A DNA stretch of 64,000 nucleotides from Roseateles oligotrophus (GTDB taxonomy: Bacteria; Pseudomonadota; Gammaproteobacteria; Burkholderiales; Burkholderiaceae_C). Below, one piece after another: positions 1 through 64,000 of the stretch. The translations under genes and the position numbers were made by a program. Position 1 is the first letter of the stretch; each line of letters starts with the position of its first letter. The stretch lies in contig NZ_JAJIRN010000006.1 of NCBI RefSeq assembly GCF_025717515.1, positions 62,001 through 126,000 on the forward strand. Direction: 5' to 3'. The notes under the pieces were generated by a model. The model was given only the letters and a program-made list of their open reading frames with translations. It ran no database searches and was not told the origin of the DNA.

Positions 1-1703
1 CCGCTCAGATGCAGACTTCTATCGGCCTGCCACTGCAGTTGCGCTTCCAGGCCACGACCGTCCTGGCGACCGACATTGCGTACCGTCGAACCGGTGTTGG
101 GCTCGCTATTGGGTACACCGCGAATGATGTCGTTCATTTGAAAATCAAACAGATTCAGATTGAGGTGCAGGGACTTGTCGAGTAGCCAGTCCAACGCGGC
201 CTCCAGCGTCTTGATGGTCTCGGGCTGTATGTTCGGGTTGCCGCGCAGCGTCGGATTATTGATGCCGAACTGATCATTGAACGAAGGCGCGCGAAAGGCC
301 GAACCGTACAGCAGCTTGGCCGTCATGTCATAGCTCAGCGCCCAGACCAAGGCCAGGCGCGGCTTGCTGGTAGAGCCGACACCGCGCCGATCCGGTCATG
401 CCGCAGGCCGGCGGTGAGGCTCCACTCGGGTGCCAGCTGCCACTCATCCTGCAGATACAGATAGTCCACCTTGCGTCGCTGCGGCAGCATAAACGGCGAG
501 GACGCCGAGTAGTCGGCCACCGGGCCCTGCAGCACGGGCACGCCGGCCGCGTTGGCGATGTAGTTTTTGAAAGTGGCGGTGTGATAAAGATTCAAATCAT
601 CGTGGCCGACACCCAGGCGCAGCACATGGCCGCGCCAGCCGCTATAGCTGGCCACGGCGCTCAGGCGCAGTTGGCGCTCCGAGGTATCGGGGTGGCCGAC
701 CATGCCGTCGGGCAACAGCCCGGTCGGGAAGTGCGTACCCGGCGGCGACAGCAGCAAATTGACCGGAATTTGCTGCTTGTAGAACAACAGGGCGGCGTTG
801 GCCGACAGGCTCCAGTCGCGGCCAAGCGGAGCAGCGCTCCAGCCCAGGTCGGTGTTGATGCGTTCGGAGCGCCCCCGGCCCACCGGATCAAGCGACTGCG
901 CAATGCCGGCGCCTGTGCCCATGTCGTCGCGCAGCTTGTAGCCGGCCCGCAACCGCCACTGCGGGCGTGACAGGTCGAGATGCACGTCGAGCGCGTCATA
1001 GCCAGCGTTGAGCGGCCCCGGCGCAAGGCTGGCATGAGTCCCAAAAGCCTTGTCGCGACTGCTTTGCGCATCGGCCTCGATGATGGATTTGGGGCCGGCC
1101 GTGCTGCCCGCCCGCAAATAGGCGGCCAGCTCCCAGTCGCCGAGCTTGCGGCCATGTTGCCACCAGGCCTCGCGACTATGAAAGGGCGGCCAGGTCCGCC
1201 GCCGTCTTGGTGATGATGTTGATGACGCCGCTATAAGCCTCGGCGCCGTAGAGCGCTGAGCCGGGGCCGCGAATGATCTCGACGCGCGCGATCTGCTGGG
1301 CCGGGAAGTCTCCCCACATCTGCCCTTTGTTGCCGACTAACATGGTCGTCATCGGCTGCCCGTTTTGCAGCAGCAGCAATTGAGGGGTCTGCCCACTGAC
1401 AATGCCGCGCATCACGTATTGCGGTTCGTAGTTGGCGCCTCCGCGCGTGACATGCAGGCCGGGCACGCCTTCGAGCAGACGCTCAAGATTGCTTATCCCC
1501 AAGGCCTTGATGTCGGCGGCCGTGATGACGCTGGCCACCGACGGCGCCAGACGCAGGGGCTGGCGAGTGCCGGTGGCAATGCTGATCAACTCGGCATCAC
1601 CATAGACCGCGGCCAGCTCCTCATCACTGGCCGGCCCGGCCGCCTGCGCCAAGGCCACCGTCAACGTGGCAAGGATGCCGCTACAGCTTGCAATAGTTTG
1701 CAT
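1..1703 (-). pseudogene. Broken TonB-dependent outer-membrane receptor (5' two thirds, three reading frames)
   Basis: The start region (ATG at 1703) encodes a signal peptide and a TonB plug domain, with GIVSGQTPQ, QQIARVEIIRGPGSALYG and YSGVINIITKT typical of vitamin B12/iron-type receptors. The frame stops at 1176, just after INIITKTAADLAALS. The barrel resumes in a second frame as SREAWWQHGRKLGDWELAAY (about 1170) and runs to about 395. It then shifts to a third frame (STSKPRLALVWALSYDMTAK, from about 372) that stays open to base 1. At the first break, roughly 15-20 residues expected between the plug and the first barrel strand are also missing, so the lesion is a deletion as well as a frame change. 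The gene would need two independent repairs to be read. The 3' end lies outside the window. Sequencing error could explain one shift but hardly the deletion. The plug style suggests cobalamin or haem/iron uptake; the substrate is unknown. Confidence 0.85.
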
Positions 1704-1966
1704 GGCAATCCCTTTAAACAAGACGCTCAGCTTGAATTCGAAGCAAAAGCATACGAGGAAGAGGACAAGAACACGAGAGGCCTCGCCATGGGAATAGGCA
1801 AAGAAAGACAGCACCTGTTCAGGTTTTTTCGGGCCAGACCAAGCAAGCAGATTGCCTGTTGCGCGACAGGCATGACCTGACCCTGGCATTGGCTTTGAAC
1901 TGAGGTTTGGTGAGACCATAATTCGCGCCTTAGCCCATCCTGCCACCCCTGCTCGCCGCATCCACC

Positions 1967-3667
1967 ATGACCGACACCGCCACCGACCTGTTGCTCACGC
2001 CGTTTGAACAAGGCAATCAAAATCAGACCACCCAGTGGGCCGAATGCATTGCTTTTTATGAACGCTTGCAGGCACGCTTCCCGCGGGTTTTGAGCTTCTT
2101 CCAGATCGGCAGCTCCGACAACGGTCTGCCCATCCATGCGGGGCTGGTCAGCGCTGACGGCGTCTTCGAGCGCTTGGCCCTCAAGCAGGCCGGGCGGCCG
2201 GTGTTCTTCAACAACAACGGCATCCACCCCGGCGAACCCGAGGGCATTGATGCCTGCATGGCGCTGGTGCGCGACTTTTGCACCCAGCCCGAACGGCTGG
2301 CGGCCCTGGGTGAAACGGTGTTCTTATTCATCCCGGTCTACAACGTCGACGGCTGCCTGAACCGGCAGGCCAGTTCGCGCGTCAACCAGGATGGGCCGGA
2401 GCAATTCGGCTTCCGGGCGAACGGCCGCAACCTCGATCTGAACCGCGACTTCATCAAATGCGACAGCCTGGCCGCCCAGGTCTTCAACCGCTTCTTCAGC
2501 GACTGGGACCCCGATGTGATGGTGGACACCCACACCTCCAACGGTGCGGATTACGCCTACACGATGACCTTGATTCATACCCAGTTCGACAAGCTCGGCG
2601 ACGGGCTGGGGCCCTATCTGATGGACCGCATGCTGCCGGCCATTTACGCGGCCATGACCGAGCGCGGTTGGCCGACCTGCCCCTATGTCAATCCGGTCAA
2701 GCTGACGCCCGATGACGGCATCGAAGACTTTCTTGAAACGCCGCGCTTCTCGACCGGTTTCGCCGCCCTGCACCACTGCATAGGTTTCATGCCCGAGACC
2801 CATATGCTGAAGCCCTTTGCCGACCGCTATGCCTCGATGCGCGCGCTGGTCGAAGTGGTGCTGGCCTTCACGGTGGTCAACGCGGGCGAGTTGCAGATGC
2901 TGCGCCGGGCCGCCAGGCAGGCCTCACAAGCTCGGCGCAACTGGCCGGTCTTGTGGCGGACCGATTACAGCCGCCCGGCCAGCTTTCGCTTCAAGGGCTA
3001 TGCGGCGCTGCAGCGGCCGAGCTTGCTGGGCAACTACAGCCGCTTGACTTACGACCGCAGCCAGCCCTGGGAGCGCGACATCGCCTGGTACAAGCGCTGC
3101 ACGACCGAATTGGAAGTCAGCACGCCCAAGCAATATCTGATTCCGCAAGCCTGGCGCGAAGTGATTGAGCGTCTGCAATGGAATGGCGTGCAGCTGCAAC
3201 GCCTGAGCGCGGATCAGATCTTGCAGGGGCAGGCCTATATCGTCGATGAGGTTCGCTCGCGCCCGGGGCCTTACGAGGGCCGGCTGTTTCACGAACAAAT
3301 GGCGCTGCGCCGGCAAGCGGTGAGCGTGCAAGCGCGTGCCGGTGACGTGCTGGTGGCGCTGGATCAGCCCCATGCGCGCTATGCGGTGGAAACGCTGGAG
3401 CCGCAGGCGCATGACAGCTTTTTCCGCTGGGGCTTTTTCAACAGCATCCTGGAGAAGAAGGAGAACTACTCCGACTATGTGTTCGAGGACACGGCGCTGG
3501 AGCTACTGAAGACGGAGCCCGGCTTGCGCAGCGAGTTCGAGGCCTGGAAAACCCAGCACCCCGAACTGCTCGCCAATCAAGCGGCCCTGCTTGATTTCAT
3601 CTACGCCAAGGCTCAGCGTTATGCCGAGCCTGAATGGCGGCGCTATCCTGTCATCAGCCTATTCTGA
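1967..3667 (+). CDS. M14-family zinc carboxypeptidase
   Basis: 566-residue protein with the zinc carboxypeptidase (peptidase M14) signature. The HxxE zinc motif is His87-Pro-Gly-Glu90 (IHPGEPEG) and the third zinc ligand is probably His189 (VDTHTSNGADY). Substrate-binding Asn159-Arg160 sits in NLDLNRDF, and the likely catalytic Glu277 is in FMPETHM. It should remove C-terminal residues from peptides or act as a related amidase. No clear signal peptide is seen at the ATG at 1967, so the cellular location is uncertain. About 270 C-terminal residues beyond the catalytic core are of unknown role. It is divergent from the broken TonB receptor and its 3' end overlaps the convergent PEP-CTERM gene by 9 bases. 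The fold assignment is firm; the substrate is not known. Confidence 0.88.
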   Translation: MTDTATDLLLTPFEQGNQNQTTQWAECIAFYERLQARFPRVLSFFQIGSSDNGLPIHAGLVSADGVFERLALKQAGRPVFFNNNGIHPGEPEGIDACMALVRDFCTQPERLAALGETVFLFIPVYNVDGCLNRQASSRVNQDGPEQFGFRANGRNLDLNRDFIKCDSLAAQVFNRFFSDWDPDVMVDTHTSNGADYAYTMTLIHTQFDKLGDGLGPYLMDRMLPAIYAAMTERGWPTCPYVNPVKLTPDDGIEDFLETPRFSTGFAALHHCIGFMPETHMLKPFADRYASMRALVEVVLAFTVVNAGELQMLRRAARQASQARRNWPVLWRTDYSRPASFRFKGYAALQRPSLLGNYSRLTYDRSQPWERDIAWYKRCTTELEVSTPKQYLIPQAWREVIERLQWNGVQLQRLSADQILQGQAYIVDEVRSRPGPYEGRLFHEQMALRRQAVSVQARAGDVLVALDQPHARYAVETLEPQAHDSFFRWGFFNSILEKKENYSDYVFEDTALELLKTEPGLRSEFEAWKTQHPELLANQAALLDFIYAKAQRYAEPEWRRYPVISLF

Positions 3668-4597
3668 ACGCTGCGCAGAACTAAGCGCAGAAGGCTTGCG
3701 GCGACTCCATCCCAGCGCACCGGCTGCCAAGGCCACCAACAATAAGGAGCTCGGCTCAGGCACGGAGGCACTCGGGTCACCCGCCAGGCCGGCAACCCGT
3801 TGAATGCCGGCCAAGCCGTCGCTGTTGATGCTGCTGACTTGACCGGCCGTCAAGGCACTGGAGAAGACAAACAAGTTGTCCATCAGCCCTTCCCAGGGCT
3901 CGGTGCCGCCGCTGCGGTCAAAAGCGCCAAAACGCAGATCAGGTGCGGTCGTTCCGTAGTCATCCGAAACTGTGGTCGACTTGAGCACACCGTCAATGTA
4001 GAGGCTGGCATTGATGCCGGCCATGCTGACCACCACCAGATGCCAGTCATTCAGCGTCATCGTGGCACCCGTGTTGCGCGGGCCGGTGCAGTTGCTTCCA
4101 CCGGTTGTCTGCCAGTTGCCGGCCGCAGCATCCAACCAAAGGCCTCGGTCCCAGCACCCATCGTCATGGCTGAAAAAAGTGTACTTCGGGTTCTGCGTGG
4201 TCGCGGATGTCGGTGAGAGCTTGAGCCAGCCGCCGATCGTCAGATCGCCCTTGCTCGGCGAAATATCAATACCGACCGTGAAGCCGCCGCCGCTGTTCTG
4301 GGCTGCATTGGGCGCCGGGTTGAACCAACTGCCGGTCGGCGCGAACTTGGCGGCTTCACCCTGGTAGCCCTGGCCGCCGGTTGTCACCGAGACGAGGCCC
4401 TGCTCATAAAAAGTCGGGTTCTTGCCGTTGCCGCTGGCGTCGACAACATTGGCAAAGTTGCCATTAGCACCTTCAAAGGTGTAAAGACCAATCAATGGCG
4501 CCGCCTGAGCGGTGGCGGTCAACAAGCCGCCACACAGGGCGGCACAGGCCGCTCGTGAAGCAAAATTTGCAATGCGTGACGATAAAAAGCGTTTCAT
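3659..4597 (-). CDS. LamG-like domain protein with PEP-CTERM sorting signal
   Basis: 312-residue exported protein. It has an N-terminal signal peptide (MKRFLSSRIA then a hydrophobic run ending TAQA). A LamG/concanavalin-like jelly-roll region follows: LIGLYTFEG, GGGFTVGID, LTIGGWLKL, WHLVVVSMAG, ASLYIDGVL. The C terminus is a classic PEP-CTERM tripartite tag: VPEP at about 279, a hydrophobic helix, then Arg-Arg-Lys. Such proteins are recognised by an exosortase/EpsH-type enzyme and sent to the cell surface or the extracellular polymer matrix; no exosortase gene lies in this window. LamG domains usually bind carbohydrate or act in adhesion. The upstream region carries an inverted-repeat motif shared with the other PEP-CTERM gene here. 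The family call is strong and the ligand is unknown. Confidence 0.9.
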   Translation of the reverse strand: MKRFLSSRIANFASRAACAALCGGLLTATAQAAPLIGLYTFEGANGNFANVVDASGNGKNPTFYEQGLVSVTTGGQGYQGEAAKFAPTGSWFNPAPNAAQNSGGGFTVGIDISPSKGDLTIGGWLKLSPTSATTQNPKYTFFSHDDGCWDRGLWLDAAAGNWQTTGGSNCTGPRNTGATMTLNDWHLVVVSMAGINASLYIDGVLKSTTVSDDYGTTAPDLRFGAFDRSGGTEPWEGLMDNLFVFSSALTAGQVSSINSDGLAGIQRVAGLAGDPSASVPEPSSLLLVALAAGALGWSRRKPSALSSAQRSE

Positions 4598-4710
4598 AGT
4601 GGGCGCCTATTAAAGATGAAGTGGGATTTACTACTTCGCTAGCAGACTTCGCAGCAGCAGCCACTTCATTCTAGGGATTGCGCAGGCGTCAGCGCCCCCT
4701 GGTTCCGGGG

Positions 4711-4740
4711 GTTCACCCTGCTATCGGGGGGTGGGTTAAC
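4711..4740 (-). promoter_or_regulatory. Inverted-repeat motif upstream of PEP-CTERM gene (copy 1)
   Basis: On the minus strand TTAACCCACCCC (4739-4728) is followed by an inverted arm ending at GGGTGAAC, giving near-palindromic GTTAACCC/GGGTGAAC. It lies about 130 bases before the start codon of the LamG PEP-CTERM gene. The core TT(A/T)ACCCACCCC recurs before the second PEP-CTERM gene at 16293. I see no good sigma-54 -24/-12 site nearby. A role as an operator is inference. Confidence 0.5.
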
Positions 4741-4774
4741 GCCAAGTCCCGAGCACTAGCATTTGGACGCAAGG

Positions 4775-6694
4775 TCAGGCCTTCAAGCGCGCCGTCGCCC
4801 AAGGCCCCGTCACACCGTCCAACTCGCAGTCCCACAGCGCCTGCACGTCCATCGCGTCGCGCAGGCCTTCGGCGTAGACCTTCAGCGCCAGGCTGCGCAG
4901 CATCACCAACATGCCGCGCACAAAGGCGGCGCGGGCCGCGTCTCCCGACACACCGGTGACGACCGAGACATCGAGCTTCACATAGTCCAGCCCGGCCTGA
5001 TAAAGGCGATCGACCTGCGCCAGGCCGGCGCCGGCATGCTCAAGCCCGAGCTTCACGCCCAGCGGTCGCAACTGGCGGCCCATCTCGAACAGCAGATCGA
5101 AATGATTGGTCGCGGCACTCTCGGCCAACTCCAGGCCGAGTTTGCGGGCGGCTTGTGGCGCATGAAAGACCTGATCACGCAGACGGGCGACAAAGTTGCC
5201 ATCCAGCAAAGAAGTCGGCGCGATATTGACGCAGCGTTGCTGGCCGTCTTGGGCGATGGCCTCCAGCGCCAACGAGACCGCCAGCAGATCCACATCGGCC
5301 GTCAATCGGCTGCGCACCGCCAGCGGCAGCCAGCGCGTGGCCGGCTCGAACTCGCCCGCTTCTTCCAACTGTAATTGCAGCGGGCATTCCAGATGCAAGA
5401 CCCGACCCTCACGGTCCAAAACCGGGTATTGCAGCAGCTTGCCGCGCCGATCTTTGATTGCATCGCTGATCTGCTCCCGCCAAGCCCGCTCGCCTTGCGC
5501 CCGTTGCTGGGGCGCGCTCGCATTGATCGACTCGACCACAAAGCCGGGCTGATTCTCGGCCCGCGCCAGCGCCGCGTCGGCTTCACCGAACCAGACGCCA
5601 ACGGCCGACTCGCGCGGCAGGTCGACCGCACCCAAGGCCACCTGGATGCCGCCGCCAAAGGCCGGCAAGCTGGCATGCAAGGCATCGGCCAAGGCTTGCG
5701 CCGTCTCGGCGGCTACGTCGGGTGCGGGCAGCCACAGCGCAAAATCGGCACCGTTCAGTCGGCCAGCCAAACAGCCACGCACGCGCTCGGGATAGGCCAT
5801 CACGGCCTTGGCCATGGCTTGCAGAATTTGATCCACCGCCGGGCGTCCCAAACGCTGATTGAGGCCGGCCAGATCGCGCAAACGCACCAGCACCAGCCCG
5901 GCTTGCAGCGGGCCTTCATCGCGCGTCAGCGCCGACTCCAACTCGGCCAGAAAATGCTTGCGTGAACTCATGCCCGTCAACGGATCGCAATGCGCTTGCA
6001 CCCGCAGCACTTGCAGCTGATCGGCCTGCGCCTCGAACATGCTTTTGACCCGCAACACCATCGCGTTCATCGCCTGAGTCAGGCCCTTCAGCTCAGGGAC
6101 ATGGGGCTCTTCGATGATCTGGAAACTGCCCTCGACGACGGCCCGCGCCTGCGCGACCGCGTTATCGAGCGGGCGACGGATGCGGTGCAGCGCCAAATAG
6201 GCGGCTGCACTCGCCAGCAGCGCCAAGGCTCCCAAGAGCAAGGCCATGCGGGTCAGACTGCGCCATAACTCATCATGTGCGTAGGCCGAATGGGAGAGCA
6301 CTTCGACCGAACCGATCGCGTTCCAGCCGTTCGAGACCTGCGCCACGCCGGGCTGCACGGCAATGGGCAACAAGGACACAAACCAGGCCGGCGCCTTGCC
6401 CGACTGGGCGGAGGTACGGCGCTCGAACGCAAGCTTGCCATCGGCCTTGCGCCAGACCACGCTTTGGTAATAGCCGGTGTCGAACTGCGCCGAAATCAGC
6501 AGCTCCATCAACTCAGCATCGCCGTGCTGCTGCGACAAGGCCAAGGCGAGCGCTGACGCGTTGTCGCTGTTCTTGATCTGCAACTGGGTTTGCAACAGTT
6601 GCCGGGTCGAAAAAGTGGACACGGCCACACTGCCGGCCAAGGCCAGCAAGACCACGCCCAACACCAGCAACCAGACTTGACGCATCAAGGACAT
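4775..6694 (-). CDS. lapD: LapD-like inner-membrane c-di-GMP receptor (degenerate GGDEF-EAL)
   Basis: 639 residues with the LapD architecture: TM1 at the N terminus (MSLMRQVWLLVLGVVLLALA), a periplasmic LapD/MoxY-type domain (about 30-150), TM2, a HAMP segment (LHRIRRPLDNAV), then GGDEF-like and EAL-like domains. Both output domains look catalytically dead. The GGDEF position reads NGADF (RLNGADFALWLP) and the EAL position reads ECP (VLHLECPL). In LapD the degenerate EAL domain binds c-di-GMP and the periplasmic domain sequesters the protease LapG, so the adhesin stays on the surface when c-di-GMP is high. The gene follows lapG by 31 bases on the same strand, which is the usual pairing. The start at 6694 (MSLMRQ) was chosen because TM1 begins there. 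The adhesin LapA and its type I secretion genes are not in the window. Confidence 0.9.
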   Translation of the reverse strand: MSLMRQVWLLVLGVVLLALAGSVAVSTFSTRQLLQTQLQIKNSDNASALALALSQQHGDAELMELLISAQFDTGYYQSVVWRKADGKLAFERRTSAQSGKAPAWFVSLLPIAVQPGVAQVSNGWNAIGSVEVLSHSAYAHDELWRSLTRMALLLGALALLASAAAYLALHRIRRPLDNAVAQARAVVEGSFQIIEEPHVPELKGLTQAMNAMVLRVKSMFEAQADQLQVLRVQAHCDPLTGMSSRKHFLAELESALTRDEGPLQAGLVLVRLRDLAGLNQRLGRPAVDQILQAMAKAVMAYPERVRGCLAGRLNGADFALWLPAPDVAAETAQALADALHASLPAFGGGIQVALGAVDLPRESAVGVWFGEADAALARAENQPGFVVESINASAPQQRAQGERAWREQISDAIKDRRGKLLQYPVLDREGRVLHLECPLQLQLEEAGEFEPATRWLPLAVRSRLTADVDLLAVSLALEAIAQDGQQRCVNIAPTSLLDGNFVARLRDQVFHAPQAARKLGLELAESAATNHFDLLFEMGRQLRPLGVKLGLEHAGAGLAQVDRLYQAGLDYVKLDVSVVTGVSGDAARAAFVRGMLVMLRSLALKVYAEGLRDAMDVQALWDCELDGVTGPWATARLKA

Positions 6695-6725
6695 GGCAAA
6701 TCCCAATCTATTGTTTTCATTTCGT

Positions 6726-7397
6726 TCAAAAACCTTCCGCGCGGGCCTTGGCCAGCAACTCCCGCCACTGCGACAAGCGCACCAAGGGATCGCCGGCCGT
6801 TGTTGCGCCCACTCCTTGCCACAAGCCTTCGCCATTAAAGCTGAAGACTGGCTGCAAGTCCGGACGCTGCGAGGCCGGGCGCACATCTGCGATCAGATTA
6901 TCCAGAATCAAAGGCTCCGTTCCCGGCTCGGCATAGTAGGCCAGCACCATATGCGCGAGCGAGCGCCCGCCCACCATCGCGCGCACATAGACCATGCGCA
7001 ACTTGGCCACCGGTGTGCCGGCCGCGAGCAGGCTCAGATATTTGGCAATCGCGTAGTCCTCACAGTCGCCGCGCCCCTTGTCCAGCGCTTCCAAGGGGCT
7101 GGCCCAGTAATCGGTCTTGCCCCAAACCTCGATGTCATCGTGGAACTCGATACGGCGATTCAAATAGCTATTGATGGCCGTCAGCCGCTGCGCCTCGTCC
7201 AGTGCTGCGGCGCGCTCAATTGTCTGCAGCAAGGCCTGCGCTTCAAGAACCGTGCGGGGGTTGAACTTGGCGGCAGCATCCAAAAAACGGTTGTTGTCCA
7301 AGGCCGCACTGGGCAGCAGCCATAAGACCCCGAGCAGCAGTCCGCCACAAGCCCAGTGCGGCTTGCTCGGGAACTTTCTGCGAGTGAAAAAGGCCAT
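6726..7397 (-). CDS. lapG: LapG-type periplasmic cysteine protease
   Basis: 223-residue bacterial transglutaminase-like cysteine protease (BTLCP/LapG). A hydrophobic export segment (about 15-32) precedes the catalytic domain. The triad can be read directly as Cys112 (RGDCEDYA), His149 (SLAHMVLAYY) and Asp166 (LILDNLI); the 37- and 17-residue spacing matches the classical LapG triad. LapG cleaves the N-terminal retention module of LapA-like adhesins when LapD, at low c-di-GMP, releases it, so cells leave the biofilm. LapG is calcium-dependent in studied species; I did not map the calcium site. It is the first gene of the lapG-lapD pair and diverges from the HDOD gene. Confidence 0.92.
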   Translation of the reverse strand: MAFFTRRKFPSKPHWACGGLLLGVLWLLPSAALDNNRFLDAAAKFNPRTVLEAQALLQTIERAAALDEAQRLTAINSYLNRRIEFHDDIEVWGKTDYWASPLEALDKGRGDCEDYAIAKYLSLLAAGTPVAKLRMVYVRAMVGGRSLAHMVLAYYAEPGTEPLILDNLIADVRPASQRPDLQPVFSFNGEGLWQGVGATTAGDPLVRLSQWRELLAKARAEGF

Positions 7398-7532
7398 GCT
7401 TTAGCGGAAACTTGTTCGTCGCAGCGAGCAATAAGCGCTCAGACTGAGGCTGACTATGCTGATAATGCAAGGCACTTTACAGGCTGTGCGGCTCGCCCAT
7501 CCCTGAAGTCGCGATTAATTGGCCCCTATTCA

Positions 7533-8396
7533 ATGAGCATCCCAGCAATTCGCCAAGAAATTGACAACTCGCGCAAGAGCGGAGCGCTCAAGACCATCAT
7601 CATTCCGCCCTGCCCCGAGTTGCTGGCGCGCTTGCAGCAGACGATGGCCCAGGCGCAACCGGATCTGAACGAGGTGGCGCGCATCGCGGCCAGTGATGTG
7701 GCGATGTCGGCCACGCTGCTGCGCATGGCCAACAGCCCCGTCCACATCTCCGACGGCATGCCCTGCACGACCGTCGGGCAGGCGATGACGCGCATCGGCC
7801 TGAAAGAAACCACCGCCATCATGACGGGCTTTTTGCTGAAGAACGCGATCCCCGTCAACAGCCCGCATTTGGCGCGCTTTTGGGAGCGCTCGGCCAAGCG
7901 CGCCGCTGCGATGGCCTTTGTGGCCAGGCAGTTGCCGGGCATTTCGGTCGACCTGGCGCATACCTACGGCCTGTTCTGCCATATCGGCATGCCGGTCTTG
8001 CTGCAATGCGTGCGCGGCTACGGATCAACCATGGTGGAAGCCTCGGCCCGCGTGGACCGATCCTATATCGCGACCGAGAACGCCAACCATCGCACCGACC
8101 ATGCGGTGGCCGGTGCGCTGCTGGCCCGCGCCTGGAATATGGCGCCCGAGTTGATGGCCGGCATCCGCCTGCATCACGACCTGCTTTCGCTGGGCGACAA
8201 AATGGTCGAGCCCGAGGTGCACACGCTGGTGGCGGCCGGTCTGATTGCCGAGCATTTGATGCGTTTGCACGAAGGTCTGCCAGAAGACGCCGACTGGGCC
8301 GCATATGCGCCCTCGGCGCTGGAGTGGCTGAGCGTCAGCCTGGCCGACGTCGAGCAATGGGACGATTTGCTGCGCCCGATTCTGGACGACTTGTGA
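7533..8396 (+). CDS. HDOD domain protein
   Basis: 287 residues that are essentially one HDOD (metal-dependent phosphohydrolase-related) domain: VARIAASDVAMSATLLRMANSP near 50, the middle LAHTYGLFCHIGMPVLLQ, and HRTDHAVAGALLARAWNM followed by GIRLHHDLL. HDOD proteins act in signalling and often sit next to c-di-GMP or chemotaxis functions; catalytic activity is generally unproven. The start at 7533 (MSIPAIRQE) was chosen because the domain begins just after it. No attached GGDEF, EAL or receiver domain is present. The neighbouring lapG-lapD genes are divergent, so a functional link to c-di-GMP signalling is only suggestive. Confidence 0.85.
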   Translation: MSIPAIRQEIDNSRKSGALKTIIIPPCPELLARLQQTMAQAQPDLNEVARIAASDVAMSATLLRMANSPVHISDGMPCTTVGQAMTRIGLKETTAIMTGFLLKNAIPVNSPHLARFWERSAKRAAAMAFVARQLPGISVDLAHTYGLFCHIGMPVLLQCVRGYGSTMVEASARVDRSYIATENANHRTDHAVAGALLARAWNMAPELMAGIRLHHDLLSLGDKMVEPEVHTLVAAGLIAEHLMRLHEGLPEDADWAAYAPSALEWLSVSLADVEQWDDLLRPILDDL

Positions 8397-8476
8397 GCCA
8401 GCAACTCAAGTAGGGATTGCCGGGCTCTTGCCCAAAATCAAATAGAGCTGCTGCTTTCGACCGCAAAATCGAAACC

Positions 8477-10303
8477 ATGCAGCGACTCAACAGCCCTTTC
8501 GACCCCTCCCCGCCAGCTCGCAATGTGGAGTTGCCGACGCAACGCCTGGATCGCCTGCTGCATGCCAGCGCCGCGCCATTGACGGCGGGCATATCGCCGG
8601 TGGCGCTGTCCTTGGCCTTGGCTGATTGGGCCTGGCATTTGGCCGTGTCGCCGGGCCGCCAGCTGGAGTTGGCCAGATTGGGCGCACAGCTGGCGACACA
8701 GACCTTGAAAGACAGTGTGCCCAGGGCGGACGACTCGACCAGCGCAAAAATCGGGGAGCAAGACAGCGACCCCCGATTTCGCCATCAGGCCTGGGCGCAA
8801 TGGCCGTTCACGGCATTGCGCAGCGGCTTTCGCCAGAGCGAGGAGTTTTGGCGCGAGGCCGCGCGAATGCCTGGCATGAGCGCGCACCATGCCGAAATGA
8901 CGCAGTTCTTCGCCCGTCAGGCCTTGAATATGCTGGCGCCTGCCAACTGGCTGCCGACCAATCCGGTCGTGCTGCAGGATGCCGTCGCCAGCAGGGGCGC
9001 CCATTTGCTTCAAGGTGCACGCCATTGGCTGGAAGACGTCAGCGGCGGCTTGATACCGACTCAGCCCACCGAAACAAACCGTCATGTCCCCGGCCGCGAT
9101 GTCGCCATCACGCCCGGCCAAGTGGTGATGCGCAACCACCTAGTTGAGCTGATCCGCTATAGCCCGCAGACCGAGCAGGTCTATCCGGAGCCACTGCTGA
9201 TCGTGCCGTCCTGGATCATGAAGTACTACATCCTCGACTTGTCGCCACACAATTCGATGGTGCGCTATCTGGTCGAGCAGGGTCATCAGGTTTACATGCT
9301 GTCCTGGCGCAACCCGGACGCCAGCGACCATGACTTGAGCATGAATGACTATCTGCGCCTGGGGATATTCGAGGCTTTGAGGGCAATTGGCGACATTCAT
9401 GGCAAAAAGCAGCCCGTCCATGCAATGGGTTACTGCTTGGGCGGCACCTTGCTGAGCATCGCGGCGGCGGCGCTCGGCCGTCGGGACGGCCAAGCCGGCG
9501 AGGCTCGTGGCGATCGCGGCGGCGTGGCCGGCGCCGAGAATCTGCCCGAGCTGCGCTCGCTGACCTTGCTGGCGGCGCAAACCGACTTCTCCGAGCCGGG
9601 CGAGCTGGGCCTCTTCATCGACGAAAGCCAAATTGGCTATGTGGACGAAATCACCCGCGGCAAAGGCTACCTCAGCGGTGAACAAATGGCCGGCTCGTTC
9701 CAGTTCTTGCATTCCCGCGATCTGGTCTGGACGCGCCGTATGCGCGAATACCTGATGGGCGAACGCGAACCGCACACCGACCTGATGGACTGGAACGCCG
9801 ACACCACCCGCATGCCTGCACGCATGCACCACGAATACCTGACCGCGCTCTACCTGCATAACGCCTTGGCTACCAGCAGCTACCGGGTTGATGGGCGCAG
9901 CGTGTCACTGGGCGATATCGAGCTGCCGATCTTTTTGGTCGGCACCGAACGCGATCACGTTTCGCCCTGGCAGTCGGTCTACAAGCTGCACCATCTGTGC
10001 GAGGCCGAGATCACTTTTGTGCTGACCAGCGGCGGCCACAACGCCGGCATCATCTCCGAGCCCGGTCACCCGGGGCGCAGTTTCCGCATCGACACCCGAC
10101 CCCGCCATGGCGCCTGGGTTCCGCAACAGGAATGGCCCCAAGGCCTGGAGGCACAGAGCGGCTCCTGGTGGCCGGCTTGGCATGACTGGCTGGCCGCGCG
10201 CTCAACCGGCATCGGCAAGATCAACAAGGCGCGGGCAAGGCCCGAATCAATGAAGCTGGGCGATGCGCCCGGGCTCTATGTACGCCAATGCTATCCAGAT
10301 TGA
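8477..10303 (+). CDS. phaC: Poly(3-hydroxyalkanoate) synthase, PhaC family
   Basis: 608 residues with the PhaC N-terminal domain (QFFARQALNMLAPANWLPTNP) and an alpha/beta-hydrolase catalytic domain. The lipase-like box is GYCLGG with Cys320 as nucleophile. The triad is completed by Asp493 (GTERDHVSPW) and His521 (SGGHNAGII), and the C terminus ends in the family-typical APGLYV. It polymerises hydroxyacyl-CoA into storage polyester on cytoplasmic granules. An unusual Gly/Arg-rich loop (about 336-356, RRDGQAGEARGDRGG) follows the nucleophile. The usual partners phaA, phaB, phasin and phaR are absent. Instead the 3' end overlaps an adenylate-forming ligase by 26 bases, so this may be a second, specialised synthase. 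The start at 8477 gives the expected N terminus. Confidence 0.88.
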   Translation: MQRLNSPFDPSPPARNVELPTQRLDRLLHASAAPLTAGISPVALSLALADWAWHLAVSPGRQLELARLGAQLATQTLKDSVPRADDSTSAKIGEQDSDPRFRHQAWAQWPFTALRSGFRQSEEFWREAARMPGMSAHHAEMTQFFARQALNMLAPANWLPTNPVVLQDAVASRGAHLLQGARHWLEDVSGGLIPTQPTETNRHVPGRDVAITPGQVVMRNHLVELIRYSPQTEQVYPEPLLIVPSWIMKYYILDLSPHNSMVRYLVEQGHQVYMLSWRNPDASDHDLSMNDYLRLGIFEALRAIGDIHGKKQPVHAMGYCLGGTLLSIAAAALGRRDGQAGEARGDRGGVAGAENLPELRSLTLLAAQTDFSEPGELGLFIDESQIGYVDEITRGKGYLSGEQMAGSFQFLHSRDLVWTRRMREYLMGEREPHTDLMDWNADTTRMPARMHHEYLTALYLHNALATSSYRVDGRSVSLGDIELPIFLVGTERDHVSPWQSVYKLHHLCEAEITFVLTSGGHNAGIISEPGHPGRSFRIDTRPRHGAWVPQQEWPQGLEAQSGSWWPAWHDWLAARSTGIGKINKARARPESMKLGDAPGLYVRQCYPD

Positions 10304-11639
10304 GGCCATCGCTGACCTCCAATCCAAGCGGCTACTGGCACTCTTGGAGGCCGCGCGTGCGGCGCCCTTCTACCGCCAACTCCTCGCCGGCCGCAGGCTC
10401 ACCGAGCTGACGCTGCAAGAGTTGCCGGTGCTCAGCAAGACCATGCTGATGCAGCAGTTTGAGCAGCATCTGTGCGACCCGCAACTGAAGCTGGCGGACT
10501 TGCAGCAACTCTGCCGCGACCCCAAACGGATTGCCGAAAGCTACCTCGGCCGCTACACGGTGTGGGAAAGCTCGGGCAGCAGCGGCCAGGCGGGCATTTA
10601 TGTGCAGGACCCCGCCGCCATGGCGCTCTACGAGACCCTGGAAGCCACCCGCCGCCAGTCGCCCCGGCCTTGGCAGCGGCTGTGGGACCCGCTCTATCTG
10701 AGCGAGCGCTTTGCCTTTGTCGGCGCAACCGGAGGGCATTTCGCCAGCCATGTGTCGGTTGAACGACTGCGCCGCGCCCAGCCTTGGTTGACCGGCCGAT
10801 GGCGCAGCTTTTCCATCCTGCAGGCCACGCCCGAGCTGCTGAGCCAGCTCAACGCCTTCGCGCCCAGCATCATCGCCACCTACCCGACCGCCGCGCTGCT
10901 GCTGGCGCAGGAGTTCGAGCACGGCGCTTTGCGCTGCCGGCCACAAGAAATCTGGACCGGCGGCGAAACCTTGACTGCAGCGATGCGCAACCGTATCGAA
11001 ACCGCCTTCGGCTGCGCGCTTCGCAATAGCTACGGTGCTTCGGAGTTCTTGCCCATCGCCTGGGAATGCGCGGCGGGCCAGTTGCATGTCAACGCCGACT
11101 GGGTGATTCTGGAGCCGGTCGACGCCCAATACAGGCCCACGCCGCGAGGCCAAGCCTCCCACACCACCTTGCTGACCAACCTGGCCAACCATGTTCAACC
11201 GCTGATTCGCTTTGACCTTGGTGACAGCATCACGCTGGCGCAGGAGCTCTGCACCTGTGGCTCCGCCTTGCCGGTGGTCGAGGTCTTGGGGCGCCGTGAC
11301 GACATGTTGTTTATGCCCGGCCGGGCCGGTCGCCGAGTGAGCTTGCTGCCACTGGCCTTGACAACGGTGCTGGAAGACGAGGCCGGCTTGTTCGACTTCC
11401 AGCTCCAGCAACTTGCCGACGGTGGCCTCCAATTGATCTTGGGCGCCGACGCCGATCAAAGCCGAACGGCGCGCGAACGCTATCGTCGGGTTCTACGTGA
11501 GTTTGTGCTGGAGCAAGGAGCTGCCGACCTACCGATCAGCACCTGCATTGCCAAGCCATTCACGCTCGGGCGCAGCGGCAAACACAAACGTATCGTGGCC
11601 GCAGCGACAAGCAAATCTGAAAGCCAGGTTTCGTCATGA
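10278..11639 (+). CDS. Adenylate-forming ligase, phenylacetate-CoA ligase / F390 synthetase-like
   Basis: 453 residues resembling COG1541 (PaaK/CapK-type) AMP-forming enzymes. Near 95 is the phosphate loop SSGSSGQAG; at about 245 is NSYGASEF, the adenine-contacting aromatic-Gly-Ala-Ser/Thr-Glu motif; IRFDLGDS near 310 holds the ribose-binding Asp. The C-terminal lid has GRRDDMLF and ends in a Lys-rich GRSGKHKRI. A CTCGSALP segment keeps two Cys, as in metal-binding members of the family. It activates a carboxylic acid as acyl-AMP, probably to an acyl-CoA, but the substrate cannot be read. It overlaps phaC at its 5' end and the cytochrome gene by four bases (ATGA), which implies translational coupling. 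One idea is that it supplies an unusual CoA thioester to the synthase. The ATG at 10278 was preferred; 10263 is also possible. Confidence 0.75.
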   Translation: MYANAIQIEAIADLQSKRLLALLEAARAAPFYRQLLAGRRLTELTLQELPVLSKTMLMQQFEQHLCDPQLKLADLQQLCRDPKRIAESYLGRYTVWESSGSSGQAGIYVQDPAAMALYETLEATRRQSPRPWQRLWDPLYLSERFAFVGATGGHFASHVSVERLRRAQPWLTGRWRSFSILQATPELLSQLNAFAPSIIATYPTAALLLAQEFEHGALRCRPQEIWTGGETLTAAMRNRIETAFGCALRNSYGASEFLPIAWECAAGQLHVNADWVILEPVDAQYRPTPRGQASHTTLLTNLANHVQPLIRFDLGDSITLAQELCTCGSALPVVEVLGRRDDMLFMPGRAGRRVSLLPLALTTVLEDEAGLFDFQLQQLADGGLQLILGADADQSRTARERYRRVLREFVLEQGAADLPISTCIAKPFTLGRSGKHKRIVAAATSKSESQVSS

Positions 11640-11995
11640 ACAATTGCCTCCAGCATCAGCTTGCTTCCCCAAAGGCACCAGGCAGCTTGCTGGCTGCCGC
11701 AAGCTGCCTATTCATTGCATTGAGCCTGCCATGTGCGTCTGCGCTGGCAAATCAGCAACTGGCATCGGACATGGGTTGCTACAACTGCCACGGCCAGCCT
11801 CCCCTCAAAAACGCGCCGACGATGGCCAGACTGGCCGAAAAAGCAGCCAAGTCCCGCGGCGACGAGGCCGCATTGAAAAAGCGTGCCGAAGCACTGCGTG
11901 CGGGCGCTTTGCGGCGACCGATCGCAGCCCACCAACGGCTCAGTCCCGAAGCCGCCGAGCTGCTGATTCGCTGGCTCAGCGAAGGCGCGCCGTAA
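11636..11995 (+). CDS. Small exported class I cytochrome c
   Basis: 119 residues with a signal peptide (hydrophobic 18-37, cleavage near ASALANQ) and a single haem site CYNCH (Cys48, Cys51, His52). No Met occurs in the C-terminal half where the sixth haem ligand normally sits. The region that would hold it reads RRPIAAHQRLSPEAAELL, so His99 is a candidate ligand and the haem may be bis-His. It probably shuttles electrons in the periplasm. The gene overlaps the upstream ligase by four bases and ends the phaC-ligase-cytochrome operon; why a cytochrome is coupled to these enzymes is not clear. Confidence 0.82.
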   Translation: MNNCLQHQLASPKAPGSLLAAASCLFIALSLPCASALANQQLASDMGCYNCHGQPPLKNAPTMARLAEKAAKSRGDEAALKKRAEALRAGALRRPIAAHQRLSPEAAELLIRWLSEGAP

Positions 11996-12113
11996 TGCGT
12001 TGTAAAGAGGCGTCGAAAGACATGACAGGCTGGTCAGCATCGACACCAAGCCGGGTCGCTCCTATGACGTCGGCGCTTTAAACACTTAGCCGCTTGACTT
12101 GGGCGCTGGACGA

Positions 12114-12523
12114 TGACGAGCAAGAACAAGCAACACAAGGCCACCGCAGCTTGCGGCGAAACCATCCTGCTCTTGCAAGGCGGCGGCGCCTTGGGTGCCT
12201 AGGAACGCGGGGCCTATCCCTCGAATTTTCGCGAAACGGCCGAAAGACTTGCAGGACGACCCCGATGTGCGAGCCTTGGCGAATTTGCGCTGCGACGGGT
12301 CGGTCGATGTCGTGATCTGATCTATCGCAGCAAGCATTACGAGACCCAGTCAAAAGATGTCGAGTTCTCTCGGTTTCCCATGAACGAGCATTGGCATGCC
12401 GGCCATGCCGACAGGGCCCAAACCCTGCATTCGCCGCGCTGGCTGGAACGCGAGCACCGCGAGCATGGCGTGCATGTGTATGACCTCAGCGAGGCGCCTG
12501 ATCCCACCATTGCTCGGCGCTGA
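12114..12523 (+). pseudogene. Remnant of a patatin-like phospholipase (with DUF3734-type C terminus)
   Basis: The start (ATG at 12114) reads ETILLLQGGGALGA, the oxyanion-hole motif of patatin-like phospholipases, and then meets an in-frame TAG at 12199. The catalytic GxSxG region is missing entirely. A fragment in another frame (KRPKDLQDDPDVRALANLRC, from about 12233) and the original frame again (LIYRSKHYETQSKDVEFSR, from about 12315) match the C-terminal part of the same family, ending in a stop at 12521-12523. So about 300 codons have been lost, with at least one nonsense and one frameshift change. Its tail overlaps the convergent acetyltransferase gene. No product of full function is possible. 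Confidence 0.8.
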
Positions 12524-13016
12524 TTTCATAGACCGCACAGTCCATTTGGTACCAGGGCTCGATGCCTCGGTAGTGCATGCCCAGGCGCTGCATCACCCGG
12601 GCGGAGCCGCTGTTGTCGGGGTGACAAACGGCCAGCAACTGCGCGCCCTTCAGCGTCTCAAAGGCAAAGCCGGCCATGCAGCGCGCCGCCTCCGAGGCAA
12701 AGCCTTGATGCCATTTGTCCTTGCGAAAACGCCAGCCGATCTCAAGCGGGTTGATCGCATCGCGGTCGAGATGCTGGATCGCGCCGGCGCCGATCAAGGC
12801 GCCGCTGGACAGCTCGAAAATTGCCCACCAGGAGTAGCCCCATTCGGCCCAGCGCGCCTTGCAGCGCTCTATCATCGCCCGCGTATCGTCGAGGGTATCG
12901 GGCTTGCCGGTGATGTAACGCATCACCTCGATATCCGAATTGAGCTCGAACAAGCCGCTCAAATGCTCATCGGAGATGGGCTCAAGCCGCAGACGGGTGG
13001 TCGTCAGAACAGTCAT
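12486..13016 (-). CDS. GNAT-family N-acetyltransferase (RimJ/RimL-like)
   Basis: 176 residues of the Acetyltransf_3 type. It opens with TTTRLRLEPISDEHLSGLFELNSD, has WGYSWWAIFELSSGALIGAGAI for strands 2-4, EIGWRFRKDKWHQGFASEAARCMAGFA for the acetyl-CoA-binding loop, and VCHPDNSGSARVMQRLGM as the conserved C-terminal helix. It transfers an acetyl group to an unknown amine such as a protein N terminus or a small molecule. The start at 13016 (MTVLTTTRL) was chosen by alignment to the family; an upstream extension to 13139 is not supported. The 3' end overlaps the patatin remnant by 38 bases. Confidence 0.86.
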   Translation of the reverse strand: MTVLTTTRLRLEPISDEHLSGLFELNSDIEVMRYITGKPDTLDDTRAMIERCKARWAEWGYSWWAIFELSSGALIGAGAIQHLDRDAINPLEIGWRFRKDKWHQGFASEAARCMAGFAFETLKGAQLLAVCHPDNSGSARVMQRLGMHYRGIEPWYQMDCAVYEISAEQWWDQAPR

Positions 13017-13157
13017 GTCAAGCAGCTCCAAATTGTTCAATAATTTGCCGGCCGCCAGTCTAGCAAGACCTTGCCGAACAGAATGAATTTTGCCGCGCCA
13101 AGGCATGGCCAAAGCGGCTAAAGTCGGCACCTGCCTCAACGTCTAACGGAGTCCCTC

Positions 13158-13763
13158 ATGTCCATCAGCTACACGCCTTTTCGCTACCTTGCTCTAGCGG
13201 CCGTTGTCGCACTCAGCGCCTGCGCCACCCCCGGAACGAGCCACCAGGATCATGCGGGCGGGGCGGACAAGAGTATGGGCATGGGCATGGGCATAGGCAT
13301 GGGCGGCATGAGTATGGCGGGCATGGCGATGGCCTCGCTGACGCCCACCCAGGGCAATAACGTGCGCGGCATGGTGATGTTCCATGAAAAGGACGGCCAT
13401 GTGATGGTGCACGCCAAAGTCAGCGGACTCAAGCCGAATGCCGAGCATGGCTTCCATCTGCATGAAAAAGGCGATTGCGCCAGCGTCGATGGCACAAGCG
13501 CCGGCGGCCACTTCAACCCTGACGGCAAGCCGCATGGCCCGCAAGCCGCCGCCCACCATGCCGGCGATATGCCCGCCTTGAAGGCCGACGCCAATGGCGT
13601 CGCCGATCAGAAGTTCATGTTGCATGGGCCCACTGTGGCCGCCGGACCGGCCAGCATCAATGGCCGCAGCGTGATCGTGCATATCGGCCCGGATGACTAC
13701 GCGACCCAGCCGACCGGCAATTCGGGCGCGCGGATTGCATGCGGCGTGATTGCCGCGCACTGA
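13158..13763 (+). CDS. sodC: Cu/Zn superoxide dismutase lipoprotein with Met-rich N-terminal insert
   Basis: 201 residues. The lipobox is LSAC with lipidated Cys22, so it is probably anchored in the envelope. A Met/Gly-rich stretch (residues 40-59, MGMGMGIGMGGMSMAGMAMA) precedes the SOD domain. Active-site elements are visible: HGFHLHEKGDC (copper His pair and disulfide Cys), SAGGHFNPDGKPHG and HHAGDMPAL (zinc ligands), and the family end TQPTGNSGARIACGVI. It converts periplasmic superoxide to peroxide. The Met-rich arm resembles copper-binding methionine motifs and might help capture copper; that is inference. Its DNA is a near-perfect ATGGGC hexamer repeat. It is convergent with the downstream gene at 6 bases. 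Confidence 0.92.
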   Translation: MSISYTPFRYLALAAVVALSACATPGTSHQDHAGGADKSMGMGMGIGMGGMSMAGMAMASLTPTQGNNVRGMVMFHEKDGHVMVHAKVSGLKPNAEHGFHLHEKGDCASVDGTSAGGHFNPDGKPHGPQAAAHHAGDMPALKADANGVADQKFMLHGPTVAAGPASINGRSVIVHIGPDDYATQPTGNSGARIACGVIAAH

Positions 13764-13769
13764 ACTGAT

Positions 13770-14609
13770 TTACTCGGCCGAGAACAGCGCCTCGGCCTCG
13801 GCAAAGCCGTAGAAGCTGCGCGTCATGTGTTGCCAGGTGCCGCCGGCCTTGGCTTCTTGCGCGATGTCTCGCACCAGGCCCATCACGGCCAACATCGGGC
13901 ATAGCCCCAAGCTGACCCTGCGCGCGCCGGCCGCAAACAATTCCGGCGCCGACGGAGCACCCGGCATCGCCATCAAGTTGACCGGGCCTTGCAGCGCCGC
14001 GCAGAGCCGGCGGATTGCATCCAAGTCCGCCAGACCGGGCACAAACACCATGTCTGCGCCGGCCGCGAAATAGGCGTTGGCACGCGCCACCGTCTGGGCG
14101 AAACGGTCTTCGGCATCGACACCCAGGCCGAGCAGAAAAGTGTCGGTGCGCGCATTGATCCAAAGCGGCAAGCCGGCTTGGCTCGCGGCGGCTCGCGCTG
14201 CGGCGATACGCGCCACTTGCTCGTCGCTCGCAAACAGCCGGGCCGTCACCTCACCATGCACCCTGTCCTCCAGATTGACGCCCACCGCCCCGGCCGCGAT
14301 CGTCGCCCGGACGGTTTGTGCCACCTCGGCCGGCGCGGCGCCGTAGCCGGCTTCGATATCGGCATTGACCGGGACCTTGACGCAGGCCGCTATTGTCCCG
14401 ACCTCGCGCAGCATCGCGTCGCGCCCGATCAACTCGGCATCCCGGAAACCGCGTGCATAAGCGATGCCGGCGCTGGTCGTACCGATGGCCGGGAAGCCTT
14501 CGGCGGCAAAGATCCTGGCACTGGCGCAGTCCCAGGCATTGGGCAGCAGAAACTTGCCTTGCTGATTGAGTTGGCGAAATTGTTGGGTGAGTTCGAGTTG
14601 AGTTTGCAT
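13770..14609 (-). CDS. Isocitrate lyase / PEP mutase family protein
   Basis: 279 residues with the PEP mutase/ICL TIM barrel: LLPNAWDCASARIFAAEGF, GTTSAGIAYARGF, PVNADIEAGYGA (metal-binding Asp), GVNLEDRVHG, and WINARTDTFLLGLG. These match the oxaloacetate decarboxylase/phosphonomutase-like branch rather than true isocitrate lyase, which carries KKCGH. The likely reaction is cleavage or formation of a C-C bond in a small 2-oxo acid, but the substrate is unknown. The start at 14609 gives the family N terminus (MQTQLELTQQ). No phosphonate genes are nearby, so phosphonate biosynthesis is not suggested. Confidence 0.85.
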   Translation of the reverse strand: MQTQLELTQQFRQLNQQGKFLLPNAWDCASARIFAAEGFPAIGTTSAGIAYARGFRDAELIGRDAMLREVGTIAACVKVPVNADIEAGYGAAPAEVAQTVRATIAAGAVGVNLEDRVHGEVTARLFASDEQVARIAAARAAASQAGLPLWINARTDTFLLGLGVDAEDRFAQTVARANAYFAAGADMVFVPGLADLDAIRRLCAALQGPVNLMAMPGAPSAPELFAAGARRVSLGLCPMLAVMGLVRDIAQEAKAGGTWQHMTRSFYGFAEAEALFSAE

Positions 14610-14780
14610 GATAAAAAAAGCCAGCGATAGATTGGGAAGGCCTGCATCTTGCCCAGGCTTCAGCGCCGAGACTCGCGCTTTTCGGACCTCGGCATTTTTT
14701 GCCAACGGGGCGCACCGCCTCCAATGGCCAGGTCCGAAAACCGCTAGACAGCCGGAGCCGAAACTCGGAGGATCGCGGCC

Positions 14781-16274
14781 ATGAATTTGGATCACGACAA
14801 TTGCTACCGCGCCTTGGCCAGCCGCGACGCCCGCTTTGACGGGCGCTTCTTCATCGCCGTCAAAACCACCGGCATCTACTGCCGGCCGATCTGCCCGGCG
14901 CGCACGCCGAAGTCCGAGAACGTCGTCTTCATGCCGACCGCGGCGGCCGCACAGGAGTCCGGTTTTCGGCCCTGTTTGCGCTGCCGCCCCGAAGCAGCAC
15001 CCGACTCGGGCGCCTGGCGCGGTGTGTCCAACAGCGGCTTCATTGGCTTTTCGCACACCGTCACGCGCGCGCTCGCCTTGATCGAGGCGGGCGAGCTGGA
15101 CAGCGGCGATCTGGACAGCCTGTGCAGCAAGCTCGGAGTGGGCGAACGTCAACTGCGCCGGCTGTTCGCCGAACATGTCGGCGCGGCGCCCAATGTCGTC
15201 GCGCAAACCCGCCGCGTGCTGCTGGCCAAGCAGCTGATTCACGAGACCCGCCTGCCACTGACCGAGGTCGCGTTTGCGGCCGGCTTTGGCAGCGTCCGGC
15301 GCTTCAACGAGGTGTTTCAGCAGCTGTTCGCGCGCGCACCGAGCGCACTCAGGCATGGCTCGGCGCCCGATTGTTCGGCCGGCCCGCAAGGCGAGGTGAG
15401 CCTCTTGTTGCGCTACCGCCCGCCCTATGACTGGCCGGCGATGCTGGGCTTTTTGGCGGCCCGCGCCATCCCCGGCATGGAGACGGTGCAGGCCGAGACC
15501 TATACGCGCAGCATCAGCCTCAATGGCGTGCAGGGCAGCGTCGCCGTCAGCCATGCCGCACAAAACCAGGCGCTGCGGGTGCTGGTGCGTTTCCCCAACT
15601 TGGCCGCCCTGCCGGCCATCATTGCGCGCCTGCGCCGCATGTTCGATCTGGCGGCCGATCCGGCCGTGATCCAGGCCCAGTTATCGGCCGCCTGCCCCTT
15701 GATGGCCAAGCTCACACAGGCCCGGCCGGGCCTGCGTGTGCCGGGCAACTGGGACGGTTTCGAGTTGGCCATGCGGGCAGTGCTGGGCCAGCAGATCACC
15801 GTCGGCGCGGCGATCAAACTGGCCGGCAAGATGGTCGAACAATATGGTGAGCCGATGACCGACCTCACGGCAAATCAGCAAGGCCTGAGCCGGGTATTCC
15901 CCTCGCCCGAGCGTCTGGCCAACGCCGAGTTGGGAACGCTGGGCATGCCCAGAACAAGGGCCGCCACCTTGTCGGGCGTCGCCAGCGCATTGCTCGCCAA
16001 CCCGCAACTCTTGACCGCCGGGCCCAGCCTCGACGAGGGTTTGGCAACATTGCTGGCCCTGCCCGGCATTGGCGACTGGACGGCGCAATACATCGCAATC
16101 CGCCAACTGCGCGAACCCGACGCCTTCCCCGCTGGCGATGTCGGCTTGATGCAAGCGATAGAGCGCCTCGAAGGCAGCCGCCCCAACGCCAAGCAGTTGA
16201 GCGAGCGGGCTCAGGCTTGGCGACCTTGGCGAGCCTATGCGGCCCAGCATCTGTGGCAGTCATTGACGGAGTGA
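14781..16274 (+). CDS. alkA: Ada-type metal-binding/AraC regulator fused to AlkA DNA glycosylase
   Basis: 497 residues in four parts. The Ada zinc-binding domain has Cys34, Cys38, Cys65 and Cys68 (YCRPICPA, PCLRCRPE). An AraC helix-turn-helix region follows at about 95-190 (LGVGERQLRRLF, LTEVAFAAGFGSVRRFNEVF). Next come an AlkA N-terminal domain from about 205 and the HhH-GPD glycosylase with LPGIGDWTAQYIA and catalytic Asp in AGDVGL (about 453). It lacks the O6-methylguanine methyltransferase domain of true Ada. Expected roles are removing 3-methyladenine and similar bases, and sensing methylphosphotriesters through Cys34 to activate alkylation-response genes. This fused form is common in proteobacteria and actinobacteria. 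It is divergent from the PEP-mutase-family gene. Confidence 0.92.
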   Translation: MNLDHDNCYRALASRDARFDGRFFIAVKTTGIYCRPICPARTPKSENVVFMPTAAAAQESGFRPCLRCRPEAAPDSGAWRGVSNSGFIGFSHTVTRALALIEAGELDSGDLDSLCSKLGVGERQLRRLFAEHVGAAPNVVAQTRRVLLAKQLIHETRLPLTEVAFAAGFGSVRRFNEVFQQLFARAPSALRHGSAPDCSAGPQGEVSLLLRYRPPYDWPAMLGFLAARAIPGMETVQAETYTRSISLNGVQGSVAVSHAAQNQALRVLVRFPNLAALPAIIARLRRMFDLAADPAVIQAQLSAACPLMAKLTQARPGLRVPGNWDGFELAMRAVLGQQITVGAAIKLAGKMVEQYGEPMTDLTANQQGLSRVFPSPERLANAELGTLGMPRTRAATLSGVASALLANPQLLTAGPSLDEGLATLLALPGIGDWTAQYIAIRQLREPDAFPAGDVGLMQAIERLEGSRPNAKQLSERAQAWRPWRAYAAQHLWQSLTE

Positions 16275-16292
16275 GGCGCCGCCAATCCCTGG

Positions 16293-16325
16293 TTTACCCA
16301 CCCCGCCTGACCGAGGGGTGGCGTA
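16293..16325 (+). promoter_or_regulatory. Inverted-repeat motif upstream of PEP-CTERM gene (copy 2)
   Basis: TTTACCCACCCC (16293-16304), ten spacer bases, then GGGGTGGCGTA (16315-16325), an imperfect inverted repeat. It ends about 144 bases before the PEP-CTERM metalloprotease start. Eleven of the first twelve bases match the copy upstream of the LamG PEP-CTERM gene. It could also serve as a terminator-like hairpin for the preceding alkA gene, but there is no T tract and the shared sequence argues for a regulatory site. Confidence 0.5.
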
Positions 16326-16468
16326 CTGCTTAGGGAAACTTGGGCTGAATCGGCGGCCGGCCAATGGCAAGATCACGCCTACGCACTTTGCGCCCGCCCG
16401 CCGGAACCAAAGCACATGACAAGCGCAGCAAAACTTTGCGCAAACCCCAGAGAGCCGGAGACCTCAAT

Positions 16469-17311
16469 ATGAAACTTCAATCCAAGCGCAGCTTACTGAC
16501 CGCGGCAATGGTGCTGGGCCTCGGCGTGGCCGCAGTTCAGTCGGCGCAGGCCTTGACGATTGTTCTGGACTTCGTACCCGGTGCCACGACCGACATCAAT
16601 GGCGTCGGCACGCTGTCAGAGAGCTTTGCCAGCTGGGGCTTTACCGGCCTTGACTTGGCGGGCGTGCGCGCCGCCACGCTCACTGCGGTGAACAAGGACT
16701 ATCTGCAGTACCCGACCTTCGGCAGCAATGCCTTGAGTCCCTTGCCCAATGGCAAAGAGTTGAACATCAACTTCAGCCTCAGCAATGGGCTGACCGGCCC
16801 CGGCAATGGCGACAGCGAGTGGTACTACATGGCGATCGGCGACGCCAACCCCAACCAAGGGTTCCTGGGCCAAGCCTGCCTGAGTTGCGTGCGCAATAGC
16901 AGTGGCGTGGCGAGTGTTGCCAACGGCAGCATCTTCGGCTCGACCCTGACCGACTCCATCTCCGGCCTGCTGGGCCTGGCAAGCAACGACACCCAGCGCA
17001 TCAACCTGCTGGCCGGCACCGTCGCCCATGAAATCGGTCATAGCCTGACACTGTTGCACCCGACTTCCGCGCTGGCCAACCCAGGTGATTCGCTCTACTC
17101 GGTGATGGCCACCGGCGCCTCGCCGACCAGCATGCCCAACGCCGAGCGCGTGAAAGACCGCGCCTTCGCCTATTCCGAGTTCTCTTCCTTGATTCAATCG
17201 GTGGGCCTGCGCAACGTCAGCGCGGTGCCTGAGCCAAGCAGTTATTTGATGTTGGCCCTGGGCTTGGCAGTGCTGGCGCTGCGCAGCAGAAAAGCCGGCC
17301 AAGCCCGCTGA
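16469..17311 (+). CDS. PEP-CTERM zinc metalloprotease (NF038122-like)
   Basis: 280 residues: signal peptide (LLTAAMVLGLGVAAVQSAQA), a catalytic region, and the C-terminal PEP-CTERM tag (VPEPSSYLMLALGLAVLALRSRK, VPEP at about 253). The zinc motif HEIGHSLTLLH gives His187, Glu188, His191 and His197, which is metzincin-like spacing although the usual Gly between the second and third His is Thr. Cys pair CLSC lies near 140. It should be exported and handled by an exosortase, possibly acting on surface or matrix proteins. The start at 16469 follows a good purine-rich site and begins the signal peptide. It ends in an intrinsic terminator. Confidence 0.86.
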   Translation: MKLQSKRSLLTAAMVLGLGVAAVQSAQALTIVLDFVPGATTDINGVGTLSESFASWGFTGLDLAGVRAATLTAVNKDYLQYPTFGSNALSPLPNGKELNINFSLSNGLTGPGNGDSEWYYMAIGDANPNQGFLGQACLSCVRNSSGVASVANGSIFGSTLTDSISGLLGLASNDTQRINLLAGTVAHEIGHSLTLLHPTSALANPGDSLYSVMATGASPTSMPNAERVKDRAFAYSEFSSLIQSVGLRNVSAVPEPSSYLMLALGLAVLALRSRKAGQAR

Positions 17312-17337
17312 AAAAAGTCGGCACGCAAAGGAACAAG

Positions 17338-17362
17338 GGCCCGCTGAAGCGGGCCTTTTTTT
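17338..17362 (+). terminator. Intrinsic terminator after PEP-CTERM metalloprotease
   Basis: Stem GGCCCGCT, two-base loop region GA, AGCGGGCC, then seven T. It starts 26 bases after the stop codon. It is the clearest forward terminator in the window. Confidence 0.9.
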
Positions 17363-17787
17363 CACTGGCGAGGCCTGTCGCAGCAGCGCTCAAAGGCAGC
17401 CTTTGATGCCGGGGCTGCCTCAGCGACCGGACCCAAAGGCCGAGCACGGCGCGCCCTGAACCGGTGAGCGCAGGCCCACCAGCCCTCGAAGCGAGGCGAA
17501 CGCTCAAGGGGACGATCAGCACAAGATCAGCACAAGATCGGCATCGGCCAGGCATCGGCTCGGCATAACTCTTCGCTTTGTCCGCGAGCACGGCCTCGGG
17601 CGATCTGCGGCCTTGCATTTCTTGCCATGGCTGCGGGCATTGGCTGCAAAACGCGCCTCGCACCCCATCCCGACCTTCACTACACCCATTCGCCTTTTGG
17701 CTTACGCCGGCATCCCCAGGTGACTTCAAGCGAAGCGGTGGCCGTATCGAGCGCTATAGTCGGCCGCCACTGCCACAGATTCACCCC
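17363..17787. other. Gene-free stretch with a short tandem repeat
   Basis: No convincing gene. At 17514-17535 an 11-base unit GATCAGCACAA occurs twice, followed by GATCGGCATCGG and related GGCATCGG units to about 17565. The last ~50 bases should hold the promoter of the gene at 17788. Open frames crossing the region on the minus strand lack any recognisable protein. Confidence 0.6.
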
Positions 17788-18420
17788 ATGATTGAAACCA
17801 CCAAACTGATCAAGCCCGAAGCCGACCCGGCGCCGAAATGGTTCCATATTGCCGTCGCCGCCAGCATGGTGCTGAGCACGGGCAGCGCGGTCTATAGCTC
17901 GATGCGTACCAGCGCCGCAATGCAGGCCCTGGTGAAAGAGAACTCTCGCCTCGTTCTGGCCAGCTCGACTCCGCTGCTGCAATTCATGAACAGCAATTTT
18001 GAAGGCGGCCAGGCTGCACTGAGTTTCTCGGTCACCAATGATGGCAACGGCCCGGCCCGCATCGTCTGGTTCGAGATGAAAGCCGATGGCAAGCCGATCA
18101 AGAGCCTGCGCGCCCAGGTTCGCGCGTCGAGCCCTGAAACCGCTAAATTGCCGCTCGAAATCATGACCTCGACGATTGCGCCGCGCTTGATTTCACCCGG
18201 CAGCAGCATCAAGATGTTTTCCTGGGCGCAGCCGGCCGCCAAGGATGCCGAGGCCTTGCAGCTATGGCATCAGTTTGACCGCCAAGGCCGCGCCAAGATC
18301 AGCATCGAAGCCTGCTACTGCTCGGTGCTGGACGCCTGCTGGATCTCCGATCTGGAGGGCAGCATCCCCAAGCCCGTGGACAGCTGCGAGCCCGCAGGGC
18401 GCACGACGCTGAACGGCTGA
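17788..18420 (+). CDS. Unrecognised protein with one N-terminal membrane anchor
   Basis: 210 residues, not recognised. A single hydrophobic segment at about 22-38 (IAVAASMVLSTGSAVYSS) follows a short charged N terminus, so the rest probably faces the periplasm. The body looks like a beta-rich domain (ALSFSVTNDGNGPARIVWFEMKADGKPI) of the kind seen in proteins with an Ig-like or NEW3-type fold. Four Cys lie near the C terminus (EACYCSVLDACW and DSCEPA), which could form disulfides. The start at 17788 was chosen over an upstream one because the anchor follows it directly. Its last 106 bases overlap the convergent hydrolase gene. Confidence 0.7.
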   Translation: MIETTKLIKPEADPAPKWFHIAVAASMVLSTGSAVYSSMRTSAAMQALVKENSRLVLASSTPLLQFMNSNFEGGQAALSFSVTNDGNGPARIVWFEMKADGKPIKSLRAQVRASSPETAKLPLEIMTSTIAPRLISPGSSIKMFSWAQPAAKDAEALQLWHQFDRQGRAKISIEACYCSVLDACWISDLEGSIPKPVDSCEPAGRTTLNG

Positions 18421-19457
18421 AGCCCTGCCCCCATTTGGGTCTGGTTGACGATCGCCTTATGGCGTTCGTTCCACTGCTGCAGCGGCTCGCTTTGCCCCTC
18501 GAAGACCTGGCTTAAAAAGGCCAAGGCGACTTCCTTGGTCGCCGTCTTGACGAGCGGGTTGAGCGTCACCCCGCCGGTGCCGGAACGGTCGGTGAACATG
18601 CTGTGCGAGCCGCCCTCGAACACCACCAAGGACTTGGCCGCCCCGCCGGTCGCATTGAACACGGCGATCCGGTCCCTCGCATCCGAGTGATAGCCGGGAA
18701 TCACGATCACGTCTTCGGTAGACGTGATGTGCAAGGTCGGGATGGTGATCGGTTTAAGAATTTCAGCGGTGCGTTCGGTCTCGCCATAAAACGGTGGCGC
18801 CGAGATGATGATGGCCGCCTTGAAGCGTGGGTCGCGCAACTGGTCCATCACCACGCCACCTCGCTGCACCTGCGCACCGGACAACAACATCACCGTGTTG
18901 GCGCCATAGGAATGGCCGGCGGCAATCACCCGGGCCGGATCAATCTGAGCGCCATGGGGGCCAAGCAACAACTGGTCCAAGGCGAAGCGCACATCAGCAA
19001 CCCGACTCAACGCCTCCGTCTCCTTGGCCGCGTCCTGCAAGCGCCCGACCAGACCAAAGGGGTTGCCGAACCAGAGCGCGCGGTCGCTGCCGACATGCTG
19101 CACATGCAGCGTCGCGTAGCCCTTGGCCGACCAGTAGGCGCCCAGATAGCTATAGCTGCGCCGCGAGCCGCCGATGCCGTGCGAGAAGACGATCAGCGGC
19201 ACCGCAGCCACGCTTGGCGACGCATCCGCCGGCCAGTACAAACGCGCCGGCACCGCACGCTGGCGGGCGCCGTCTTGCCAGTCCATATCCTCGGTGCTGA
19301 AGCCTGGCGCCACATCGGAGCTGACCGTAATGTCCATCCCCGGCAAGGGGTCACCGCTCAGCGCCCCGGCCTCGGGTGTGCGGCAAGCGCTTAGCCCCAA
19401 GCTCAAGCTCAATGCCAAGGCGGCACGCAGCAAATTGGGCAAGAGCGGTTTCTTCAT
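18315..19457 (-). CDS. Lipoprotein alpha/beta hydrolase (PAF-acetylhydrolase/dienelactone-hydrolase-like)
   Basis: 380 residues with a lipoprotein signal (SLGLSACRTP). Hydrolase landmarks are VFSHGIGGSRRSYSYLG (oxyanion region), AAGHSYGANTVM (nucleophile Ser in GxSxG), a probable acid in ITSTEDVIV, and His in EGGSHSMFTD. It is probably an envelope esterase. It lies 31 bases downstream of the RND pump gene on the same strand and is probably its operon partner, so it might act on an exported substrate or drug ester; that is inference. ATG 19469 is an alternative start. The 3' end reaches 106 bases into the convergent gene, a long overlap for this window. Confidence 0.82.
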   Translation of the reverse strand: MKKPLLPNLLRAALALSLSLGLSACRTPEAGALSGDPLPGMDITVSSDVAPGFSTEDMDWQDGARQRAVPARLYWPADASPSVAAVPLIVFSHGIGGSRRSYSYLGAYWSAKGYATLHVQHVGSDRALWFGNPFGLVGRLQDAAKETEALSRVADVRFALDQLLLGPHGAQIDPARVIAAGHSYGANTVMLLSGAQVQRGGVVMDQLRDPRFKAAIIISAPPFYGETERTAEILKPITIPTLHITSTEDVIVIPGYHSDARDRIAVFNATGGAAKSLVVFEGGSHSMFTDRSGTGGVTLNPLVKTATKEVALAFLSQVFEGQSEPLQQWNERHKAIVNQTQMGAGLQPFSVVRPAGSQLSTGLGMLPSRSEIQQASSTEQ

Positions 19458-19488
19458 GCAATGGATCATGGTTGCTGGGCTCCGGAAA

Positions 19489-22400
19489 TCAAGACTCAAG
19501 GGCTTCAACAGGCAGCGCCGCCTTGCGCTTGAACAGGCGAGCGATGCGTTGAATGCCGTCATCGACATAGCTGAACACGACCGGGATCACCAGCAAGCTC
19601 AAGAACGTCGAAGTGATCAGACCGCCAATCACGACGATCGCCATCGGCGCGCGAAAACTCGGGTCCACCCCCCAACCCATGGCGATCGGGAACATACCTG
19701 CGCCCATTGCGATCGTCGTCATCACGATGGGCCGGGCGCGCTTGTGGCAAGCGTCAAGGATGGCGGCCATGCGCGCCAAGCCATGGTCGCGGCGCGCGAT
19801 CACCACATAGTCGACCAGCAGGATCGAATTCTTGGTGGCAATGCCCATCAGCATGATCAAGCCAATCATCGATGGCATCGACAACGCGGTGCCGGTGATG
19901 AAGAGCGCCAAAAACGCACCCGGAATCGACAGCACCAGCGCCGCCAGAATCGTCACCGGCTGGATGAAGTCCTTGAACAAAAGCACCAACACGACGTAGA
20001 TGCACAGCACGCCGGTCAACATCGCCAGGCCAAAGCTGGCGAACAACTCACCCATGGCCTCGGCATCACCTACCGTGGTCTGAAGGATGCCGGGTGGCAG
20101 ATTCTTCAATGATGGCAGGCCCAGCGCGGTCTTCTCGACCAGGCCCAGCGGCTGGCCGTTCAGCTCGATCTCGAAGTTGATATTGCGCAGCCGGTCATAA
20201 CGATCTATTTGTGCAGGTCCACTGGCAATCTCAAGCGTGGCCACATTCGACAGCGCGGTGGTGCCGTGGCTGCCCGGCACCGGCAAGCTGGCCAGCAAGG
20301 CCAAATCGCTGCGGGCCTCGGCGCGCAGCTTGACGACGATAGGCACCTGGCGCTGGGCCAGATTCAGCTTGGCCAGCCCTTGGTCATAGTCACCGGCGGT
20401 GGCGATGCGCAAGGTGTCGGCGATCGCCGCCGCGCTGACGCCCAGGTCGGCGGCACGCGCAAAGTCGGGCCGCACGATCAGCTCCGGGCGCACCAGGCTG
20501 GAGGTCGAGGTGACCGCGCCGATACCATGAATGCCGCGCAACTCACGTTCGACCAATTGCGCATGTTCGGCCAGCGCGCGCCCGTCTTCACCGGCAAGCA
20601 CGATCACATACTTTTCGCTGCTGCCTCCAAAACCGACCTTGACTCGGGCACCGGGCAAGACATCCAGCGCCTCCCGCAATTGCGCCTCCAGGTCTTGCTT
20701 GCTCAGCCCCTTGCGCTCGCCGCGCGGCGTCATATTCAGCGTCAAGGTCGCCTTGCGCACTTCCGCAGCGCCGCTGACCGCAAACGGGTCGCCGCCGGCA
20801 TTGCCGCCGCCTATGGCCGTATAGATCAGCTTGACATGGGGGTTAGCTGCCACGATCCGGCGCGCCTGCTCGGCCAAGGCCTCGGTCTGCGTGAAGGTGC
20901 TGCCGGGTGGCAAGGTGATGGTCACCTGCGTTTGATTCAAATCGTCCGGCGGGATGAAGCCGGTTGGCAGCAACGGCACCAGGGCGAGCGAGCCGACGGT
21001 AAATGCCAAGGCCCCGGCCAAGCTCAGCAGCCTGTGCTGCAAACACCATTTGGCCCAGCCGGTGTAGACGGTCAACCAGCGCGGCTCGGTGTGGTCCTTC
21101 TTCGGGGCCTTCAGAATGTAGGCCGCCATCATCGGCGTCAACATGCGCGCCACCACCAGCGAAACGAACACCGCGATCGCCGCCGTCCAGCCGAATTGCA
21201 CAAAGAACTTGCCGGGAATGCCACCCATGAAGGCGGTCGGCAAAAACACCGCGATCAAGGTGAAGGTGGTCGCGATGACGGCCATGCCGATCTCGTCGGC
21301 CGCCTCCATCGCCGCTTGATACGGGGTCTTGCCCATGGCCAGATGGCGCATGATGTTTTCGATCTCGACGATGGCGTCGTCGACCAGGATACCGACCACC
21401 AGCGACAAAGACAGCAGCGTCACCGTGTTAACCGTGAAACCGAGCAGATACATCACACCAAACGCCGGAATCACCGACAAGGGCAAGGCGGTGGCCGCCA
21501 CCAGCGTAGCGCGCCAATCGCGCAAGAAGAACCACACCACGATGATGGCCAAGAGCGCACCCTCGTAAAGCAGCACCATCGAGCCGTCGAAATTCTCCTC
21601 CACCGGGTCGACAAAGTTGTAAGCCTCGGCAAATTCGATCTCGGGATGGGCGGCGCGCAGCTCGGCCAGCGCCACTCGAACGCCGGCGGCCACGTCCACC
21701 TCACCGGCGCCGCGCGTGCGCGTGATCTCGAAACCGACCACCGGCTTGCCGTTCAAAAGCGCGGCCGAGCGCTGTTCGGCCACCGTGTCGCTGACCAGCG
21801 CCACCTGATCCAGGCGGATACGGCGGCCGTCCGACAAGGCGATGTCCATGGCGGCCAACTCTTGCGCGCTCTGCACCGTCGCCAGCGTGCGCACCGATTG
21901 TTCGGCGCCGCCGATATCGGCGCGCCCGCCCGAGGCCTCTTGCTGGATCTGGCGCAGTTGCCTCGACACATCGGCGGCGGTGGCATTCAGCGCCAACAAC
22001 TTGGCCGGGTCCAGCTCGACCCGCACCTCGCGGCTGGCGCCCCCGACCCGCGCCACCGCGCCAACCCCGCGCACCGCCAGGATGCGCTTGGCGACCTGGT
22101 TATCCACAAACCAGGACAAGGCTTCGGTGTCCATTCTTGGCGAGGCCACCGTATAGGTCAGGATGGGCATGCCCGACAACTCCATCTTGGAGATCACCGG
22201 GTCGCGCATATCGGCCGGCAAGTCGGAGCGCACCCGCGAGACCGCGTCGCGCACATCGTCAACCGCCTGCTGCGTGCCCTTCTCCAGCCGGAACTCCACC
22301 GTCACGATGGCCATACCGTCTTGCACCGTGGTGTAGATATGTTTGACGTCTTGCAAGGTCGCGAATTGATTCTCCAGCTTGCGCGCAACCTGCGACTCCA

Positions 22401-22578
22401 GCTGGGCCGGCGAGGCGCCGGCCAAGGCCGCCGTCACGGTGACCGTGGGCAGGTCGATGTCCGGGAAGTTCTGGACCTTCATCGCCTTGAAGCCCAGCAG
22501 ACCGCCGAGCGTGAGCATGATGAAGAGCAAGATCGCCGGAATCGGGTTGCGGATCGAGGCGGAGGAAACGTTCAGCAT
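19489..22578 (-). CDS. RND efflux pump inner-membrane transporter
   Basis: 1029 residues, the standard length of HAE1-type RND permeases (AcrB/MdtB family). The N terminus is typical: SASIRNPIPAILLFIMLT, then VQNFPDIDLPTVTVTAALAGASP. The proton-relay Asp pair appears in VVGILVDDAIVEIENIM, and the C-terminal half has VLLFKDFIQPVTILAALVLSI and KNSILLVDYVV. It exports drugs, dyes or other small molecules with its periplasmic adaptor and outer-membrane channel. The order on the minus strand is tetR, channel, adaptor, transporter, hydrolase. The transporter starts 12 bases after the adaptor stop. Substrate cannot be read. Confidence 0.95.
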   Translation of the reverse strand: MLNVSSASIRNPIPAILLFIMLTLGGLLGFKAMKVQNFPDIDLPTVTVTAALAGASPAQLESQVARKLENQFATLQDVKHIYTTVQDGMAIVTVEFRLEKGTQQAVDDVRDAVSRVRSDLPADMRDPVISKMELSGMPILTYTVASPRMDTEALSWFVDNQVAKRILAVRGVGAVARVGGASREVRVELDPAKLLALNATAADVSRQLRQIQQEASGGRADIGGAEQSVRTLATVQSAQELAAMDIALSDGRRIRLDQVALVSDTVAEQRSAALLNGKPVVGFEITRTRGAGEVDVAAGVRVALAELRAAHPEIEFAEAYNFVDPVEENFDGSMVLLYEGALLAIIVVWFFLRDWRATLVAATALPLSVIPAFGVMYLLGFTVNTVTLLSLSLVVGILVDDAIVEIENIMRHLAMGKTPYQAAMEAADEIGMAVIATTFTLIAVFLPTAFMGGIPGKFFVQFGWTAAIAVFVSLVVARMLTPMMAAYILKAPKKDHTEPRWLTVYTGWAKWCLQHRLLSLAGALAFTVGSLALVPLLPTGFIPPDDLNQTQVTITLPPGSTFTQTEALAEQARRIVAANPHVKLIYTAIGGGNAGGDPFAVSGAAEVRKATLTLNMTPRGERKGLSKQDLEAQLREALDVLPGARVKVGFGGSSEKYVIVLAGEDGRALAEHAQLVERELRGIHGIGAVTSTSSLVRPELIVRPDFARAADLGVSAAAIADTLRIATAGDYDQGLAKLNLAQRQVPIVVKLRAEARSDLALLASLPVPGSHGTTALSNVATLEIASGPAQIDRYDRLRNINFEIELNGQPLGLVEKTALGLPSLKNLPPGILQTTVGDAEAMGELFASFGLAMLTGVLCIYVVLVLLFKDFIQPVTILAALVLSIPGAFLALFITGTALSMPSMIGLIMLMGIATKNSILLVDYVVIARRDHGLARMAAILDACHKRARPIVMTTIAMGAGMFPIAMGWGVDPSFRAPMAIVVIGGLITSTFLSLLVIPVVFSYVDDGIQRIARLFKRKAALPVEALES

Positions 22579-22590
22579 CTCGGGCTCCGC

Positions 22591-23742
22591 TTATTTGACG
22601 GGTTTGGCTGGCTTGACCGCCGGGGCTGCCGGGGCTGCATCCACCACCCGCACCAGATCGCCATCGCTCAAGAAACCGACTCCGCTGGCAACAACGCGGG
22701 CGCCCGACTCCAGGCCGCCCGTCAGCTCGACGCGCTCACCGTTGCGGCGGCCGACCGTGACCTTGCGCTGTTGCACGCGGCCGTCCGCACCGACCTGAAA
22801 GACATAGGCAAAGCCGTCGCGCAGCTGCAGCGCCGTTTGCGGCAGGCTGATGGCGCTGCTGCTGCCGAGCTTGAATTCTCCGCGCGCAAAACTGCCCGCC
22901 CTGAAAGCGGATCCAGCCGCCGTGGCCGGCAGGTCGACATAGGCCAGCCCCATGCGGGTTTGCGCGTCCACGCTGGGCGAAGTGATGCGCAAGCGGCCGG
23001 CGATGGCTTGATCATCCAGACCGACTACCGCCACCGGCATGCCGGGGCGCAGACGCATCAGTTCGGCGGCCGGCACCTCCGCGCGCCACTCCAGGCGGTT
23101 TTTGCGAATCAAGCGAAACAGCTCCTGCCCCGGCTGCACCACCCCACCGACCGCCGCGATGCGGGCCGAGATGACGCCGTCATCCGGCGCCGTGATGCGC
23201 GTTTGCGCCAGCCTCAACTCGTCGGTCTTGACTCTTGCGGCCGCAGCCTCGTAGCGGGCATCAGCGGTCAACTCAAGGGTCAGGTATTGCTGCAAAGCTT
23301 GGCCGCTCAAGGCATCGCTGCCGCTGCTCTTCAGCTCGCGGGCGCGGTCGGCGTCGAGCTTGGCGGCGCTCACATTGGCACGCGCCTCGCTCGCGGCCGC
23401 GCGTGCCTGCGCCAACTCGGCCTGCACGGTGTCGGCGCTCAATCGAGCCAACAACTGGCCGCGCTTGACGCTGTCGCCGACATTGACCTCGACCTCGGCC
23501 AGGCGCAGGCCACCGATTTCACTGCCAATCACAACCTCTTGCCAGGCTGCCACGCTGCCATTGGCGGCCAGCGTCTGCGCCCAATCGCTCTTCTCGGCAA
23601 TCACCAAGTTGACCGTCAAGGCCGGGCGCGCCTTGGCCGCGATGCCAGGCTCGGCGGCCCGCAGCGGACTTTGCAGCGCCGCAGCAATCAGCATGGCGGT
23701 CAGACCCGGAGAGAATTTTTGCTTGCGAATATTGATTGTCAT
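22591..23742 (-). CDS. RND efflux periplasmic adaptor (membrane fusion protein)
   Basis: 383 residues. Signal segment near the start (FSPGLTAMLIAAALQSPLRA), then a biotinyl-lipoyl-like half (ANGSVAAWQEVVIGSEIGGLRLAEVEVNVGDSVKRGQLLARL), an alpha-helical hairpin, the second lipoyl half (RITAPDDGVISARIAAVGGVVQPGQELF), beta-barrel and membrane-proximal domains (YVFQVGADGRVQQRKVTVGRRNG). It links the RND transporter to the outer-membrane channel. The ATG at 23742 was preferred; an in-frame TTG at 23766 would overlap the channel gene stop by four bases. Confidence 0.93.
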   Translation of the reverse strand: MTINIRKQKFSPGLTAMLIAAALQSPLRAAEPGIAAKARPALTVNLVIAEKSDWAQTLAANGSVAAWQEVVIGSEIGGLRLAEVEVNVGDSVKRGQLLARLSADTVQAELAQARAAASEARANVSAAKLDADRARELKSSGSDALSGQALQQYLTLELTADARYEAAAARVKTDELRLAQTRITAPDDGVISARIAAVGGVVQPGQELFRLIRKNRLEWRAEVPAAELMRLRPGMPVAVVGLDDQAIAGRLRITSPSVDAQTRMGLAYVDLPATAAGSAFRAGSFARGEFKLGSSSAISLPQTALQLRDGFAYVFQVGADGRVQQRKVTVGRRNGERVELTGGLESGARVVASGVGFLSDGDLVRVVDAAPAAPAVKPAKPVK

Positions 23743-23762
23743 AACGCTCTGCTGAGATGGGT

Positions 23763-25223
23763 TCAAAGGGTCGATTCGGACTCAGGGCTTGCGAACTTGG
23801 CAGGCTTTTTCCAGCCGCCTCCGCTGGCCTTGTAGAGCGAGAACCATGCGGCCAATCGCGCCGCTTGAACCTGCACCAAGGCCGACTGGGCGTTCAAGGT
23901 CAGGCGATGCGCCTGCTCCAGCTCGGCCGCACTGGCAAAACCGGCGCGCCAGCTACCGGCAGTGGCCAAGGCCGAACGTTGATAGCCGTCCGCGCCGCTT
24001 TGCGCATATCGCTCACGTTGCTGAGCCGAGTCCAGCCGCACCAAAGCCTCCTCGACCTCGCGTACCGCCTGCAAAACAGCGGCCCGATAACCGGCCAAGG
24101 CCTCATCAAAGCGCGCCTGTGCGCCATCCGCCTGCGCGCGCCGCGCACCGGCATCGAAAATCGGCAAGCTCAGCGAAGGCCCAAAGCTCCAGCCGTTGCC
24201 ATCGGTCCGTCCGCCACCACTGACCTGCAGCGCCGACAACGAAATCGAGCCACCGAGCTGCAGTTGCGGATAACGCCCGGCTTCTGCGGCCCCGCGTTCG
24301 GACCAGGCCGCCATCACTTGCCGCTGCAGCGACGCCAGGTCGGGGCGCTGCGTCAATATGTCGGCCGGCACAAACTCGACCTTGAGCCCCTGAGTACCCG
24401 GCAGGCGAGCAAATGAAGGGGCGAGTTGCGCCCGCAGCGCCGCCTCGGTTTGCCCGCTCAGGCTGACCAAGCCCTTGATCACCAGTTCACAGTCGGCGCG
24501 CTGGCTCAAGAGGCGGTTTTGGGCCTCGGCGGCGGCGGCCTGCAAGAGCGCAGCATTGCCGGCAGACTCCAAACCAACCTTGAGTTTGTCGGCCGACCAC
24601 TGGCTCAGCCGCACCATCGCCTGGCTGTCCGCTTCGCTGATTTGCAGCAGCCGTTCGCAAGCACGCAGGCCGACATAACTCTGCGCCACCTCGGCGGCCA
24701 AGCTGACCCGCGCGGCATGCCAATCCAACTCGCTGGCTTGAGCACGCGCTTCGGCCGCCTCCCCTTGCTGGCGCACGCGGGCGAAGAGATCAATCTCCCA
24801 GGCCGCGTCCAAACCGACGCTGCTCATGGTCTGCGTCGGCACACCGCTGATCAAAGGCAGGCGCTGGCCCTGTGTCGATGCGCTCAGATTGACGCCCGGC
24901 CATTGCGCGGCACCGGCCTGCGCGGCCTGAGCGCGCGCCTGTCTGATACGCGCCAGCGCTTGTTGCAGGCTGGGGCTTGCGGCCTGGGTTTGCGCGATCA
25001 ACTGACCCAAGATGGGGTCATCAAACTGCGACCACCAGTCCTGCAGCGACGCGGCCTGCCCGCCATGCGGGAGCGGCGCCACCCAAGCAGCAGGCGTTTT
25101 CTCGGCCCGTTCGATGGCGGATTTGGGGGGCGGATCGACGGCGCAAGCGCTCAGACCCAAGACGATGGCGGCCGCCAGCAATGGCGGGCGCAAGCCTGGT
25201 TTCAAAAAAGGCATGGCTTTCAT
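23763..25223 (-). CDS. NodT/OprM-type outer-membrane efflux channel lipoprotein
   Basis: 486 residues. Lipobox LSAC (AAAIVLGLSACAVDPPP), then two OEP repeats rich in long helices (LQQALARIRQARAQAAQAGAAQWPGVN; EDFVPADILTQRPDLASLQ-like PADILTQRPDLASLQRQVMAA; RYPQLQLGGSISLSALQVSGG; AVLQAVREVEEALVRLDSAQQ). It forms the TolC-like exit duct of the tripartite pump. It starts two bases after the tetR stop, so it is co-transcribed with it. ATG 25214 is a second possible start. Confidence 0.93.
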   Translation of the reverse strand: MKAMPFLKPGLRPPLLAAAIVLGLSACAVDPPPKSAIERAEKTPAAWVAPLPHGGQAASLQDWWSQFDDPILGQLIAQTQAASPSLQQALARIRQARAQAAQAGAAQWPGVNLSASTQGQRLPLISGVPTQTMSSVGLDAAWEIDLFARVRQQGEAAEARAQASELDWHAARVSLAAEVAQSYVGLRACERLLQISEADSQAMVRLSQWSADKLKVGLESAGNAALLQAAAAEAQNRLLSQRADCELVIKGLVSLSGQTEAALRAQLAPSFARLPGTQGLKVEFVPADILTQRPDLASLQRQVMAAWSERGAAEAGRYPQLQLGGSISLSALQVSGGGRTDGNGWSFGPSLSLPIFDAGARRAQADGAQARFDEALAGYRAAVLQAVREVEEALVRLDSAQQRERYAQSGADGYQRSALATAGSWRAGFASAAELEQAHRLTLNAQSALVQVQAARLAAWFSLYKASGGGWKKPAKFASPESESTL

Positions 25224-25225
25224 CT

Positions 25226-25879
25226 TCAGCGGCTCTTTCGCAGAAGCCCTTCGGCCTCAATCAGGGCCCGGCCAAAAGTGACCAGGCGGTTCAGGGTGCG
25301 CTCATACGCGCCCGGGCCACGCACGACCCCGGGCAACAAGCCTTCCATATCGTCGGCCGACAGCCAATAGTCATGGGCCAAGGCGACCAGGGCAAAGGCA
25401 AGTTGATGCAATTCCGGATCGACGGCGGACGCACCGCAGCGCTGCGCCAACATGTCAACCAGGGCGAAATGCTGGGGCGCAATATGCTCGGCGCAAATGT
25501 CGGCCCAGATCGGGCTGGGGGCGATCATCTCGCGGCAGAAGATCCGCGTGCTCTCGCTCAAACCGGAATCGGCGTCGTACAGAGGGCGCAAAAACGCGCC
25601 GTAAAAGCTCTGCAACCATTGCTGCAGCGGCAGCGACGCATCCGCGTCAGGCATGCCGGCCATCACGTCCTTGATGGGCTGCACCAGGACCTCACGGTAG
25701 AGGCCTTGCTTGTCACCGAAGTAATAGGCAATCAGGCCGATATTGGCCTCGGCCGCCGAGGCAATTTCCCGCGTGCTGGCCTTGTCGAAGCCCTTGGCGG
25801 CAAAGATGCGCCGGGCCTCTCGCAACAGACGAGCCCGGCGTCCGCTGAGTTCTTCTGGCATGGGCGGTGTTTTTGGCAT
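25226..25879 (-). CDS. TetR/AcrR-family repressor (CerR-type C terminus)
   Basis: 217 residues. N-terminal HTH: RLLREARRIFAAKGFDKASTREIASAAEANIGLIAYYFGDKQGLY. The C-terminal ligand domain resembles the DUF1956/CerR type common in regulators of proteobacterial RND pumps (STRIFCREMIAPSPIWADI). It is the first gene of the pump operon, and a perfect 20-base palindrome lies 18 bases before its start codon, so autorepression that also controls the pump is likely. The inducing ligand is unknown. Confidence 0.93.
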   Translation of the reverse strand: MPKTPPMPEELSGRRARLLREARRIFAAKGFDKASTREIASAAEANIGLIAYYFGDKQGLYREVLVQPIKDVMAGMPDADASLPLQQWLQSFYGAFLRPLYDADSGLSESTRIFCREMIAPSPIWADICAEHIAPQHFALVDMLAQRCGASAVDPELHQLAFALVALAHDYWLSADDMEGLLPGVVRGPGAYERTLNRLVTFGRALIEAEGLLRKSR

Positions 25880-25897
25880 GCCTCATGGTACTCAAAC

Positions 25898-25917
25898 TTA
25901 ATCAATCGATTGATTAA
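25898..25917. promoter_or_regulatory. Perfect palindrome, probable TetR operator
   Basis: TTAATCAATCGATTGATTAA equals its own reverse complement over all 20 bases and contains the AATCAATCGATTGATT core. It is in AT-rich DNA just upstream of tetR, where the promoter should be. Size and symmetry suit binding of a TetR dimer. Confidence 0.85.
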
Positions 25918-25999
25918 ATTATTCAATCACCGCGGCAAGCCCTTTAGCGTGACTTTCGGCACAGCCATAGCCACTGGCAAGGCCATTCACAGGGCTGGT

Positions 26000-27289
26000 T
26001 TACTCAGTAGGTAAGCCCGAAGGCAGCACCTGGTGATGCATAACCCGCTGCGGGAACGGGATTTCGACACCCAATTCATTCAGCTTTCTGAGCAGGCTGA
26101 GATTGACTTCGGAGCGCACCCCGCCCTGTCCATTCTCGGGATCGGAGATCCAAAAGCTCACCGTCAGCTCCAAGCCGTCGGCGGCAAACTGGGTCAACAA
26201 CACCGAGGGGCCGGGTTCCTTCAGCACGCGCGGGATATGCCGCACCGCATCACTCAATTGCGGCAAGAGCAGGTCCAGATCGGTGCCGTAGGCAACTTGC
26301 ACCACGGTACTGATCAAGACGGTGGGGTCGGCCAGCGAAGAGTTCTCGACCCGCTGCGTGATCAGCAATTCATTCGGCACGATGGACTCGCGCCCGTTCA
26401 AGGCCCGGATCACCGTGAAACGGGTCTTGATGTCGGTGATGCGCCCTTCGAAGTTATCGACCTTGACCATATCGCCGATGCGCAGCGAGCGCTCGGCCAG
26501 AATGACAAAGCCCGACACATAGTTGGAGGCCAGCTTTTGCATGCCCAAGCCAATGCCGACACCGACCGCGCCGCCCATCACGCCCAGCGCCGTCAAGTCC
26601 ATACCGGCCGCCGACAGCGAAAACAAAATCGCACCGAGCAAAAGCAAGGCCCGGCTGACATTGGCGGCGATCTTGCGCAGCGACAAATCGCCCACCGAGC
26701 GGCGCAGCAGCCGCGCCTCGATCACCGATGACAGCCAAAGCGCCAGCACGACCGCGATCATGGCCGTCATCGAGGCCTCAAGCAGATTGGTGACCGATAT
26801 CCTGGTGGCGCCGAGTTTGAAGGTGATGTCGTTCAACTCATCACGCAGCCAGGGCAGCACGCCAATCACCCACAAGATCGAGCCGACCCAGGCGGCCCAG
26901 GACACCGACTGCTCCACCAACTCGATCAACGCCGATTTCGGCAACGCGGTTCTGAGCACTTGCACCGTCAGGCGGATGATCAACAAGGACACCAAGACCG
27001 GCACCGCCAGCTTGAATACCGCGTGGGAAATGCCCAGCATCGGCAGCACCGCCTTGGCCGAAAAAGCCAGCAGCAAGGCCAAGATCGGGAACAGCACACC
27101 GTCAAAAATGCGCTGACCAAAAAACACCGATTGTTGTTGGTGATGGATACGCCGCTGCAAGAGGCTAACGGCAACCCAGGACAGGCCCAGACAGGCCGTC
27201 AAGATCGCCAGGCCGACCAGGGAATTCGTGCTTAAAAGGGCCTCGCCCAACTCGCGCAACTCGGCGAAATCAATTGCTTTACTTGTCAT
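26000..27289 (-). CDS. MscS-family mechanosensitive ion channel
   Basis: 429 residues. Five or more hydrophobic segments (for example LVGLAILTACLGLSWVAVSL, ILALLLAFSAKAVLPML, LVSLLIIRLTVQVL, AMIAVVLALWLSSVIEA) lead into the pore-lining helix GVMGGAVGVGIGLGMQKLASN. The cytoplasmic MscS beta domain follows (VSGFVILAERSLRIGDMVKVDNFEGRITDI, NGRESIVPNELLIT), then the C-terminal alpha/beta domain. It opens under membrane tension to release solutes during osmotic downshock. It stands alone between the pump operon promoter and the deacetylase gene. It is longer than E. coli MscS, with extra N-terminal TM helices. Confidence 0.93.
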   Translation of the reverse strand: MTSKAIDFAELRELGEALLSTNSLVGLAILTACLGLSWVAVSLLQRRIHHQQQSVFFGQRIFDGVLFPILALLLAFSAKAVLPMLGISHAVFKLAVPVLVSLLIIRLTVQVLRTALPKSALIELVEQSVSWAAWVGSILWVIGVLPWLRDELNDITFKLGATRISVTNLLEASMTAMIAVVLALWLSSVIEARLLRRSVGDLSLRKIAANVSRALLLLGAILFSLSAAGMDLTALGVMGGAVGVGIGLGMQKLASNYVSGFVILAERSLRIGDMVKVDNFEGRITDIKTRFTVIRALNGRESIVPNELLITQRVENSSLADPTVLISTVVQVAYGTDLDLLLPQLSDAVRHIPRVLKEPGPSVLLTQFAADGLELTVSFWISDPENGQGGVRSEVNLSLLRKLNELGVEIPFPQRVMHHQVLPSGLPTE

Positions 27290-27341
27290 TGTTCAGGATC
27301 AGATCTATTTGACAGGCGCGCAGCCTTGGCGCCGAGGCCGG

Positions 27342-28277
27342 TCAGATTCCGGCCAGCACGCGCAAATGCACACCCACGCTGCGGGCCAGGGCGTCGAGGT
27401 TATAGCCGCCTTCCAGGCAAGAGACGATGCGACCCTGAGAATGCTTGTCAGCGACGCTCTTGATGCGCTGCGTCATCCATTCATAGTCCGACTCCACCAG
27501 GCCCAACTGCCCCAGATCGTCCTCGCGGTGGGCATCAAAGCCGGCCGAGATAAAGATCATCTCGGGTTTGAACGCCTCCAGCGCCGGCATCCACATCGAC
27601 TCGATCAATGCGCGGATTTCGGCCCCTTTGGTATAGGCCGGCACCGGCACATTGATCATGTTTTCACCCTTGGGCACGGCGCCGTTATAGGGATAGAGCG
27701 GGTGCTGAAAAATGCTGACCATCAAGACGCGCTCGTCGCCGGCAATGATGTCCTCGGTGCCGTTGCCATGGTGGACATCAAAGTCAACGATCGCCACCCG
27801 CTGCAGGCCGCGCACATCCAGCGCGTAACGGGCCGCCACGGCCACATTATTGAAGAAGCAAAAACCCATGCTTTGGTCACGGGTGGCGTGATGGCCAGGC
27901 GGGCGCACCGCGCAAAACGCGTTCTCACAGCCGCCGTTCAAGACCATCTCGGTCGCCTGCACCGCCGCACCCGCCGCGCGCAGCGCAGCCGACCAGGTGT
28001 TGGGGCAGGCGACGGTATCGGGGTCCACCGCACGCGACTCGCCGCTGGCCTCACAGGCCTTGAGGATGTCGGAGATTTCGGCCACATAACCATGGGTATG
28101 GGCGCGCTCCACATCGGCGAGATCAACCTTTTGGGCCTCCACCCGGGTCAAGGCAAGGTCGATACCGGTGGCCAAAAGCCAGTCATCAATCGCCGTCAAG
28201 CGCTGCGGGCATTCGGGGTGACCGGCGCCCATATCGTGCCGGCGGCAGTCGGGGTGGCTGAAATAAGCAGTGGACAT
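27342..28277 (-). CDS. Histone-deacetylase-family (class II-like) hydrolase
   Basis: 311 residues with the arginase/deacetylase fold: PPGHHATRDQSMGFCFFNN (paired catalytic His), VDFDVHHGNGTED (zinc Asp and His), YPYNGAVPKGENMINVPVP, and ISAGFDAHREDDLGQL (second zinc Asp). It should remove acyl groups from lysine or polyamine-type substrates in the cytoplasm; bacterial members include HdaH and acetylpolyamine amidohydrolases, which I cannot distinguish here. It lies 52 bases upstream of, and on the same strand as, the MscS gene, and diverges from moxR. Confidence 0.9.
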   Translation of the reverse strand: MSTAYFSHPDCRRHDMGAGHPECPQRLTAIDDWLLATGIDLALTRVEAQKVDLADVERAHTHGYVAEISDILKACEASGESRAVDPDTVACPNTWSAALRAAGAAVQATEMVLNGGCENAFCAVRPPGHHATRDQSMGFCFFNNVAVAARYALDVRGLQRVAIVDFDVHHGNGTEDIIAGDERVLMVSIFQHPLYPYNGAVPKGENMINVPVPAYTKGAEIRALIESMWMPALEAFKPEMIFISAGFDAHREDDLGQLGLVESDYEWMTQRIKSVADKHSQGRIVSCLEGGYNLDALARSVGVHLRVLAGI

Positions 28278-28375
28278 GGTTCTATTGTTTCTGAGGACTG
28301 TGATCTCATTCAGTTGGCGCCAGAGCTACTTGCTTCGTTTGATCAACGCGACTCACAAACTCATAAGATTGCCCG

Positions 28376-29326
28376 ATGACGACATCTTCAACCCAGCATA
28401 TTTCGGCTCAGCTGATGGCTCTGCAACAACAGGTTAGCACGATCATCAAGGGCAAACGGAGCCAGATCGCCGACTGCGTGGCCTGCTTGATCGCCGGCGG
28501 CCATTTGCTGATCGAGGACCTGCCCGGTGTCGGCAAGACCACGCTGGCCCATGCCCTCGCCATCTCGATGGGGCTGAAATTCTCGCGCCTGCAGTTCACC
28601 TCGGATCTGATGCCGTCCGACCTGCTCGGCGTCAGCATTTATGAGCGCGACTCCGTGCACGACAAGGCCGACTTCGTGTTCCACCCCGGCCCGGTGTTCG
28701 CGCAGGTCTTGCTGGCCGATGAGATCAACCGGGCCGGGCCGAAGTCGCAGAGCGCGCTGCTGGAGGCGATGGAAGAAAACCAGGTCAGCGTCGACGGCAT
28801 CAGCCATGCGCTGCCGCAGCCATTTTTCGTCATCGCGACACAAAACCCGAGCGAGCAACTCGGCACCTACCCGCTGCCCGAGTCGCAACTGGACCGTTTT
28901 TTGATGTGCATCTCGCTGGGCTACCCCGACCGCGCCAGCGAGCGCGAATTGCTGATGGGCCAAGACAGCCGGATCGCCCTGCGCGGCTTGCAGCCGGTGA
29001 TGAATGCCGAGGACTTGCTGGCGGCGCAAGCGGCGGTGCGCGGCATTCATGCCTCCGCTGCGCTGCTGGATTACCTGCAGGCCTTGATCGAGGCAAGCCG
29101 CTCGGGCCAATGGTTCGCTGAAGGCCTGAGCCCACGCGCGGGTTTGGGCGTCTTGCGCGCCGCCCGTGCCCGCGCCCTGCTCGACGGCCGTGACTTTGTT
29201 TCGCCCGATGATGTGCAGGCGATTTTGCCGCAGACGATTGCACATCGATTGAGGCCCAAGGCCGGCAGCGGCCGCGGCCCGCGCGAGCAGGTGCGGGCGA
29301 TGATTGAAGCGATCAATCTGCCTTGA
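28376..29326 (+). CDS. MoxR-family AAA+ ATPase
   Basis: 316 residues: Walker A DLPGVGKTTLAHAL, Walker B VLLADEINRAGPKSQSALLEAMEE, sensor 1 FFVIATQNPSEQLGTYPLPESQLDRF, and the C-terminal lid domain (GLSPRAGLGVLRAARARAL). MoxR ATPases act as chaperones that mature or insert metal/cofactor or VWA-domain partners. It is the first gene of a moxR-DUF58-tgpA operon with one-base gaps, a widely conserved trio of uncertain overall role. Confidence 0.94.
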   Translation: MTTSSTQHISAQLMALQQQVSTIIKGKRSQIADCVACLIAGGHLLIEDLPGVGKTTLAHALAISMGLKFSRLQFTSDLMPSDLLGVSIYERDSVHDKADFVFHPGPVFAQVLLADEINRAGPKSQSALLEAMEENQVSVDGISHALPQPFFVIATQNPSEQLGTYPLPESQLDRFLMCISLGYPDRASERELLMGQDSRIALRGLQPVMNAEDLLAAQAAVRGIHASAALLDYLQALIEASRSGQWFAEGLSPRAGLGVLRAARARALLDGRDFVSPDDVQAILPQTIAHRLRPKAGSGRGPREQVRAMIEAINLP

Positions 29327-29327
29327 A

Positions 29328-30341
29328 ATGAAACTCGGCTTGAAGCAGTCCTGGCAGCGCTGGTGGTCGGCGCGCCACCCCTTGAGCGACAGCCATCTGA
29401 TGGGGCAACGCAATATCTATATTTTGCCGAGCCGGCCTGGCCTGGCGTTTTGCGCCACCTTGGCCCTGCTGCTGCTGGCCTCGATCAATGATCAGCTCAG
29501 CCTGGGCTATCTGCTGACGTTTTTGCTGACCGGCGCCGGCCTGGCTTCGATGCACAACACCCACGCCAATCTGCGCGGTCTGAGCCTGGATCTGAAGCCT
29601 CCCGCCGCCGTTTTCGCCGGCGACGATGTGCAGCTGGAACTGCGTCTGCACAATGACGGGGCCGCGCGCTTCGGTATTGGCGTGCATGTGCAAGGCGCAG
29701 CACGCAGCGAAATTGCCTGGACCGATGTGCCGGCCTTGGGCCACGCGCTGCTGACGGTGCGTTTTCCCAGCGGGGCTTGTGGCCGGCGGACCCTGCCGGC
29801 GCTGCAGATCGTGACCCGTTTCCCGCTCGGACTGTTCCGGTCTTGGAGCGTTTGGCGGCCGGCGGCGCAGGTCTGGATCTATCCCAAAGCCGAGCAGCCC
29901 ACACCACCCTTCCCGGCTCAACAGGCCCAGGCGCAAGGCAGCGGCAACTCGAGCAAGCAATTGCAACGCGGCCAAGACTTCGAGGGCGTGCGGGGCTACC
30001 GGCGTGGCGACTCGATGCGCCAGGTCTTGTGGAAAAAGGCCGCCTTGAGCCTGGAGCAGGGGAGCTCGCAGTTATGGGTGCGCGATACCCATGCACCGGT
30101 CGCGCAAACGCTGTGGCTGGACTGGCGTGATGCCGCGCCCCTGGCCGAGCCGGCCAGGGCTTCGCGCCTATGCGCCTGGCTGCTGGCGGCGGAGCGCCTG
30201 CAAGCGCCTTACGGCCTGCGACTGCCCAGCGGTGAATGGCCGCCCGACCTGGGCGACGCTCATGCTCAGCAATGCCTGGAACACCTGACAATGCTGGCCT
30301 GCCAGGACGCTCGGCCCCGCCAAGCCGAGGCGCGCAAATAA
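29328..30341 (+). CDS. DUF58 domain membrane protein
   Basis: 337 residues. Two neighbouring TM segments (about 37-75: PGLAFCATLALLLLASIN and YLLTFLLTGAGLASM), then a beta-rich region (LSLDLKPPAAVFAGDDVQLELRLHNDG) and the DUF58 core with GQDFEGVRGYRRGDSMRQVLWKKAAL. DUF58 is related to von Willebrand A folds and usually travels with a MoxR ATPase and a transglutaminase. Start is ATG 29328, one base past the moxR stop, and the stop overlaps tgpA by one base (TAATG). Confidence 0.9.
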   Translation: MKLGLKQSWQRWWSARHPLSDSHLMGQRNIYILPSRPGLAFCATLALLLLASINDQLSLGYLLTFLLTGAGLASMHNTHANLRGLSLDLKPPAAVFAGDDVQLELRLHNDGAARFGIGVHVQGAARSEIAWTDVPALGHALLTVRFPSGACGRRTLPALQIVTRFPLGLFRSWSVWRPAAQVWIYPKAEQPTPPFPAQQAQAQGSGNSSKQLQRGQDFEGVRGYRRGDSMRQVLWKKAALSLEQGSSQLWVRDTHAPVAQTLWLDWRDAAPLAEPARASRLCAWLLAAERLQAPYGLRLPSGEWPPDLGDAHAQQCLEHLTMLACQDARPRQAEARK

Positions 30342-32407
30342 TGGGCCGCAGCCTGAGTCGCGATGGCCGCGACACCCTCTTTTTGCTGACCACGATTGCC
30401 GCCGTGGTGCTGCCCCACGCCGGCCATCTGCCAGCTTGGGCCAGCGCCATCACCGCCTTGATCTTGGCTTGGCGCGCGCTGTTGGCCTGGCGCGGCGAGC
30501 CGCTACCGGGCCGCTGGGTCTTGGTGACGGTGCTGGTATTGACCGCCGCCCTGACCTGGTTGACCCACCGCACGCTGATCGGTCGCGAGGCCGGTATCAC
30601 CATGCTGGTGATGCTGATGGCGCTGAAGACGCTGGAGTTGCGCGCGCGCCGCGACGCCTTTGTGGTGTTCTTTCTCGGCTTCTTCCTGGTGCTGACGCAT
30701 TTCCTCTATTCGCAGTCGATATTGACCGCCGCCTGGACGCTTTTGAGCGTCTGGGCCTTGCTCAGCGCGCTGGTGCTGGCGCAGATGCCGGTGGGCCAGC
30801 CTAGCCTGCGCCTGGCCGCAAAGCTGGCGGCACGCACGACCTTGTACGGCCTGCCGGTGATGCTGTTTTTGTTCCTGCTGTTCCCCCGCATTGGGCCGCT
30901 CTGGGGCATCCCGGCCGACTCGGTCGGGCGCACCGGCCTGTCGGACCGGCTCGACTTTGGCGCGATGTCCGAGATCGCCAATGACGACAGCGTGGCGCTG
31001 CGCCTGCGTTTTTCAGGCCCGCCGCCGCCGCCCGCCGCGCGCTATTTCCGTGGCCCGGTTTTGGGGCATTTCGACGGTCGAAGCTGGCAGTCGGCCGGCT
31101 TGAACTGGCCCGGCAACACCGACGCGCTGCAGGTCGGTGGCAAGCCGCTGGACTACGAAATCACCGTGGAGCCGCTGCGCAGCAAGGTGCTCCCACTGTT
31201 GGAGATGAGCGCCGAGCCGGCCGGCACCGAGCGGCCACTCGACGCCTTGACGATCAAGCGCGCGCCCGAATTGGAATGGCTGGCCGGCAGGCCCATCACC
31301 GAGCGGCTGCGCCTGAACGCCAAGGTCTATCCCGAATTCAGCCATGGTCCGCTGACGCCCAGCTTGGCCTTGCAGAACTATCTGGAGCTGCCGCCGGGCC
31401 TCAATCCGCGCACCCTGCAATGGGCGGCCAAGCTCAGGCGCGAGGCACGCTTCGCCGCGCTTGAGCCGCAAGCGCTGAACCCGGCCTTGGCGGCGGCCGT
31501 GCTCGGCCATATCGCCAGCGCCGACTTCATCTACACCCTCGCGCCGGGTCGTTACGGCGAGGTCACGCCGCATCTGATCGATGAGTTCTGGTTCGACCGG
31601 CGGCTGGGTTTTTGCGAGCATTTCGCGGCCGGCTTTGTGGTCGTGATGCGGGCGATGGGCGTGCCGGCCCGCGTCGTGACCGGCTTTCAGGGCATGGACG
31701 CCGAGCCGCAAGACGGCTTCTGGATCGTGCGCAACAGCAATGCCCATGCCTGGGCCGAGTACTGGGCGCCCGGGCGCGGCTGGCTGCGCGCCGACCCGAC
31801 GGCGGCCATCGCACCGGATCGGATTCAGCTGGGCTTGGCCTTGCGCCCGCCACAAGGTGCGTTTGCGGGCGCTTTTGAAGGCGCCTTCGGCCAGCTCAGC
31901 CCGAACTTGTGGCTGTCGATGCGGCGCGGCTGGGAGGCGGTCGAGAATCGTTGGCAGCAAAGCGTCTTGAACTATTCGCGCCAAAGCCAGTTCGATCTGC
32001 TCAAAGGCGCCGGTTTTGCGTCACCCGACTGGGAGTTGCTGGGCCAGGTCAGCGCCGCCCTGATTGGCTTGATTGCGGTGGCCGGCGGGGCTTGGTCGCA
32101 ATGGAGCGCCCGCCCGCATGACGCCTGGAGCCGCCAGCGCGCCCGCATTCTGCGCGAGCTGCACCGACAAGGCCTGCAGGACGCGGCCGCGCATCAAGGG
32201 CCGCGCCACTGGGCCGAGTTGCTGCGCGCCAAACATGGCGAGGCCGCCGAGCCGGCAGCGCGGCTGTTGCAGGCCCTCGAAGTGGCGCGTTATGGGCGGC
32301 CAAACCTGGCCGGCGAGTCGAAACCTCGCTGGGCCGCCTGGGGCCGCCGGCAATGGCTGCGCGAATTCCGCGCCGCAGGTCGTATGCTGCGGGGCAAGAT
32401 TCGCTAA
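30341..32407 (+). CDS. tgpA: TgpA-type membrane transglutaminase-like protein
   Basis: 688 residues. At least six TM helices in the first 200 residues (DUF3488), then a periplasmic transglutaminase-like domain with Cys425 (GFCEHFAAGF), His469 (NAHAWAEYW) and Asp485 (RADPTAAI), then one more TM near 575 and a cytoplasmic DUF4129-like tail. TgpA of Pseudomonas aeruginosa has transglutaminase activity and is essential there. It is last in the moxR-DUF58-tgpA operon, with mltB following 9 bases downstream, which suggests a link to the cell envelope or peptidoglycan. Confidence 0.93.
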   Translation: MGRSLSRDGRDTLFLLTTIAAVVLPHAGHLPAWASAITALILAWRALLAWRGEPLPGRWVLVTVLVLTAALTWLTHRTLIGREAGITMLVMLMALKTLELRARRDAFVVFFLGFFLVLTHFLYSQSILTAAWTLLSVWALLSALVLAQMPVGQPSLRLAAKLAARTTLYGLPVMLFLFLLFPRIGPLWGIPADSVGRTGLSDRLDFGAMSEIANDDSVALRLRFSGPPPPPAARYFRGPVLGHFDGRSWQSAGLNWPGNTDALQVGGKPLDYEITVEPLRSKVLPLLEMSAEPAGTERPLDALTIKRAPELEWLAGRPITERLRLNAKVYPEFSHGPLTPSLALQNYLELPPGLNPRTLQWAAKLRREARFAALEPQALNPALAAAVLGHIASADFIYTLAPGRYGEVTPHLIDEFWFDRRLGFCEHFAAGFVVVMRAMGVPARVVTGFQGMDAEPQDGFWIVRNSNAHAWAEYWAPGRGWLRADPTAAIAPDRIQLGLALRPPQGAFAGAFEGAFGQLSPNLWLSMRRGWEAVENRWQQSVLNYSRQSQFDLLKGAGFASPDWELLGQVSAALIGLIAVAGGAWSQWSARPHDAWSRQRARILRELHRQGLQDAAAHQGPRHWAELLRAKHGEAAEPAARLLQALEVARYGRPNLAGESKPRWAAWGRRQWLREFRAAGRMLRGKIR

Positions 32408-32416
32408 TTCATACCG

Positions 32417-33505
32417 ATGTACAAGCTCAGCGCCCTCCTTCTCCCGATTCTTTCGATCGCCCTGCTCTCAAGCTGCCCCGATGCAGCGGCCAAAAACACG
32501 AGCAAAAAGAAAGCCAAAGCCGCCAACACCAGCAAGGTTCATGACAAGGCGCCGCAAGCCTTCGGCGAACGCGCCGATCTGATGCGCTTTGGCGCCGACT
32601 TGGCCGCCGAACAGGGCTGGGATGCCGCGCTCTTGCAGGCTCAGCTGGCCCAGGCCAAGAGCCACCCGACCGTGCAGCGCTTGATCATGCCCGGCCCGCC
32701 CGGCAGCGCCAAAGACTGGGGCGCCTACCGGGCCCGCTTTGTCGAGCCGAGGCGCCTGCAGGCCGGGCTGGAATTCTGGGAACAAAACGGCGCCGCCCTG
32801 GCGCGAGCCGAAGCCCTGTACGGCGTGCCCGCCGAGTTGATCGTCGGCCTGATCGGGGTCGAGACCTTTTACGGCCAGATCACCGGCGGCTTTCGGGTCA
32901 TCGACGCCTTGAGCACGCTGGCCTTTGATTTCCCCAGCGGGCGCAGCGACCGCAGCGCATTTTTTCGCGCCGAGTTGGCCGAATTCTTCAAGCTCTGCCG
33001 GCGCGAAGGCCTGGACCCCTTGAGCGTCAAGGGCTCCTTTGCCGGCGCGATGGGTTGGCCGCAATTCATGCCTAGCAGCTGGAACAAGCATGCCGTCGAC
33101 TTTGACGGTGATGGTCATGTCGATCTGATCCAGAGTCCGGTCGACGCGATCGGCAGCGTCGCCCATTACTTGGCCAGTTTTGGCTGGCAGCGCGGCATGA
33201 CGACCCATTACAGCGTCGCCCTGCCGGTCGAGACGACGGCGCGCGCGCTGCTGCTGGCGCCCGACATCAAGCCCAGTTTCAGCGTCGCGCAATTGCAGGC
33301 GGCCGGCGCGCAGCCGTCCGAGGCAGCACTTGAACATGCCGGGCCATTGGCCGTGATCGAACTGCAAATGGGCGCGGCCGCGCCGGTCTATTGGCTGGGC
33401 AGCGAGAACTTCTATGCGCTGACGCGCTACAACTGGTCGAGCTATTACGCGATGGCCGTGATCGAAATGGGCCGCACGCTGCAGACGCTAAGGCAGGCTC
33501 GGTAG
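32417..33505 (+). CDS. mltB: Membrane-bound lytic murein transglycosylase B
   Basis: 362 residues. Lipoprotein-like N terminus (IALLSSCPD), then the MltB (SLT_2) domain: YGVPAELIVGLIGVETFYGQITGG with catalytic Glu149, VKGSFAGAMGWPQFMPSSW, DFDGDGHVDLIQS and DAIGSVAHYLASFGWQRGM. It cleaves glycan strands of peptidoglycan with formation of 1,6-anhydroMurNAc. It starts 9 bases after tgpA, so is probably co-transcribed. Its 3' end overlaps convergent comEC by 18 bases. Confidence 0.94.
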   Translation: MYKLSALLLPILSIALLSSCPDAAAKNTSKKKAKAANTSKVHDKAPQAFGERADLMRFGADLAAEQGWDAALLQAQLAQAKSHPTVQRLIMPGPPGSAKDWGAYRARFVEPRRLQAGLEFWEQNGAALARAEALYGVPAELIVGLIGVETFYGQITGGFRVIDALSTLAFDFPSGRSDRSAFFRAELAEFFKLCRREGLDPLSVKGSFAGAMGWPQFMPSSWNKHAVDFDGDGHVDLIQSPVDAIGSVAHYLASFGWQRGMTTHYSVALPVETTARALLLAPDIKPSFSVAQLQAAGAQPSEAALEHAGPLAVIELQMGAAAPVYWLGSENFYALTRYNWSSYYAMAVIEMGRTLQTLRQAR

Positions 33506-35968
33506 TTCGGCCGGCTCGGAGCCAGGGTCGGGCGCTAACTGCCAAGGTCCCTGCAGACCTGCCGGCGACTCCGCTTGCCAATGCCAGTAACGCCTGGCCT
33601 GCTCGCGCTGGCATTGGCCGAGCAAGTCACCACTGCGCCAGCGCCAGGCGCCGCATTCAGCCGAGCCGCGCACCTCGATGTCGCGGGCCTGGTAGCGTGC
33701 CAAAACAGACGGTGCCGGATGGCCAAAGCGGTTGCGGTAGCCCGCCTGAATGATCGCCCAGCGCGGCGCCACGGCGTCCAAGAATGCGTCGCTGCTTGAT
33801 GTCTTGCTGCCATGGTGCGGCACCATCAAGACCTCGCTTTGCAAGCTACCGACGGCCCGGCGCTCAATCAGCGCCAACTCCTGCGGCGCCTCCAGATCGC
33901 CGGTCAGCAGCGCGCTATGACCCGAGGCCGAAGTCAGCCGCAACACGCAGGACATCGCATTGCTCGTCAGGGTCTGCAGGTAATTGGCCAGTTGCGGGTG
34001 CAAGACCTCGAAGTGCACACCGTCCCAGACCCAGCTCTGCCCCTCCACGCAGCGCCGCTGTGCCACATGGCTGCGCAGCAGCGGATGGCCGGTTTCGAGC
34101 GAACTGCTCAGCTCGGCCACCGGCAGCCCGGCCAGCAGCGAGGCCGCGCCGCCGGTATGGTCGCTGTCGCGGTGGCTGAGCATCAAGAGATCAAGCCGCT
34201 TGACACCCGAGGCGAACATCAGCGGCAACAGCACCCGCTGGCCGGCATCCGCGCCGGGCCCATAAGCAGGGCCGCTGTCATAGCCCATTTGATGCGTGGC
34301 GGTCAGCACCAGCACGGCGGTGCCCTGGCCAATATCGGCCACCAAGAGTTCGAACTCGCCCGGTGCGGGGCGCGGCGGCGCCGGCCAGAGCATGGGCAGG
34401 GTCAAGACCAGCCCGATCGCGCGCAGGCGCAGCGGCAGCGGCAAGACCAGAAAAACTGCGCCCAGCAGCCCCAAGGCCTGCGCCCATGGCGGCGCCACCG
34501 GCACCGTCCAGAGGGCCAAAGGCCAGGCCGCCAGCCAGTGCAGGTAAGCCATTAAAAGTTGGACCGCGCCATCCGCCAATTGCCATAAGGCGGGGACAAG
34601 GGCGCCCAGCATGGCCAGCGGCGTGATGACGAAACTGACCCAGGGAATCGCCAGCAGATTGGCCAGCAAACCGACCAGGGAAATCTGTTGAAAGAACAGC
34701 AAGCTCAAGGGTGCCAGGCCGCCAGTGGCCACCCACTGGCTGTGCAGGCCGGCGCGCAAATGCTCGCGCCAGCCTTTCTTCACCGGTGCTTGCTCATCAC
34801 CGCTGGCCATCAGCAAACCCACCGCCGCGAAGGACAGCCAAAAGCCCGCCTGCCCGATCGCCCAAGGGTCGACCAAGGTGACCGCCAAGGCCGAGATCAG
34901 CAGACACAAGGGCCAGGGCCAGCGCAGGCCCAGGCTGCGCAACAAGGCCAGCGTGACCAGCATCCAGACGGTGCGCTGCGCCGGCACGCCCCAGCCGGAA
35001 AACAAGGCATAGGCCAGGGCCGCCAGCACGCCCGCCCAGCGTGCGATATTCGGCGCCGGCCAACGCAGGCATAGGCGCGCGCTGCGCCGCCAACCCCAGG
35101 CGAGCAGCCATTGCGCGGCCCAGGCAAACATGGTCACGTGCAAGCCACTGACGCTGAGCAAATGGCTGACGCCGGTGGCCCGGAACAGCGCCCAGTCGGC
35201 CGAGGCAATCGCCGCCTGATCGCCCAGACTCAGGGCGGCCAGGATGCCGGCATGGGTCTTGTCGGGCACGCGCCGCATCAAGGCTTCACGCAGACCCGAG
35301 CGCCAGGCATTCAGCGACCACCAAGGCGCGGCCGCCAGCCGCAGGCCGCCCATCGGCCGCACCACGCCGCTGGCGCGCAGGCCCTGCTCGAACATCCAGA
35401 ATTCAAAGTCGAAGGCATAGGGGTTCATCAAACCATGCGGGCGCTTCAGGCGCAGCAGCAGTTGCCAGCGTTCGCCGGCGCGCAGCAGCGGCGCGGCCGC
35501 GTCGTCGCCCTGCGCATACCAGGCCAGCGCCAAGCGCGGCGGCAAGCGCAAAGCGGGTGATTGCCGCGTGGCACCGGCGAAAGCCTCCTCGACCTCGAAC
35601 TCAAAGCGCCAACCCGCCGCGCCGAACATGCCTTGCGTCGCGATTGGCAGCGAGTCGACCCGGCCCAGCACCAGCACATCACGGCCCTCCCAGGCCGCGG
35701 GCAAGCTCTCGCTCAGGCGCAACTCGGACCGCCAAGCGGCCTGCACAAAGGCCAGCAAGCCGACGGCCAGCGCCAGGCAAAGCGCGGCCGGGGTGATCGC
35801 CGTTGCCAGCAAGCGGCGCCAAGCCCAGGCTGCGCCCAGCATGAGCAGCAGCAAGCACAGGTATTCGGCGGCGCTGGGTAAACGGGCGCATTGCTGCAGC
35901 AGGCTCAGGCCCAACAGCCATGCGGCGGCCGGCAGGGCTAGATGGATGGCTTCTGATTTATGTGCCAT
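33488..35968 (-). CDS. comEC: ComEC/Rec2 DNA uptake channel
   Basis: 826 residues: N-terminal DUF4131 region with TM helices (about 10-60) and an OB-like domain, the central Competence domain (VSHLLSVSGLHVTMFAW, GWGVPAQRTVWMLVTLALL), and a C-terminal metallo-beta-lactamase domain (VADIGQGTAVLVLTATH, LMLSHRDSDHTGG, MVPHHGSKTSSSDAFL). It carries single-stranded DNA across the inner membrane during natural transformation. Start ATG 35968 (MAHKSEAIH) precedes the first TM. No other competence gene is here, as is usual. Confidence 0.94.
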   Translation of the reverse strand: MAHKSEAIHLALPAAAWLLGLSLLQQCARLPSAAEYLCLLLLMLGAAWAWRRLLATAITPAALCLALAVGLLAFVQAAWRSELRLSESLPAAWEGRDVLVLGRVDSLPIATQGMFGAAGWRFEFEVEEAFAGATRQSPALRLPPRLALAWYAQGDDAAAPLLRAGERWQLLLRLKRPHGLMNPYAFDFEFWMFEQGLRASGVVRPMGGLRLAAAPWWSLNAWRSGLREALMRRVPDKTHAGILAALSLGDQAAIASADWALFRATGVSHLLSVSGLHVTMFAWAAQWLLAWGWRRSARLCLRWPAPNIARWAGVLAALAYALFSGWGVPAQRTVWMLVTLALLRSLGLRWPWPLCLLISALAVTLVDPWAIGQAGFWLSFAAVGLLMASGDEQAPVKKGWREHLRAGLHSQWVATGGLAPLSLLFFQQISLVGLLANLLAIPWVSFVITPLAMLGALVPALWQLADGAVQLLMAYLHWLAAWPLALWTVPVAPPWAQALGLLGAVFLVLPLPLRLRAIGLVLTLPMLWPAPPRPAPGEFELLVADIGQGTAVLVLTATHQMGYDSGPAYGPGADAGQRVLLPLMFASGVKRLDLLMLSHRDSDHTGGAASLLAGLPVAELSSSLETGHPLLRSHVAQRRCVEGQSWVWDGVHFEVLHPQLANYLQTLTSNAMSCVLRLTSASGHSALLTGDLEAPQELALIERRAVGSLQSEVLMVPHHGSKTSSSDAFLDAVAPRWAIIQAGYRNRFGHPAPSVLARYQARDIEVRGSAECGAWRWRSGDLLGQCQREQARRYWHWQAESPAGLQGPWQLAPDPGSEPAELPSLP

Positions 35969-36098
35969 AGGGGGCAATGCGACGCGGCTTGCTCGGCTTG
36001 CCTTGCTCGGCGCCGAGTCGGCTCGGTGTAGGATGCGCGCCACCTGATCCTACCCATACACTGGCGGCAGAGCCAGTCAATCAACGCGAGTCCACCCC

Positions 36099-36572
36099 AT
36101 GAACGCCACCCCCATCTACAGCAAGCTTCAGACCCTGGGTATCGAGTTGCCGCCGCTGGCGGTGCCGGTTGCGGCCTATGTGCCGTTTGTGCGCACGGGT
36201 AATCTGATTTTCCTGTCCGGCCATCTGGCCAAAAAAGACGGCAAGGTCTGGACCGGCCAACTCGGCCGCGATGTCGACACCGCCACCGGCAAAGCTGCCG
36301 CACGCGCGATCGCGATCGACCTGATGGGCACCTTGCACGCCGCTTTGGGCGATTTGAACAAGGTCACCCGCATCGTCAAGCTGATGAGCTTGGTCAACAG
36401 CACCGGTGACTTCACCGAGCAGCACCTGGTCACCAATGGCTGCTCCGAGTTGCTGGCCGAGGTCTTCGGCCCCGCTATCGGCGCCCATGCCCGCAGCGCT
36501 TTTGGCGTCGCGCAAAACCCGATGGGCGCTTGCGTCGAGATCGATCTGATCGCGGAAGTGGCGGCCGACTGA
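36099..36572 (+). CDS. RidA/YjgF-family protein
   Basis: 157 residues of the RidA family, subgroup with longer N terminus (YSKLQTLGIELPPLAVPVAAYVPFVRTGNLIFLSGHL). Conserved MSLVNSTGDFTEQHLVTNGCSELL and a C-terminal GVAQNPMGACVEIDLIAEV. Classical RidA hydrolyses reactive enamines/imines; the substrate-binding Arg of true RidA (before the C-terminal V-E motif) is not seen here (NPMGACVEID), so imine deaminase activity is doubtful. The stop overlaps dsbB (TGATG). Confidence 0.88.
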   Translation: MNATPIYSKLQTLGIELPPLAVPVAAYVPFVRTGNLIFLSGHLAKKDGKVWTGQLGRDVDTATGKAAARAIAIDLMGTLHAALGDLNKVTRIVKLMSLVNSTGDFTEQHLVTNGCSELLAEVFGPAIGAHARSAFGVAQNPMGACVEIDLIAEVAAD

Positions 36573-37063
36573 TGTTCCTCAAACGTTCCAGATTCCCGGC
36601 CCAGGCGCTCGCCGCCATCTTCTTCATCAGCCTCGCAGCCGTCGCCGCCGCCTTGGTGGCCCAGCATCAATTCGGGGTCAAGCCTTGCCCCTGGTGCGTG
36701 ATGCAGCGCGGCGTGTTCTTGTTGATCGGCCTGGTGGCCGGGCTGGGATGGTTGCTCAGACGCCATCGCAGCATTCGCAGGGCCGGCCTGATCTTGATCG
36801 CCGGTCTGGGCGTGGCGGGGGTGGCTGCGGCCGCCTTCCAGCATGAGGTCGCCGCCAAACTCGCGTCCTGCGACATGACCTTCGCCGACCGTTTGCTGAG
36901 CGCGCTTGATCTGGAAACCCTGCTGCCCTCCGTCTTCATGGTCACGGCCTCTTGCAGCGAGGCTGCCGCCTACCGTTTGCTGGGCCTGCCTTACGAGGTC
37001 TGGAGCGGCCTGCTGTTCGCCGCCATCGGCGTCGCCAGCCTGATCGCCGTGAAGAAGCGCTGA
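36572..37063 (+). CDS. dsbB: Disulfide bond formation protein B
   Basis: 163 residues, four TM segments. Both redox Cys pairs are present: Cys39/Cys42 in KPCPWCVMQRG (quinone-linked) and Cys100/Cys128 in the second periplasmic loop (LASCDMTFA; VTASCSEAA). It re-oxidises DsbA and passes electrons to quinone. Translationally coupled to ridA. The ATG at 36572 directly precedes the first TM. Confidence 0.93.
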   Translation: MFLKRSRFPAQALAAIFFISLAAVAAALVAQHQFGVKPCPWCVMQRGVFLLIGLVAGLGWLLRRHRSIRRAGLILIAGLGVAGVAAAAFQHEVAAKLASCDMTFADRLLSALDLETLLPSVFMVTASCSEAAAYRLLGLPYEVWSGLLFAAIGVASLIAVKKR

Positions 37064-37130
37064 CCCAGGTCAAGGCTTGCATGGGCGTGGCCGGCTACCC
37101 TTGCGGGCTTAGCCAATCTGGGCCACGCGC

Positions 37131-38384
37131 ATGCAATCAGTCAGCCATTCGAATATTTCACCTCAGGCCCCGCAAGAAGTCTTGATCGTCGGCGCCGGCC
37201 CGGCCGGTCTCGGCATGGCTTGCGCGCTGGCGGATGCCGGCATCGCCAGTTGCGTGCTGGAGGCCAATAGCCTCGCCTCGATCGAGCAGCCGGCCGAAGA
37301 CGGCCGCGAGATTGCCCTCACGCACAAAGGCATCGCCATCCTGCAGGCTTTGGGCCAATGGCAGGACTTGCCGGCCGCCGAAATTGCGCCGCTGCGCCGC
37401 GCCCATGTCTTCAATGGCGACAGCCCGGATCACCTGGCCTTCGACGCCGAGGGCTCGGGCCGCGAGGTGCTGGGCAGTCTGGTGTCCAACCATTGGCTGC
37501 GCAGGGTGGCCTATCAAGGCGCGCTGAAGCGGCAGGGCTTGATCACGATCCGCGCCGACAGCCGCGTCTGCGGCCTCGAGATCGGGGCAGAAGCGGCCAG
37601 CCTCACGCTGAGCGGCGGTGAACGCTTGACGGCCCAGTTGCTGATTGCCGCCGACAGCCGCTTCTCAAACATCCGCCGCCAGGCCGGCGTCGGGGCGCAG
37701 ATGCGCGACTTCGGCCGCAGCGTGATCGTCTGCCGTATCAAGCACGCACAAGCCAACCAAGGCATCGCGCTCGAGTGTTTTCACTACGGCCACACCTTGG
37801 CGATCTTGCCGCTCAATGGCGATTGCAGCTCGCTGGTGCTGACGCTGCCGGCCGACCGGGCCACGGCCATGATGGCCTGGGACGAGGCGCAGTTCATGCA
37901 ATGGGTGAGCAGCGAATTGCGCGGCCGGCTGGGTGATCTTGAGCCGGTCGGCGCTCGCCATCTCTACCCGCTGGTGGCCACCTACGCGCACCGCTTTGCC
38001 GCCCAGCGCCTGGCCCTGGTCGGCGACGCGGCCGTCGGCATGCACCCGGTCACCGCGCATGGCTATAACTTCGGCTTGTACGGCCTGAGCTTGCTGGCCG
38101 GCCTCTTGGCCGAGGCCAAAAAGAAGGGCCAGGATTTGGGCGGCTCCGCAGCACTTCAGCGTTATGCCAGCGAGCACCGGCGCAATACCTGGGCGATCTA
38201 CCAGGGCACCAATGCGGTGGTCAAGCTCTTCACCGACGAGCGCCCGGCCGCCCGCCTGCTGCGCCGCGGCGTGCTGCAAGCCGCTCAAGCCTTGCCGCCT
38301 GTGAGGGCCGCCATCAGCGCCCAGCTGACGGGGCGCCAGCCGGGCCTGCTGCGCCAGCTGCGCAGCCTGGTCGGCGCGAGTTAG
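37131..38384 (+). CDS. ubiM: UbiH/UbiM-family FAD monooxygenase
   Basis: 417 residues. Rossmann FAD motif VGAGPAGLGMACALADAG near 20, REIALTHKGIAILQALGQW for the family middle motif, and LVGDAAVGMHPVTAHGYNFGL for the second FAD site. This pattern belongs to the UbiH/UbiF/VisC flavoprotein hydroxylases that hydroxylate the ubiquinone ring; LTHKG and TAHGYNFGL resemble the UbiM branch, which acts at one or more ring positions. The exact position specificity is uncertain. It is preceded by dsbB, whose electrons end in quinone. The 3' end overlaps the convergent GGT gene by four bases. Confidence 0.75.
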   Translation: MQSVSHSNISPQAPQEVLIVGAGPAGLGMACALADAGIASCVLEANSLASIEQPAEDGREIALTHKGIAILQALGQWQDLPAAEIAPLRRAHVFNGDSPDHLAFDAEGSGREVLGSLVSNHWLRRVAYQGALKRQGLITIRADSRVCGLEIGAEAASLTLSGGERLTAQLLIAADSRFSNIRRQAGVGAQMRDFGRSVIVCRIKHAQANQGIALECFHYGHTLAILPLNGDCSSLVLTLPADRATAMMAWDEAQFMQWVSSELRGRLGDLEPVGARHLYPLVATYAHRFAAQRLALVGDAAVGMHPVTAHGYNFGLYGLSLLAGLLAEAKKKGQDLGGSAALQRYASEHRRNTWAIYQGTNAVVKLFTDERPAARLLRRGVLQAAQALPPVRAAISAQLTGRQPGLLRQLRSLVGAS

Positions 38385-40261
38385 TCGCCGCGCACCACGC
38401 CTTCACGGCGCGGGTCGGCGCCGCCCAGCCAGCCGCCACCGTCCTTTGCGGGCCGGCGCATGATGGCTTGCGAGCCACTGGTCAAGTCGCGCTCGACCAC
38501 CTCATGGCCCAAGGCCCGCAGGCCGGCCGCGGTGCCGGCCGGGAACAGATTGGGTTCCAGCAGCGTTGGCCCATTGAAGGCGCCGAAATTGGGCAGCGAG
38601 ATCGCCTCTTGCACATTCATCTCCCAATCATGGGTGGCGATAAGCATCTTGGCGACATAGTGAATGATGGCCGCACCGCCGGGCGATCCCAAGCTCATCA
38701 ACAAGCGCCCGTCGCGGCGGTCGAACACCAGGGTCGGCGCCATGCTGGAGCGCGGCCGCTTGCCCGGCTCCAAGCGATTCGCGACCGGCTGACCGGCGGC
38801 GTCGCGCGGATTCAGCGCGAAGTCGGTCAGCTGGTTATTCAGCAAGAATCCGCCGACCAGACCGGTCCCGCCGTCACTCATGATGCGCGAGCCAAACACC
38901 GACTCCACCGTCGTCGTCATCGACACCGCCCGCCCTTCGGCGTCGACCACGCTGATGTGGCTGGTGCCGTACTCGGGCTGTGCAGCCTGCGGGGCATAGG
39001 CGGTTTTGAGCAGCCCCGGCTGGCCGGGCTTGGCCACCCCGCTGCTGCGCGGGCCGATCAGGGCAGCGCGTTGACGCAGATAGTCGGGCGCCAACAAGCT
39101 GGCCCAATCGCCACCGGGTGCGGCCACAAAATCGGGGTCGGCGACGAACTGAGCGCGGTCGGCAAAGGCCAGATTGGCGGCCTGCGCGTAACGGTTGAGC
39201 CAAGCGGCGCTCGGCAGGCCCGCATCCAGCGACTGCGCGGCGCTTTGCTGCGCCGTCATACCCAGCATCTGCATCACGGCAAGGTGGCCCGACGAAGGCG
39301 GCGGGAAGCCACAAACCCGCCAGGTTTCGCGCCAATCGCTACACATTGGCTCGCGCCACTTGGGGCTATAGCCGGCCATATCGGCCTCGCTCAGCAAGCC
39401 CGGATTACTGGCGTGGCCGCGCACCCGGCGCACGATGTCGGCCGCGACCGGGCCGCGCATAAAGGCCTCGGAACCACCTTTGGCCACCTTTCTCAAGACC
39501 TCGGCCAGGGCGGGGTTGCGCAGCAGCGTACCCACCGGCAATGGCGCCCCGGCCGCATCGAAAAAGTACTTGGCGGCCTGCGGGTCGCGCTTGATCTGCG
39601 GGTCGCCACTGAGCATTTGATGCATACGGCTGCCAAGCTCGAAGCCGTTCTCGCTCAGCCTGATGGCCGGCTCGAACAGCCGCGCCCAGGGCAGCTTGCC
39701 GTACTTGACATGCGCCTGCTCCAGCATGCGCAGCAGACCCGGCGTACCGACCGAGCGGCCACCGACCACCGCCTGGACATAGTTCATCGTTTGCCCGTCG
39801 GGCTTCAGGAACAGCCGCTCGTCGGCGGCGGCCGGTGCGGTCTCGCGGCCGTCCAGCGCAACGACTTGTCGGCCGTCCCAATGCATCAAGAAAGCGCCAC
39901 CGGCAATGCCGCTGGATTGCGGCTCGACCAGAGTCAGCACCAACTGGGTGGCGATGGCAGCATCCAAGGCGCTGCCGCCGGCACGCAGCATCTCGTAGCC
40001 GGCATCCGCCGCCAGCGGGTGGGCGGCGGCGACCGCGAAGCGCTGTGCGGCCCAACCGGGCTTTTGGCTCCAGCCGCTGGGGCCTTCGGGTTGTACGGGT
40101 ATGGTGGAGCTAGCCGCTACGGCAGTCGGACTCGCCGCCGGCACTTGAACAGTCGCGGGAACCTGAGGAAGAGGCGTCGAGCAAGCCGTCAACCACAAAG
40201 CAAACAAGGCGGGCAAAGCGGGCAAGGGCCAACAAGGCCTGGCATTGAATAGAGAATTCAT
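38381..40261 (-). CDS. ggt: Gamma-glutamyltransferase (lipoprotein precursor)
   Basis: 626 residues. Lipobox LTAC (LPALFALWLTACSTPLP), a Pro/Ala-rich linker, then the GGT N-nucleophile hydrolase: AHPLAADAGYEMLRAGGSALDAAIA, GAFLMHWDGRQVVALDGRETAP, and the autocleavage site PEYGTSHISVV with Thr433 as nucleophile. The small subunit has SVFGSRIMSDGGTGL, LNNQLTDFAL, RPRSSMAPTLVFD and SLGSPGGAAIIHYV. It cleaves gamma-glutamyl bonds of glutathione in the periplasm. Lipid anchoring rather than a soluble form is a variation on the E. coli enzyme. Start ATG 40261 begins the signal; upstream codons to 40330 look spurious. Confidence 0.93.
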   Translation of the reverse strand: MNSLFNARPCWPLPALPALFALWLTACSTPLPQVPATVQVPAASPTAVAASSTIPVQPEGPSGWSQKPGWAAQRFAVAAAHPLAADAGYEMLRAGGSALDAAIATQLVLTLVEPQSSGIAGGAFLMHWDGRQVVALDGRETAPAAADERLFLKPDGQTMNYVQAVVGGRSVGTPGLLRMLEQAHVKYGKLPWARLFEPAIRLSENGFELGSRMHQMLSGDPQIKRDPQAAKYFFDAAGAPLPVGTLLRNPALAEVLRKVAKGGSEAFMRGPVAADIVRRVRGHASNPGLLSEADMAGYSPKWREPMCSDWRETWRVCGFPPPSSGHLAVMQMLGMTAQQSAAQSLDAGLPSAAWLNRYAQAANLAFADRAQFVADPDFVAAPGGDWASLLAPDYLRQRAALIGPRSSGVAKPGQPGLLKTAYAPQAAQPEYGTSHISVVDAEGRAVSMTTTVESVFGSRIMSDGGTGLVGGFLLNNQLTDFALNPRDAAGQPVANRLEPGKRPRSSMAPTLVFDRRDGRLLMSLGSPGGAAIIHYVAKMLIATHDWEMNVQEAISLPNFGAFNGPTLLEPNLFPAGTAAGLRALGHEVVERDLTSGSQAIMRRPAKDGGGWLGGADPRREGVVRGD

Positions 40262-40453
40262 CGTTGCTGATTTGACTCGTAGCGAAAACCGCTGCGATGG
40301 TAGCGTGACCTGCCAGTGAAATTCACGCATAACACTTCATTCGAATGGATGGGGGTAAAGTTGCACGCCTTACACCACACCGCCAACACCCATCGCCGGC
40401 CCAGCCATCGCGATCATCGAAACGCGGTCTCGGCCGCTTCGGACGCTTAGTCA

Positions 40454-41596
40454 ATGCCCTTGCTCGTCAGCCTCCAACTTGCCCTGTATGTGCTGCTTTG
40501 GGCCTTGGCCAGCGCAGCGCTGAAGGACGAGCGACGCGCCATTTTGCAGTGGATGGGCTATGCCCTGGCCAGCGCCGGCTCGGTCGCCTTGCTCGGCTGG
40601 CGCCCCGATGGCCCTATATGGCTCACGCACACGGGTTCCAGCGCGGCCTCGCTGCTGAGTCTCATGCTGGCAAGCCGAGGGGTGCTGCTTTTTCTGGGGC
40701 TGCGCCCGAATGACCGTCTATCCATAGCCCTCGCTGGCGCGGCCGCCATGGGCCTGGGGTGGGTCGGCCCGTCTGACACAGCCTCGCGCTTGGCAGTCGC
40801 GGGCTTCTTCAACATCGTCGTGATCGTCGGCGGCTTTGTGCAATCGAGGCCGGCCTTCATGCGCGAATTCGGCTTGCGCCTGGCCGTCGCAGCCACCTTG
40901 CCTTCGCTGATTTTGATCGGCATGAATGGCTATTTCCTGATCCTCGGCCTGTTGGGCAGGGCGCCCGTCATCAGCGCGCAAAAAGGGGAACTGCCGATGG
41001 CCATCTGGGTGGTGACGCTGGTCAGCGCGGCAGCGTTCAACTATCTTTTTTTATTTCTGGTCGGCTTCAGAATGCAGCAAAGCCTGCAACGCCAGGCCAC
41101 CCACGATGTGCTGACCGGCCTGCCCAACCGCCGCGCCATGGCCCAAAGGCTGCAACTGGAGTGGGACCGCTCGCAGCGCTACGGCAAACCGTTCGTGGTG
41201 ATCAGCGCGGATGTCGACCATTTCAAAAGCATCAATGACCGCTATGGCCACGCCTTAGGCGACCAGGCCTTGATTGCGGTAGCGCGGGCCTTGCGGGCCA
41301 GCGCACGCGACTCCGACCATGTCAGCCGTGTCGGTGGCGAAGAGTTCTTGATCCTGATGCCCGAGGCGCAGATGGCGTCCGAAGGCCTGCCCAAGGCGGA
41401 GCGGCTGCGGGCCGCGATTGCGAGGCTGGAGCTCATGGCGCCGAGCGGCGAGAAGATTGCCCTGCACGCCAGCTTTGGCGTGTCGGGCTGGCTGGCCTCG
41501 GACCAAGACCGGGAACAGGTATTGCGCCGCGCGGATCGGGCGCTGTATGAGGCCAAGCACAAGGGCCGTGACCGCGTGGTGCTTCAGCCGGACTGA
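40454..41596 (+). CDS. Membrane diguanylate cyclase (GGDEF)
   Basis: 380 residues. Seven or so TM segments in residues 1-205, no recognised sensor domain, then a GGDEF domain (THDVLTGLPNRRAMAQRL, DVDHFKSINDRYGHALGDQAL, VSRVGGEEFLILMPEA). The active motif is GGEEF and an RxxD inhibitory site (RDSD) sits five residues before it, so it should be active and product-inhibited. It makes c-di-GMP, the signal read by LapD elsewhere in the window. A stand-alone gene, ending at a long palindromic element. Confidence 0.93.
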   Translation: MPLLVSLQLALYVLLWALASAALKDERRAILQWMGYALASAGSVALLGWRPDGPIWLTHTGSSAASLLSLMLASRGVLLFLGLRPNDRLSIALAGAAAMGLGWVGPSDTASRLAVAGFFNIVVIVGGFVQSRPAFMREFGLRLAVAATLPSLILIGMNGYFLILGLLGRAPVISAQKGELPMAIWVVTLVSAAAFNYLFLFLVGFRMQQSLQRQATHDVLTGLPNRRAMAQRLQLEWDRSQRYGKPFVVISADVDHFKSINDRYGHALGDQALIAVARALRASARDSDHVSRVGGEEFLILMPEAQMASEGLPKAERLRAAIARLELMAPSGEKIALHASFGVSGWLASDQDREQVLRRADRALYEAKHKGRDRVVLQPD

Positions 41597-41737
41597 GAGG
41601 GTGAGAACTTTTTACTGCGCGGCCGCCATGCGTCGTTGGCCGGATGCTCGGAATCCTCACGTACATGGAGTACGTTCCGGTTCCTGCGCTCCGTCCGCCT
41701 AGCCTGACGACCGCTCGCTACAAAAGTTCTCACCCTC
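41597..41737. repeat. Long palindromic intergenic element (copy 1)
   Basis: The 16-base ends GAGGGTGAGAACTTTT (41597-41612) and AAAAGTTCTCACCCTC (41722-41737) are exact reverse complements. Inside, the two halves remain partly complementary down to a centre ACGTAC-ATGGA-GTACGT (41659-41675). The 141 bases could fold as one cruciform/hairpin. It sits exactly between two convergent genes and may terminate both. Internal bases resemble the element at 49381. Confidence 0.8.
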
Positions 41738-41769
41738 TGAGCCAGCATCGGTCCACATTTTCCATTGAC

Positions 41770-42765
41770 TCAGACCCGCAGTCCAAAGCGATTGCGGTAG
41801 TCGCGCGGCGTCAACTGGGCCCAGCGTTTGAAGACCTTGCTGAAGGTCGATACATCCTCGTAGCCGCAGCGCAGCGTGATGTCTTGCAAGGACAGTTGGG
41901 TGGACTCCAGCAGCCCACGCGCGCGCTCCACCCGCAACTGCTGCACATATTGAATCGGCGTGCAGCCCTGCACCAGATGGAAGCGGCGCAGCAGCGTGCG
42001 CGGGCTGGTGTTGCAGTAGGCGGCCAGCTCGGGCAGCGTCCAGTCCTGGGCCAAGCGCTCGGTCAGCCAAGCGCGGGCGCGTTCGATCACGACATGACCG
42101 GCGCCTTCTATCATCGCGCTGGCGATATAAGGTGCTTGGGAGGCGCGCTGCGCATCCATCACCAGCACCCGCGCCGTTTGCTGGCGCAGGTCTTCACCGC
42201 CGAAGTAAGCGATTAGCCACAGCGCCAGGTCAAAGTAGGAGGTGATGCCGCCGGAGGAAACAAAGCCGCGGTCATGCACCAGCAACTGCTCCGCATCCAG
42301 CTCCACCAGCGGGTAATGGCTGCGGAAGAAGGCACTCAACCACCAGCTGGTGGTGGCCCTATGTCCGTCGAGCAGGCCCGCAGCGGCCAGCAAGCAGGTA
42401 CTCGAACAGGCGGACGCTATCAAGGGAAGCTCGGCCTCAAGACCCTGCAAGACCTTTTGCTCCTCACCCGCCGCCTCGATGACCGTCGCCAAGTCGCGCA
42501 CATTGTCGTGATAAATGCCCGGCAAGAGCAGCACGTCCGGGCGGCTGCGCTGCAGCGGTTTGAGCTCGAAACTCAAGCCGCCGAGGGCAAAGCTTTTGCT
42601 GCGCGCCGTCAGCCACTCGAGCTCGAACGAAACCCGCTGCGTGGCCGGGCGAATCCGCGCCAGGGTATTGGCAATGCGGAACACATCGGCCGGGCCCACC
42701 GCGCCACTGGGCAGGCAGCCCGGGTAGACCAGGATGCCCACCGAAACCTGTTTGGGGGAATTCAT
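41770..42765 (-). CDS. GlxA-family transcriptional regulator (DJ-1/PfpI plus AraC HTH)
   Basis: 331 residues. N-terminal DJ-1/PfpI-like domain (VGILVYPGCLPSGAVGPADVFRIAN; nucleophile-elbow-like ASACSSTCLLAAAGLL; TSWWLSAFF) and a C-terminal AraC double HTH (LPELAAYCNTSPRTLLRRFHLVQG; LSLQDITLRCGYEDVSTFSKVFKRW). Such regulators usually activate nearby catabolic or detoxification genes. It is divergent from the alpha/beta hydrolase gene (99-base gap), the likely target. Confidence 0.93.
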   Translation of the reverse strand: MNSPKQVSVGILVYPGCLPSGAVGPADVFRIANTLARIRPATQRVSFELEWLTARSKSFALGGLSFELKPLQRSRPDVLLLPGIYHDNVRDLATVIEAAGEEQKVLQGLEAELPLIASACSSTCLLAAAGLLDGHRATTSWWLSAFFRSHYPLVELDAEQLLVHDRGFVSSGGITSYFDLALWLIAYFGGEDLRQQTARVLVMDAQRASQAPYIASAMIEGAGHVVIERARAWLTERLAQDWTLPELAAYCNTSPRTLLRRFHLVQGCTPIQYVQQLRVERARGLLESTQLSLQDITLRCGYEDVSTFSKVFKRWAQLTPRDYRNRFGLRV

Positions 42766-42864
42766 GACTTGTCCAAAAAAGACATAACAATGTCATTTTA
42801 GCCACTTTCGCAAAACCACGGCCAAACGGACACTGACATCGTTCCTTCCCACCCGGAGTCCTTG

Positions 42865-43761
42865 ATGTCAGCCACCACGCTCACAACCCACGCCAGCCAT
42901 CCAGCCGAAGCAGCTACGAACAGCGCTGTTTTGCGGCATGCACAGGTCAAGGGCCTGAACATCGCCTACCGCGAAGCCGGCGACCGCAAGAATCCCACCT
43001 TTGTGCTCTTGCACGGCTTCCCCAGCAGCTCCTTCATGTACCGCAATCTGCTGCCGCTGCTGGCCGAGCGCTTTCATGTGATTGCGCCCGACTATGTCGG
43101 CTTCGGAGACTCGGCAGCACCACAGCCCGGCGACTTTGAATACAGCTTTGACCACCTGGCCGAACATGTCGAAGCGCTGCTGCAGCAACTCGGGCTTGAT
43201 CGCTACTACCTCTATATGCAGGACTACGGCGGCCCGATCGGGCTGCGTCTGGCGACGGCCAAGCCGCAGGCCGTGTTGGGCCTGGTGATACAAAACGCCA
43301 ACAGCTATGTCGAGGGCATCAGCCGCCTCACAAGCGAGGCCTTTATGGCGCTGTGGCAAAGCAAAGACGAGCGCGGCGTGAGCCAGTTGCTGGCACCCGC
43401 GACGGTGCAATACCAATACGCGGCGGGCAGCCGCAAGCCGGCCGATCTTGACCCCCGCACCTGGACCCATGACACCGCCTTGCTGAGCCGACCGGGCAGC
43501 GCGCAGGCGCAGATGGCGCTGTTTCGCGACTATCAGAACAACCTCGCCAAATACCCGCAATGGCAGGCCTATCTGCGCGAGCAGCAACCGAAGACGCTGG
43601 TGGTCTGGGGCGATGGCGACCCGCTATTCACTCCCGCCGGCGCGGACGCCTATGGCCGCGACCTGCCAGACCTCGCCATCCACCACCTCGACACCGGGCA
43701 TTTCGCCCTCGAGGAAGACGCCGCCTTGATCGCCGACCTGATCTTGACCTACTTTTCTTGA
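42865..43761 (+). CDS. Alpha/beta hydrolase, epoxide hydrolase/haloalkane dehalogenase-like
   Basis: 298 residues. HGFPSSSFMYRNLLPLLAERF (HG oxyanion region), APDYVGFGDSAAP, nucleophile elbow MQDYGGPIGLRLA with an Asp in place of Ser, acid Asp in VVWGDGDPLFTP and base His in LDTGHFALEED. Asp nucleophile chemistry points to epoxide hydrolase or haloalkane dehalogenase; I do not see the halide-stabilising Trp next to the Asp, so epoxide hydrolase or another hydrolase is favoured. ATG 42865 follows GGAG by about ten bases. Divergent from a GlxA-type regulator. Confidence 0.85.
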   Translation: MSATTLTTHASHPAEAATNSAVLRHAQVKGLNIAYREAGDRKNPTFVLLHGFPSSSFMYRNLLPLLAERFHVIAPDYVGFGDSAAPQPGDFEYSFDHLAEHVEALLQQLGLDRYYLYMQDYGGPIGLRLATAKPQAVLGLVIQNANSYVEGISRLTSEAFMALWQSKDERGVSQLLAPATVQYQYAAGSRKPADLDPRTWTHDTALLSRPGSAQAQMALFRDYQNNLAKYPQWQAYLREQQPKTLVVWGDGDPLFTPAGADAYGRDLPDLAIHHLDTGHFALEEDAALIADLILTYFS

Positions 43762-43824
43762 ACGCAGCCGAAACAGCGGTGACCCGCAACTGGTCGATTA
43801 TTTACTCGCATAGAAAGAATCATC

Positions 43825-44238
43825 ATGAACACACATCACATTCCGTCCCTGCTGCTGAGCGCCCTGCTGATCTCCCTGACCGCGCCGACGCTGGCCCAGG
43901 CACAGGTGCAGGAAAAAGTCCTCAGCCGCCAACAAGTCATCCAGGAGACCGAAGCCCATTTGGCCATGCACGACTGGGATTCGATCAACAGCGTATGGCG
44001 GCTCAAACCCGGCATGGACCTGCCCAAAGCCCCGAGTTCACGCGAAGCGGCCATCGCCAGCCGGGAGCAATTCCTGCAAACGAATCGCTGGGAAGAAAAC
44101 CGAGGCGCATGGGTCGCTGTCGAGGGCGCACCCCGAGTGATGAGTCGGCTCGGCCGCCATCAAATGCAGCTCGAAACCGCCCGCTTCATGCTGACGCACC
44201 GCTTCGACGAAGCCAGCAAAACATGGCGCAGCATCTAG
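43825..44238 (+). CDS. Small exported protein with three internal repeats (unrecognised)
   Basis: 137 residues. Signal peptide MNTHHIPSLLLSALLISLT to about AQA-27. The mature part holds three degenerate ~22-residue units: AHLAMHDWDSINSVWRLKPG, EQFLQTNRWEENRGAWVAVEG and ARFMLTHRFDEASKTWRSI, with a shared pattern of an aromatic or Trp-Asp/Glu turn and a Trp about seven residues later. I do not recognise the family. It lies 63 bases after the hydrolase, same strand, and could be in one operon with it. Probably periplasmic. Confidence 0.78.
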   Translation: MNTHHIPSLLLSALLISLTAPTLAQAQVQEKVLSRQQVIQETEAHLAMHDWDSINSVWRLKPGMDLPKAPSSREAAIASREQFLQTNRWEENRGAWVAVEGAPRVMSRLGRHQMQLETARFMLTHRFDEASKTWRSI

Positions 44239-44287
44239 GAGGCACGGCAGGCTCCAGGCTCCAAAATTTTTGTATCGGAAAACCAAT

Positions 44288-44737
44288 ATGAGCTCATCCG
44301 TACTCGCTTACACCGCCCTGCCCGCTTTCACGCTGGCGCTGGTGGCGCTGTTCACCAAAACCACGCTGATCAGCGTGCTGCAGGTAGTCAGCCGCGTGCG
44401 CGCCGGCATCTACCCGATCCCGGAAGATGCGCGCCTGATGCGAAGGCGGACGGCGGATGCCGAGGCCGACTTTGTGCGCCGCTGCGCCAATGTCTGGCGC
44501 AATGACACCGAGAACCTGCCGCTGTTTTTTGCGTTAGCGTTCGCCTATACGCTGCTTGGCGCCCCGGCCGAATCTGCCGCGCAGTTGTTCGGTGCCTATG
44601 TGCTGCTGCGCTACGCCCACACGGTTGTCTTCTTGCTGGGCTTGCAGCCTTGGCGCACGGTGCTCTATTTACCTGGCCTGGCGGTTTGCTGGGTGATCGC
44701 GTGGAAGTCGTTGCTGCTGGCGGGGCTGCTGGGCTGA
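44288..44737 (+). CDS. MAPEG-family membrane protein
   Basis: 149 residues with four TM segments and MAPEG pattern (YTALPAFTLALVALFTKTTLISVLQVVSRVRAG; AEADFVRRCANVWRNDTENLPLFFALAFAYTLLG; YAHTVVFLLGLQPWRTVLYLPGLAVCWVIA). MAPEG proteins include microsomal glutathione transferases; the conserved Arg-Asn-Asp (VWRNDTEN) supports it. Glutathione-dependent detoxification is possible but not shown. Start ATG 44288 precedes TM1. Confidence 0.88.
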   Translation: MSSSVLAYTALPAFTLALVALFTKTTLISVLQVVSRVRAGIYPIPEDARLMRRRTADAEADFVRRCANVWRNDTENLPLFFALAFAYTLLGAPAESAAQLFGAYVLLRYAHTVVFLLGLQPWRTVLYLPGLAVCWVIAWKSLLLAGLLG

Positions 44738-45327
44738 TACAGCCGGTCAAGTCGGCATCGCGGTCACGCAGCAGTCTCCTTGCTAGCGACCAATACAAGT
44801 AGACAATGGCGCGATTCAACCATGGTGGCATGATGCGGTCGCGACCCGATCTTCTGTGTTTTCCGGAGGATTCAATGGGGGCTGCCACGCTCGCTTGGCG
44901 GAAAGTACACGGCCGACTTTTTTCGATCACTCGCCGAATCTGGAGGTCAACTCCGTGCCCGTTGCGGGCGTCCAAAGTGCCGACATCTAAGTCGAGGATG
45001 CAGCGATTCCGGTCTTTCGGAAGTTCAATTGGCTTGCCCGACACTTGACATTTACTTCAGTCGGACTCGTGACCGAGTGGGACTTACACCCACAGGAAAG
45101 CGCCGCCTTTGCACCGCGCACCGCGATAGAAGTTGTTGGGGATTTGGCCGTGAATGGCTCTAGAAGACTCACTCCGGTCACACAGCTATTGGATTTGGCT
45201 GCCAGAAACCTATTACTCACGGCGGCGCAGTATTGGAATTTGAATTTCGTCAGATCGGAAACCAACATACGAATTCTTCGATCGGCATAATTAAGACGTT
45301 TGTCAATAAGCGCACCGCAGGGCGACC
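44738..45327. other. Gene-free stretch, AT-richer than its surroundings
   Basis: About 590 bases without a recognisable gene. Short open frames on both strands (e.g. plus 45045-45290, minus 44987-45397) have no ribosome site, family resemblance or good codon pattern. Local GC is visibly lower than in flanking genes, and it stays low in the first third of the next gene. It may be a decayed or acquired segment. Promoter of the PAS kinase presumably lies in the last 100 bases. Confidence 0.55.
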
Positions 45328-47763
45328 ATGAGCACAAATAACCATCAGCAGGAAAATTCCAATTCTGCCTTGCAGGTCGATCCCGCAAATGCTGCATCAG
45401 TCCTGCGTCAACGGGCCGAGGCTATTCTGCAAGAACGGGCAGATAAGCTCCAACCGCAATCGCCCGAAATGATAAAGCTGGCGTTGCACGAATTGCAGCT
45501 ACGCCAGATTGAGTTGGAGTTGCGAAACGAGGAACTGCGCCAAGCGAAGGATCAAGCAGGCTATGTCGATTTGTACGACTCTGCGCCAGTAGGTTACTGC
45601 ACCATTAGTGAAAACGGTGTGATCCAACAAGCTAACCTGACCATGGCGACTCTGCTGGGTGTGGCACGCAATGCACTGATAAAGCAGCCAATTAAAAAGT
45701 TCATGTTCGGACAAAACTCGGACATTTACGACCTGATGCAGCAGAAGCTCCTCAAGACGGGTGAACCCAATGCGTGTGAGCTGCGAGTTATCAAGTCTAA
45801 CGGGGACCAACATTGGGTTCATTTTGCGGCCACGGTCGCGCAGGATGAAAACGGTGGTGTGCTGCTGCATGTCGTGATCAGCAGCATTGATGAACTGAAG
45901 CGGGCTCAGGTACTGGCTTTATTCCAGGCTCAGATAAAGGCGGCTCGGCGGATTCAGGGGTTGGTTGATGGGTCAATGGACGCCATCATCTCCATTGATG
46001 CCAATATGGATGTGGTTCTATATAACCCAGCAGCGGCAGAGACATTCGGGGTGCCGGTCGAAGAGGCCATGGGGCGTTCTATTGAGCAATTCATACCATC
46101 CCGGTTTCGTGAAGTACATAGCAAGCATGTACACGCTTTTGGTGAACAAAGCCAAACCACGCGTCGTATGGGTAATCTTGGGCAGCTTGTTGGATTGCGT
46201 TCCAATGGCGAGGAATTCCCCATAGAAGCCTCAATTTCATTTATCGAGATCGACGGCGAGAAGGTTTACACGGTCATCCTTCGCGACATCACCAAGCGCA
46301 AGAAGACCGAAGAAAACCTGCGGGAGAGTGAATACCGCTGGCGGTTTGCCATTGAAGGCTCGGGGGACGGCTTGTGGGACTGGGACATTCAAAACAACCA
46401 TGTTTTCTACAGCGCGCGCTGGCTGGCCATGCTGGGCCTGGAAAACGAGGCGGCGGGCCGCGACCCGCATGTATGGAGCTCCCACCTGCATCCAGAGGAC
46501 AAAAGCCGCGTGCTGGCGCAAGTGCAAGCGCACCTGGATGCACAGACGCCGCACTATGCCAACGAACACCGCGTCATTTGCAAGGATGGCAGCACCAAAT
46601 GGATGCTCGGGCGCGGCCTGGTTGTTCAAAGGGATGACGAGGGGCGGCCGCTGCGCATGATCGGAACCAACAGCGACGTCACCGAGCGCAAGGAGGCGGA
46701 GGCGGTATTGCAGGAGAAAGAGCGTCTCCTGTTGGAGTCCCAACGCATTGCCCGTATTGGCAGTTGGTCCTGGGCTTTCACCGGCCCGATCAAATGGACG
46801 GACGAGACGTATCGCGTTTACGGCGTCTCACCGAAAACCTTCATCCCGACCATTGAGGCGCTGGTCAATCTGATTCATCCTGAAGACCGTCCGACAATGA
46901 AGGAATGGGTGCGCGCCTGCGGTGCGGGAGAACAGCCTGCTGAGCTTGAGTTTCGCTGCGTCTGGCCCGACGGCACGGTCCGGCTTCTCAGTGGTCGTGG
47001 CGGGCGGATTGATGACGCCGAGAACCGACCCACCCACATCGTCGGCACGGTGCAGGACATCACCGAGCGCAAGCGGACTGAGGTCGATCTGCAGCAATCC
47101 TTGCTTGACAAAGACGCCCTGCTCAAAGAAGTCCACCATCGCGTCAAGAACAACCTGCAAGTCATCAACAGCCTGCTGCGCCTGGAGGCCGGTCGCAGCT
47201 TGGTAGCCGACACCAAGGAAGTGCTCGGGTACATGCGCGGTCGTATCCGCACCATGGCGGAACTGCATGAGTCCCTGTACCGCTCTGGTACTTTTGCGTC
47301 AGTGGATTTAGGGGTATTTCTGAGTCGAGTAGCGACGCAGGCGTTCAAGACTCAAGAGCTACACCGCGACGCGGTGCGGCTCACTTTGAGCCTGGGCTCG
47401 GTGCAGTCATGCATGGACCAAGCCACGGCGGCGGGGCTACTGCTCAACGAGTTGATCGCCAATTGCCTGAAACATGCTTTTCCCGAGGGACGAGCAGGTG
47501 AAGTAAGCGTGGCGTTGCAACCAGCAAGCGACCAAGGCAACCCACCGGATGGCCGCTGGTGCTTGGGGGTGAGCGACACCGGTGTGGGCCTGGCCCCAGA
47601 CTTTGACAACAAGCGCAAAGCCTCGCTCGGCCTGCAACTGGTAACTGACCTGAGCCAACAGCTCGGCGGCACCTTGGTGATAGACGCGGTACCCGGTGCG
47701 GGCGCTCGGTTCAGCGTTGTGTTTGCCGTGCAAGCACCAGCAGCACTGGTGATGCCGCCATGA
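45328..47763 (+). CDS. Multi-PAS sensor histidine kinase (HisKA_2 type)
   Basis: 811 residues, no TM helix, so probably cytoplasmic. A coiled-coil start (LALHELQLRQIELELRNEEL) leads to four PAS domains: LYDSAPVGYCTISENGVI (about 80), DGSMDAIISIDANMDVVLYN (about 215), AIEGSGDGLWDWDIQNNHVF (about 345) and IARIGSWSWAFTGPIKWTDE (about 475). The kinase has KEVHHRVKNNLQVI with phospho-acceptor His603 and an ATPase domain (LLLNELIANCLKHAF, VSDTGVGLAPDF, LGLQLVTDLSQQLGG). The stop overlaps the receiver gene by four bases, so the pair works together. The input signal is unknown; PAS3 and PAS4 look like typical light/redox/ligand folds but cofactors cannot be inferred. The first ~1000 bases are AT-richer than the rest, suggesting a mosaic origin. 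Confidence 0.9.
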   Translation: MSTNNHQQENSNSALQVDPANAASVLRQRAEAILQERADKLQPQSPEMIKLALHELQLRQIELELRNEELRQAKDQAGYVDLYDSAPVGYCTISENGVIQQANLTMATLLGVARNALIKQPIKKFMFGQNSDIYDLMQQKLLKTGEPNACELRVIKSNGDQHWVHFAATVAQDENGGVLLHVVISSIDELKRAQVLALFQAQIKAARRIQGLVDGSMDAIISIDANMDVVLYNPAAAETFGVPVEEAMGRSIEQFIPSRFREVHSKHVHAFGEQSQTTRRMGNLGQLVGLRSNGEEFPIEASISFIEIDGEKVYTVILRDITKRKKTEENLRESEYRWRFAIEGSGDGLWDWDIQNNHVFYSARWLAMLGLENEAAGRDPHVWSSHLHPEDKSRVLAQVQAHLDAQTPHYANEHRVICKDGSTKWMLGRGLVVQRDDEGRPLRMIGTNSDVTERKEAEAVLQEKERLLLESQRIARIGSWSWAFTGPIKWTDETYRVYGVSPKTFIPTIEALVNLIHPEDRPTMKEWVRACGAGEQPAELEFRCVWPDGTVRLLSGRGGRIDDAENRPTHIVGTVQDITERKRTEVDLQQSLLDKDALLKEVHHRVKNNLQVINSLLRLEAGRSLVADTKEVLGYMRGRIRTMAELHESLYRSGTFASVDLGVFLSRVATQAFKTQELHRDAVRLTLSLGSVQSCMDQATAAGLLLNELIANCLKHAFPEGRAGEVSVALQPASDQGNPPDGRWCLGVSDTGVGLAPDFDNKRKASLGLQLVTDLSQQLGGTLVIDAVPGAGARFSVVFAVQAPAALVMPP

Positions 47764-48131
47764 TCAAACGCAAAAATCTGGTTGTCGAAGACGAACGGCT
47801 CATTGCCCGCGATATTGCCATGCAACTCTGCGACCTGTGCTACGAACCGCTTGGCCCGGCGGGCACTGGCGAGCAGGCCATTGAGATGGCTGGAGAGTTA
47901 CGGCCCGACCTGGTGCTGATGGACGTGCACCTGGGCAGTGCCATGGATGGTATTGCCGCGGCCCAGGGCATCCGCACACAGTTTGATATAGCCACGGCTT
48001 TCCTAAGCGCCTTTTCTGGCGATGCGGATAGGGCAAGAGCCCAACTCGCAAAGCCCGCTGGCTATCTGGCAAAGCCATTCGAGGAGCATGAGTTGCGCGA
48101 GGTCATCGAGGCGGAGTTCAAAGACGGCTGA
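47760..48131 (+). CDS. Single-domain response regulator
   Basis: 123 residues, receiver only. Acidic pair Glu-Asp-Glu (VVEDERLIARD), phospho-acceptor Asp55 (LVLMDVHLG), switch residue Ser83 (AFLSAFS) and Lys105 (GYLAKPFEE). It has no output domain and so must act through protein contacts or as a phosphate sink. Coupled by ATGA to the PAS kinase. Confidence 0.92.
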   Translation: MIKRKNLVVEDERLIARDIAMQLCDLCYEPLGPAGTGEQAIEMAGELRPDLVLMDVHLGSAMDGIAAAQGIRTQFDIATAFLSAFSGDADRARAQLAKPAGYLAKPFEEHELREVIEAEFKDG

Positions 48132-48223
48132 CAGCGCAGTCGGGTCTGAATTTGGCCTTCCAGGAAGCGGCCCATCACGGTGGTCGGCTTCCAGCCTTCC
48201 GGCGTCGGGCGATCTCGCTTGAT

Positions 48224-48255
48224 GGGCGACTGCAACGGGCACCTTGCAGTCGCCC
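48224..48255. terminator. Strong hairpin after the receiver gene
   Basis: GGGCGACTGCAA, eight-base loop, TTGCAGTCGCCC: a perfect 12-base stem, 92 bases after the receiver stop and 97 before the end of convergent apbE. It is followed by a run of C, not T, so it is not a standard intrinsic terminator. It may still block both converging transcripts. The rest of 48132-48351 shows no gene. Confidence 0.5.
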
Positions 48256-48351
48256 CCCCCGAGCTAGCAAAGATCATCGGCACCTGCGCATCAACGAGCA
48301 AGCACGGACACCCACGCTGAACGCGATTGTTTGCACCCAGCGACGCGAACC

Positions 48352-49374
48352 TTACTCTGCCGTCAAGCCTTGCAAGGCCGGACTGAGAACCTCCCGCCAG
48401 TTCGGCTCCCTCAACACAAACAGGGCAGCCAACCCGAGTTGCGCCGCCAAGGTCGGTCCGGCAGTAGGCCCCAAGACCAGCAAGGCGGTCGCCCAAGCAT
48501 CGGCCAAACAGCAGCTCGGATGCAGCACGCTGACGCTGGCCAGGCCATGCCCGATCGGCTCGCCGCTGCGCGGGTCCATGGTGTGTGAGCGACGCAGTCC
48601 TTGCGCGTCGACGAAGATGTGCCGGTAGTCGCCGCTGGTGGCCACCGACAGCCCATGCAAAGCCAGCGCCATGTCCCTCAACCCATTGGCGCCGGGCACG
48701 CCTTCAAGCTGCACCCACCAGGGCTGGCCATTGGGCTTGAGGCCGCTGCCGCGCAGCTCACCACCGACCTCGACCAGATGGTGAACGAGGCCACAGTCGA
48801 GCAAGAAATCGGCCAGTTGATCGACCGCAAAGCCCTTGGCGATGCCGCACAGATCCAGTTCCAGGCCGCCCGGCTGCCAGACTTCAAAGTCGCCGCTGGC
48901 TTCACGCAGGGTCAGGTCTTGCCAACCGATGTTGGCAGGCGCTTGCACGCCGGCTGGCGGCACAAAGCCCGGCGCGTCATGGCGCAGACCGGCGCCAAAA
49001 CCCCATGCCCGCACCAAGGCCGCCGCCGTCGGATCAAAGGCGCCGCCGCTGGCCCGCGCCACGTCTAAGGCCATGATCAAGACCTGGGCGCAAGCCGGAG
49101 AAATGGCGACCCAGCTGGCCGGTTGAGCTCGCCCGAAGCGACACACATCCGAATCCGGCTCCCAGGGGCTCATGCGCGCCACCACCTCGGCCAGCCGGGC
49201 CTCCAGACCGCGCCGCACCGGCGCGCAGTCCAGCGCACGCGGCCCATAGAACTTGACGTTCCAACGGGTCCCCATGCTCAGGCCGTCGAGTGCATAAAGC
49301 TGCTCGCCCAGGACGGGCGTAACCGGGTCAATCCGCGCGGGCAGCAGCACGCGCCTTTCCATCGTTAGGGTCAT
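48352..49374 (-). CDS. apbE: FAD:protein FMN transferase (ApbE)
   Basis: 340 residues with the ApbE pattern: LDGLSMGTRWNVKFYG, GAFDPTAAALVRAWGFG, LDLCGIAKGFAVDQLADFL, SGDYRHIFVDAQGLRRSHTMDPRSGEPI and LADAWATALLVLG. It attaches FMN from FAD to a Thr/Ser in D-x-x-(S/T)-G-A-T motifs of exported proteins such as NqrC, RnfG or FMN-bind proteins. No signal peptide is evident at the N terminus (MTLTMERRVLL), so it may be membrane-independent or cytosolic. It ends a gene set with PepSY, DUF2271 and DUF4198 members, and the DUF2271 protein has a matching motif. Confidence 0.93.
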   Translation of the reverse strand: MTLTMERRVLLPARIDPVTPVLGEQLYALDGLSMGTRWNVKFYGPRALDCAPVRRGLEARLAEVVARMSPWEPDSDVCRFGRAQPASWVAISPACAQVLIMALDVARASGGAFDPTAAALVRAWGFGAGLRHDAPGFVPPAGVQAPANIGWQDLTLREASGDFEVWQPGGLELDLCGIAKGFAVDQLADFLLDCGLVHHLVEVGGELRGSGLKPNGQPWWVQLEGVPGANGLRDMALALHGLSVATSGDYRHIFVDAQGLRRSHTMDPRSGEPIGHGLASVSVLHPSCCLADAWATALLVLGPTAGPTLAAQLGLAALFVLREPNWREVLSPALQGLTAE

Positions 49375-49380
49375 CGCGAT

Positions 49381-49546
49381 TTAGAACTTGTCCGTGAATA
49401 GAAGGGCTGAGGGAGGCGAGGTGATTTGGGCGCAGGGCTAGGCGCAAAGCGCAGCGATACCCGCTGGTATCGCGAGCATTTGCAACAACGCCATGCGTTC
49501 AAAGCGACCGCCGCGCCGACCCCGGCTATTCACGGATAAGTTCTTA
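49381..49546. repeat. Long palindromic intergenic element (copy 2)
   Basis: Ends TTAGAACTTGTCCGTGAATAG (49381-49401) and CTATTCACGGATAAGTTCTTA (49526-49546) are reverse complements with two mismatches in 21. The centre has a perfect hairpin GCGATACC-CGCT-GGTATCGC (49454-49473). The right end includes the stop codon of the DUF4198 gene. It lies between that gene and apbE within the same operon direction. Internal resemblance to the element at 41597: both have (C/G)(A/T)TG...GTTG...ATGCTCG before the centre, reading copy 2 on the minus strand. Confidence 0.8.
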
Positions 49547-50359
49547 CTTGGGCAGTACCTCAAAAGTGGCGCTGTAACGGTAGCGCTTGGCAGGCTGCTC
49601 GGCCGTGGCGGCCGATTCGTGACCCAAGCCCAGCCAATAGCGACCGGGCTCGGCCCAGGTGATTTTCAACTCGCCCTGTGCGTCGGTTTTCAGCGTCAGC
49701 TCGCCGAGCTTGTAGCGGTAGCGACTGCCGCCGCGCAAGACGGTCACGGTCGCATCCGGCAGCGGCTTGCCGTCAAGCAGCAGGCGCAGATGCACGGCGT
49801 CGCCATTGGAGAGATCGGTGACCGGCGTCAAGGCTTGCAGGGCCAGACCCTCGCTGCCGGGCTGAGCGGGCGGCAGGCCGGCTCGCTCCTTGCTGACAAA
49901 GGTCTCGCTGAGCATCCAGGTGCGCGTGACTTGCAGTTCCTGGGCCTCGGCCGGGATCTGCGCGGCCATCTCAGACGGCTTGCCGCGCCAGCGCTTGGTG
50001 TCGCCGCCCAGCTTGTAGCTGGCGAACACCGACTCGGCGTTGTTGCTGATGCGGTAGGTTCCGACCTGTTCGAGCTTGACATCGAAGCTAGTCCGGTTGC
50101 GCGCCGTGACGGCAGGCTCGGGCGTTAGCGCCTTGCCGTCAGGTCCGAGCACCAGCACTTGCCCCAGTTGCAGGCCGATCTCGTATTCGAACAACTCCTC
50201 GGAGGCGACCGCATCGATGCTGACCAGCGTCGGCTTGGCGCCGGCTGCCGCGTTGATATGCGCTGTTTGGGGCAGCAGCCAGGTGCGGTGCGCTTGCGCT
50301 GTGCCGGCCGCAAGCAGAGCCAAACCGGCCAAGCCAAGCGCTGTGATGGATAGTTTCAT
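49544..50359 (-). CDS. DUF4198 domain periplasmic protein
   Basis: 271 residues. Signal peptide (ITALGLAGLALLAAGTAQA) ending before HRTWLLPQTAHINAAAG. The body is beta-sandwich-like, as in the DUF4198 / NikM-like cobalt-nickel-uptake periplasmic family (KPTLVSIDAVASEELFEYEIGLQLGQVLVLGPDG; LKTDAQGELKITWAEPGRYWLGLGHE). The His at the mature N terminus (A-H-R) is typical of metal-binding members. In this operon iron rather than nickel is likely. Start ATG 50359; the reading frame beyond it has no ATG. Confidence 0.88.
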   Translation of the reverse strand: MKLSITALGLAGLALLAAGTAQAHRTWLLPQTAHINAAAGAKPTLVSIDAVASEELFEYEIGLQLGQVLVLGPDGKALTPEPAVTARNRTSFDVKLEQVGTYRISNNAESVFASYKLGGDTKRWRGKPSEMAAQIPAEAQELQVTRTWMLSETFVSKERAGLPPAQPGSEGLALQALTPVTDLSNGDAVHLRLLLDGKPLPDATVTVLRGGSRYRYKLGELTLKTDAQGELKITWAEPGRYWLGLGHESAATAEQPAKRYRYSATFEVLPK

Positions 50360-50370
50360 ATGTATTCCCC

Positions 50371-50886
50371 TCAAGGTTTGACCGACAAAGACAAGGCGCC
50401 CAACTCATGCTCGCCCTGCACGCTGACCTGCGAAGCTGAAGCAATCGGCAACTGCAGGGCCAAGCGCTGAACCTCGCGGCCGCCGCCCTCGCGGGCGACT
50501 TCCACCACCAGCTCATATTTGCCGGCGGGCAGGCGCCCCAGGCTCTTGCTCAGGTCGACTTTGTGTTCGCCCACCGGGCGGGTGGCGCCGCTGACGCCGT
50601 CCATCGGCATGCTGAGATCGCGGCCGCTCTTGCGCCACCACTGGCGCATATCGGGCAGCCATTTGGCGCCGGCGTTATTGGCCTTTTTCTGGTCATACCA
50701 GACCGCCAGACTGGTGGCGGGCTCGCCGGCCCGCTCGGCCCATATCGCCACATAAGGGCGGTGGTATTCGGCCACATTGAGGCGCGGCAGCTCCAGACTG
50801 AGCTGCACTTCGGCGGCCCAGGCGGGCAGCGCGGTGCTCGCACTGGCAAGCAAGACCGTGTAGGAAAGAAGAAGTTTGTTTTGCAT
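50371..50886 (-). CDS. DUF2271 protein with flavinylation-type motif
   Basis: 171 residues. Signal peptide to about PAWAAE (25/26), then the DUF2271 domain (LELPRLNVAEYHRPYVAIWAERAGEPATSLAVWYDQ). The stretch MDGVSGATRPVGEHKVDL holds Asp96-Gly-Val-Ser-Gly-Ala-Thr102. This fits D-x-x-(S/T)-G-A-T, the site where ApbE links FMN through a phosphoester to Thr. DUF2271 proteins occur with PepSY and DUF4198 genes in flavinylation-associated clusters. So it is predicted to be a periplasmic flavoprotein that takes electrons from the PepSY membrane partner. That it is flavinylated is inference; the motif and the apbE neighbour are directly visible. Confidence 0.88.
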   Translation of the reverse strand: MQNKLLLSYTVLLASASTALPAWAAEVQLSLELPRLNVAEYHRPYVAIWAERAGEPATSLAVWYDQKKANNAGAKWLPDMRQWWRKSGRDLSMPMDGVSGATRPVGEHKVDLSKSLGRLPAGKYELVVEVAREGGGREVQRLALQLPIASASQVSVQGEHELGALSLSVKP

Positions 50887-50895
50887 GGAGAAAGT

Positions 50896-51561
50896 TCAAT
50901 GAACAAATACAAGTAGCAAGACGACCGGCAGCAGCAAACCTGCGGCCACCAGGGGCCAGACGCTGCGGCGCTTGGCCGCGTGCATCTTCAGAATCAACAA
51001 GCCGGTGATCGCAAAAAGCAGGCTGGCGACGGCGAACAGATCGATGAACCAGCTCCAGACCTGGCCGGTATGGCGCCCTTTGTGCAGATCATTCAGATAG
51101 GCGACGGCGCCGCGCTCGCTGCGCTCGAACTCGGCCTCACCACTGGGCAAGGCGATGCGCAGCCAGGCGTCGCCGCCGGGGCGTGGCAGGGACAAATAGA
51201 GTTCGTCAGGCGCCCATTCGGCCAAAAGGCCTTCGGTCTTGAAGTCCCATTGCTGGCGCAACCAATATTGCAAGGGCGGCGGCAACTCGGACTTCTTGGT
51301 GCCCGAATGTGCAGCCACCAGCGTGGCCCGCAGCACCGCGTCGGGCAACTGCGCCTGCCCGCTCGAAATCCTTGCCTTGGATTCAAACAAGCCGGCATTA
51401 TTCAGCGTTAGCCCCGTGACGCTGAACATCAGCAGCGCCACCAGGCTGATTGCGCTGCTGACCCAATGCCACAGGTGCAATTGCTTCAGGTAGGCGGCCC
51501 GGCTCTTGGCCTGCGCTTTTGTCGGCGCTGGCTCGCCGGCAATATAGGCAGTAGCGCTCAT
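50896..51561 (-). CDS. PepSY-associated membrane protein
   Basis: 221 residues with three TM helices: [20 protein letters not shown] (about 38-58), a periplasmic PepSY-like part, [20 protein letters not shown] and [17 protein letters not shown]. His residues at membrane borders ([21 protein letters not shown]) recall haem-binding PepSY_TM proteins. A plausible role is moving electrons across the membrane to a periplasmic acceptor. ATG 51561 overlaps the stop of the upstream dioxygenase gene by four bases. Order on the minus strand: receptor, dioxygenase, PepSY, DUF2271, DUF4198, apbE. Confidence 0.88.
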
Positions 51562-52241
51562 GTCTCGGCCCATTGCCGCAAGAGGTTGTGATAGTGGCCG
51601 CTCAAACTGACGGCCTCGTCAATCTCGCCAAAGCGAGCGCGCAGGCTCTGAATGCTTTGATCGAGCTGATAGAGCATCGCGCGGCGGCCGTCGTCGCGCA
51701 CCATGCTCTGGGTCCAGAAAAAGGCGGCGATGCGTTCGCCCGAGCTCACCGGCATCACCTGATGCAAGCTGGTCGACGGGTACAAGACCAAGTCGCCCGC
51801 AGGCAGCTTGACCTCATGGCTGCCATAGCTGTCCTGCACCACCAACTCGCCGCCGACATAGTCATCCGGCTCGCACAGGAACAGCGTGCTCGACACATCG
51901 CTGCGCAGCGGCTGATGGCTGCCCATTTGACTCATCACCGCGCCGTCCACATGCAGGCCGTAATGCTCGCCGCCGGCATAGCGGTTGAACAAGGGGCTGA
52001 GCATGCGCAAAGGCAAGGCCGCAGAGAAGAACTGCGCATGAGCCTTCAGCCGCTGCTGGATCAGCTGACCCAGTTCCACCGCCAAGGCCGAGCCGGGCTT
52101 GAGCTGCTGGTTGCGCTTGACCTGCGCACCCAAGGCTCCCACCGTCGCGCGGCCATCGCCCCACTCGCCCTCGTTCAGCAAACGTTCACGGAACTCGCCC
52201 ACTTCGGCGGCCGTCAGCACGCCCTGGATATGCAGCAACAT
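51558..52241 (-). CDS. piuC: PKHD-type Fe(II)/2-oxoglutarate dioxygenase (PiuC/YbiX)
   Basis: 227 residues. Iron ligands His97 and Asp99 ([11 protein letters not shown]) and His160 ([10 protein letters not shown]), with Arg170 ([10 protein letters not shown]) for 2-oxoglutarate. It is the partner usually found with Fiu/PiuA-type TonB receptors and is iron-regulated in Pseudomonas and E. coli; its substrate is unknown. It starts 31 bases downstream of the receptor gene stop and is coupled to the PepSY gene. Confidence 0.93.
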
Positions 52242-52272
52242 CGTCGCCCTGCCCTTTTCTAGTCTTGCTTGA

Positions 52273-54672
52273 TCAGTACTTGAGATTCAGCGCCAGGCCC
52301 ATGCTGCGCGGCGCGCCCAGCGTGAAGCGGTTGCGCCCGTTGTTGACCGCGGCCAGATAGAACTTGTCGGCCAGGTTGGACACATTGAACTGCAGGCCGA
52401 GGTTCTTGTTGATCTCATAGGCCGCCATCGCGTCGAACACCCAGTAGCTCGGGATGCCGGCTATGCCGATCACAGGCGCCGCGCCGTTATTGACCTGCGT
52501 GGTCTGGCTGGCGGTGTAGCGCGCGCCACCGCCCAGGCTCAGGCCCTGCAACAAGCCATCGGGCAGCTTGTAGTTGACCCAAGACGTAAAGCTCAACTTC
52601 GGCGTGTAGACCAGCTGAGCGCCGGTCTGCACATCGACCTGGCCGGGCAGCACCGTGACCGCCTCGTTGACCTTGCTGTCCATCCACACCAGCCCGGCCT
52701 GCAATTGCAGGTTGCTCGACACCGCGCCGGCCGCGCCCAACTCCAGGCCCTTGACCGTCTTCTTGCCGTATTGCGTCACTTCGCCGGTGGCGCTGCCGGC
52801 GCGGGCCAATTCATTCTCGTTCTCGGAGCGGAACAGCGCGGCGGTCACCAGCATTTGCTTGTCGAACAAGTCCCATTTCGCGCCCAGCTCCAAGTTATTG
52901 GCCTGCTGGGGCTTCAAGTTAGCTGCGTTGATGCTGACCGCCTTGGTGTCGCCACTGGGCGTCGCGCTGCTGAGCGCAAAGTTGTCGCTGCCGGGCGGCT
53001 TTTGCGAGGTGGCATAGGACAGGTAAACGCTGCCGTCGGCGCTTGGCTTGAACAGCAGGCCGAGCTTGCCGCTGAGCAAGCTGTCGCTACCCGCCAAGGC
53101 GGTGGCGGCCACCGGCGGCGTGGCCGTGGCGGGGATGCTGGTGTACTCGGTGCGGAAGCGCTCGGCACGCAGGCCCGCGCTCAGCTGCCAGCGATCGCTG
53201 AGGTCCAGGGTGTCGAACAAAAAGGCCGCAGCGGTGGTGGTCTCGCCGGCCGTGCTGGCGCCGTTGCGGGTCAGCGGCGCGAACTTGGCATTGACCGAGG
53301 GCGCATACAGATTGGCGCGGTCGCCATCTGTATTGACGTAAGCAAAGCCGGCCGTGTTTTGCTTTTCATGCGTGAACTCGACACCGGTGCTGATATTGTT
53401 TTTGACGCCGGCAAGCGTGAACGCGCTGTTCAGGCTGGTCTGGTTGGCCAGAATCTGGTTGCGCTGATCGCGGCCCAGGCGGGCGCGGCCTACCGTCCAG
53501 TCTGCGGGTTTGGCGGCATCACCGATGATGGACCAATTGCCGGGCGAGCTGCTGATGATGATGTTGGTCAGATTCATGTCCTGCTGGGTGCGACCAAAGC
53601 GCGAGATATTGCGCAGGCTGCTGCCCGGCGCGAAGTCATGCTCCAGGAGCAGGGTCAACATATCGGCTTGCGTGTTGTCGAAATCGTTCTTGCTGCCGTA
53701 GAAGTTGCTGCGATCGACCGGCTTGATCGCCGTGGCCAGCACGCCACCCACCGGCGGTTTGGCATTGGCACCGGCCAGATCCTTGAAAACCAGCTGATTG
53801 CTAAAGCCCATCAAGCCCACGCCGGGGATGCCGCCGTCCGGCGTGGCATCCTGGTCCACATGCAGATAGCTCAGCGTCGCGCGGGTGGCTGTGCCCAGGC
53901 CCAGCGTCAAGGAAGGGGCCACGCCCCAACGGTTGCGCTCCAGCACATCGCGGCCCTGCACATTGCCGCGGTCGCTGAACACATTCAGACGGAATGCCGC
54001 GCCGGGCAGACCGAGGTCGAGCTTTTTGTTCAGATCGGCCGTCACGCGCACGCGGCTGCCGCTGGAGACCTGCGCCGAACCCTCGGCGAAGTCCCGTAAC
54101 TGCGCCTTCTTGCTGACCATATTGATGAAGCCATTGGGCGAGCCGCGGCCGTTGTCGGCGCCGCTCGGGCCCTTGACCACTTCGACCGCCTCGGTGTTGA
54201 AGGTGTCGCGGGTGATACCGCCGAGGTCGCGCACGCCGTCCACAAAGATGTTGGCGCTGGCGTCGAAGCCACGCATGAAAACGGTGTCGCCGGTATTGGT
54301 GTTGCCGTTCTCGCCCAGGGTGAAGGTGATGCCGGGCGTGTTGCGCAAGGCCTCGCTCAAAGACGCAGTGCCCTGCTGCTGGATCAACTCACGGTTGATC
54401 ACGGTGACGGTCTGCGGCGTGTCCAGCAGCGGCTTGACGAACTTGGCCGACGAGGCCGACTCGGCCTTGAATTCGTTCTCGACCACGGCCTTGGCCTTGG
54501 CGCGCACCACCGGCAGCGCCTTGTCGGCCGACTCTGTAGTTTGGGTCTGCGCCCATGCGCCGATCGGCAGCGTCAGGGCCAGCAAGGTCGCGCCGGCGAC
54601 CGTCGAAGAAGAAGATGCGGATGAAACGCTGGCCGGCATAGCCGCATGCTTGCGGCTCTTGATGAAAGACAT
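52273..54672 (-). CDS. TonB-dependent siderophore receptor (Fiu/PiuA-like)
   Basis: 799 residues. Signal peptide ending near GAWAQ, TonB-box area, plug ([90 protein letters not shown]), then a 22-strand-type barrel ending [12 protein letters not shown]. The TIGR01783-type siderophore receptor pattern and the piuC partner suggest catecholate iron uptake. A Fur-like site lies 114 bases before the start. It heads the operon with the flavinylation genes. Confidence 0.95.
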
Positions 54673-54786
54673 TGAGGAACACTCCAGGGATCGAATTGGA
54701 TTTCTTCGAGCGCGGGCGCTGCGCCGCTTTTTTTGCGTGCGCGCCTTACCTGGGGATAGCCTGGGTCTACTCTGCGACAGAACTCA

Positions 54787-54806
54787 AATGATAAACGTTC
54801 TTATTT
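54787..54806 (-). promoter_or_regulatory. Probable Fur box before the siderophore receptor
   Basis: AATGATAAACGTTCTTATTT (plus-strand reading) matches the classical Fur repeat AATGATAAtCaTTaTcATT at most positions and is imperfectly palindromic. It lies in AT-rich DNA 114-134 bases before the receptor ATG, so iron-Fur repression of the operon is likely. Confidence 0.7.
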
Positions 54807-54822
54807 AGATTTGCAAATCTAA
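54805..54822. promoter_or_regulatory. 18-bp perfect palindrome next to the Fur box
   Basis: TTAGATTTGCAAATCTAA is an exact palindrome, overlapping the Fur-like site by two bases. It lies 15 bases below the end of the sensor kinase gene. It could be a second operator (for example for the neighbouring response regulator or a second Fur dimer) or the hairpin of a terminator, but no T tract follows. Confidence 0.6.
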
Positions 54823-54836
54823 GTGAGCTTGCGTGT

Positions 54837-56216
54837 CTATTCAAGCGAAAGCGGCAAGATGATTTGCGCCTCCAGGCCGCCCCCGTCCCGGTTCGCCAAG
54901 GAGAAGCGCGCGCCCAGCGCAGCCGACAGCTGCTGCGCGATGGCCAAGCCCAAACCGGTGCCGCCGGTGCTGCGGTTGCGCGAACTCTCCACCCGGTAAA
55001 AGGGTTGCAGCACGGCCGCCAACTGATCGGGAGGGATGCCGGGGCCACGGTCCCGCACGGAGATACACAAAGCCTCGGCCGAGGGCTGGTCGACCCAGAC
55101 CTCCACGTCCTGGCCAAACTTGAGCGCGTTGTCCAGCAAGTTGACGACCATGCGGCGCAGCGTGTGGGGGCGCGTCACCAAGACTGCCTTGAGCTCGCCA
55201 CCGAGTTGAACCGAATGGCCGGCGTCCACATAGTCGCAAACCAGGCTGTCGAGCAAGGCGCCGAGGTCGACCCGGCACGCCGCTTCGTTGACACTTTGCG
55301 CGCTGCGAGCGTAGGCAATACCCTCCTCCACCATCGCCTGCATGGCGTCGAGGTCGCGGCCCAGCTTGTCGCGCAGCAGCGCGTCGTCCAGCAAGTCGGC
55401 GCGCAAGCGCATGCGGGTGATCGGCGTTTGCAAGTCATGCGAGATGGCGGCCAGCAACTGCACCCGCTCGGCCAGATGATCGGTGATGCGTTGCTGCATC
55501 GCGTTGAAGGCCGCGGCCGCGCGCGCCACCTCGGTCGGCCCGTCTTCGGCAATCGCCGCGCCCTGCAGTGACGTTCCCACGCATTGGCCCAAGCCTTGGC
55601 CCAAACGCTCGGCCGCTTCGGCCAGCGCTTGCAAGGGCCGGGTGGCCTGGCGCACACCCAGCCAGATAAAGGCCAGCATGATCAGCACCTGGCTGACAAA
55701 CAGCGCGCCACCCCACCAGGAGACCGGGAAGCGCAGCTTGAAGACCTGAATCGTCAGCGGCGTGCCGTCCCGCAACAGCAAGCGAAGCCGCATCTCTTCG
55801 TCCGGCGTCGCCCCGGCAAGCACCGCCAAGGGGTAGCCGGTGCCCAGTTCCTGGCTCAAGTCGGCCAACAGCTCCCGCTTGCGTTTGGCTTGCAGTAGCT
55901 TGGCATCCATCACAAGGCCGGCAGCATCGACCGGCCCGAGGCTGAAGCGGTAAGACTTGCGTTGCATCTTGTCGAGCCAGGCGCTGCGCAAGGCCGGGCC
56001 GCTGATCTCCAGCTGCTGGACCAAGACGCCGGTGTCTTTGGCCAAATGCTCGCCGACCTTTGTTGCTTCGAAATCGAAGATGTCCAGATGACTCAAACCC
56101 GCGCCCACGATGTGAGCGGCCAGCAGCGCCGCCGACAAGACCAGCGCCAAGCGGCCAAACAGCGATGCGGGCAAGTAGCGCGTTAAACGCTCGGCGATTG
56201 AGCGCATCACCGTCAC
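54837..56216 (-). CDS. Sensor histidine kinase (EnvZ-like)
   Basis: 459 residues. TM1 (FGRLALVLSAALLAAHIVGAG), a periplasmic part of about 125 residues (42-165), TM2 (ALFVSQVLIMLAFIWLGV), HAMP (TRPLQALAEAAERLGQG), His260 in LLAAISHDLQTPITRMRLRADLL, and ATPase motifs (LLDNALKFG, VRDRGPGIPPDQL, GGTGLGLAIAQQLSAALGA). GTG at 56216 overlaps the regulator stop by four bases, hence the choice; ATG 56207 is also possible. Signal unknown. It is the last gene of an operon that starts with an ABC exporter. Confidence 0.93.
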   Translation of the reverse strand: MTVMRSIAERLTRYLPASLFGRLALVLSAALLAAHIVGAGLSHLDIFDFEATKVGEHLAKDTGVLVQQLEISGPALRSAWLDKMQRKSYRFSLGPVDAAGLVMDAKLLQAKRKRELLADLSQELGTGYPLAVLAGATPDEEMRLRLLLRDGTPLTIQVFKLRFPVSWWGGALFVSQVLIMLAFIWLGVRQATRPLQALAEAAERLGQGLGQCVGTSLQGAAIAEDGPTEVARAAAAFNAMQQRITDHLAERVQLLAAISHDLQTPITRMRLRADLLDDALLRDKLGRDLDAMQAMVEEGIAYARSAQSVNEAACRVDLGALLDSLVCDYVDAGHSVQLGGELKAVLVTRPHTLRRMVVNLLDNALKFGQDVEVWVDQPSAEALCISVRDRGPGIPPDQLAAVLQPFYRVESSRNRSTGGTGLGLAIAQQLSAALGARFSLANRDGGGLEAQIILPLSLE

Positions 56217-56956
56217 GCGCTGTCCCCGCGCAGCTGCACCGGCGTCGAAAACATATAGCCCTCACTGCGCACCGTCTTGATGAAGTCGGTCTCGCCCGCA
56301 TCGTCACGCAAGCGCTTGCGCAAACGGCTGACCAGAATGTCGATCGATCGATCAAAGCTATCCGCCTCGCGGCCCTGGGTCAGGCTCAGCAATTGGTCGC
56401 GGGTCAAGACCCGCTGCGGGTGCTCCAGAAACACCCGCAGCAGCCGGTACTCGGCGCCGCTGAGCGAGACCAGGGCGCCGCTGCCGTCCAGCAGATGGCG
56501 GGTATGGGTGTCCAGCGTCCAGGCGCCGAAGCTCAGCAGATGGCCGCTGTCCTTGAGCTGCAAATGGGCCGGCACCATGCGGGCGCGCCGCAAGACGGCC
56601 TTGATGCGGGCCAGCAATTCGCGCGAGGCGAAGGGCTTGGTCAGGTAATCGTCGGCGCCCATCTCCAGGCCCAGGATGCGATCGGCCTCTTCGTTACGGG
56701 CTGTCAATAGCAAGATCGGCACTGGGTTGGCGGCCCCGGTCTGGAGCTCGCGGCACAGCGTCAAGCCGTCCTCGCCCGGCATCATCAGGTCCAGCACGAT
56801 CATGTCGACGCGGGCGCTGCTGCTCATCAGCGCCCGCATCTGCCGGCCATTGGCCGCCGTGCTGACCTTGAAGCCGTTCTTTTCAAGGTACTGGCGCAGC
56901 AACTCGCGAATGTCTTCGTCATCGTCGACGACCAGAATGTGATCCTCTTTTTCCAT
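56213..56956 (-). CDS. OmpR-family response regulator
   Basis: 247 residues. Receiver with Asp11-Asp12-Asp13 cluster, phospho-acceptor Asp56 (MIVLDLMMPGEDG), Thr85 and Lys108 (DDYLTKPFA), then a winged-helix DNA-binding domain (LSGAEYRLLRVFLEHPQRVLTRDQLL; SIDILVSRLRKRLRDD; IKTVRSEGYMF). It starts 17 bases after the ABC permease stop and its stop overlaps the kinase. The likely target is its own operon or the adjacent siderophore-receptor operon. Confidence 0.95.
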   Translation of the reverse strand: MEKEDHILVVDDDEDIRELLRQYLEKNGFKVSTAANGRQMRALMSSSARVDMIVLDLMMPGEDGLTLCRELQTGAANPVPILLLTARNEEADRILGLEMGADDYLTKPFASRELLARIKAVLRRARMVPAHLQLKDSGHLLSFGAWTLDTHTRHLLDGSGALVSLSGAEYRLLRVFLEHPQRVLTRDQLLSLTQGREADSFDRSIDILVSRLRKRLRDDAGETDFIKTVRSEGYMFSTPVQLRGDSA

Positions 56957-56973
56957 ACCGAGCTTTATAGCCT

Positions 56974-59402
56974 CTATTGGCAGGCGATCGCTTCGCGGAC
57001 CGAAGTTCTTGAGGCCTGCCAGGCCGGCACAATACTGGCCATGACGGCGAGCCCCAAGCTGATCAAGAGCCAGATCCAGATGCCGCTGGGATCAAAGCGG
57101 AAGTCCAGCACGCTGCCCAGCATCAGGCCCACCAACAAATCCCCCATCGCCGCGCTGAGCGGCCAAGCCGCAGCCATAGCGAGCACGAAGCTGATCAAGC
57201 CGATCAAGACCGCCTCGCTGACCACCATCAGCCCGACCCCCTGGGGGCTGGCGCCGATTGCCCGCAGCACGCCCATCTCGCGGCGCCGCTCCAGCACATT
57301 CAGGCTCATCGTCGTCATCAGCCCCAGGCCACCGACGCCGCCGATGATGGCGGCCATGATGATCAGGAAGACATAAATCATCAGCATATGTTCGTCAATC
57401 ACCGAGCGGCCCTCGCCCTTGCTATAGCTGCCGCGCGCCTGCACGCCTTGCGAGGCCATTTGGCGGTCGACTTCGGTCTTGACGGCTTTGATCGCCGCTT
57501 CGTCGTTTTGGCTCAAGACCAGGCTGACCGCGTTGCTGAGGCTAGGCTGCTTCAAGTCAAAAAACGCCTTCGGGATATAGGCGGTCGCGGGGCGGAAGGC
57601 TTCTCTGGCGATGCCCACCACCTTGAAGTCGGCCTGCTGGACGCCGGTTTTGCGGCTGCCCAGCTGCAGCCTGACGGTGCTGCCGATCAGGCTGCCGGGC
57701 GACTTCTTTGCCAGCACATGGTTGAGCACGACCGCATCGGTCTCACCGGGCAGCAACATACGGCCGGCGACGATGTGAGGCTTGAACAGCGCCGTCTGGG
57801 CCGGCAAGGCCACGACCGCGAAGTCACCGGCAGCGCCCTCACCGTTGGCGTCAACAATGATGCTAGGAGCCTTGCCGTTATCCAGAATGGCGCCATCGGT
57901 CTTGATCCAATATTCCGCCTGTTTGATACCGTTGCTCGCTTGCAGCGCGCGGCCGATCAGCGCATCCGGCGTCAGCTCGGCCAGGCTGACCGTCAGGTCG
58001 AAGCGCTGGGTCTCGAACAAGCTGTCCAGCGTGGCCATGATGGACGCCCGCACATTGAGCGCGGCCATGAAGAACACACCTGCGGTCGACAAGGTCAGCA
58101 GCGTCAGCAGCAGCCGGGTACGCTGGCGGAATGCGTTACGCAAGGCAAACAAGAGCGGACGCGCACCACGGCTGAGATTGAGCAGGGCGCGATCGATGGC
58201 GCTGGCGCCAAAGGCTTGCCGGGCCTGCTGGCTGACGCCGAAGTCGCTCAAGGCCGCCTGCACCGAGACGCCGCTGGCCTTCAGAATCGGCCGGGCCGCC
58301 GCCAGCAGCGGCACCAACACCCCCACCAAGGCGATCAAGACATAAAGCCAAACCGGCACGGCGAAGCTGTGGATGTCAAAGTTCAAAAACTCGCCCAAAT
58401 AGCGGCACAGCGTTTGAGCCGCCGCCAGGCCGGCGGGCACGGCCAACAGCAAGGCCGCCAGCCCCAAGAACAGTGCCTGGCTGAAATAGATGCGGGCAAT
58501 CTGCCAGCGCGAGCCGCCGATCGCTTTCATGACGCCGATCTGGCGGATCTGCCCCGCCATCAAGGCCAGGGTGAGGTTCACCACCAGCACGCCGCTGAGC
58601 AGCAAGACCAGCGCGCCGAAGCCGGCCATCACCAGCAGCAAGCTACCCATGATGCGGCTGTGCGGGTGCTCGCCCGGCACCGGCATATCGACCTTGCTGA
58701 CCGCGAGCCCCCGCGCCTCAAGCGTCTGCTGCACTTGCGCCAACACGTCGCGGATATGGGCGGGGTTGAAGCGATCTTGCGCCACCACGATCTTGAGCTG
58801 GTTCAAAAAAGGCTCTTCGCCGAGCTGAGCCAAGGTCTCTTGGCTGATATAGCCGTAGACGATACCGTCCATGCGCGCTTGCGCCTGGCCCACATCATGG
58901 ACGCGACCGCTGATTCGCAACTGCTGCTCTCGGCCCTGCCCGAGCTTGACCGTGAGGCTGACGCCCAGCCGGGTCTTGGCGACCTGAAAAGCATCCCGCT
59001 CGATCAAGACCTCACCCAGGGCCGGCGGCCAAGCGCCCTGCTCGGGTTGCAACGTGCTGACCTGCATCGCCCGGTAGTCCTTGACCACAAACAACGCCAA
59101 GCTGCGCCACTCGGCCGGGCCGGACTTGATTTTGCCCGCGACCACGCGGCGCGCCTCGGCCGCCCCGACGGCAGGGTTTTGCAGCACGGCCGCCAGAGTC
59201 GCTTCATCGACACGGTCGACAAACAGCGTCGCCGAGGCCGGATTGGTGGCCAGGTAGTCGTCATTGAGTTCGCGGGTCAGAATGGCATAACTGGCCAGCA
59301 CAGCGGTAAAGCCGCTCACACCCAGGGCGATGGCCAAGACCACCAGCAGCGTGCGGGTGCGTTCCTGCCAAAAGTCGGCAATGGCTTTGCGCCAGGAGCT
59401 GT

Positions 59403-59406
<4 letters not shown>
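56974..59406 (-). CDS. FtsX-like ABC transporter permease (YbbP-like)
   Basis: 810 residues. One TM at the N terminus (TRTLLVVLAIALGVSGFTAVLASY), a periplasmic MacB-type domain, FtsX core 1 (about 250-370), further TM near 440, a second periplasmic domain, and FtsX core 2 (LMIYVFLIIMAAIIGGVGGLGLMTTMSLNVLERRREMGVLRAIG) at the C terminus. This double layout with about ten TM is that of YbbP-type type VII ABC proteins, which use ATP for envelope work (lipoprotein or peptide handling, extrusion) rather than true transport in some cases. Overlaps the ATPase gene by four bases. Confidence 0.9.
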
Positions 59407-60149
<743 letters not shown>

Positions 60150-60311
60150 GGCGTGCTTTCCAAAAGAGTCGGTTGCGAAGGGATCGGAAATCCGATGACT
60201 CGATTGAAAGCGCCTGGCTTTGCTGGCCTATGTCGTGAGCAGGGCTTTTTCGCACGCGCTTGTATCCAAGCGGGCGCAGAAACAGATCAGAAACAAATCC
60301 GCCCAGAAAGC

Positions 60312-60336
60312 AAAAAGGCCGGCTTGCGCCGGCCTT
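60312..60336 (-). terminator. Intrinsic terminator of scoAB
   Basis: On the minus strand AAGGCCGGC, GCAA loop, GCCGGCCTT, then TTT. The stem is a perfect nine pairs, 33 bases past the scoB stop. A weaker hairpin (60341-60365) precedes it. Confidence 0.88.
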
Positions 60337-60369
60337 CTCACTGCATCGCATGCTTGCGATAGCAGCAAC

Positions 60370-61008
60370 CTAAAGCAGCGGCACGCCCGTCTTGGCCTGC
60401 ACATGCTCGCGCGTGACCCCCTCGGCCAGCTCGACCAGCATCAAGCCAGCCGCAGTCACGTCCATCACCGCTAGATCGGTGATGATGCGATTGACCACGC
60501 CCACACCGGTCAGCGGCAAGGTGCAGTGAGGCAGGATCTTCATGTCTTCCGTGCCGTCTTTCTTGCGCGCCACATGCTCCATCAGCACGATCACACGCTT
60601 GACGCCGGCGACCAGATCCATCGCGCCGCCCATGCCTTTGACCATCTTGCCCGGAATCATCCAGTTGGCCAGATCGCCCTTGGCGCTGACCTGCATCGCG
60701 CCCAGAATCGACAGATTGATCTTGCCGCCGCGAATCATCGCGAAGGAGTCATGGCTGCCGAAGATAGAAGAACCGGCAATGGTCGTGACCGTTTGCTTGC
60801 CCGCGTTGATCAGGTCGGCATCGACCTCCTCCTCGGTCGGGAACGGGCCAATGCCCAGCATGCCGTTTTCGCTCTGCAGCCAGACTTCCTTGTCTGCCGG
60901 CACGAAGTTGGCCACCAGGGTCGGGATGCCGATGCCCAGGTTCACGTAGAAACCGTCTTCCAGCTCCTGCGCGGCACGCGCCGCCATTTGGTCTTGAGTC
61001 CAGGCCAT
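60370..61008 (-). CDS. scoB: 3-oxoacid CoA-transferase subunit B
   Basis: 212 residues of the CoA-transferase family I beta subunit: [15 protein letters not shown], then [12 protein letters not shown] with the catalytic Glu (E in SENG), FDS-type [24 protein letters not shown], and [21 protein letters not shown]. With subunit A it moves CoA from succinyl-CoA to acetoacetate or a related 3-oxo acid, linking ketone/aromatic degradation and PHB turnover to central metabolism. ATG 61008 is two bases after the scoA stop; a TTG at 61014 is less likely. A terminator follows. Confidence 0.94.
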
Positions 61009-61010
61009 GA

Positions 61011-61715
61011 TCAATCTCCCTTGACAGTCAATGTGCGTTTTTCAATCCGCTTTTCGGGATTGGCGTTCACCACGATGCGGTGCACATAGATGCCCGGCAG
61101 GTGCACGGCGTCCGGGTCAATCTCGCCGACCTCGACCAATTGCTCGACCTCGACCACGGTGATCTTGCCGGCCATCGCGGCGGCCGGGTTGAAGTTGCGC
61201 GCCGTGCGGCGGAACACCAGATTGCCGCTCTTGTCGGCCTTCCAGGCCTTGACCAAGGACACTTCGGGGCACAAGGCATGTTCCATCACATAGGTGTGGC
61301 CGTCAAATTCGCGCAGCTCCTTGCCGTCGGCAACGATGGTGCCCACGCCGGTGCGGGTGAAGAAGGCCGGAATACCGGCGCCGCCGGCACGCAGCTTCTC
61401 GGCCAGCGTGCCCTGCGGCGTGAACTCGAGCTGCAACTCGCCGGCCAGGTATTGACGCTCGAACTCTTTGTTCTCGCCCACATAGCTGGAGATCATCTTC
61501 TTGATCTGGCGCGTCTCCAGCAACTGACCGAGGCCAAAGCCGTCAACGCCGGCGTTGTTTGAAATCACCGTCAGATCCTTGACCCCGCTGTCGCGCAGCG
61601 CAGCGATCAAGGCCTCAGGGATGCCGCACAGGCCGAAGCCGCCGACCGCCATCAGCTGGCCGTCTTTGACAATACCCTTGAGCGCCTCGGCGGCACTGGG
61701 GAAAATCTTGTTCAT
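61011..61715 (-). CDS. scoA: 3-oxoacid CoA-transferase subunit A
   Basis: 234 residues: [36 protein letters not shown] (CoA-binding glycine motif), [62 protein letters not shown]. This is the alpha subunit of succinyl-CoA:3-oxoacid CoA-transferase. ATG 61715 follows a GGAGAT ribosome site by six bases. Upstream codons to 61772 are not supported. Divergent from the porin-like gene. Confidence 0.94.
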
Positions 61716-61815
61716 CAATGGATCTCCGTTAATTTGTCGGACGCGGCAGAGCGTACTACGAGCGCGAGGCAAAATCGCTTACGTAGAATCGCCTAAAGCA
61801 AAACGATGTGGGGAC

Positions 61816-63057
61816 ATGGAGATCCGAATGAGAAGATGGCGTGCGCTATTGACCCCACTCGCCATATTGGCCATGAGCGGCGCCTATGCCGAGGGCCTTC
61901 AGTTCGGCGGTTTCGGCAGCTTGTCGGCTTACCGGGGCGATCAAAACGTGGTTGCCGTACGTCCTGGGGAACGAGTCAAGAACGCTTCACAGGACGGCCA
62001 ATGGCGCTGGGACGGCGACACCGTGCTGGGCGCGCAGGTCGGCTGGCAGATGCTGGAGCAGCTGGAGCTGGTCTGGCAAGTCCAGTTACGCGACGATTTG
62101 GTGGACCGGTTTTCACCCAGCACCGAATGGGCCTATCTGGGCTGGCGACCCAGTGCTGACTGGTCAGTGCGACTCGGGCGTCAGCCCTTGCCGATTTTCC
62201 TGCACTCGGAGACACGTCGGGTCGGCTTCGCGCACACCACGGTGCGGCCCATGGCGGCAGTCTATGGGCTCAATGGCAGCGAGCCGGTGGACGGCATCAA
62301 CGCCAGCTGGAGCAACCCGGCCTTGGGCGGCAACTTGACCCTGGATTTGGGAGCGGGCAGCAACTCGGTCAGCTTGCCGCGCGGCCGGGTCGACACCAAG
62401 TCATTGCTGGCCAGTACTTTGCGCTGGCAGCGCGAAGGTTTGTCGCTGCGCATGGGTCTGGCTTCCTACCGTTTTGACCTGCATGAAGCCAGCCTGGAAG
62501 CACAGTTCGAGGCCCTCAAGCAGCCCGGCAGCCCCTGCAGCAACTGCGCCAGCGTGCTGCCGGAGCGTGCGCGCACCCGCGATATCGAGGGTCACCTGAT
62601 CAATATCGGCCTGAATTGGGAAAGCGGTGACTGGACCCTCACCGCGGAGGCCATGCAGCGCGGCGGCAACTCGATATTCAGCGCCGAGATCGGGGCCTGG
62701 TATGCCTTGGTGGCGCGGCGCTTCGGCCAGCTGACACCCTATTTCTCCGTCGGGGCCTCACGTTATTCTGAGGCGCCGCTGGGCCTGCAAGCCAAGGCGG
62801 GCAGCGGCCCGGGGACTGTTCAGGCGATCGCAGGTTTTGACCGGCGCCTGCAGAGTCCCTGGGGTCGTCGCGTCGAGCTGCTCGGCTTGCGCTGGGACTT
62901 CACCGAGAAGGCCGCCCTGAAGTTTCAGTACGAGCATTGGACGGCCACCCAAGACAGCAGCACGCCGCACGACGGCGAGATCCGCTTGACGGCCGGCAGC
63001 CCTGTGTGGGATGGCAAGGCCCAAATGCTGACGGTCAGCCTGGACTTCGTGTTCTGA
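61816..63057 (+). CDS. Outer-membrane beta-barrel (porin-like) protein
   Basis: 413 residues. Signal peptide (MRRWRALLTPLAILAMSGAYAEG), then alternating amphipathic strands throughout (LQFGGFGSLSAYRGD; DTVLGAQVGWQMLEQLELVWQVQLRD; AYLGWRPSADWSVRLGRQPLP; LTPYFSVGASRY) and a C-terminal Phe (LTVSLDFVF), the BamA recognition end. One Cys pair (SPCSNCASV) is in a loop. The family of exact function is not recognised; similar proteins stand next to periplasmic binding proteins and sensor kinases/diguanylate cyclases. The downstream gene starts ten bases after the stop, so the two form an operon. Confidence 0.82.
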   Translation: MEIRMRRWRALLTPLAILAMSGAYAEGLQFGGFGSLSAYRGDQNVVAVRPGERVKNASQDGQWRWDGDTVLGAQVGWQMLEQLELVWQVQLRDDLVDRFSPSTEWAYLGWRPSADWSVRLGRQPLPIFLHSETRRVGFAHTTVRPMAAVYGLNGSEPVDGINASWSNPALGGNLTLDLGAGSNSVSLPRGRVDTKSLLASTLRWQREGLSLRMGLASYRFDLHEASLEAQFEALKQPGSPCSNCASVLPERARTRDIEGHLINIGLNWESGDWTLTAEAMQRGGNSIFSAEIGAWYALVARRFGQLTPYFSVGASRYSEAPLGLQAKAGSGPGTVQAIAGFDRRLQSPWGRRVELLGLRWDFTEKAALKFQYEHWTATQDSSTPHDGEIRLTAGSPVWDGKAQMLTVSLDFVF

Positions 63058-63067
63058 GTCGGAGTCC

Positions 63068-64000
63068 ATGCACATGTACATGCTCACCCTACTTCGACCT
63101 TTTCAGAGATGCTTGCTGCGGTGTTTGCTGACTAGCGTTGCACTGCTGACGCTAGGCATGCCGCTGCGCTCGCAGGCGCAAGCACAGGCACCTGCGCAAG
63201 AGCGGCCCGCGCTGCGGGTGGCGGTCTCACGGTCATTGGCGCCGCCGTTTGCCGTCTGGCGCGACAACCAAGCGGTGGGCGGCATCGACGTCGAAATTGC
63301 CCAAGCGGTCGCGACGCAGCTCAAAACTAATGTCGAATTCATTGCCCTGCCCCGACTGCGGGTCGAGACGGCCTTGAGCAATGGTGAAGCGGACATGGCC
63401 TGCAATCTGAGCCCCCTCAACCTGCCCAAGGAAGAAGCCCTGGCGCAAAGCGCCGAGCTGTTCGAGTTGCAAGAAATGCTCAGCGGCCACCCTGGCGCCC
63501 CGGGCGTAGATAAGGCCGAGCAAATAGCGCCAGGCACTGTGGTGGGCACCTTGCAGGGTCAGGCCTACGGGACCTTGGAGCCCTTGTTCGCGCAGGGTCG
63601 CCTCAAACGCGACGATGCGCTGGACGAAGAACGCCTCTTGATCAAACTGGCCAAAGATCGTCACCCTTACGGCATCGGCAACCGCGAGGTGCTGGGCTGG
63701 TTCGTCGCCCAGGGCGGCGAAGACAAGCTCGCCTCCTGGCGCTTGCCGCTGGGCGTTCGGCCCTATCGCTGTACCTTCTCGCCGCGCGGGCGTTTCGATG
63801 CGCGCCAACTCAACGCGGCGCTGGAGCAATTGCAGGCCAATGGCCGCATTGCGCAGATCAGCGCCGCGCATTCGCGGGCGACCGTGGCCGTGGTGGTTTC
63901 GGTCCAAAGCGGAGTTCGCGATGTCAACCGTTCGGCGCTGGTTGATCTGTTCATGGGGCGCAGCAGCCTGCTGGGCGCCCACCTGCCGGCGGAGCCGGTG
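63068..64000 (+). CDS. Periplasmic binding protein, probable two-domain fusion (3' end outside window)
   Basis: Open from ATG 63068 to the window edge (311 residues seen). Signal peptide (LLRCLLTSVALLTLGMPLRSQA), then a family-3 solute-binding domain (about 45-265): ALRVAVSRSLAPPFAVWRDN, GGIDVEIAQAVATQL, RLRVETALSNGEADMACNL, GTVVGTLQGQAYGTL. From about 270 a second fold seems to begin: VAVVVSVQSGVRDVNRSALV then DLFMGRSSLLG, which resembles the start of PstS-like phosphate-binding domains (hydrophobic strand, then an RDLFLGR-like segment). So it may be a fusion of two binding-protein types. Follows the porin-like gene in an operon. A membrane sensor part could follow outside the window. Confidence 0.8.
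   Translation, partial: MHMYMLTLLRPFQRCLLRCLLTSVALLTLGMPLRSQAQAQAPAQERPALRVAVSRSLAPPFAVWRDNQAVGGIDVEIAQAVATQLKTNVEFIALPRLRVETALSNGEADMACNLSPLNLPKEEALAQSAELFELQEMLSGHPGAPGVDKAEQIAPGTVVGTLQGQAYGTLEPLFAQGRLKRDDALDEERLLIKLAKDRHPYGIGNREVLGWFVAQGGEDKLASWRLPLGVRPYRCTFSPRGRFDARQLNAALEQLQANGRIAQISAAHSRATVAVVVSVQSGVRDVNRSALVDLFMGRSSLLGAHLPAEPV

Follow-up and report, generated by a model that had tools for sequence, protein, structure and literature searches.

A candidate iron-starvation operon of Roseateles oligotrophus that unites a Fiu-like receptor and PiuC with a flavinylation module

We propose that six genes in the window (the whole stretch of DNA analysed, 64,000 nucleotides) form an iron-starvation operon for the reductive release of iron in the periplasm, and we put the probability of this reading, including the steps assigned to FMN-carrying DUF2271, FeoAB and PiuC, at roughly 70%. 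The ferric-reductase role has already been published as a proposal, and flavinylation of a DUF2271 protein has already been shown in another species; here the parts of a known kind of kit are united in one operon, and the enzyme that attaches the flavin seems to lie on the wrong side of the membrane.

Six genes behind a Fur-like site

The operon and its signals are laid out as follows:

54788..54817, minus strand: sigma-70-like promoter match (TTGCAA, 17 nt, TATCAT; or TTTGCA, 18 nt), number of matches not above chance
54787..54805, minus strand: Fur-like operator AATAAGAACGTTTATCATT, pattern match with like sites at other loci
52273..54672, minus strand: TonB-dependent receptor, Fiu-like (catecholate siderophore receptor family), by NF007349 and Pfam plug and barrel
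51558..52241, minus strand: PiuC/YbiX-type Fe(II)/2-oxoglutarate dioxygenase, by Pfam, NF003975 and invariant residues
50896..51561, minus strand: PepSY_TM-like membrane protein, 221 aa, by Pfam and His conservation
50371..50886, minus strand: DUF2271 protein with a Sec-like signal peptide, predicted flavoprotein, by Pfam and hydropathy
50581..50601, minus strand: codons of the flavinylation motif DGVSGAT (DUF2271 residues 96-102), exact match
49544..50359, minus strand: DUF4198 protein with a signal peptide ending in AQA and a predicted mature N-terminal His, by Pfam
50288..50290, minus strand: codon of DUF4198 His24 (predicted mature residue 1)
49383..49544, no strand assigned: imperfect palindromic repeat element of 162 bp between DUF4198 and apbE, by repeat analysis
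48352..49374, minus strand: ApbE FAD:protein FMN transferase without a visible signal peptide, by Pfam

The first-pass annotation had described six same-strand genes behind a Fur-like site, and their order, families, strand and site were all recovered, with the ends as stated. All six proteins exceed the Pfam cut-offs for the families named (receptor: TonB receptor barrel 182 bits and plug 82; PiuC: PKHD_C 71 and 2OG-FeII_Oxy_3 53; PepSY_TM_like_2, PF16357, 248; DUF2271 145; DUF4198 120; ApbE 235). The four-base ATGA overlap of PiuC and PepSY is present at 51558-51561, and the spacing is short except before apbE, as had been claimed: 31 bp between receptor and PiuC, 9 bp between PepSY and DUF2271 and 11 bp between DUF2271 and DUF4198 (taking the ATG at 50359 as the DUF4198 start, where the ORF listing puts a TTG first), against 169 bp before apbE. 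The palindromic repeat fills this last gap and extends to the final base of the stop codon of DUF4198; the search of 48000-55500 gave no Rfam match at gathering scores.

The Fur-like site is supported by like sites at six other loci and by the fact that the same pattern finds feoAB. In all six loci compared (L002, L003, L005, L006, L007 and L017; L004 was excluded because its contig begins within the receptor gene), a like site lies 112-208 bp 5' of the receptor's conserved IKSRKHA codons. The operator pattern from these loci occurs at three places in the 5.76-Mb genome at up to 2 mismatches, and feoAB is one of the two outside the window. A wider Fur pattern gave 6 genome sites at up to 2 mismatches and 2 for a reversed control, and the window site is the only one of the 6 with a single mismatch; feoAB is absent from these 6 sites, and no iron gene was recognised by eye at the other five. 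Against a classic 19-bp Fur consensus, the operator scores 12/19 at best, a level of at least 12/19 that 23 window positions on both strands reach. Two sigma-70-like matches were found in 48000-55200, having one -10 box in common that the Fur-like site overlaps; their number is not above chance, since shuffles give 1.0 (sd 0.9).

The receptor scores 736.6 bits with NF007349 (Fiu; cut-off 686) and adjoins a PKHD-type dioxygenase, as in Fiu/PiuA-PiuC pairs. PiuC scores 327.5 with NF003975 (cut-off 180), its His97, Asp99, His160 and Arg170 are invariant in 18/18 rows, and PiuC structures are present in the PDB. Counted by PiuC-type genes lying no more than 10 kb from a DUF2271 gene, the receptor/PiuC pair and the reductase module lie together in 8 of the 32 sampled Burkholderiales genomes that hold both gene types, where 0.17 would be expected, and the link needs 13 changes on a tree. 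The presence of DUF2271 is also associated with that of PKHD_C (Fisher p 2e-13, a value that ignores kinship and that we do not count as proof). The genome encodes FeoAB, with the similar operator at feoAB, and the only FecCD permease found in it adjoins CobU.

The flavinylation target and its ApbE

The first-pass annotation had read Asp96-Gly-Val-Ser-Gly-Ala-Thr102 of DUF2271 as an ApbE target, and it matches that pattern exactly. The link between motif and apbE, which it had proposed to check, holds in part: Thr102 is kept in 79/79 DUF2271 rows, and [ST]GA[ST] in 56/61 rows whose fetched locus includes apbE and in 12/18 rows whose locus does not (Fisher p 0.014, which again ignores kinship and is not counted as proof). 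These counts omit L116-L121, which Pfam detects and phmmer does not; in these rows the last motif residue is Ser (TGAS), and the Asp is missing in 4 of the 6. L122, the weak second match of G112, was left out as it has no phmmer match, and two sub-cut-off DUF2271 matches (G003 and G181) were not fetched. In A. ursilacus, DUF2271 was found by experiment to be flavinylated by its ApbE at the Thr of this motif (PMC8238504), and from that experiment we infer that FMN would be carried covalently on Thr102 of the window protein.

Judged by hydropathy and by eye, DUF2271 has a Sec-like N-terminus; the highest 11-residue hydropathy is 1.95 for DUF2271, 2.31 for DUF4198 and 0.95 for ApbE. In the window ApbE, 33 residues lie between the ATG and the domain anchor, an in-frame stop stands three codons upstream of the ATG, and no N-terminal signal peptide or lipobox is visible by hydropathy. 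A signal peptide is likewise not visible in most of 67 ApbE rows, 32 of which have a loose R-V-L-[IV]-P-like pattern close to the N-terminus. An ApbE without a signal peptide beside an exported target raises the question of where exported proteins are flavinylated. One tentative answer, which we regard as possible and rather doubtful, is that a cytosolic ApbE modifies the DUF2271 precursor on the linear DGVSGAT before export, so that the flavin leaves with the protein; if true, FAD export would be avoided, and the maturation route would differ from the periplasmic ApbE model. Twin-arginine export of DUF2271 was considered because it would ease flavinylation before export, and was rejected: the loose pattern fits 6/50 rows, all from Dyella, and the window protein is not among them. 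A second ApbE found in the genome adjoins nitrous oxide reductase genes.

Electron route, metal and iron release

The PepSY protein, modelled with 3 helices over its 221 residues, also matches PF03929 (33.4 over 28.8). Among the 79 PepSY rows, His32 and His160 are kept in all, the C-terminal His221 in 72, His194 in 64 and His29 in 58. PepSY would be a heme-type membrane electron carrier. No NAD domain was matched in it, none of the six genes is an obvious electron donor for it, and a PDB sequence search with PepSY, single or as a profile, gave no convincing relative. The authors of an Alteromonas study take PepSY proteins encoded close to iron-regulated receptors to be permeases; the window protein would then bring the whole ferric siderophore across the inner membrane, with reduction secondary. 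This seems very unlikely to us for a protein of this modelled size that adjoins a flavinylation target and its ApbE, and FoxB is described as an established ferri-siderophore reductase, with HiuB proposed as one (PMC13001220).

The first residue of the predicted mature DUF4198 protein is His in 78/78 rows (L040 has no DUF4198 row), preceded directly by Ala in 77. The protein shares this N-terminal His and its fold with IsDUF4198 (9GCB), which binds Ni2+ with a Kd of 18 nM via its N-terminal His and His18 (PMC12537917), and its profile matches Zcp in the PDB (9mhi-9mhn), a DUF4198 fold with structures containing Zn, Cu and Co; a PDB search with the single sequence gave nothing firm, and no publication on Zcp was found in the literature from 2023 on. 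Besides His1, no DUF4198 His reaches 90% conservation in an alignment of 37 rows (taken of 49 or 50 available for the structure alignments), and the Ni ligand His18 therefore has no conserved counterpart here; this lack of a conserved second metal-ligand His sets it apart from IsDUF4198 and Zcp, as does the gene setting. The metals bound by these relatives would suit a module serving another metal, in which PepSY and DUF2271 would act on copper by reducing it, or else handle nickel or zinc, with DUF4198 as the carrier of that metal. CrpH, a PepSY_TM protein whose operon also encodes a copper TonB receptor, has been proposed to reduce copper, and Caulobacter CC3060 and CC3061 are also among the genes lowered in a zur mutant. 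We nevertheless judge this unlikely, given the missing His18 counterpart, the receptor above the Fiu cut-off, the operator pattern common to feoAB and the reported iron response of the Caulobacter and Alteromonas counterparts.

For reductive iron release, the Fiu-like receptor would import a ferric chelate, perhaps of the catecholate type to judge from its family. PepSY would hand electrons to FMN, loaded by ApbE and covalently bound to Thr102 of DUF2271, and this flavoprotein could reduce Fe(III) in the periplasm. DUF4198, with its invariant predicted His1, may receive or shuttle the freed metal, and Fe(II) may enter via FeoAB, whose genes are present. PiuC would have a cytoplasmic role, probably either acting on the ligand or assisting the receptor, a coupling suggested by cciT/cciO. 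The earlier reading (Fur-type control, electrons from PepSY to FMN on DUF2271, ferric reduction in the periplasm, metal binding by DUF4198) agrees with most features examined, with published proposals and with what is reported for the Caulobacter counterparts, namely control by Fur and iron phenotypes; it had missed the absent donor gene and the lack of a signal peptide on ApbE.

Many roles have been proposed for flavinylated proteins in the survey of Meheust et al. (PMC8238504), and the literature naming DUF2271, as far as its accessible text goes, yielded no experiment in which the activity of such a protein was assayed directly. Other envelope redox work in iron starvation, for example thiol or peroxide chemistry that leaves nutritional iron unreduced, would fit these two points. 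It is quite unlikely in our estimation, as the receptor and PiuC are co-located with the module in several lineages and the Caulobacter genes have an EDTA phenotype.

Relation to known systems

At its core, the operon is the PepSY-like flavinylation system described by Meheust et al. (2021, PMC8238504), for which an iron role was proposed; the claim that similar gene sets are known from flavinylation surveys is thereby borne out. In both, PepSY, ApbE, DUF4198 and a DUF2271 with [ST]GA[ST] are clustered, and the target has a signal peptide. The flavinylated DUF2271 of A. ursilacus belongs to the cluster type with DUF4198 and PepSY, some of which have a TonB receptor, and 231 PepSY-like clusters in that survey encode one. 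The window differs in an ApbE without a visible signal peptide, in the lack of an NAD domain or donor gene, and in PiuC, which the accessible part of that account does not mention.

The receptor followed by a PKHD-type dioxygenase resembles the PiuA-PiuC and Fiu-YbiX pairs, beside which the portions of the literature consulted mention no DUF2271 module. Proteins of the PiuC family accompany catecholate-type receptors for reasons as yet unexplained, and alterations in these receptors as well as in PiuC have been tied to cefiderocol resistance. The hiuABC genes of Caulobacter likewise combine a receptor with a PepSY protein to free siderophore iron in the periplasm (PMC13001220); there, the PepSY protein is FoxB-like with a small membrane partner, and DUF2271 is named nowhere in the text.

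The closest parallel is in Caulobacter, which has PepSY-DUF2271-DUF4198-ApbE genes (CCNA_03155-03159) together with a Fiu/PiuA-like receptor and a PiuC homologue (cciT/cciO). The counterparts were raised 12-51 fold in a table of low iron and the fur mutant, Fur was bound to their promoter, and both gene sets are reported as Fur-controlled and needed in EDTA (PMC3751524, PMC11870441, PMC12004947). The Caulobacter cluster includes a flavoprotein reductase gene that is absent here, and its cciT/cciO pair lies elsewhere in the genome, so that two separate loci there correspond to one operon here. A natural operon of receptor, PiuC and flavin reductase suggests one pathway for two gene sets that a Caulobacter screen had picked up separately, and it offers a compact set for rebuilding and testing.

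The six-gene set and its linkage to PiuC

The first-pass annotation had described six genes as a candidate iron-repressed envelope flavoprotein system, and all of them are present as it gave them. The features of the locus are as follows:

54837-59406, minus strand: sensor kinase, response regulator and ABC permease, upstream of the operon past a 164-bp gap
54787..54805: Fur-like site upstream of the operon
48352..54672, minus strand: Fiu-like TonB receptor, PiuC, PepSY, DUF2271, DUF4198 and ApbE
49383-49544: 162-bp imperfect palindrome between DUF4198 and apbE, 72% matching to its own complement

We do not count the upstream genes, an OmpR/EnvZ-like regulator and kinase and a large permease, as part of the operon. 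A regulator/kinase pair also flanks the PepSY cluster in many Dyella loci, but is divergently oriented there. The palindrome is a MITE- or REP-like repeat: it is absent at the corresponding place in two relatives' loci (L002 and L003), a single genome of the same genus carries four full-length copies (87% identity), and of 60 genomes from the family 15 gave some match, mostly to the core. RNA folding of 49370-49556 gave a z of -4.7.

The closest DUF2271 relatives found (best three) are from Paucibacter and Roseateles, at 84-87% identity, which makes a Burkholderiales member of this group the most likely source of the window. The complete order from receptor to ApbE recurs in 7 of the 49 named DUF2271 loci (L002-L007, L017), and in a further 10 the receptor and PiuC are close by but differently arranged: L019 and L031 (Sphingosinicellaceae), L035 (Tahibacter) and seven Marinomonas/Maribrevibacterium loci. 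Our sample of 300 Burkholderiales genomes contained 36 with DUF2271 above the Pfam cut-off. PiuC lay directly upstream on the same strand in four of these 36, spread over four family codes, one of them (L104) without apbE in the fetched stretch; receptor and PiuC were found within about 10 kb on each side in eight of the 36 in all. PKHD_C, a Pfam domain of PiuC, is present in 100 of the 300 genomes; of the 36 that have DUF2271, 32 also carry it, and the two were within 10 kb of each other in 8 of those 32, against 0.17 expected under random placement. A tree of 78 rows was built from the concatenation of three proteins by a quick method, whose program flagged long branches; on it the label "linked to PiuC" changed 13 times and "same operon" 5 times; the link has therefore been gained or lost several times. 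This repeated gain or loss supports a common function, and shows that the PiuC link to the DUF2271 module is optional.

The Fur-like site and a proposed route of iron

The Fur-like site, AATAAGAACGTTTATCATT, overlaps a -10-like box, although such promoter matches are not above chance in number. Counterparts were found 112-208 bp ahead of the receptor's conserved IKSRKHA codons in 6/6 other loci tested. Against the classic 19-bp Fur consensus, the site of L017 scores 16/19 and the others 12 or 13. With at most two mismatches allowed, a pattern derived from these sites matches three places in the 5.76-Mb genome: the operon site, feoA-feoB and one place without an evident iron gene. Since the pattern was drawn from operon-type sites, its match at the operon is circular and that at feoAB less so; the latter overlies the initial codons of feoA in its longest frame, upstream of the FeoA domain. 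A wider Fur pattern gave six sites in the genome, feoAB not among them.

Our search for inner-membrane carriers of ferric siderophores, which covered the FecCD class, found none evident in the genome. The one FecCD-type permease has a binding protein, an ATPase and CobU as neighbors, which looks like a B12 uptake locus. We therefore favor a route in which iron would be released in the periplasm and then enter via Feo.

Predicted flavinylation of DUF2271 and electron supply

The DGVSGAT of DUF2271 (residues 96-102) matches the motif that is modified in the DUF2271 of A. ursilacus, as shown by Meheust et al. 2021 (PMC8238504). Its final Thr is invariant in 79/79 DUF2271 rows, and the core [ST]GA[ST] is intact in 68/79: 56 of 61 rows with apbE in the fetched stretch versus 12 of 18 without. 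In L112-L115, where apbE had no match in the fetched stretch, T-[KR]-P-T replaces [ST]GAT; DUF2271 is there part of long open frames of 528-783 aa, and PepSY and DUF4198 both gave matches. These loci may represent a branch no longer flavinylated, a weak reading because T-x-P-T forms also occur in the apbE-bearing L038, L093 and L101. A second setting of DUF2271 was seen in L116-L121, near apbE, where the motif ends in Ser and neither PepSY nor DUF4198 matched within the fetched stretch.

The genome's other ApbE (locus L123, contig 2) lies next to a gene for nitrous oxide reductase and to what we read as NosR, a protein of 876 residues that has Fer4_5 domains and matches FMN_bind at E 2.3e-4; the ApbE of the operon is therefore likely the enzyme for DUF2271. 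It starts 33 residues ahead of the domain's conserved Met, with a stop three codons upstream, and by 11-residue hydropathy mean its N-terminus has no segment of signal-peptide hydrophobicity (maximum 0.95, versus 1.95 for DUF2271 and 2.31 for DUF4198). With start codons guessed and hydropathy used in place of SignalP, means of at least 1.6 were found in 9/67 ApbE, 48/50 DUF2271 and 46/49 DUF4198 rows, and of at least 2.0 in 4/67, 37/50 and 42/49. In 31 of the 67 ApbE rows the frame is bounded by a stop no more than 60 codons from the domain, and just one of these 31 (L046) attains 2.0. The L123 ApbE, with a twin-arginine-like start, scores 1.85, so the threshold of 2.0 overlooks such signals. 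A short R-V-L-[IV]-P-like stretch (loose pattern) precedes the domain in 32/67 rows among this ApbE and its relatives.

A review reports a functional cytosolic ApbE in Klebsiella and says that a tag of seven residues suffices for flavinylation; in our boldest reading, the operon's ApbE may thus flavinylate DUF2271 in the cytosol, prior to export. The same review states that the majority of ApbE seem secreted and that a cytosol-retained ApbE failed to replace the exported one in an ApbE knock-out strain. Alternatively, ApbE may leave the cytosol by an unusual export route, or flavinylation may not occur.

The model of PepSY (221 residues; pLDDT 90.4, pTM 0.71) shows a soluble domain and three long helices. 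His32 and His160 are invariant (79/79 rows) and the C-terminal residue is His in 72/79; these residues would suit a heme-ligand role, as proposed for other PepSY proteins, but the fold matches FoxB only weakly. A Pfam search found no NAD domain in it, and none of the six operon genes encodes an obvious electron donor.

Relation to known systems

What we computed concerns the components of the operon, how far they are conserved and how they are linked; the overall mechanism is inferred. The open-access literature searched, with incomplete coverage that extends to the DUF2271 papers, yielded no description of the six-gene operon. PiuC structures exist in the PDB. An iron role of the redox module has already been proposed and its flavinylation shown (PMC8238504), and in Caulobacter the counterparts have been shown to be under Fur control and to have an EDTA phenotype (PMC3751524, PMC11870441, PMC12004947).
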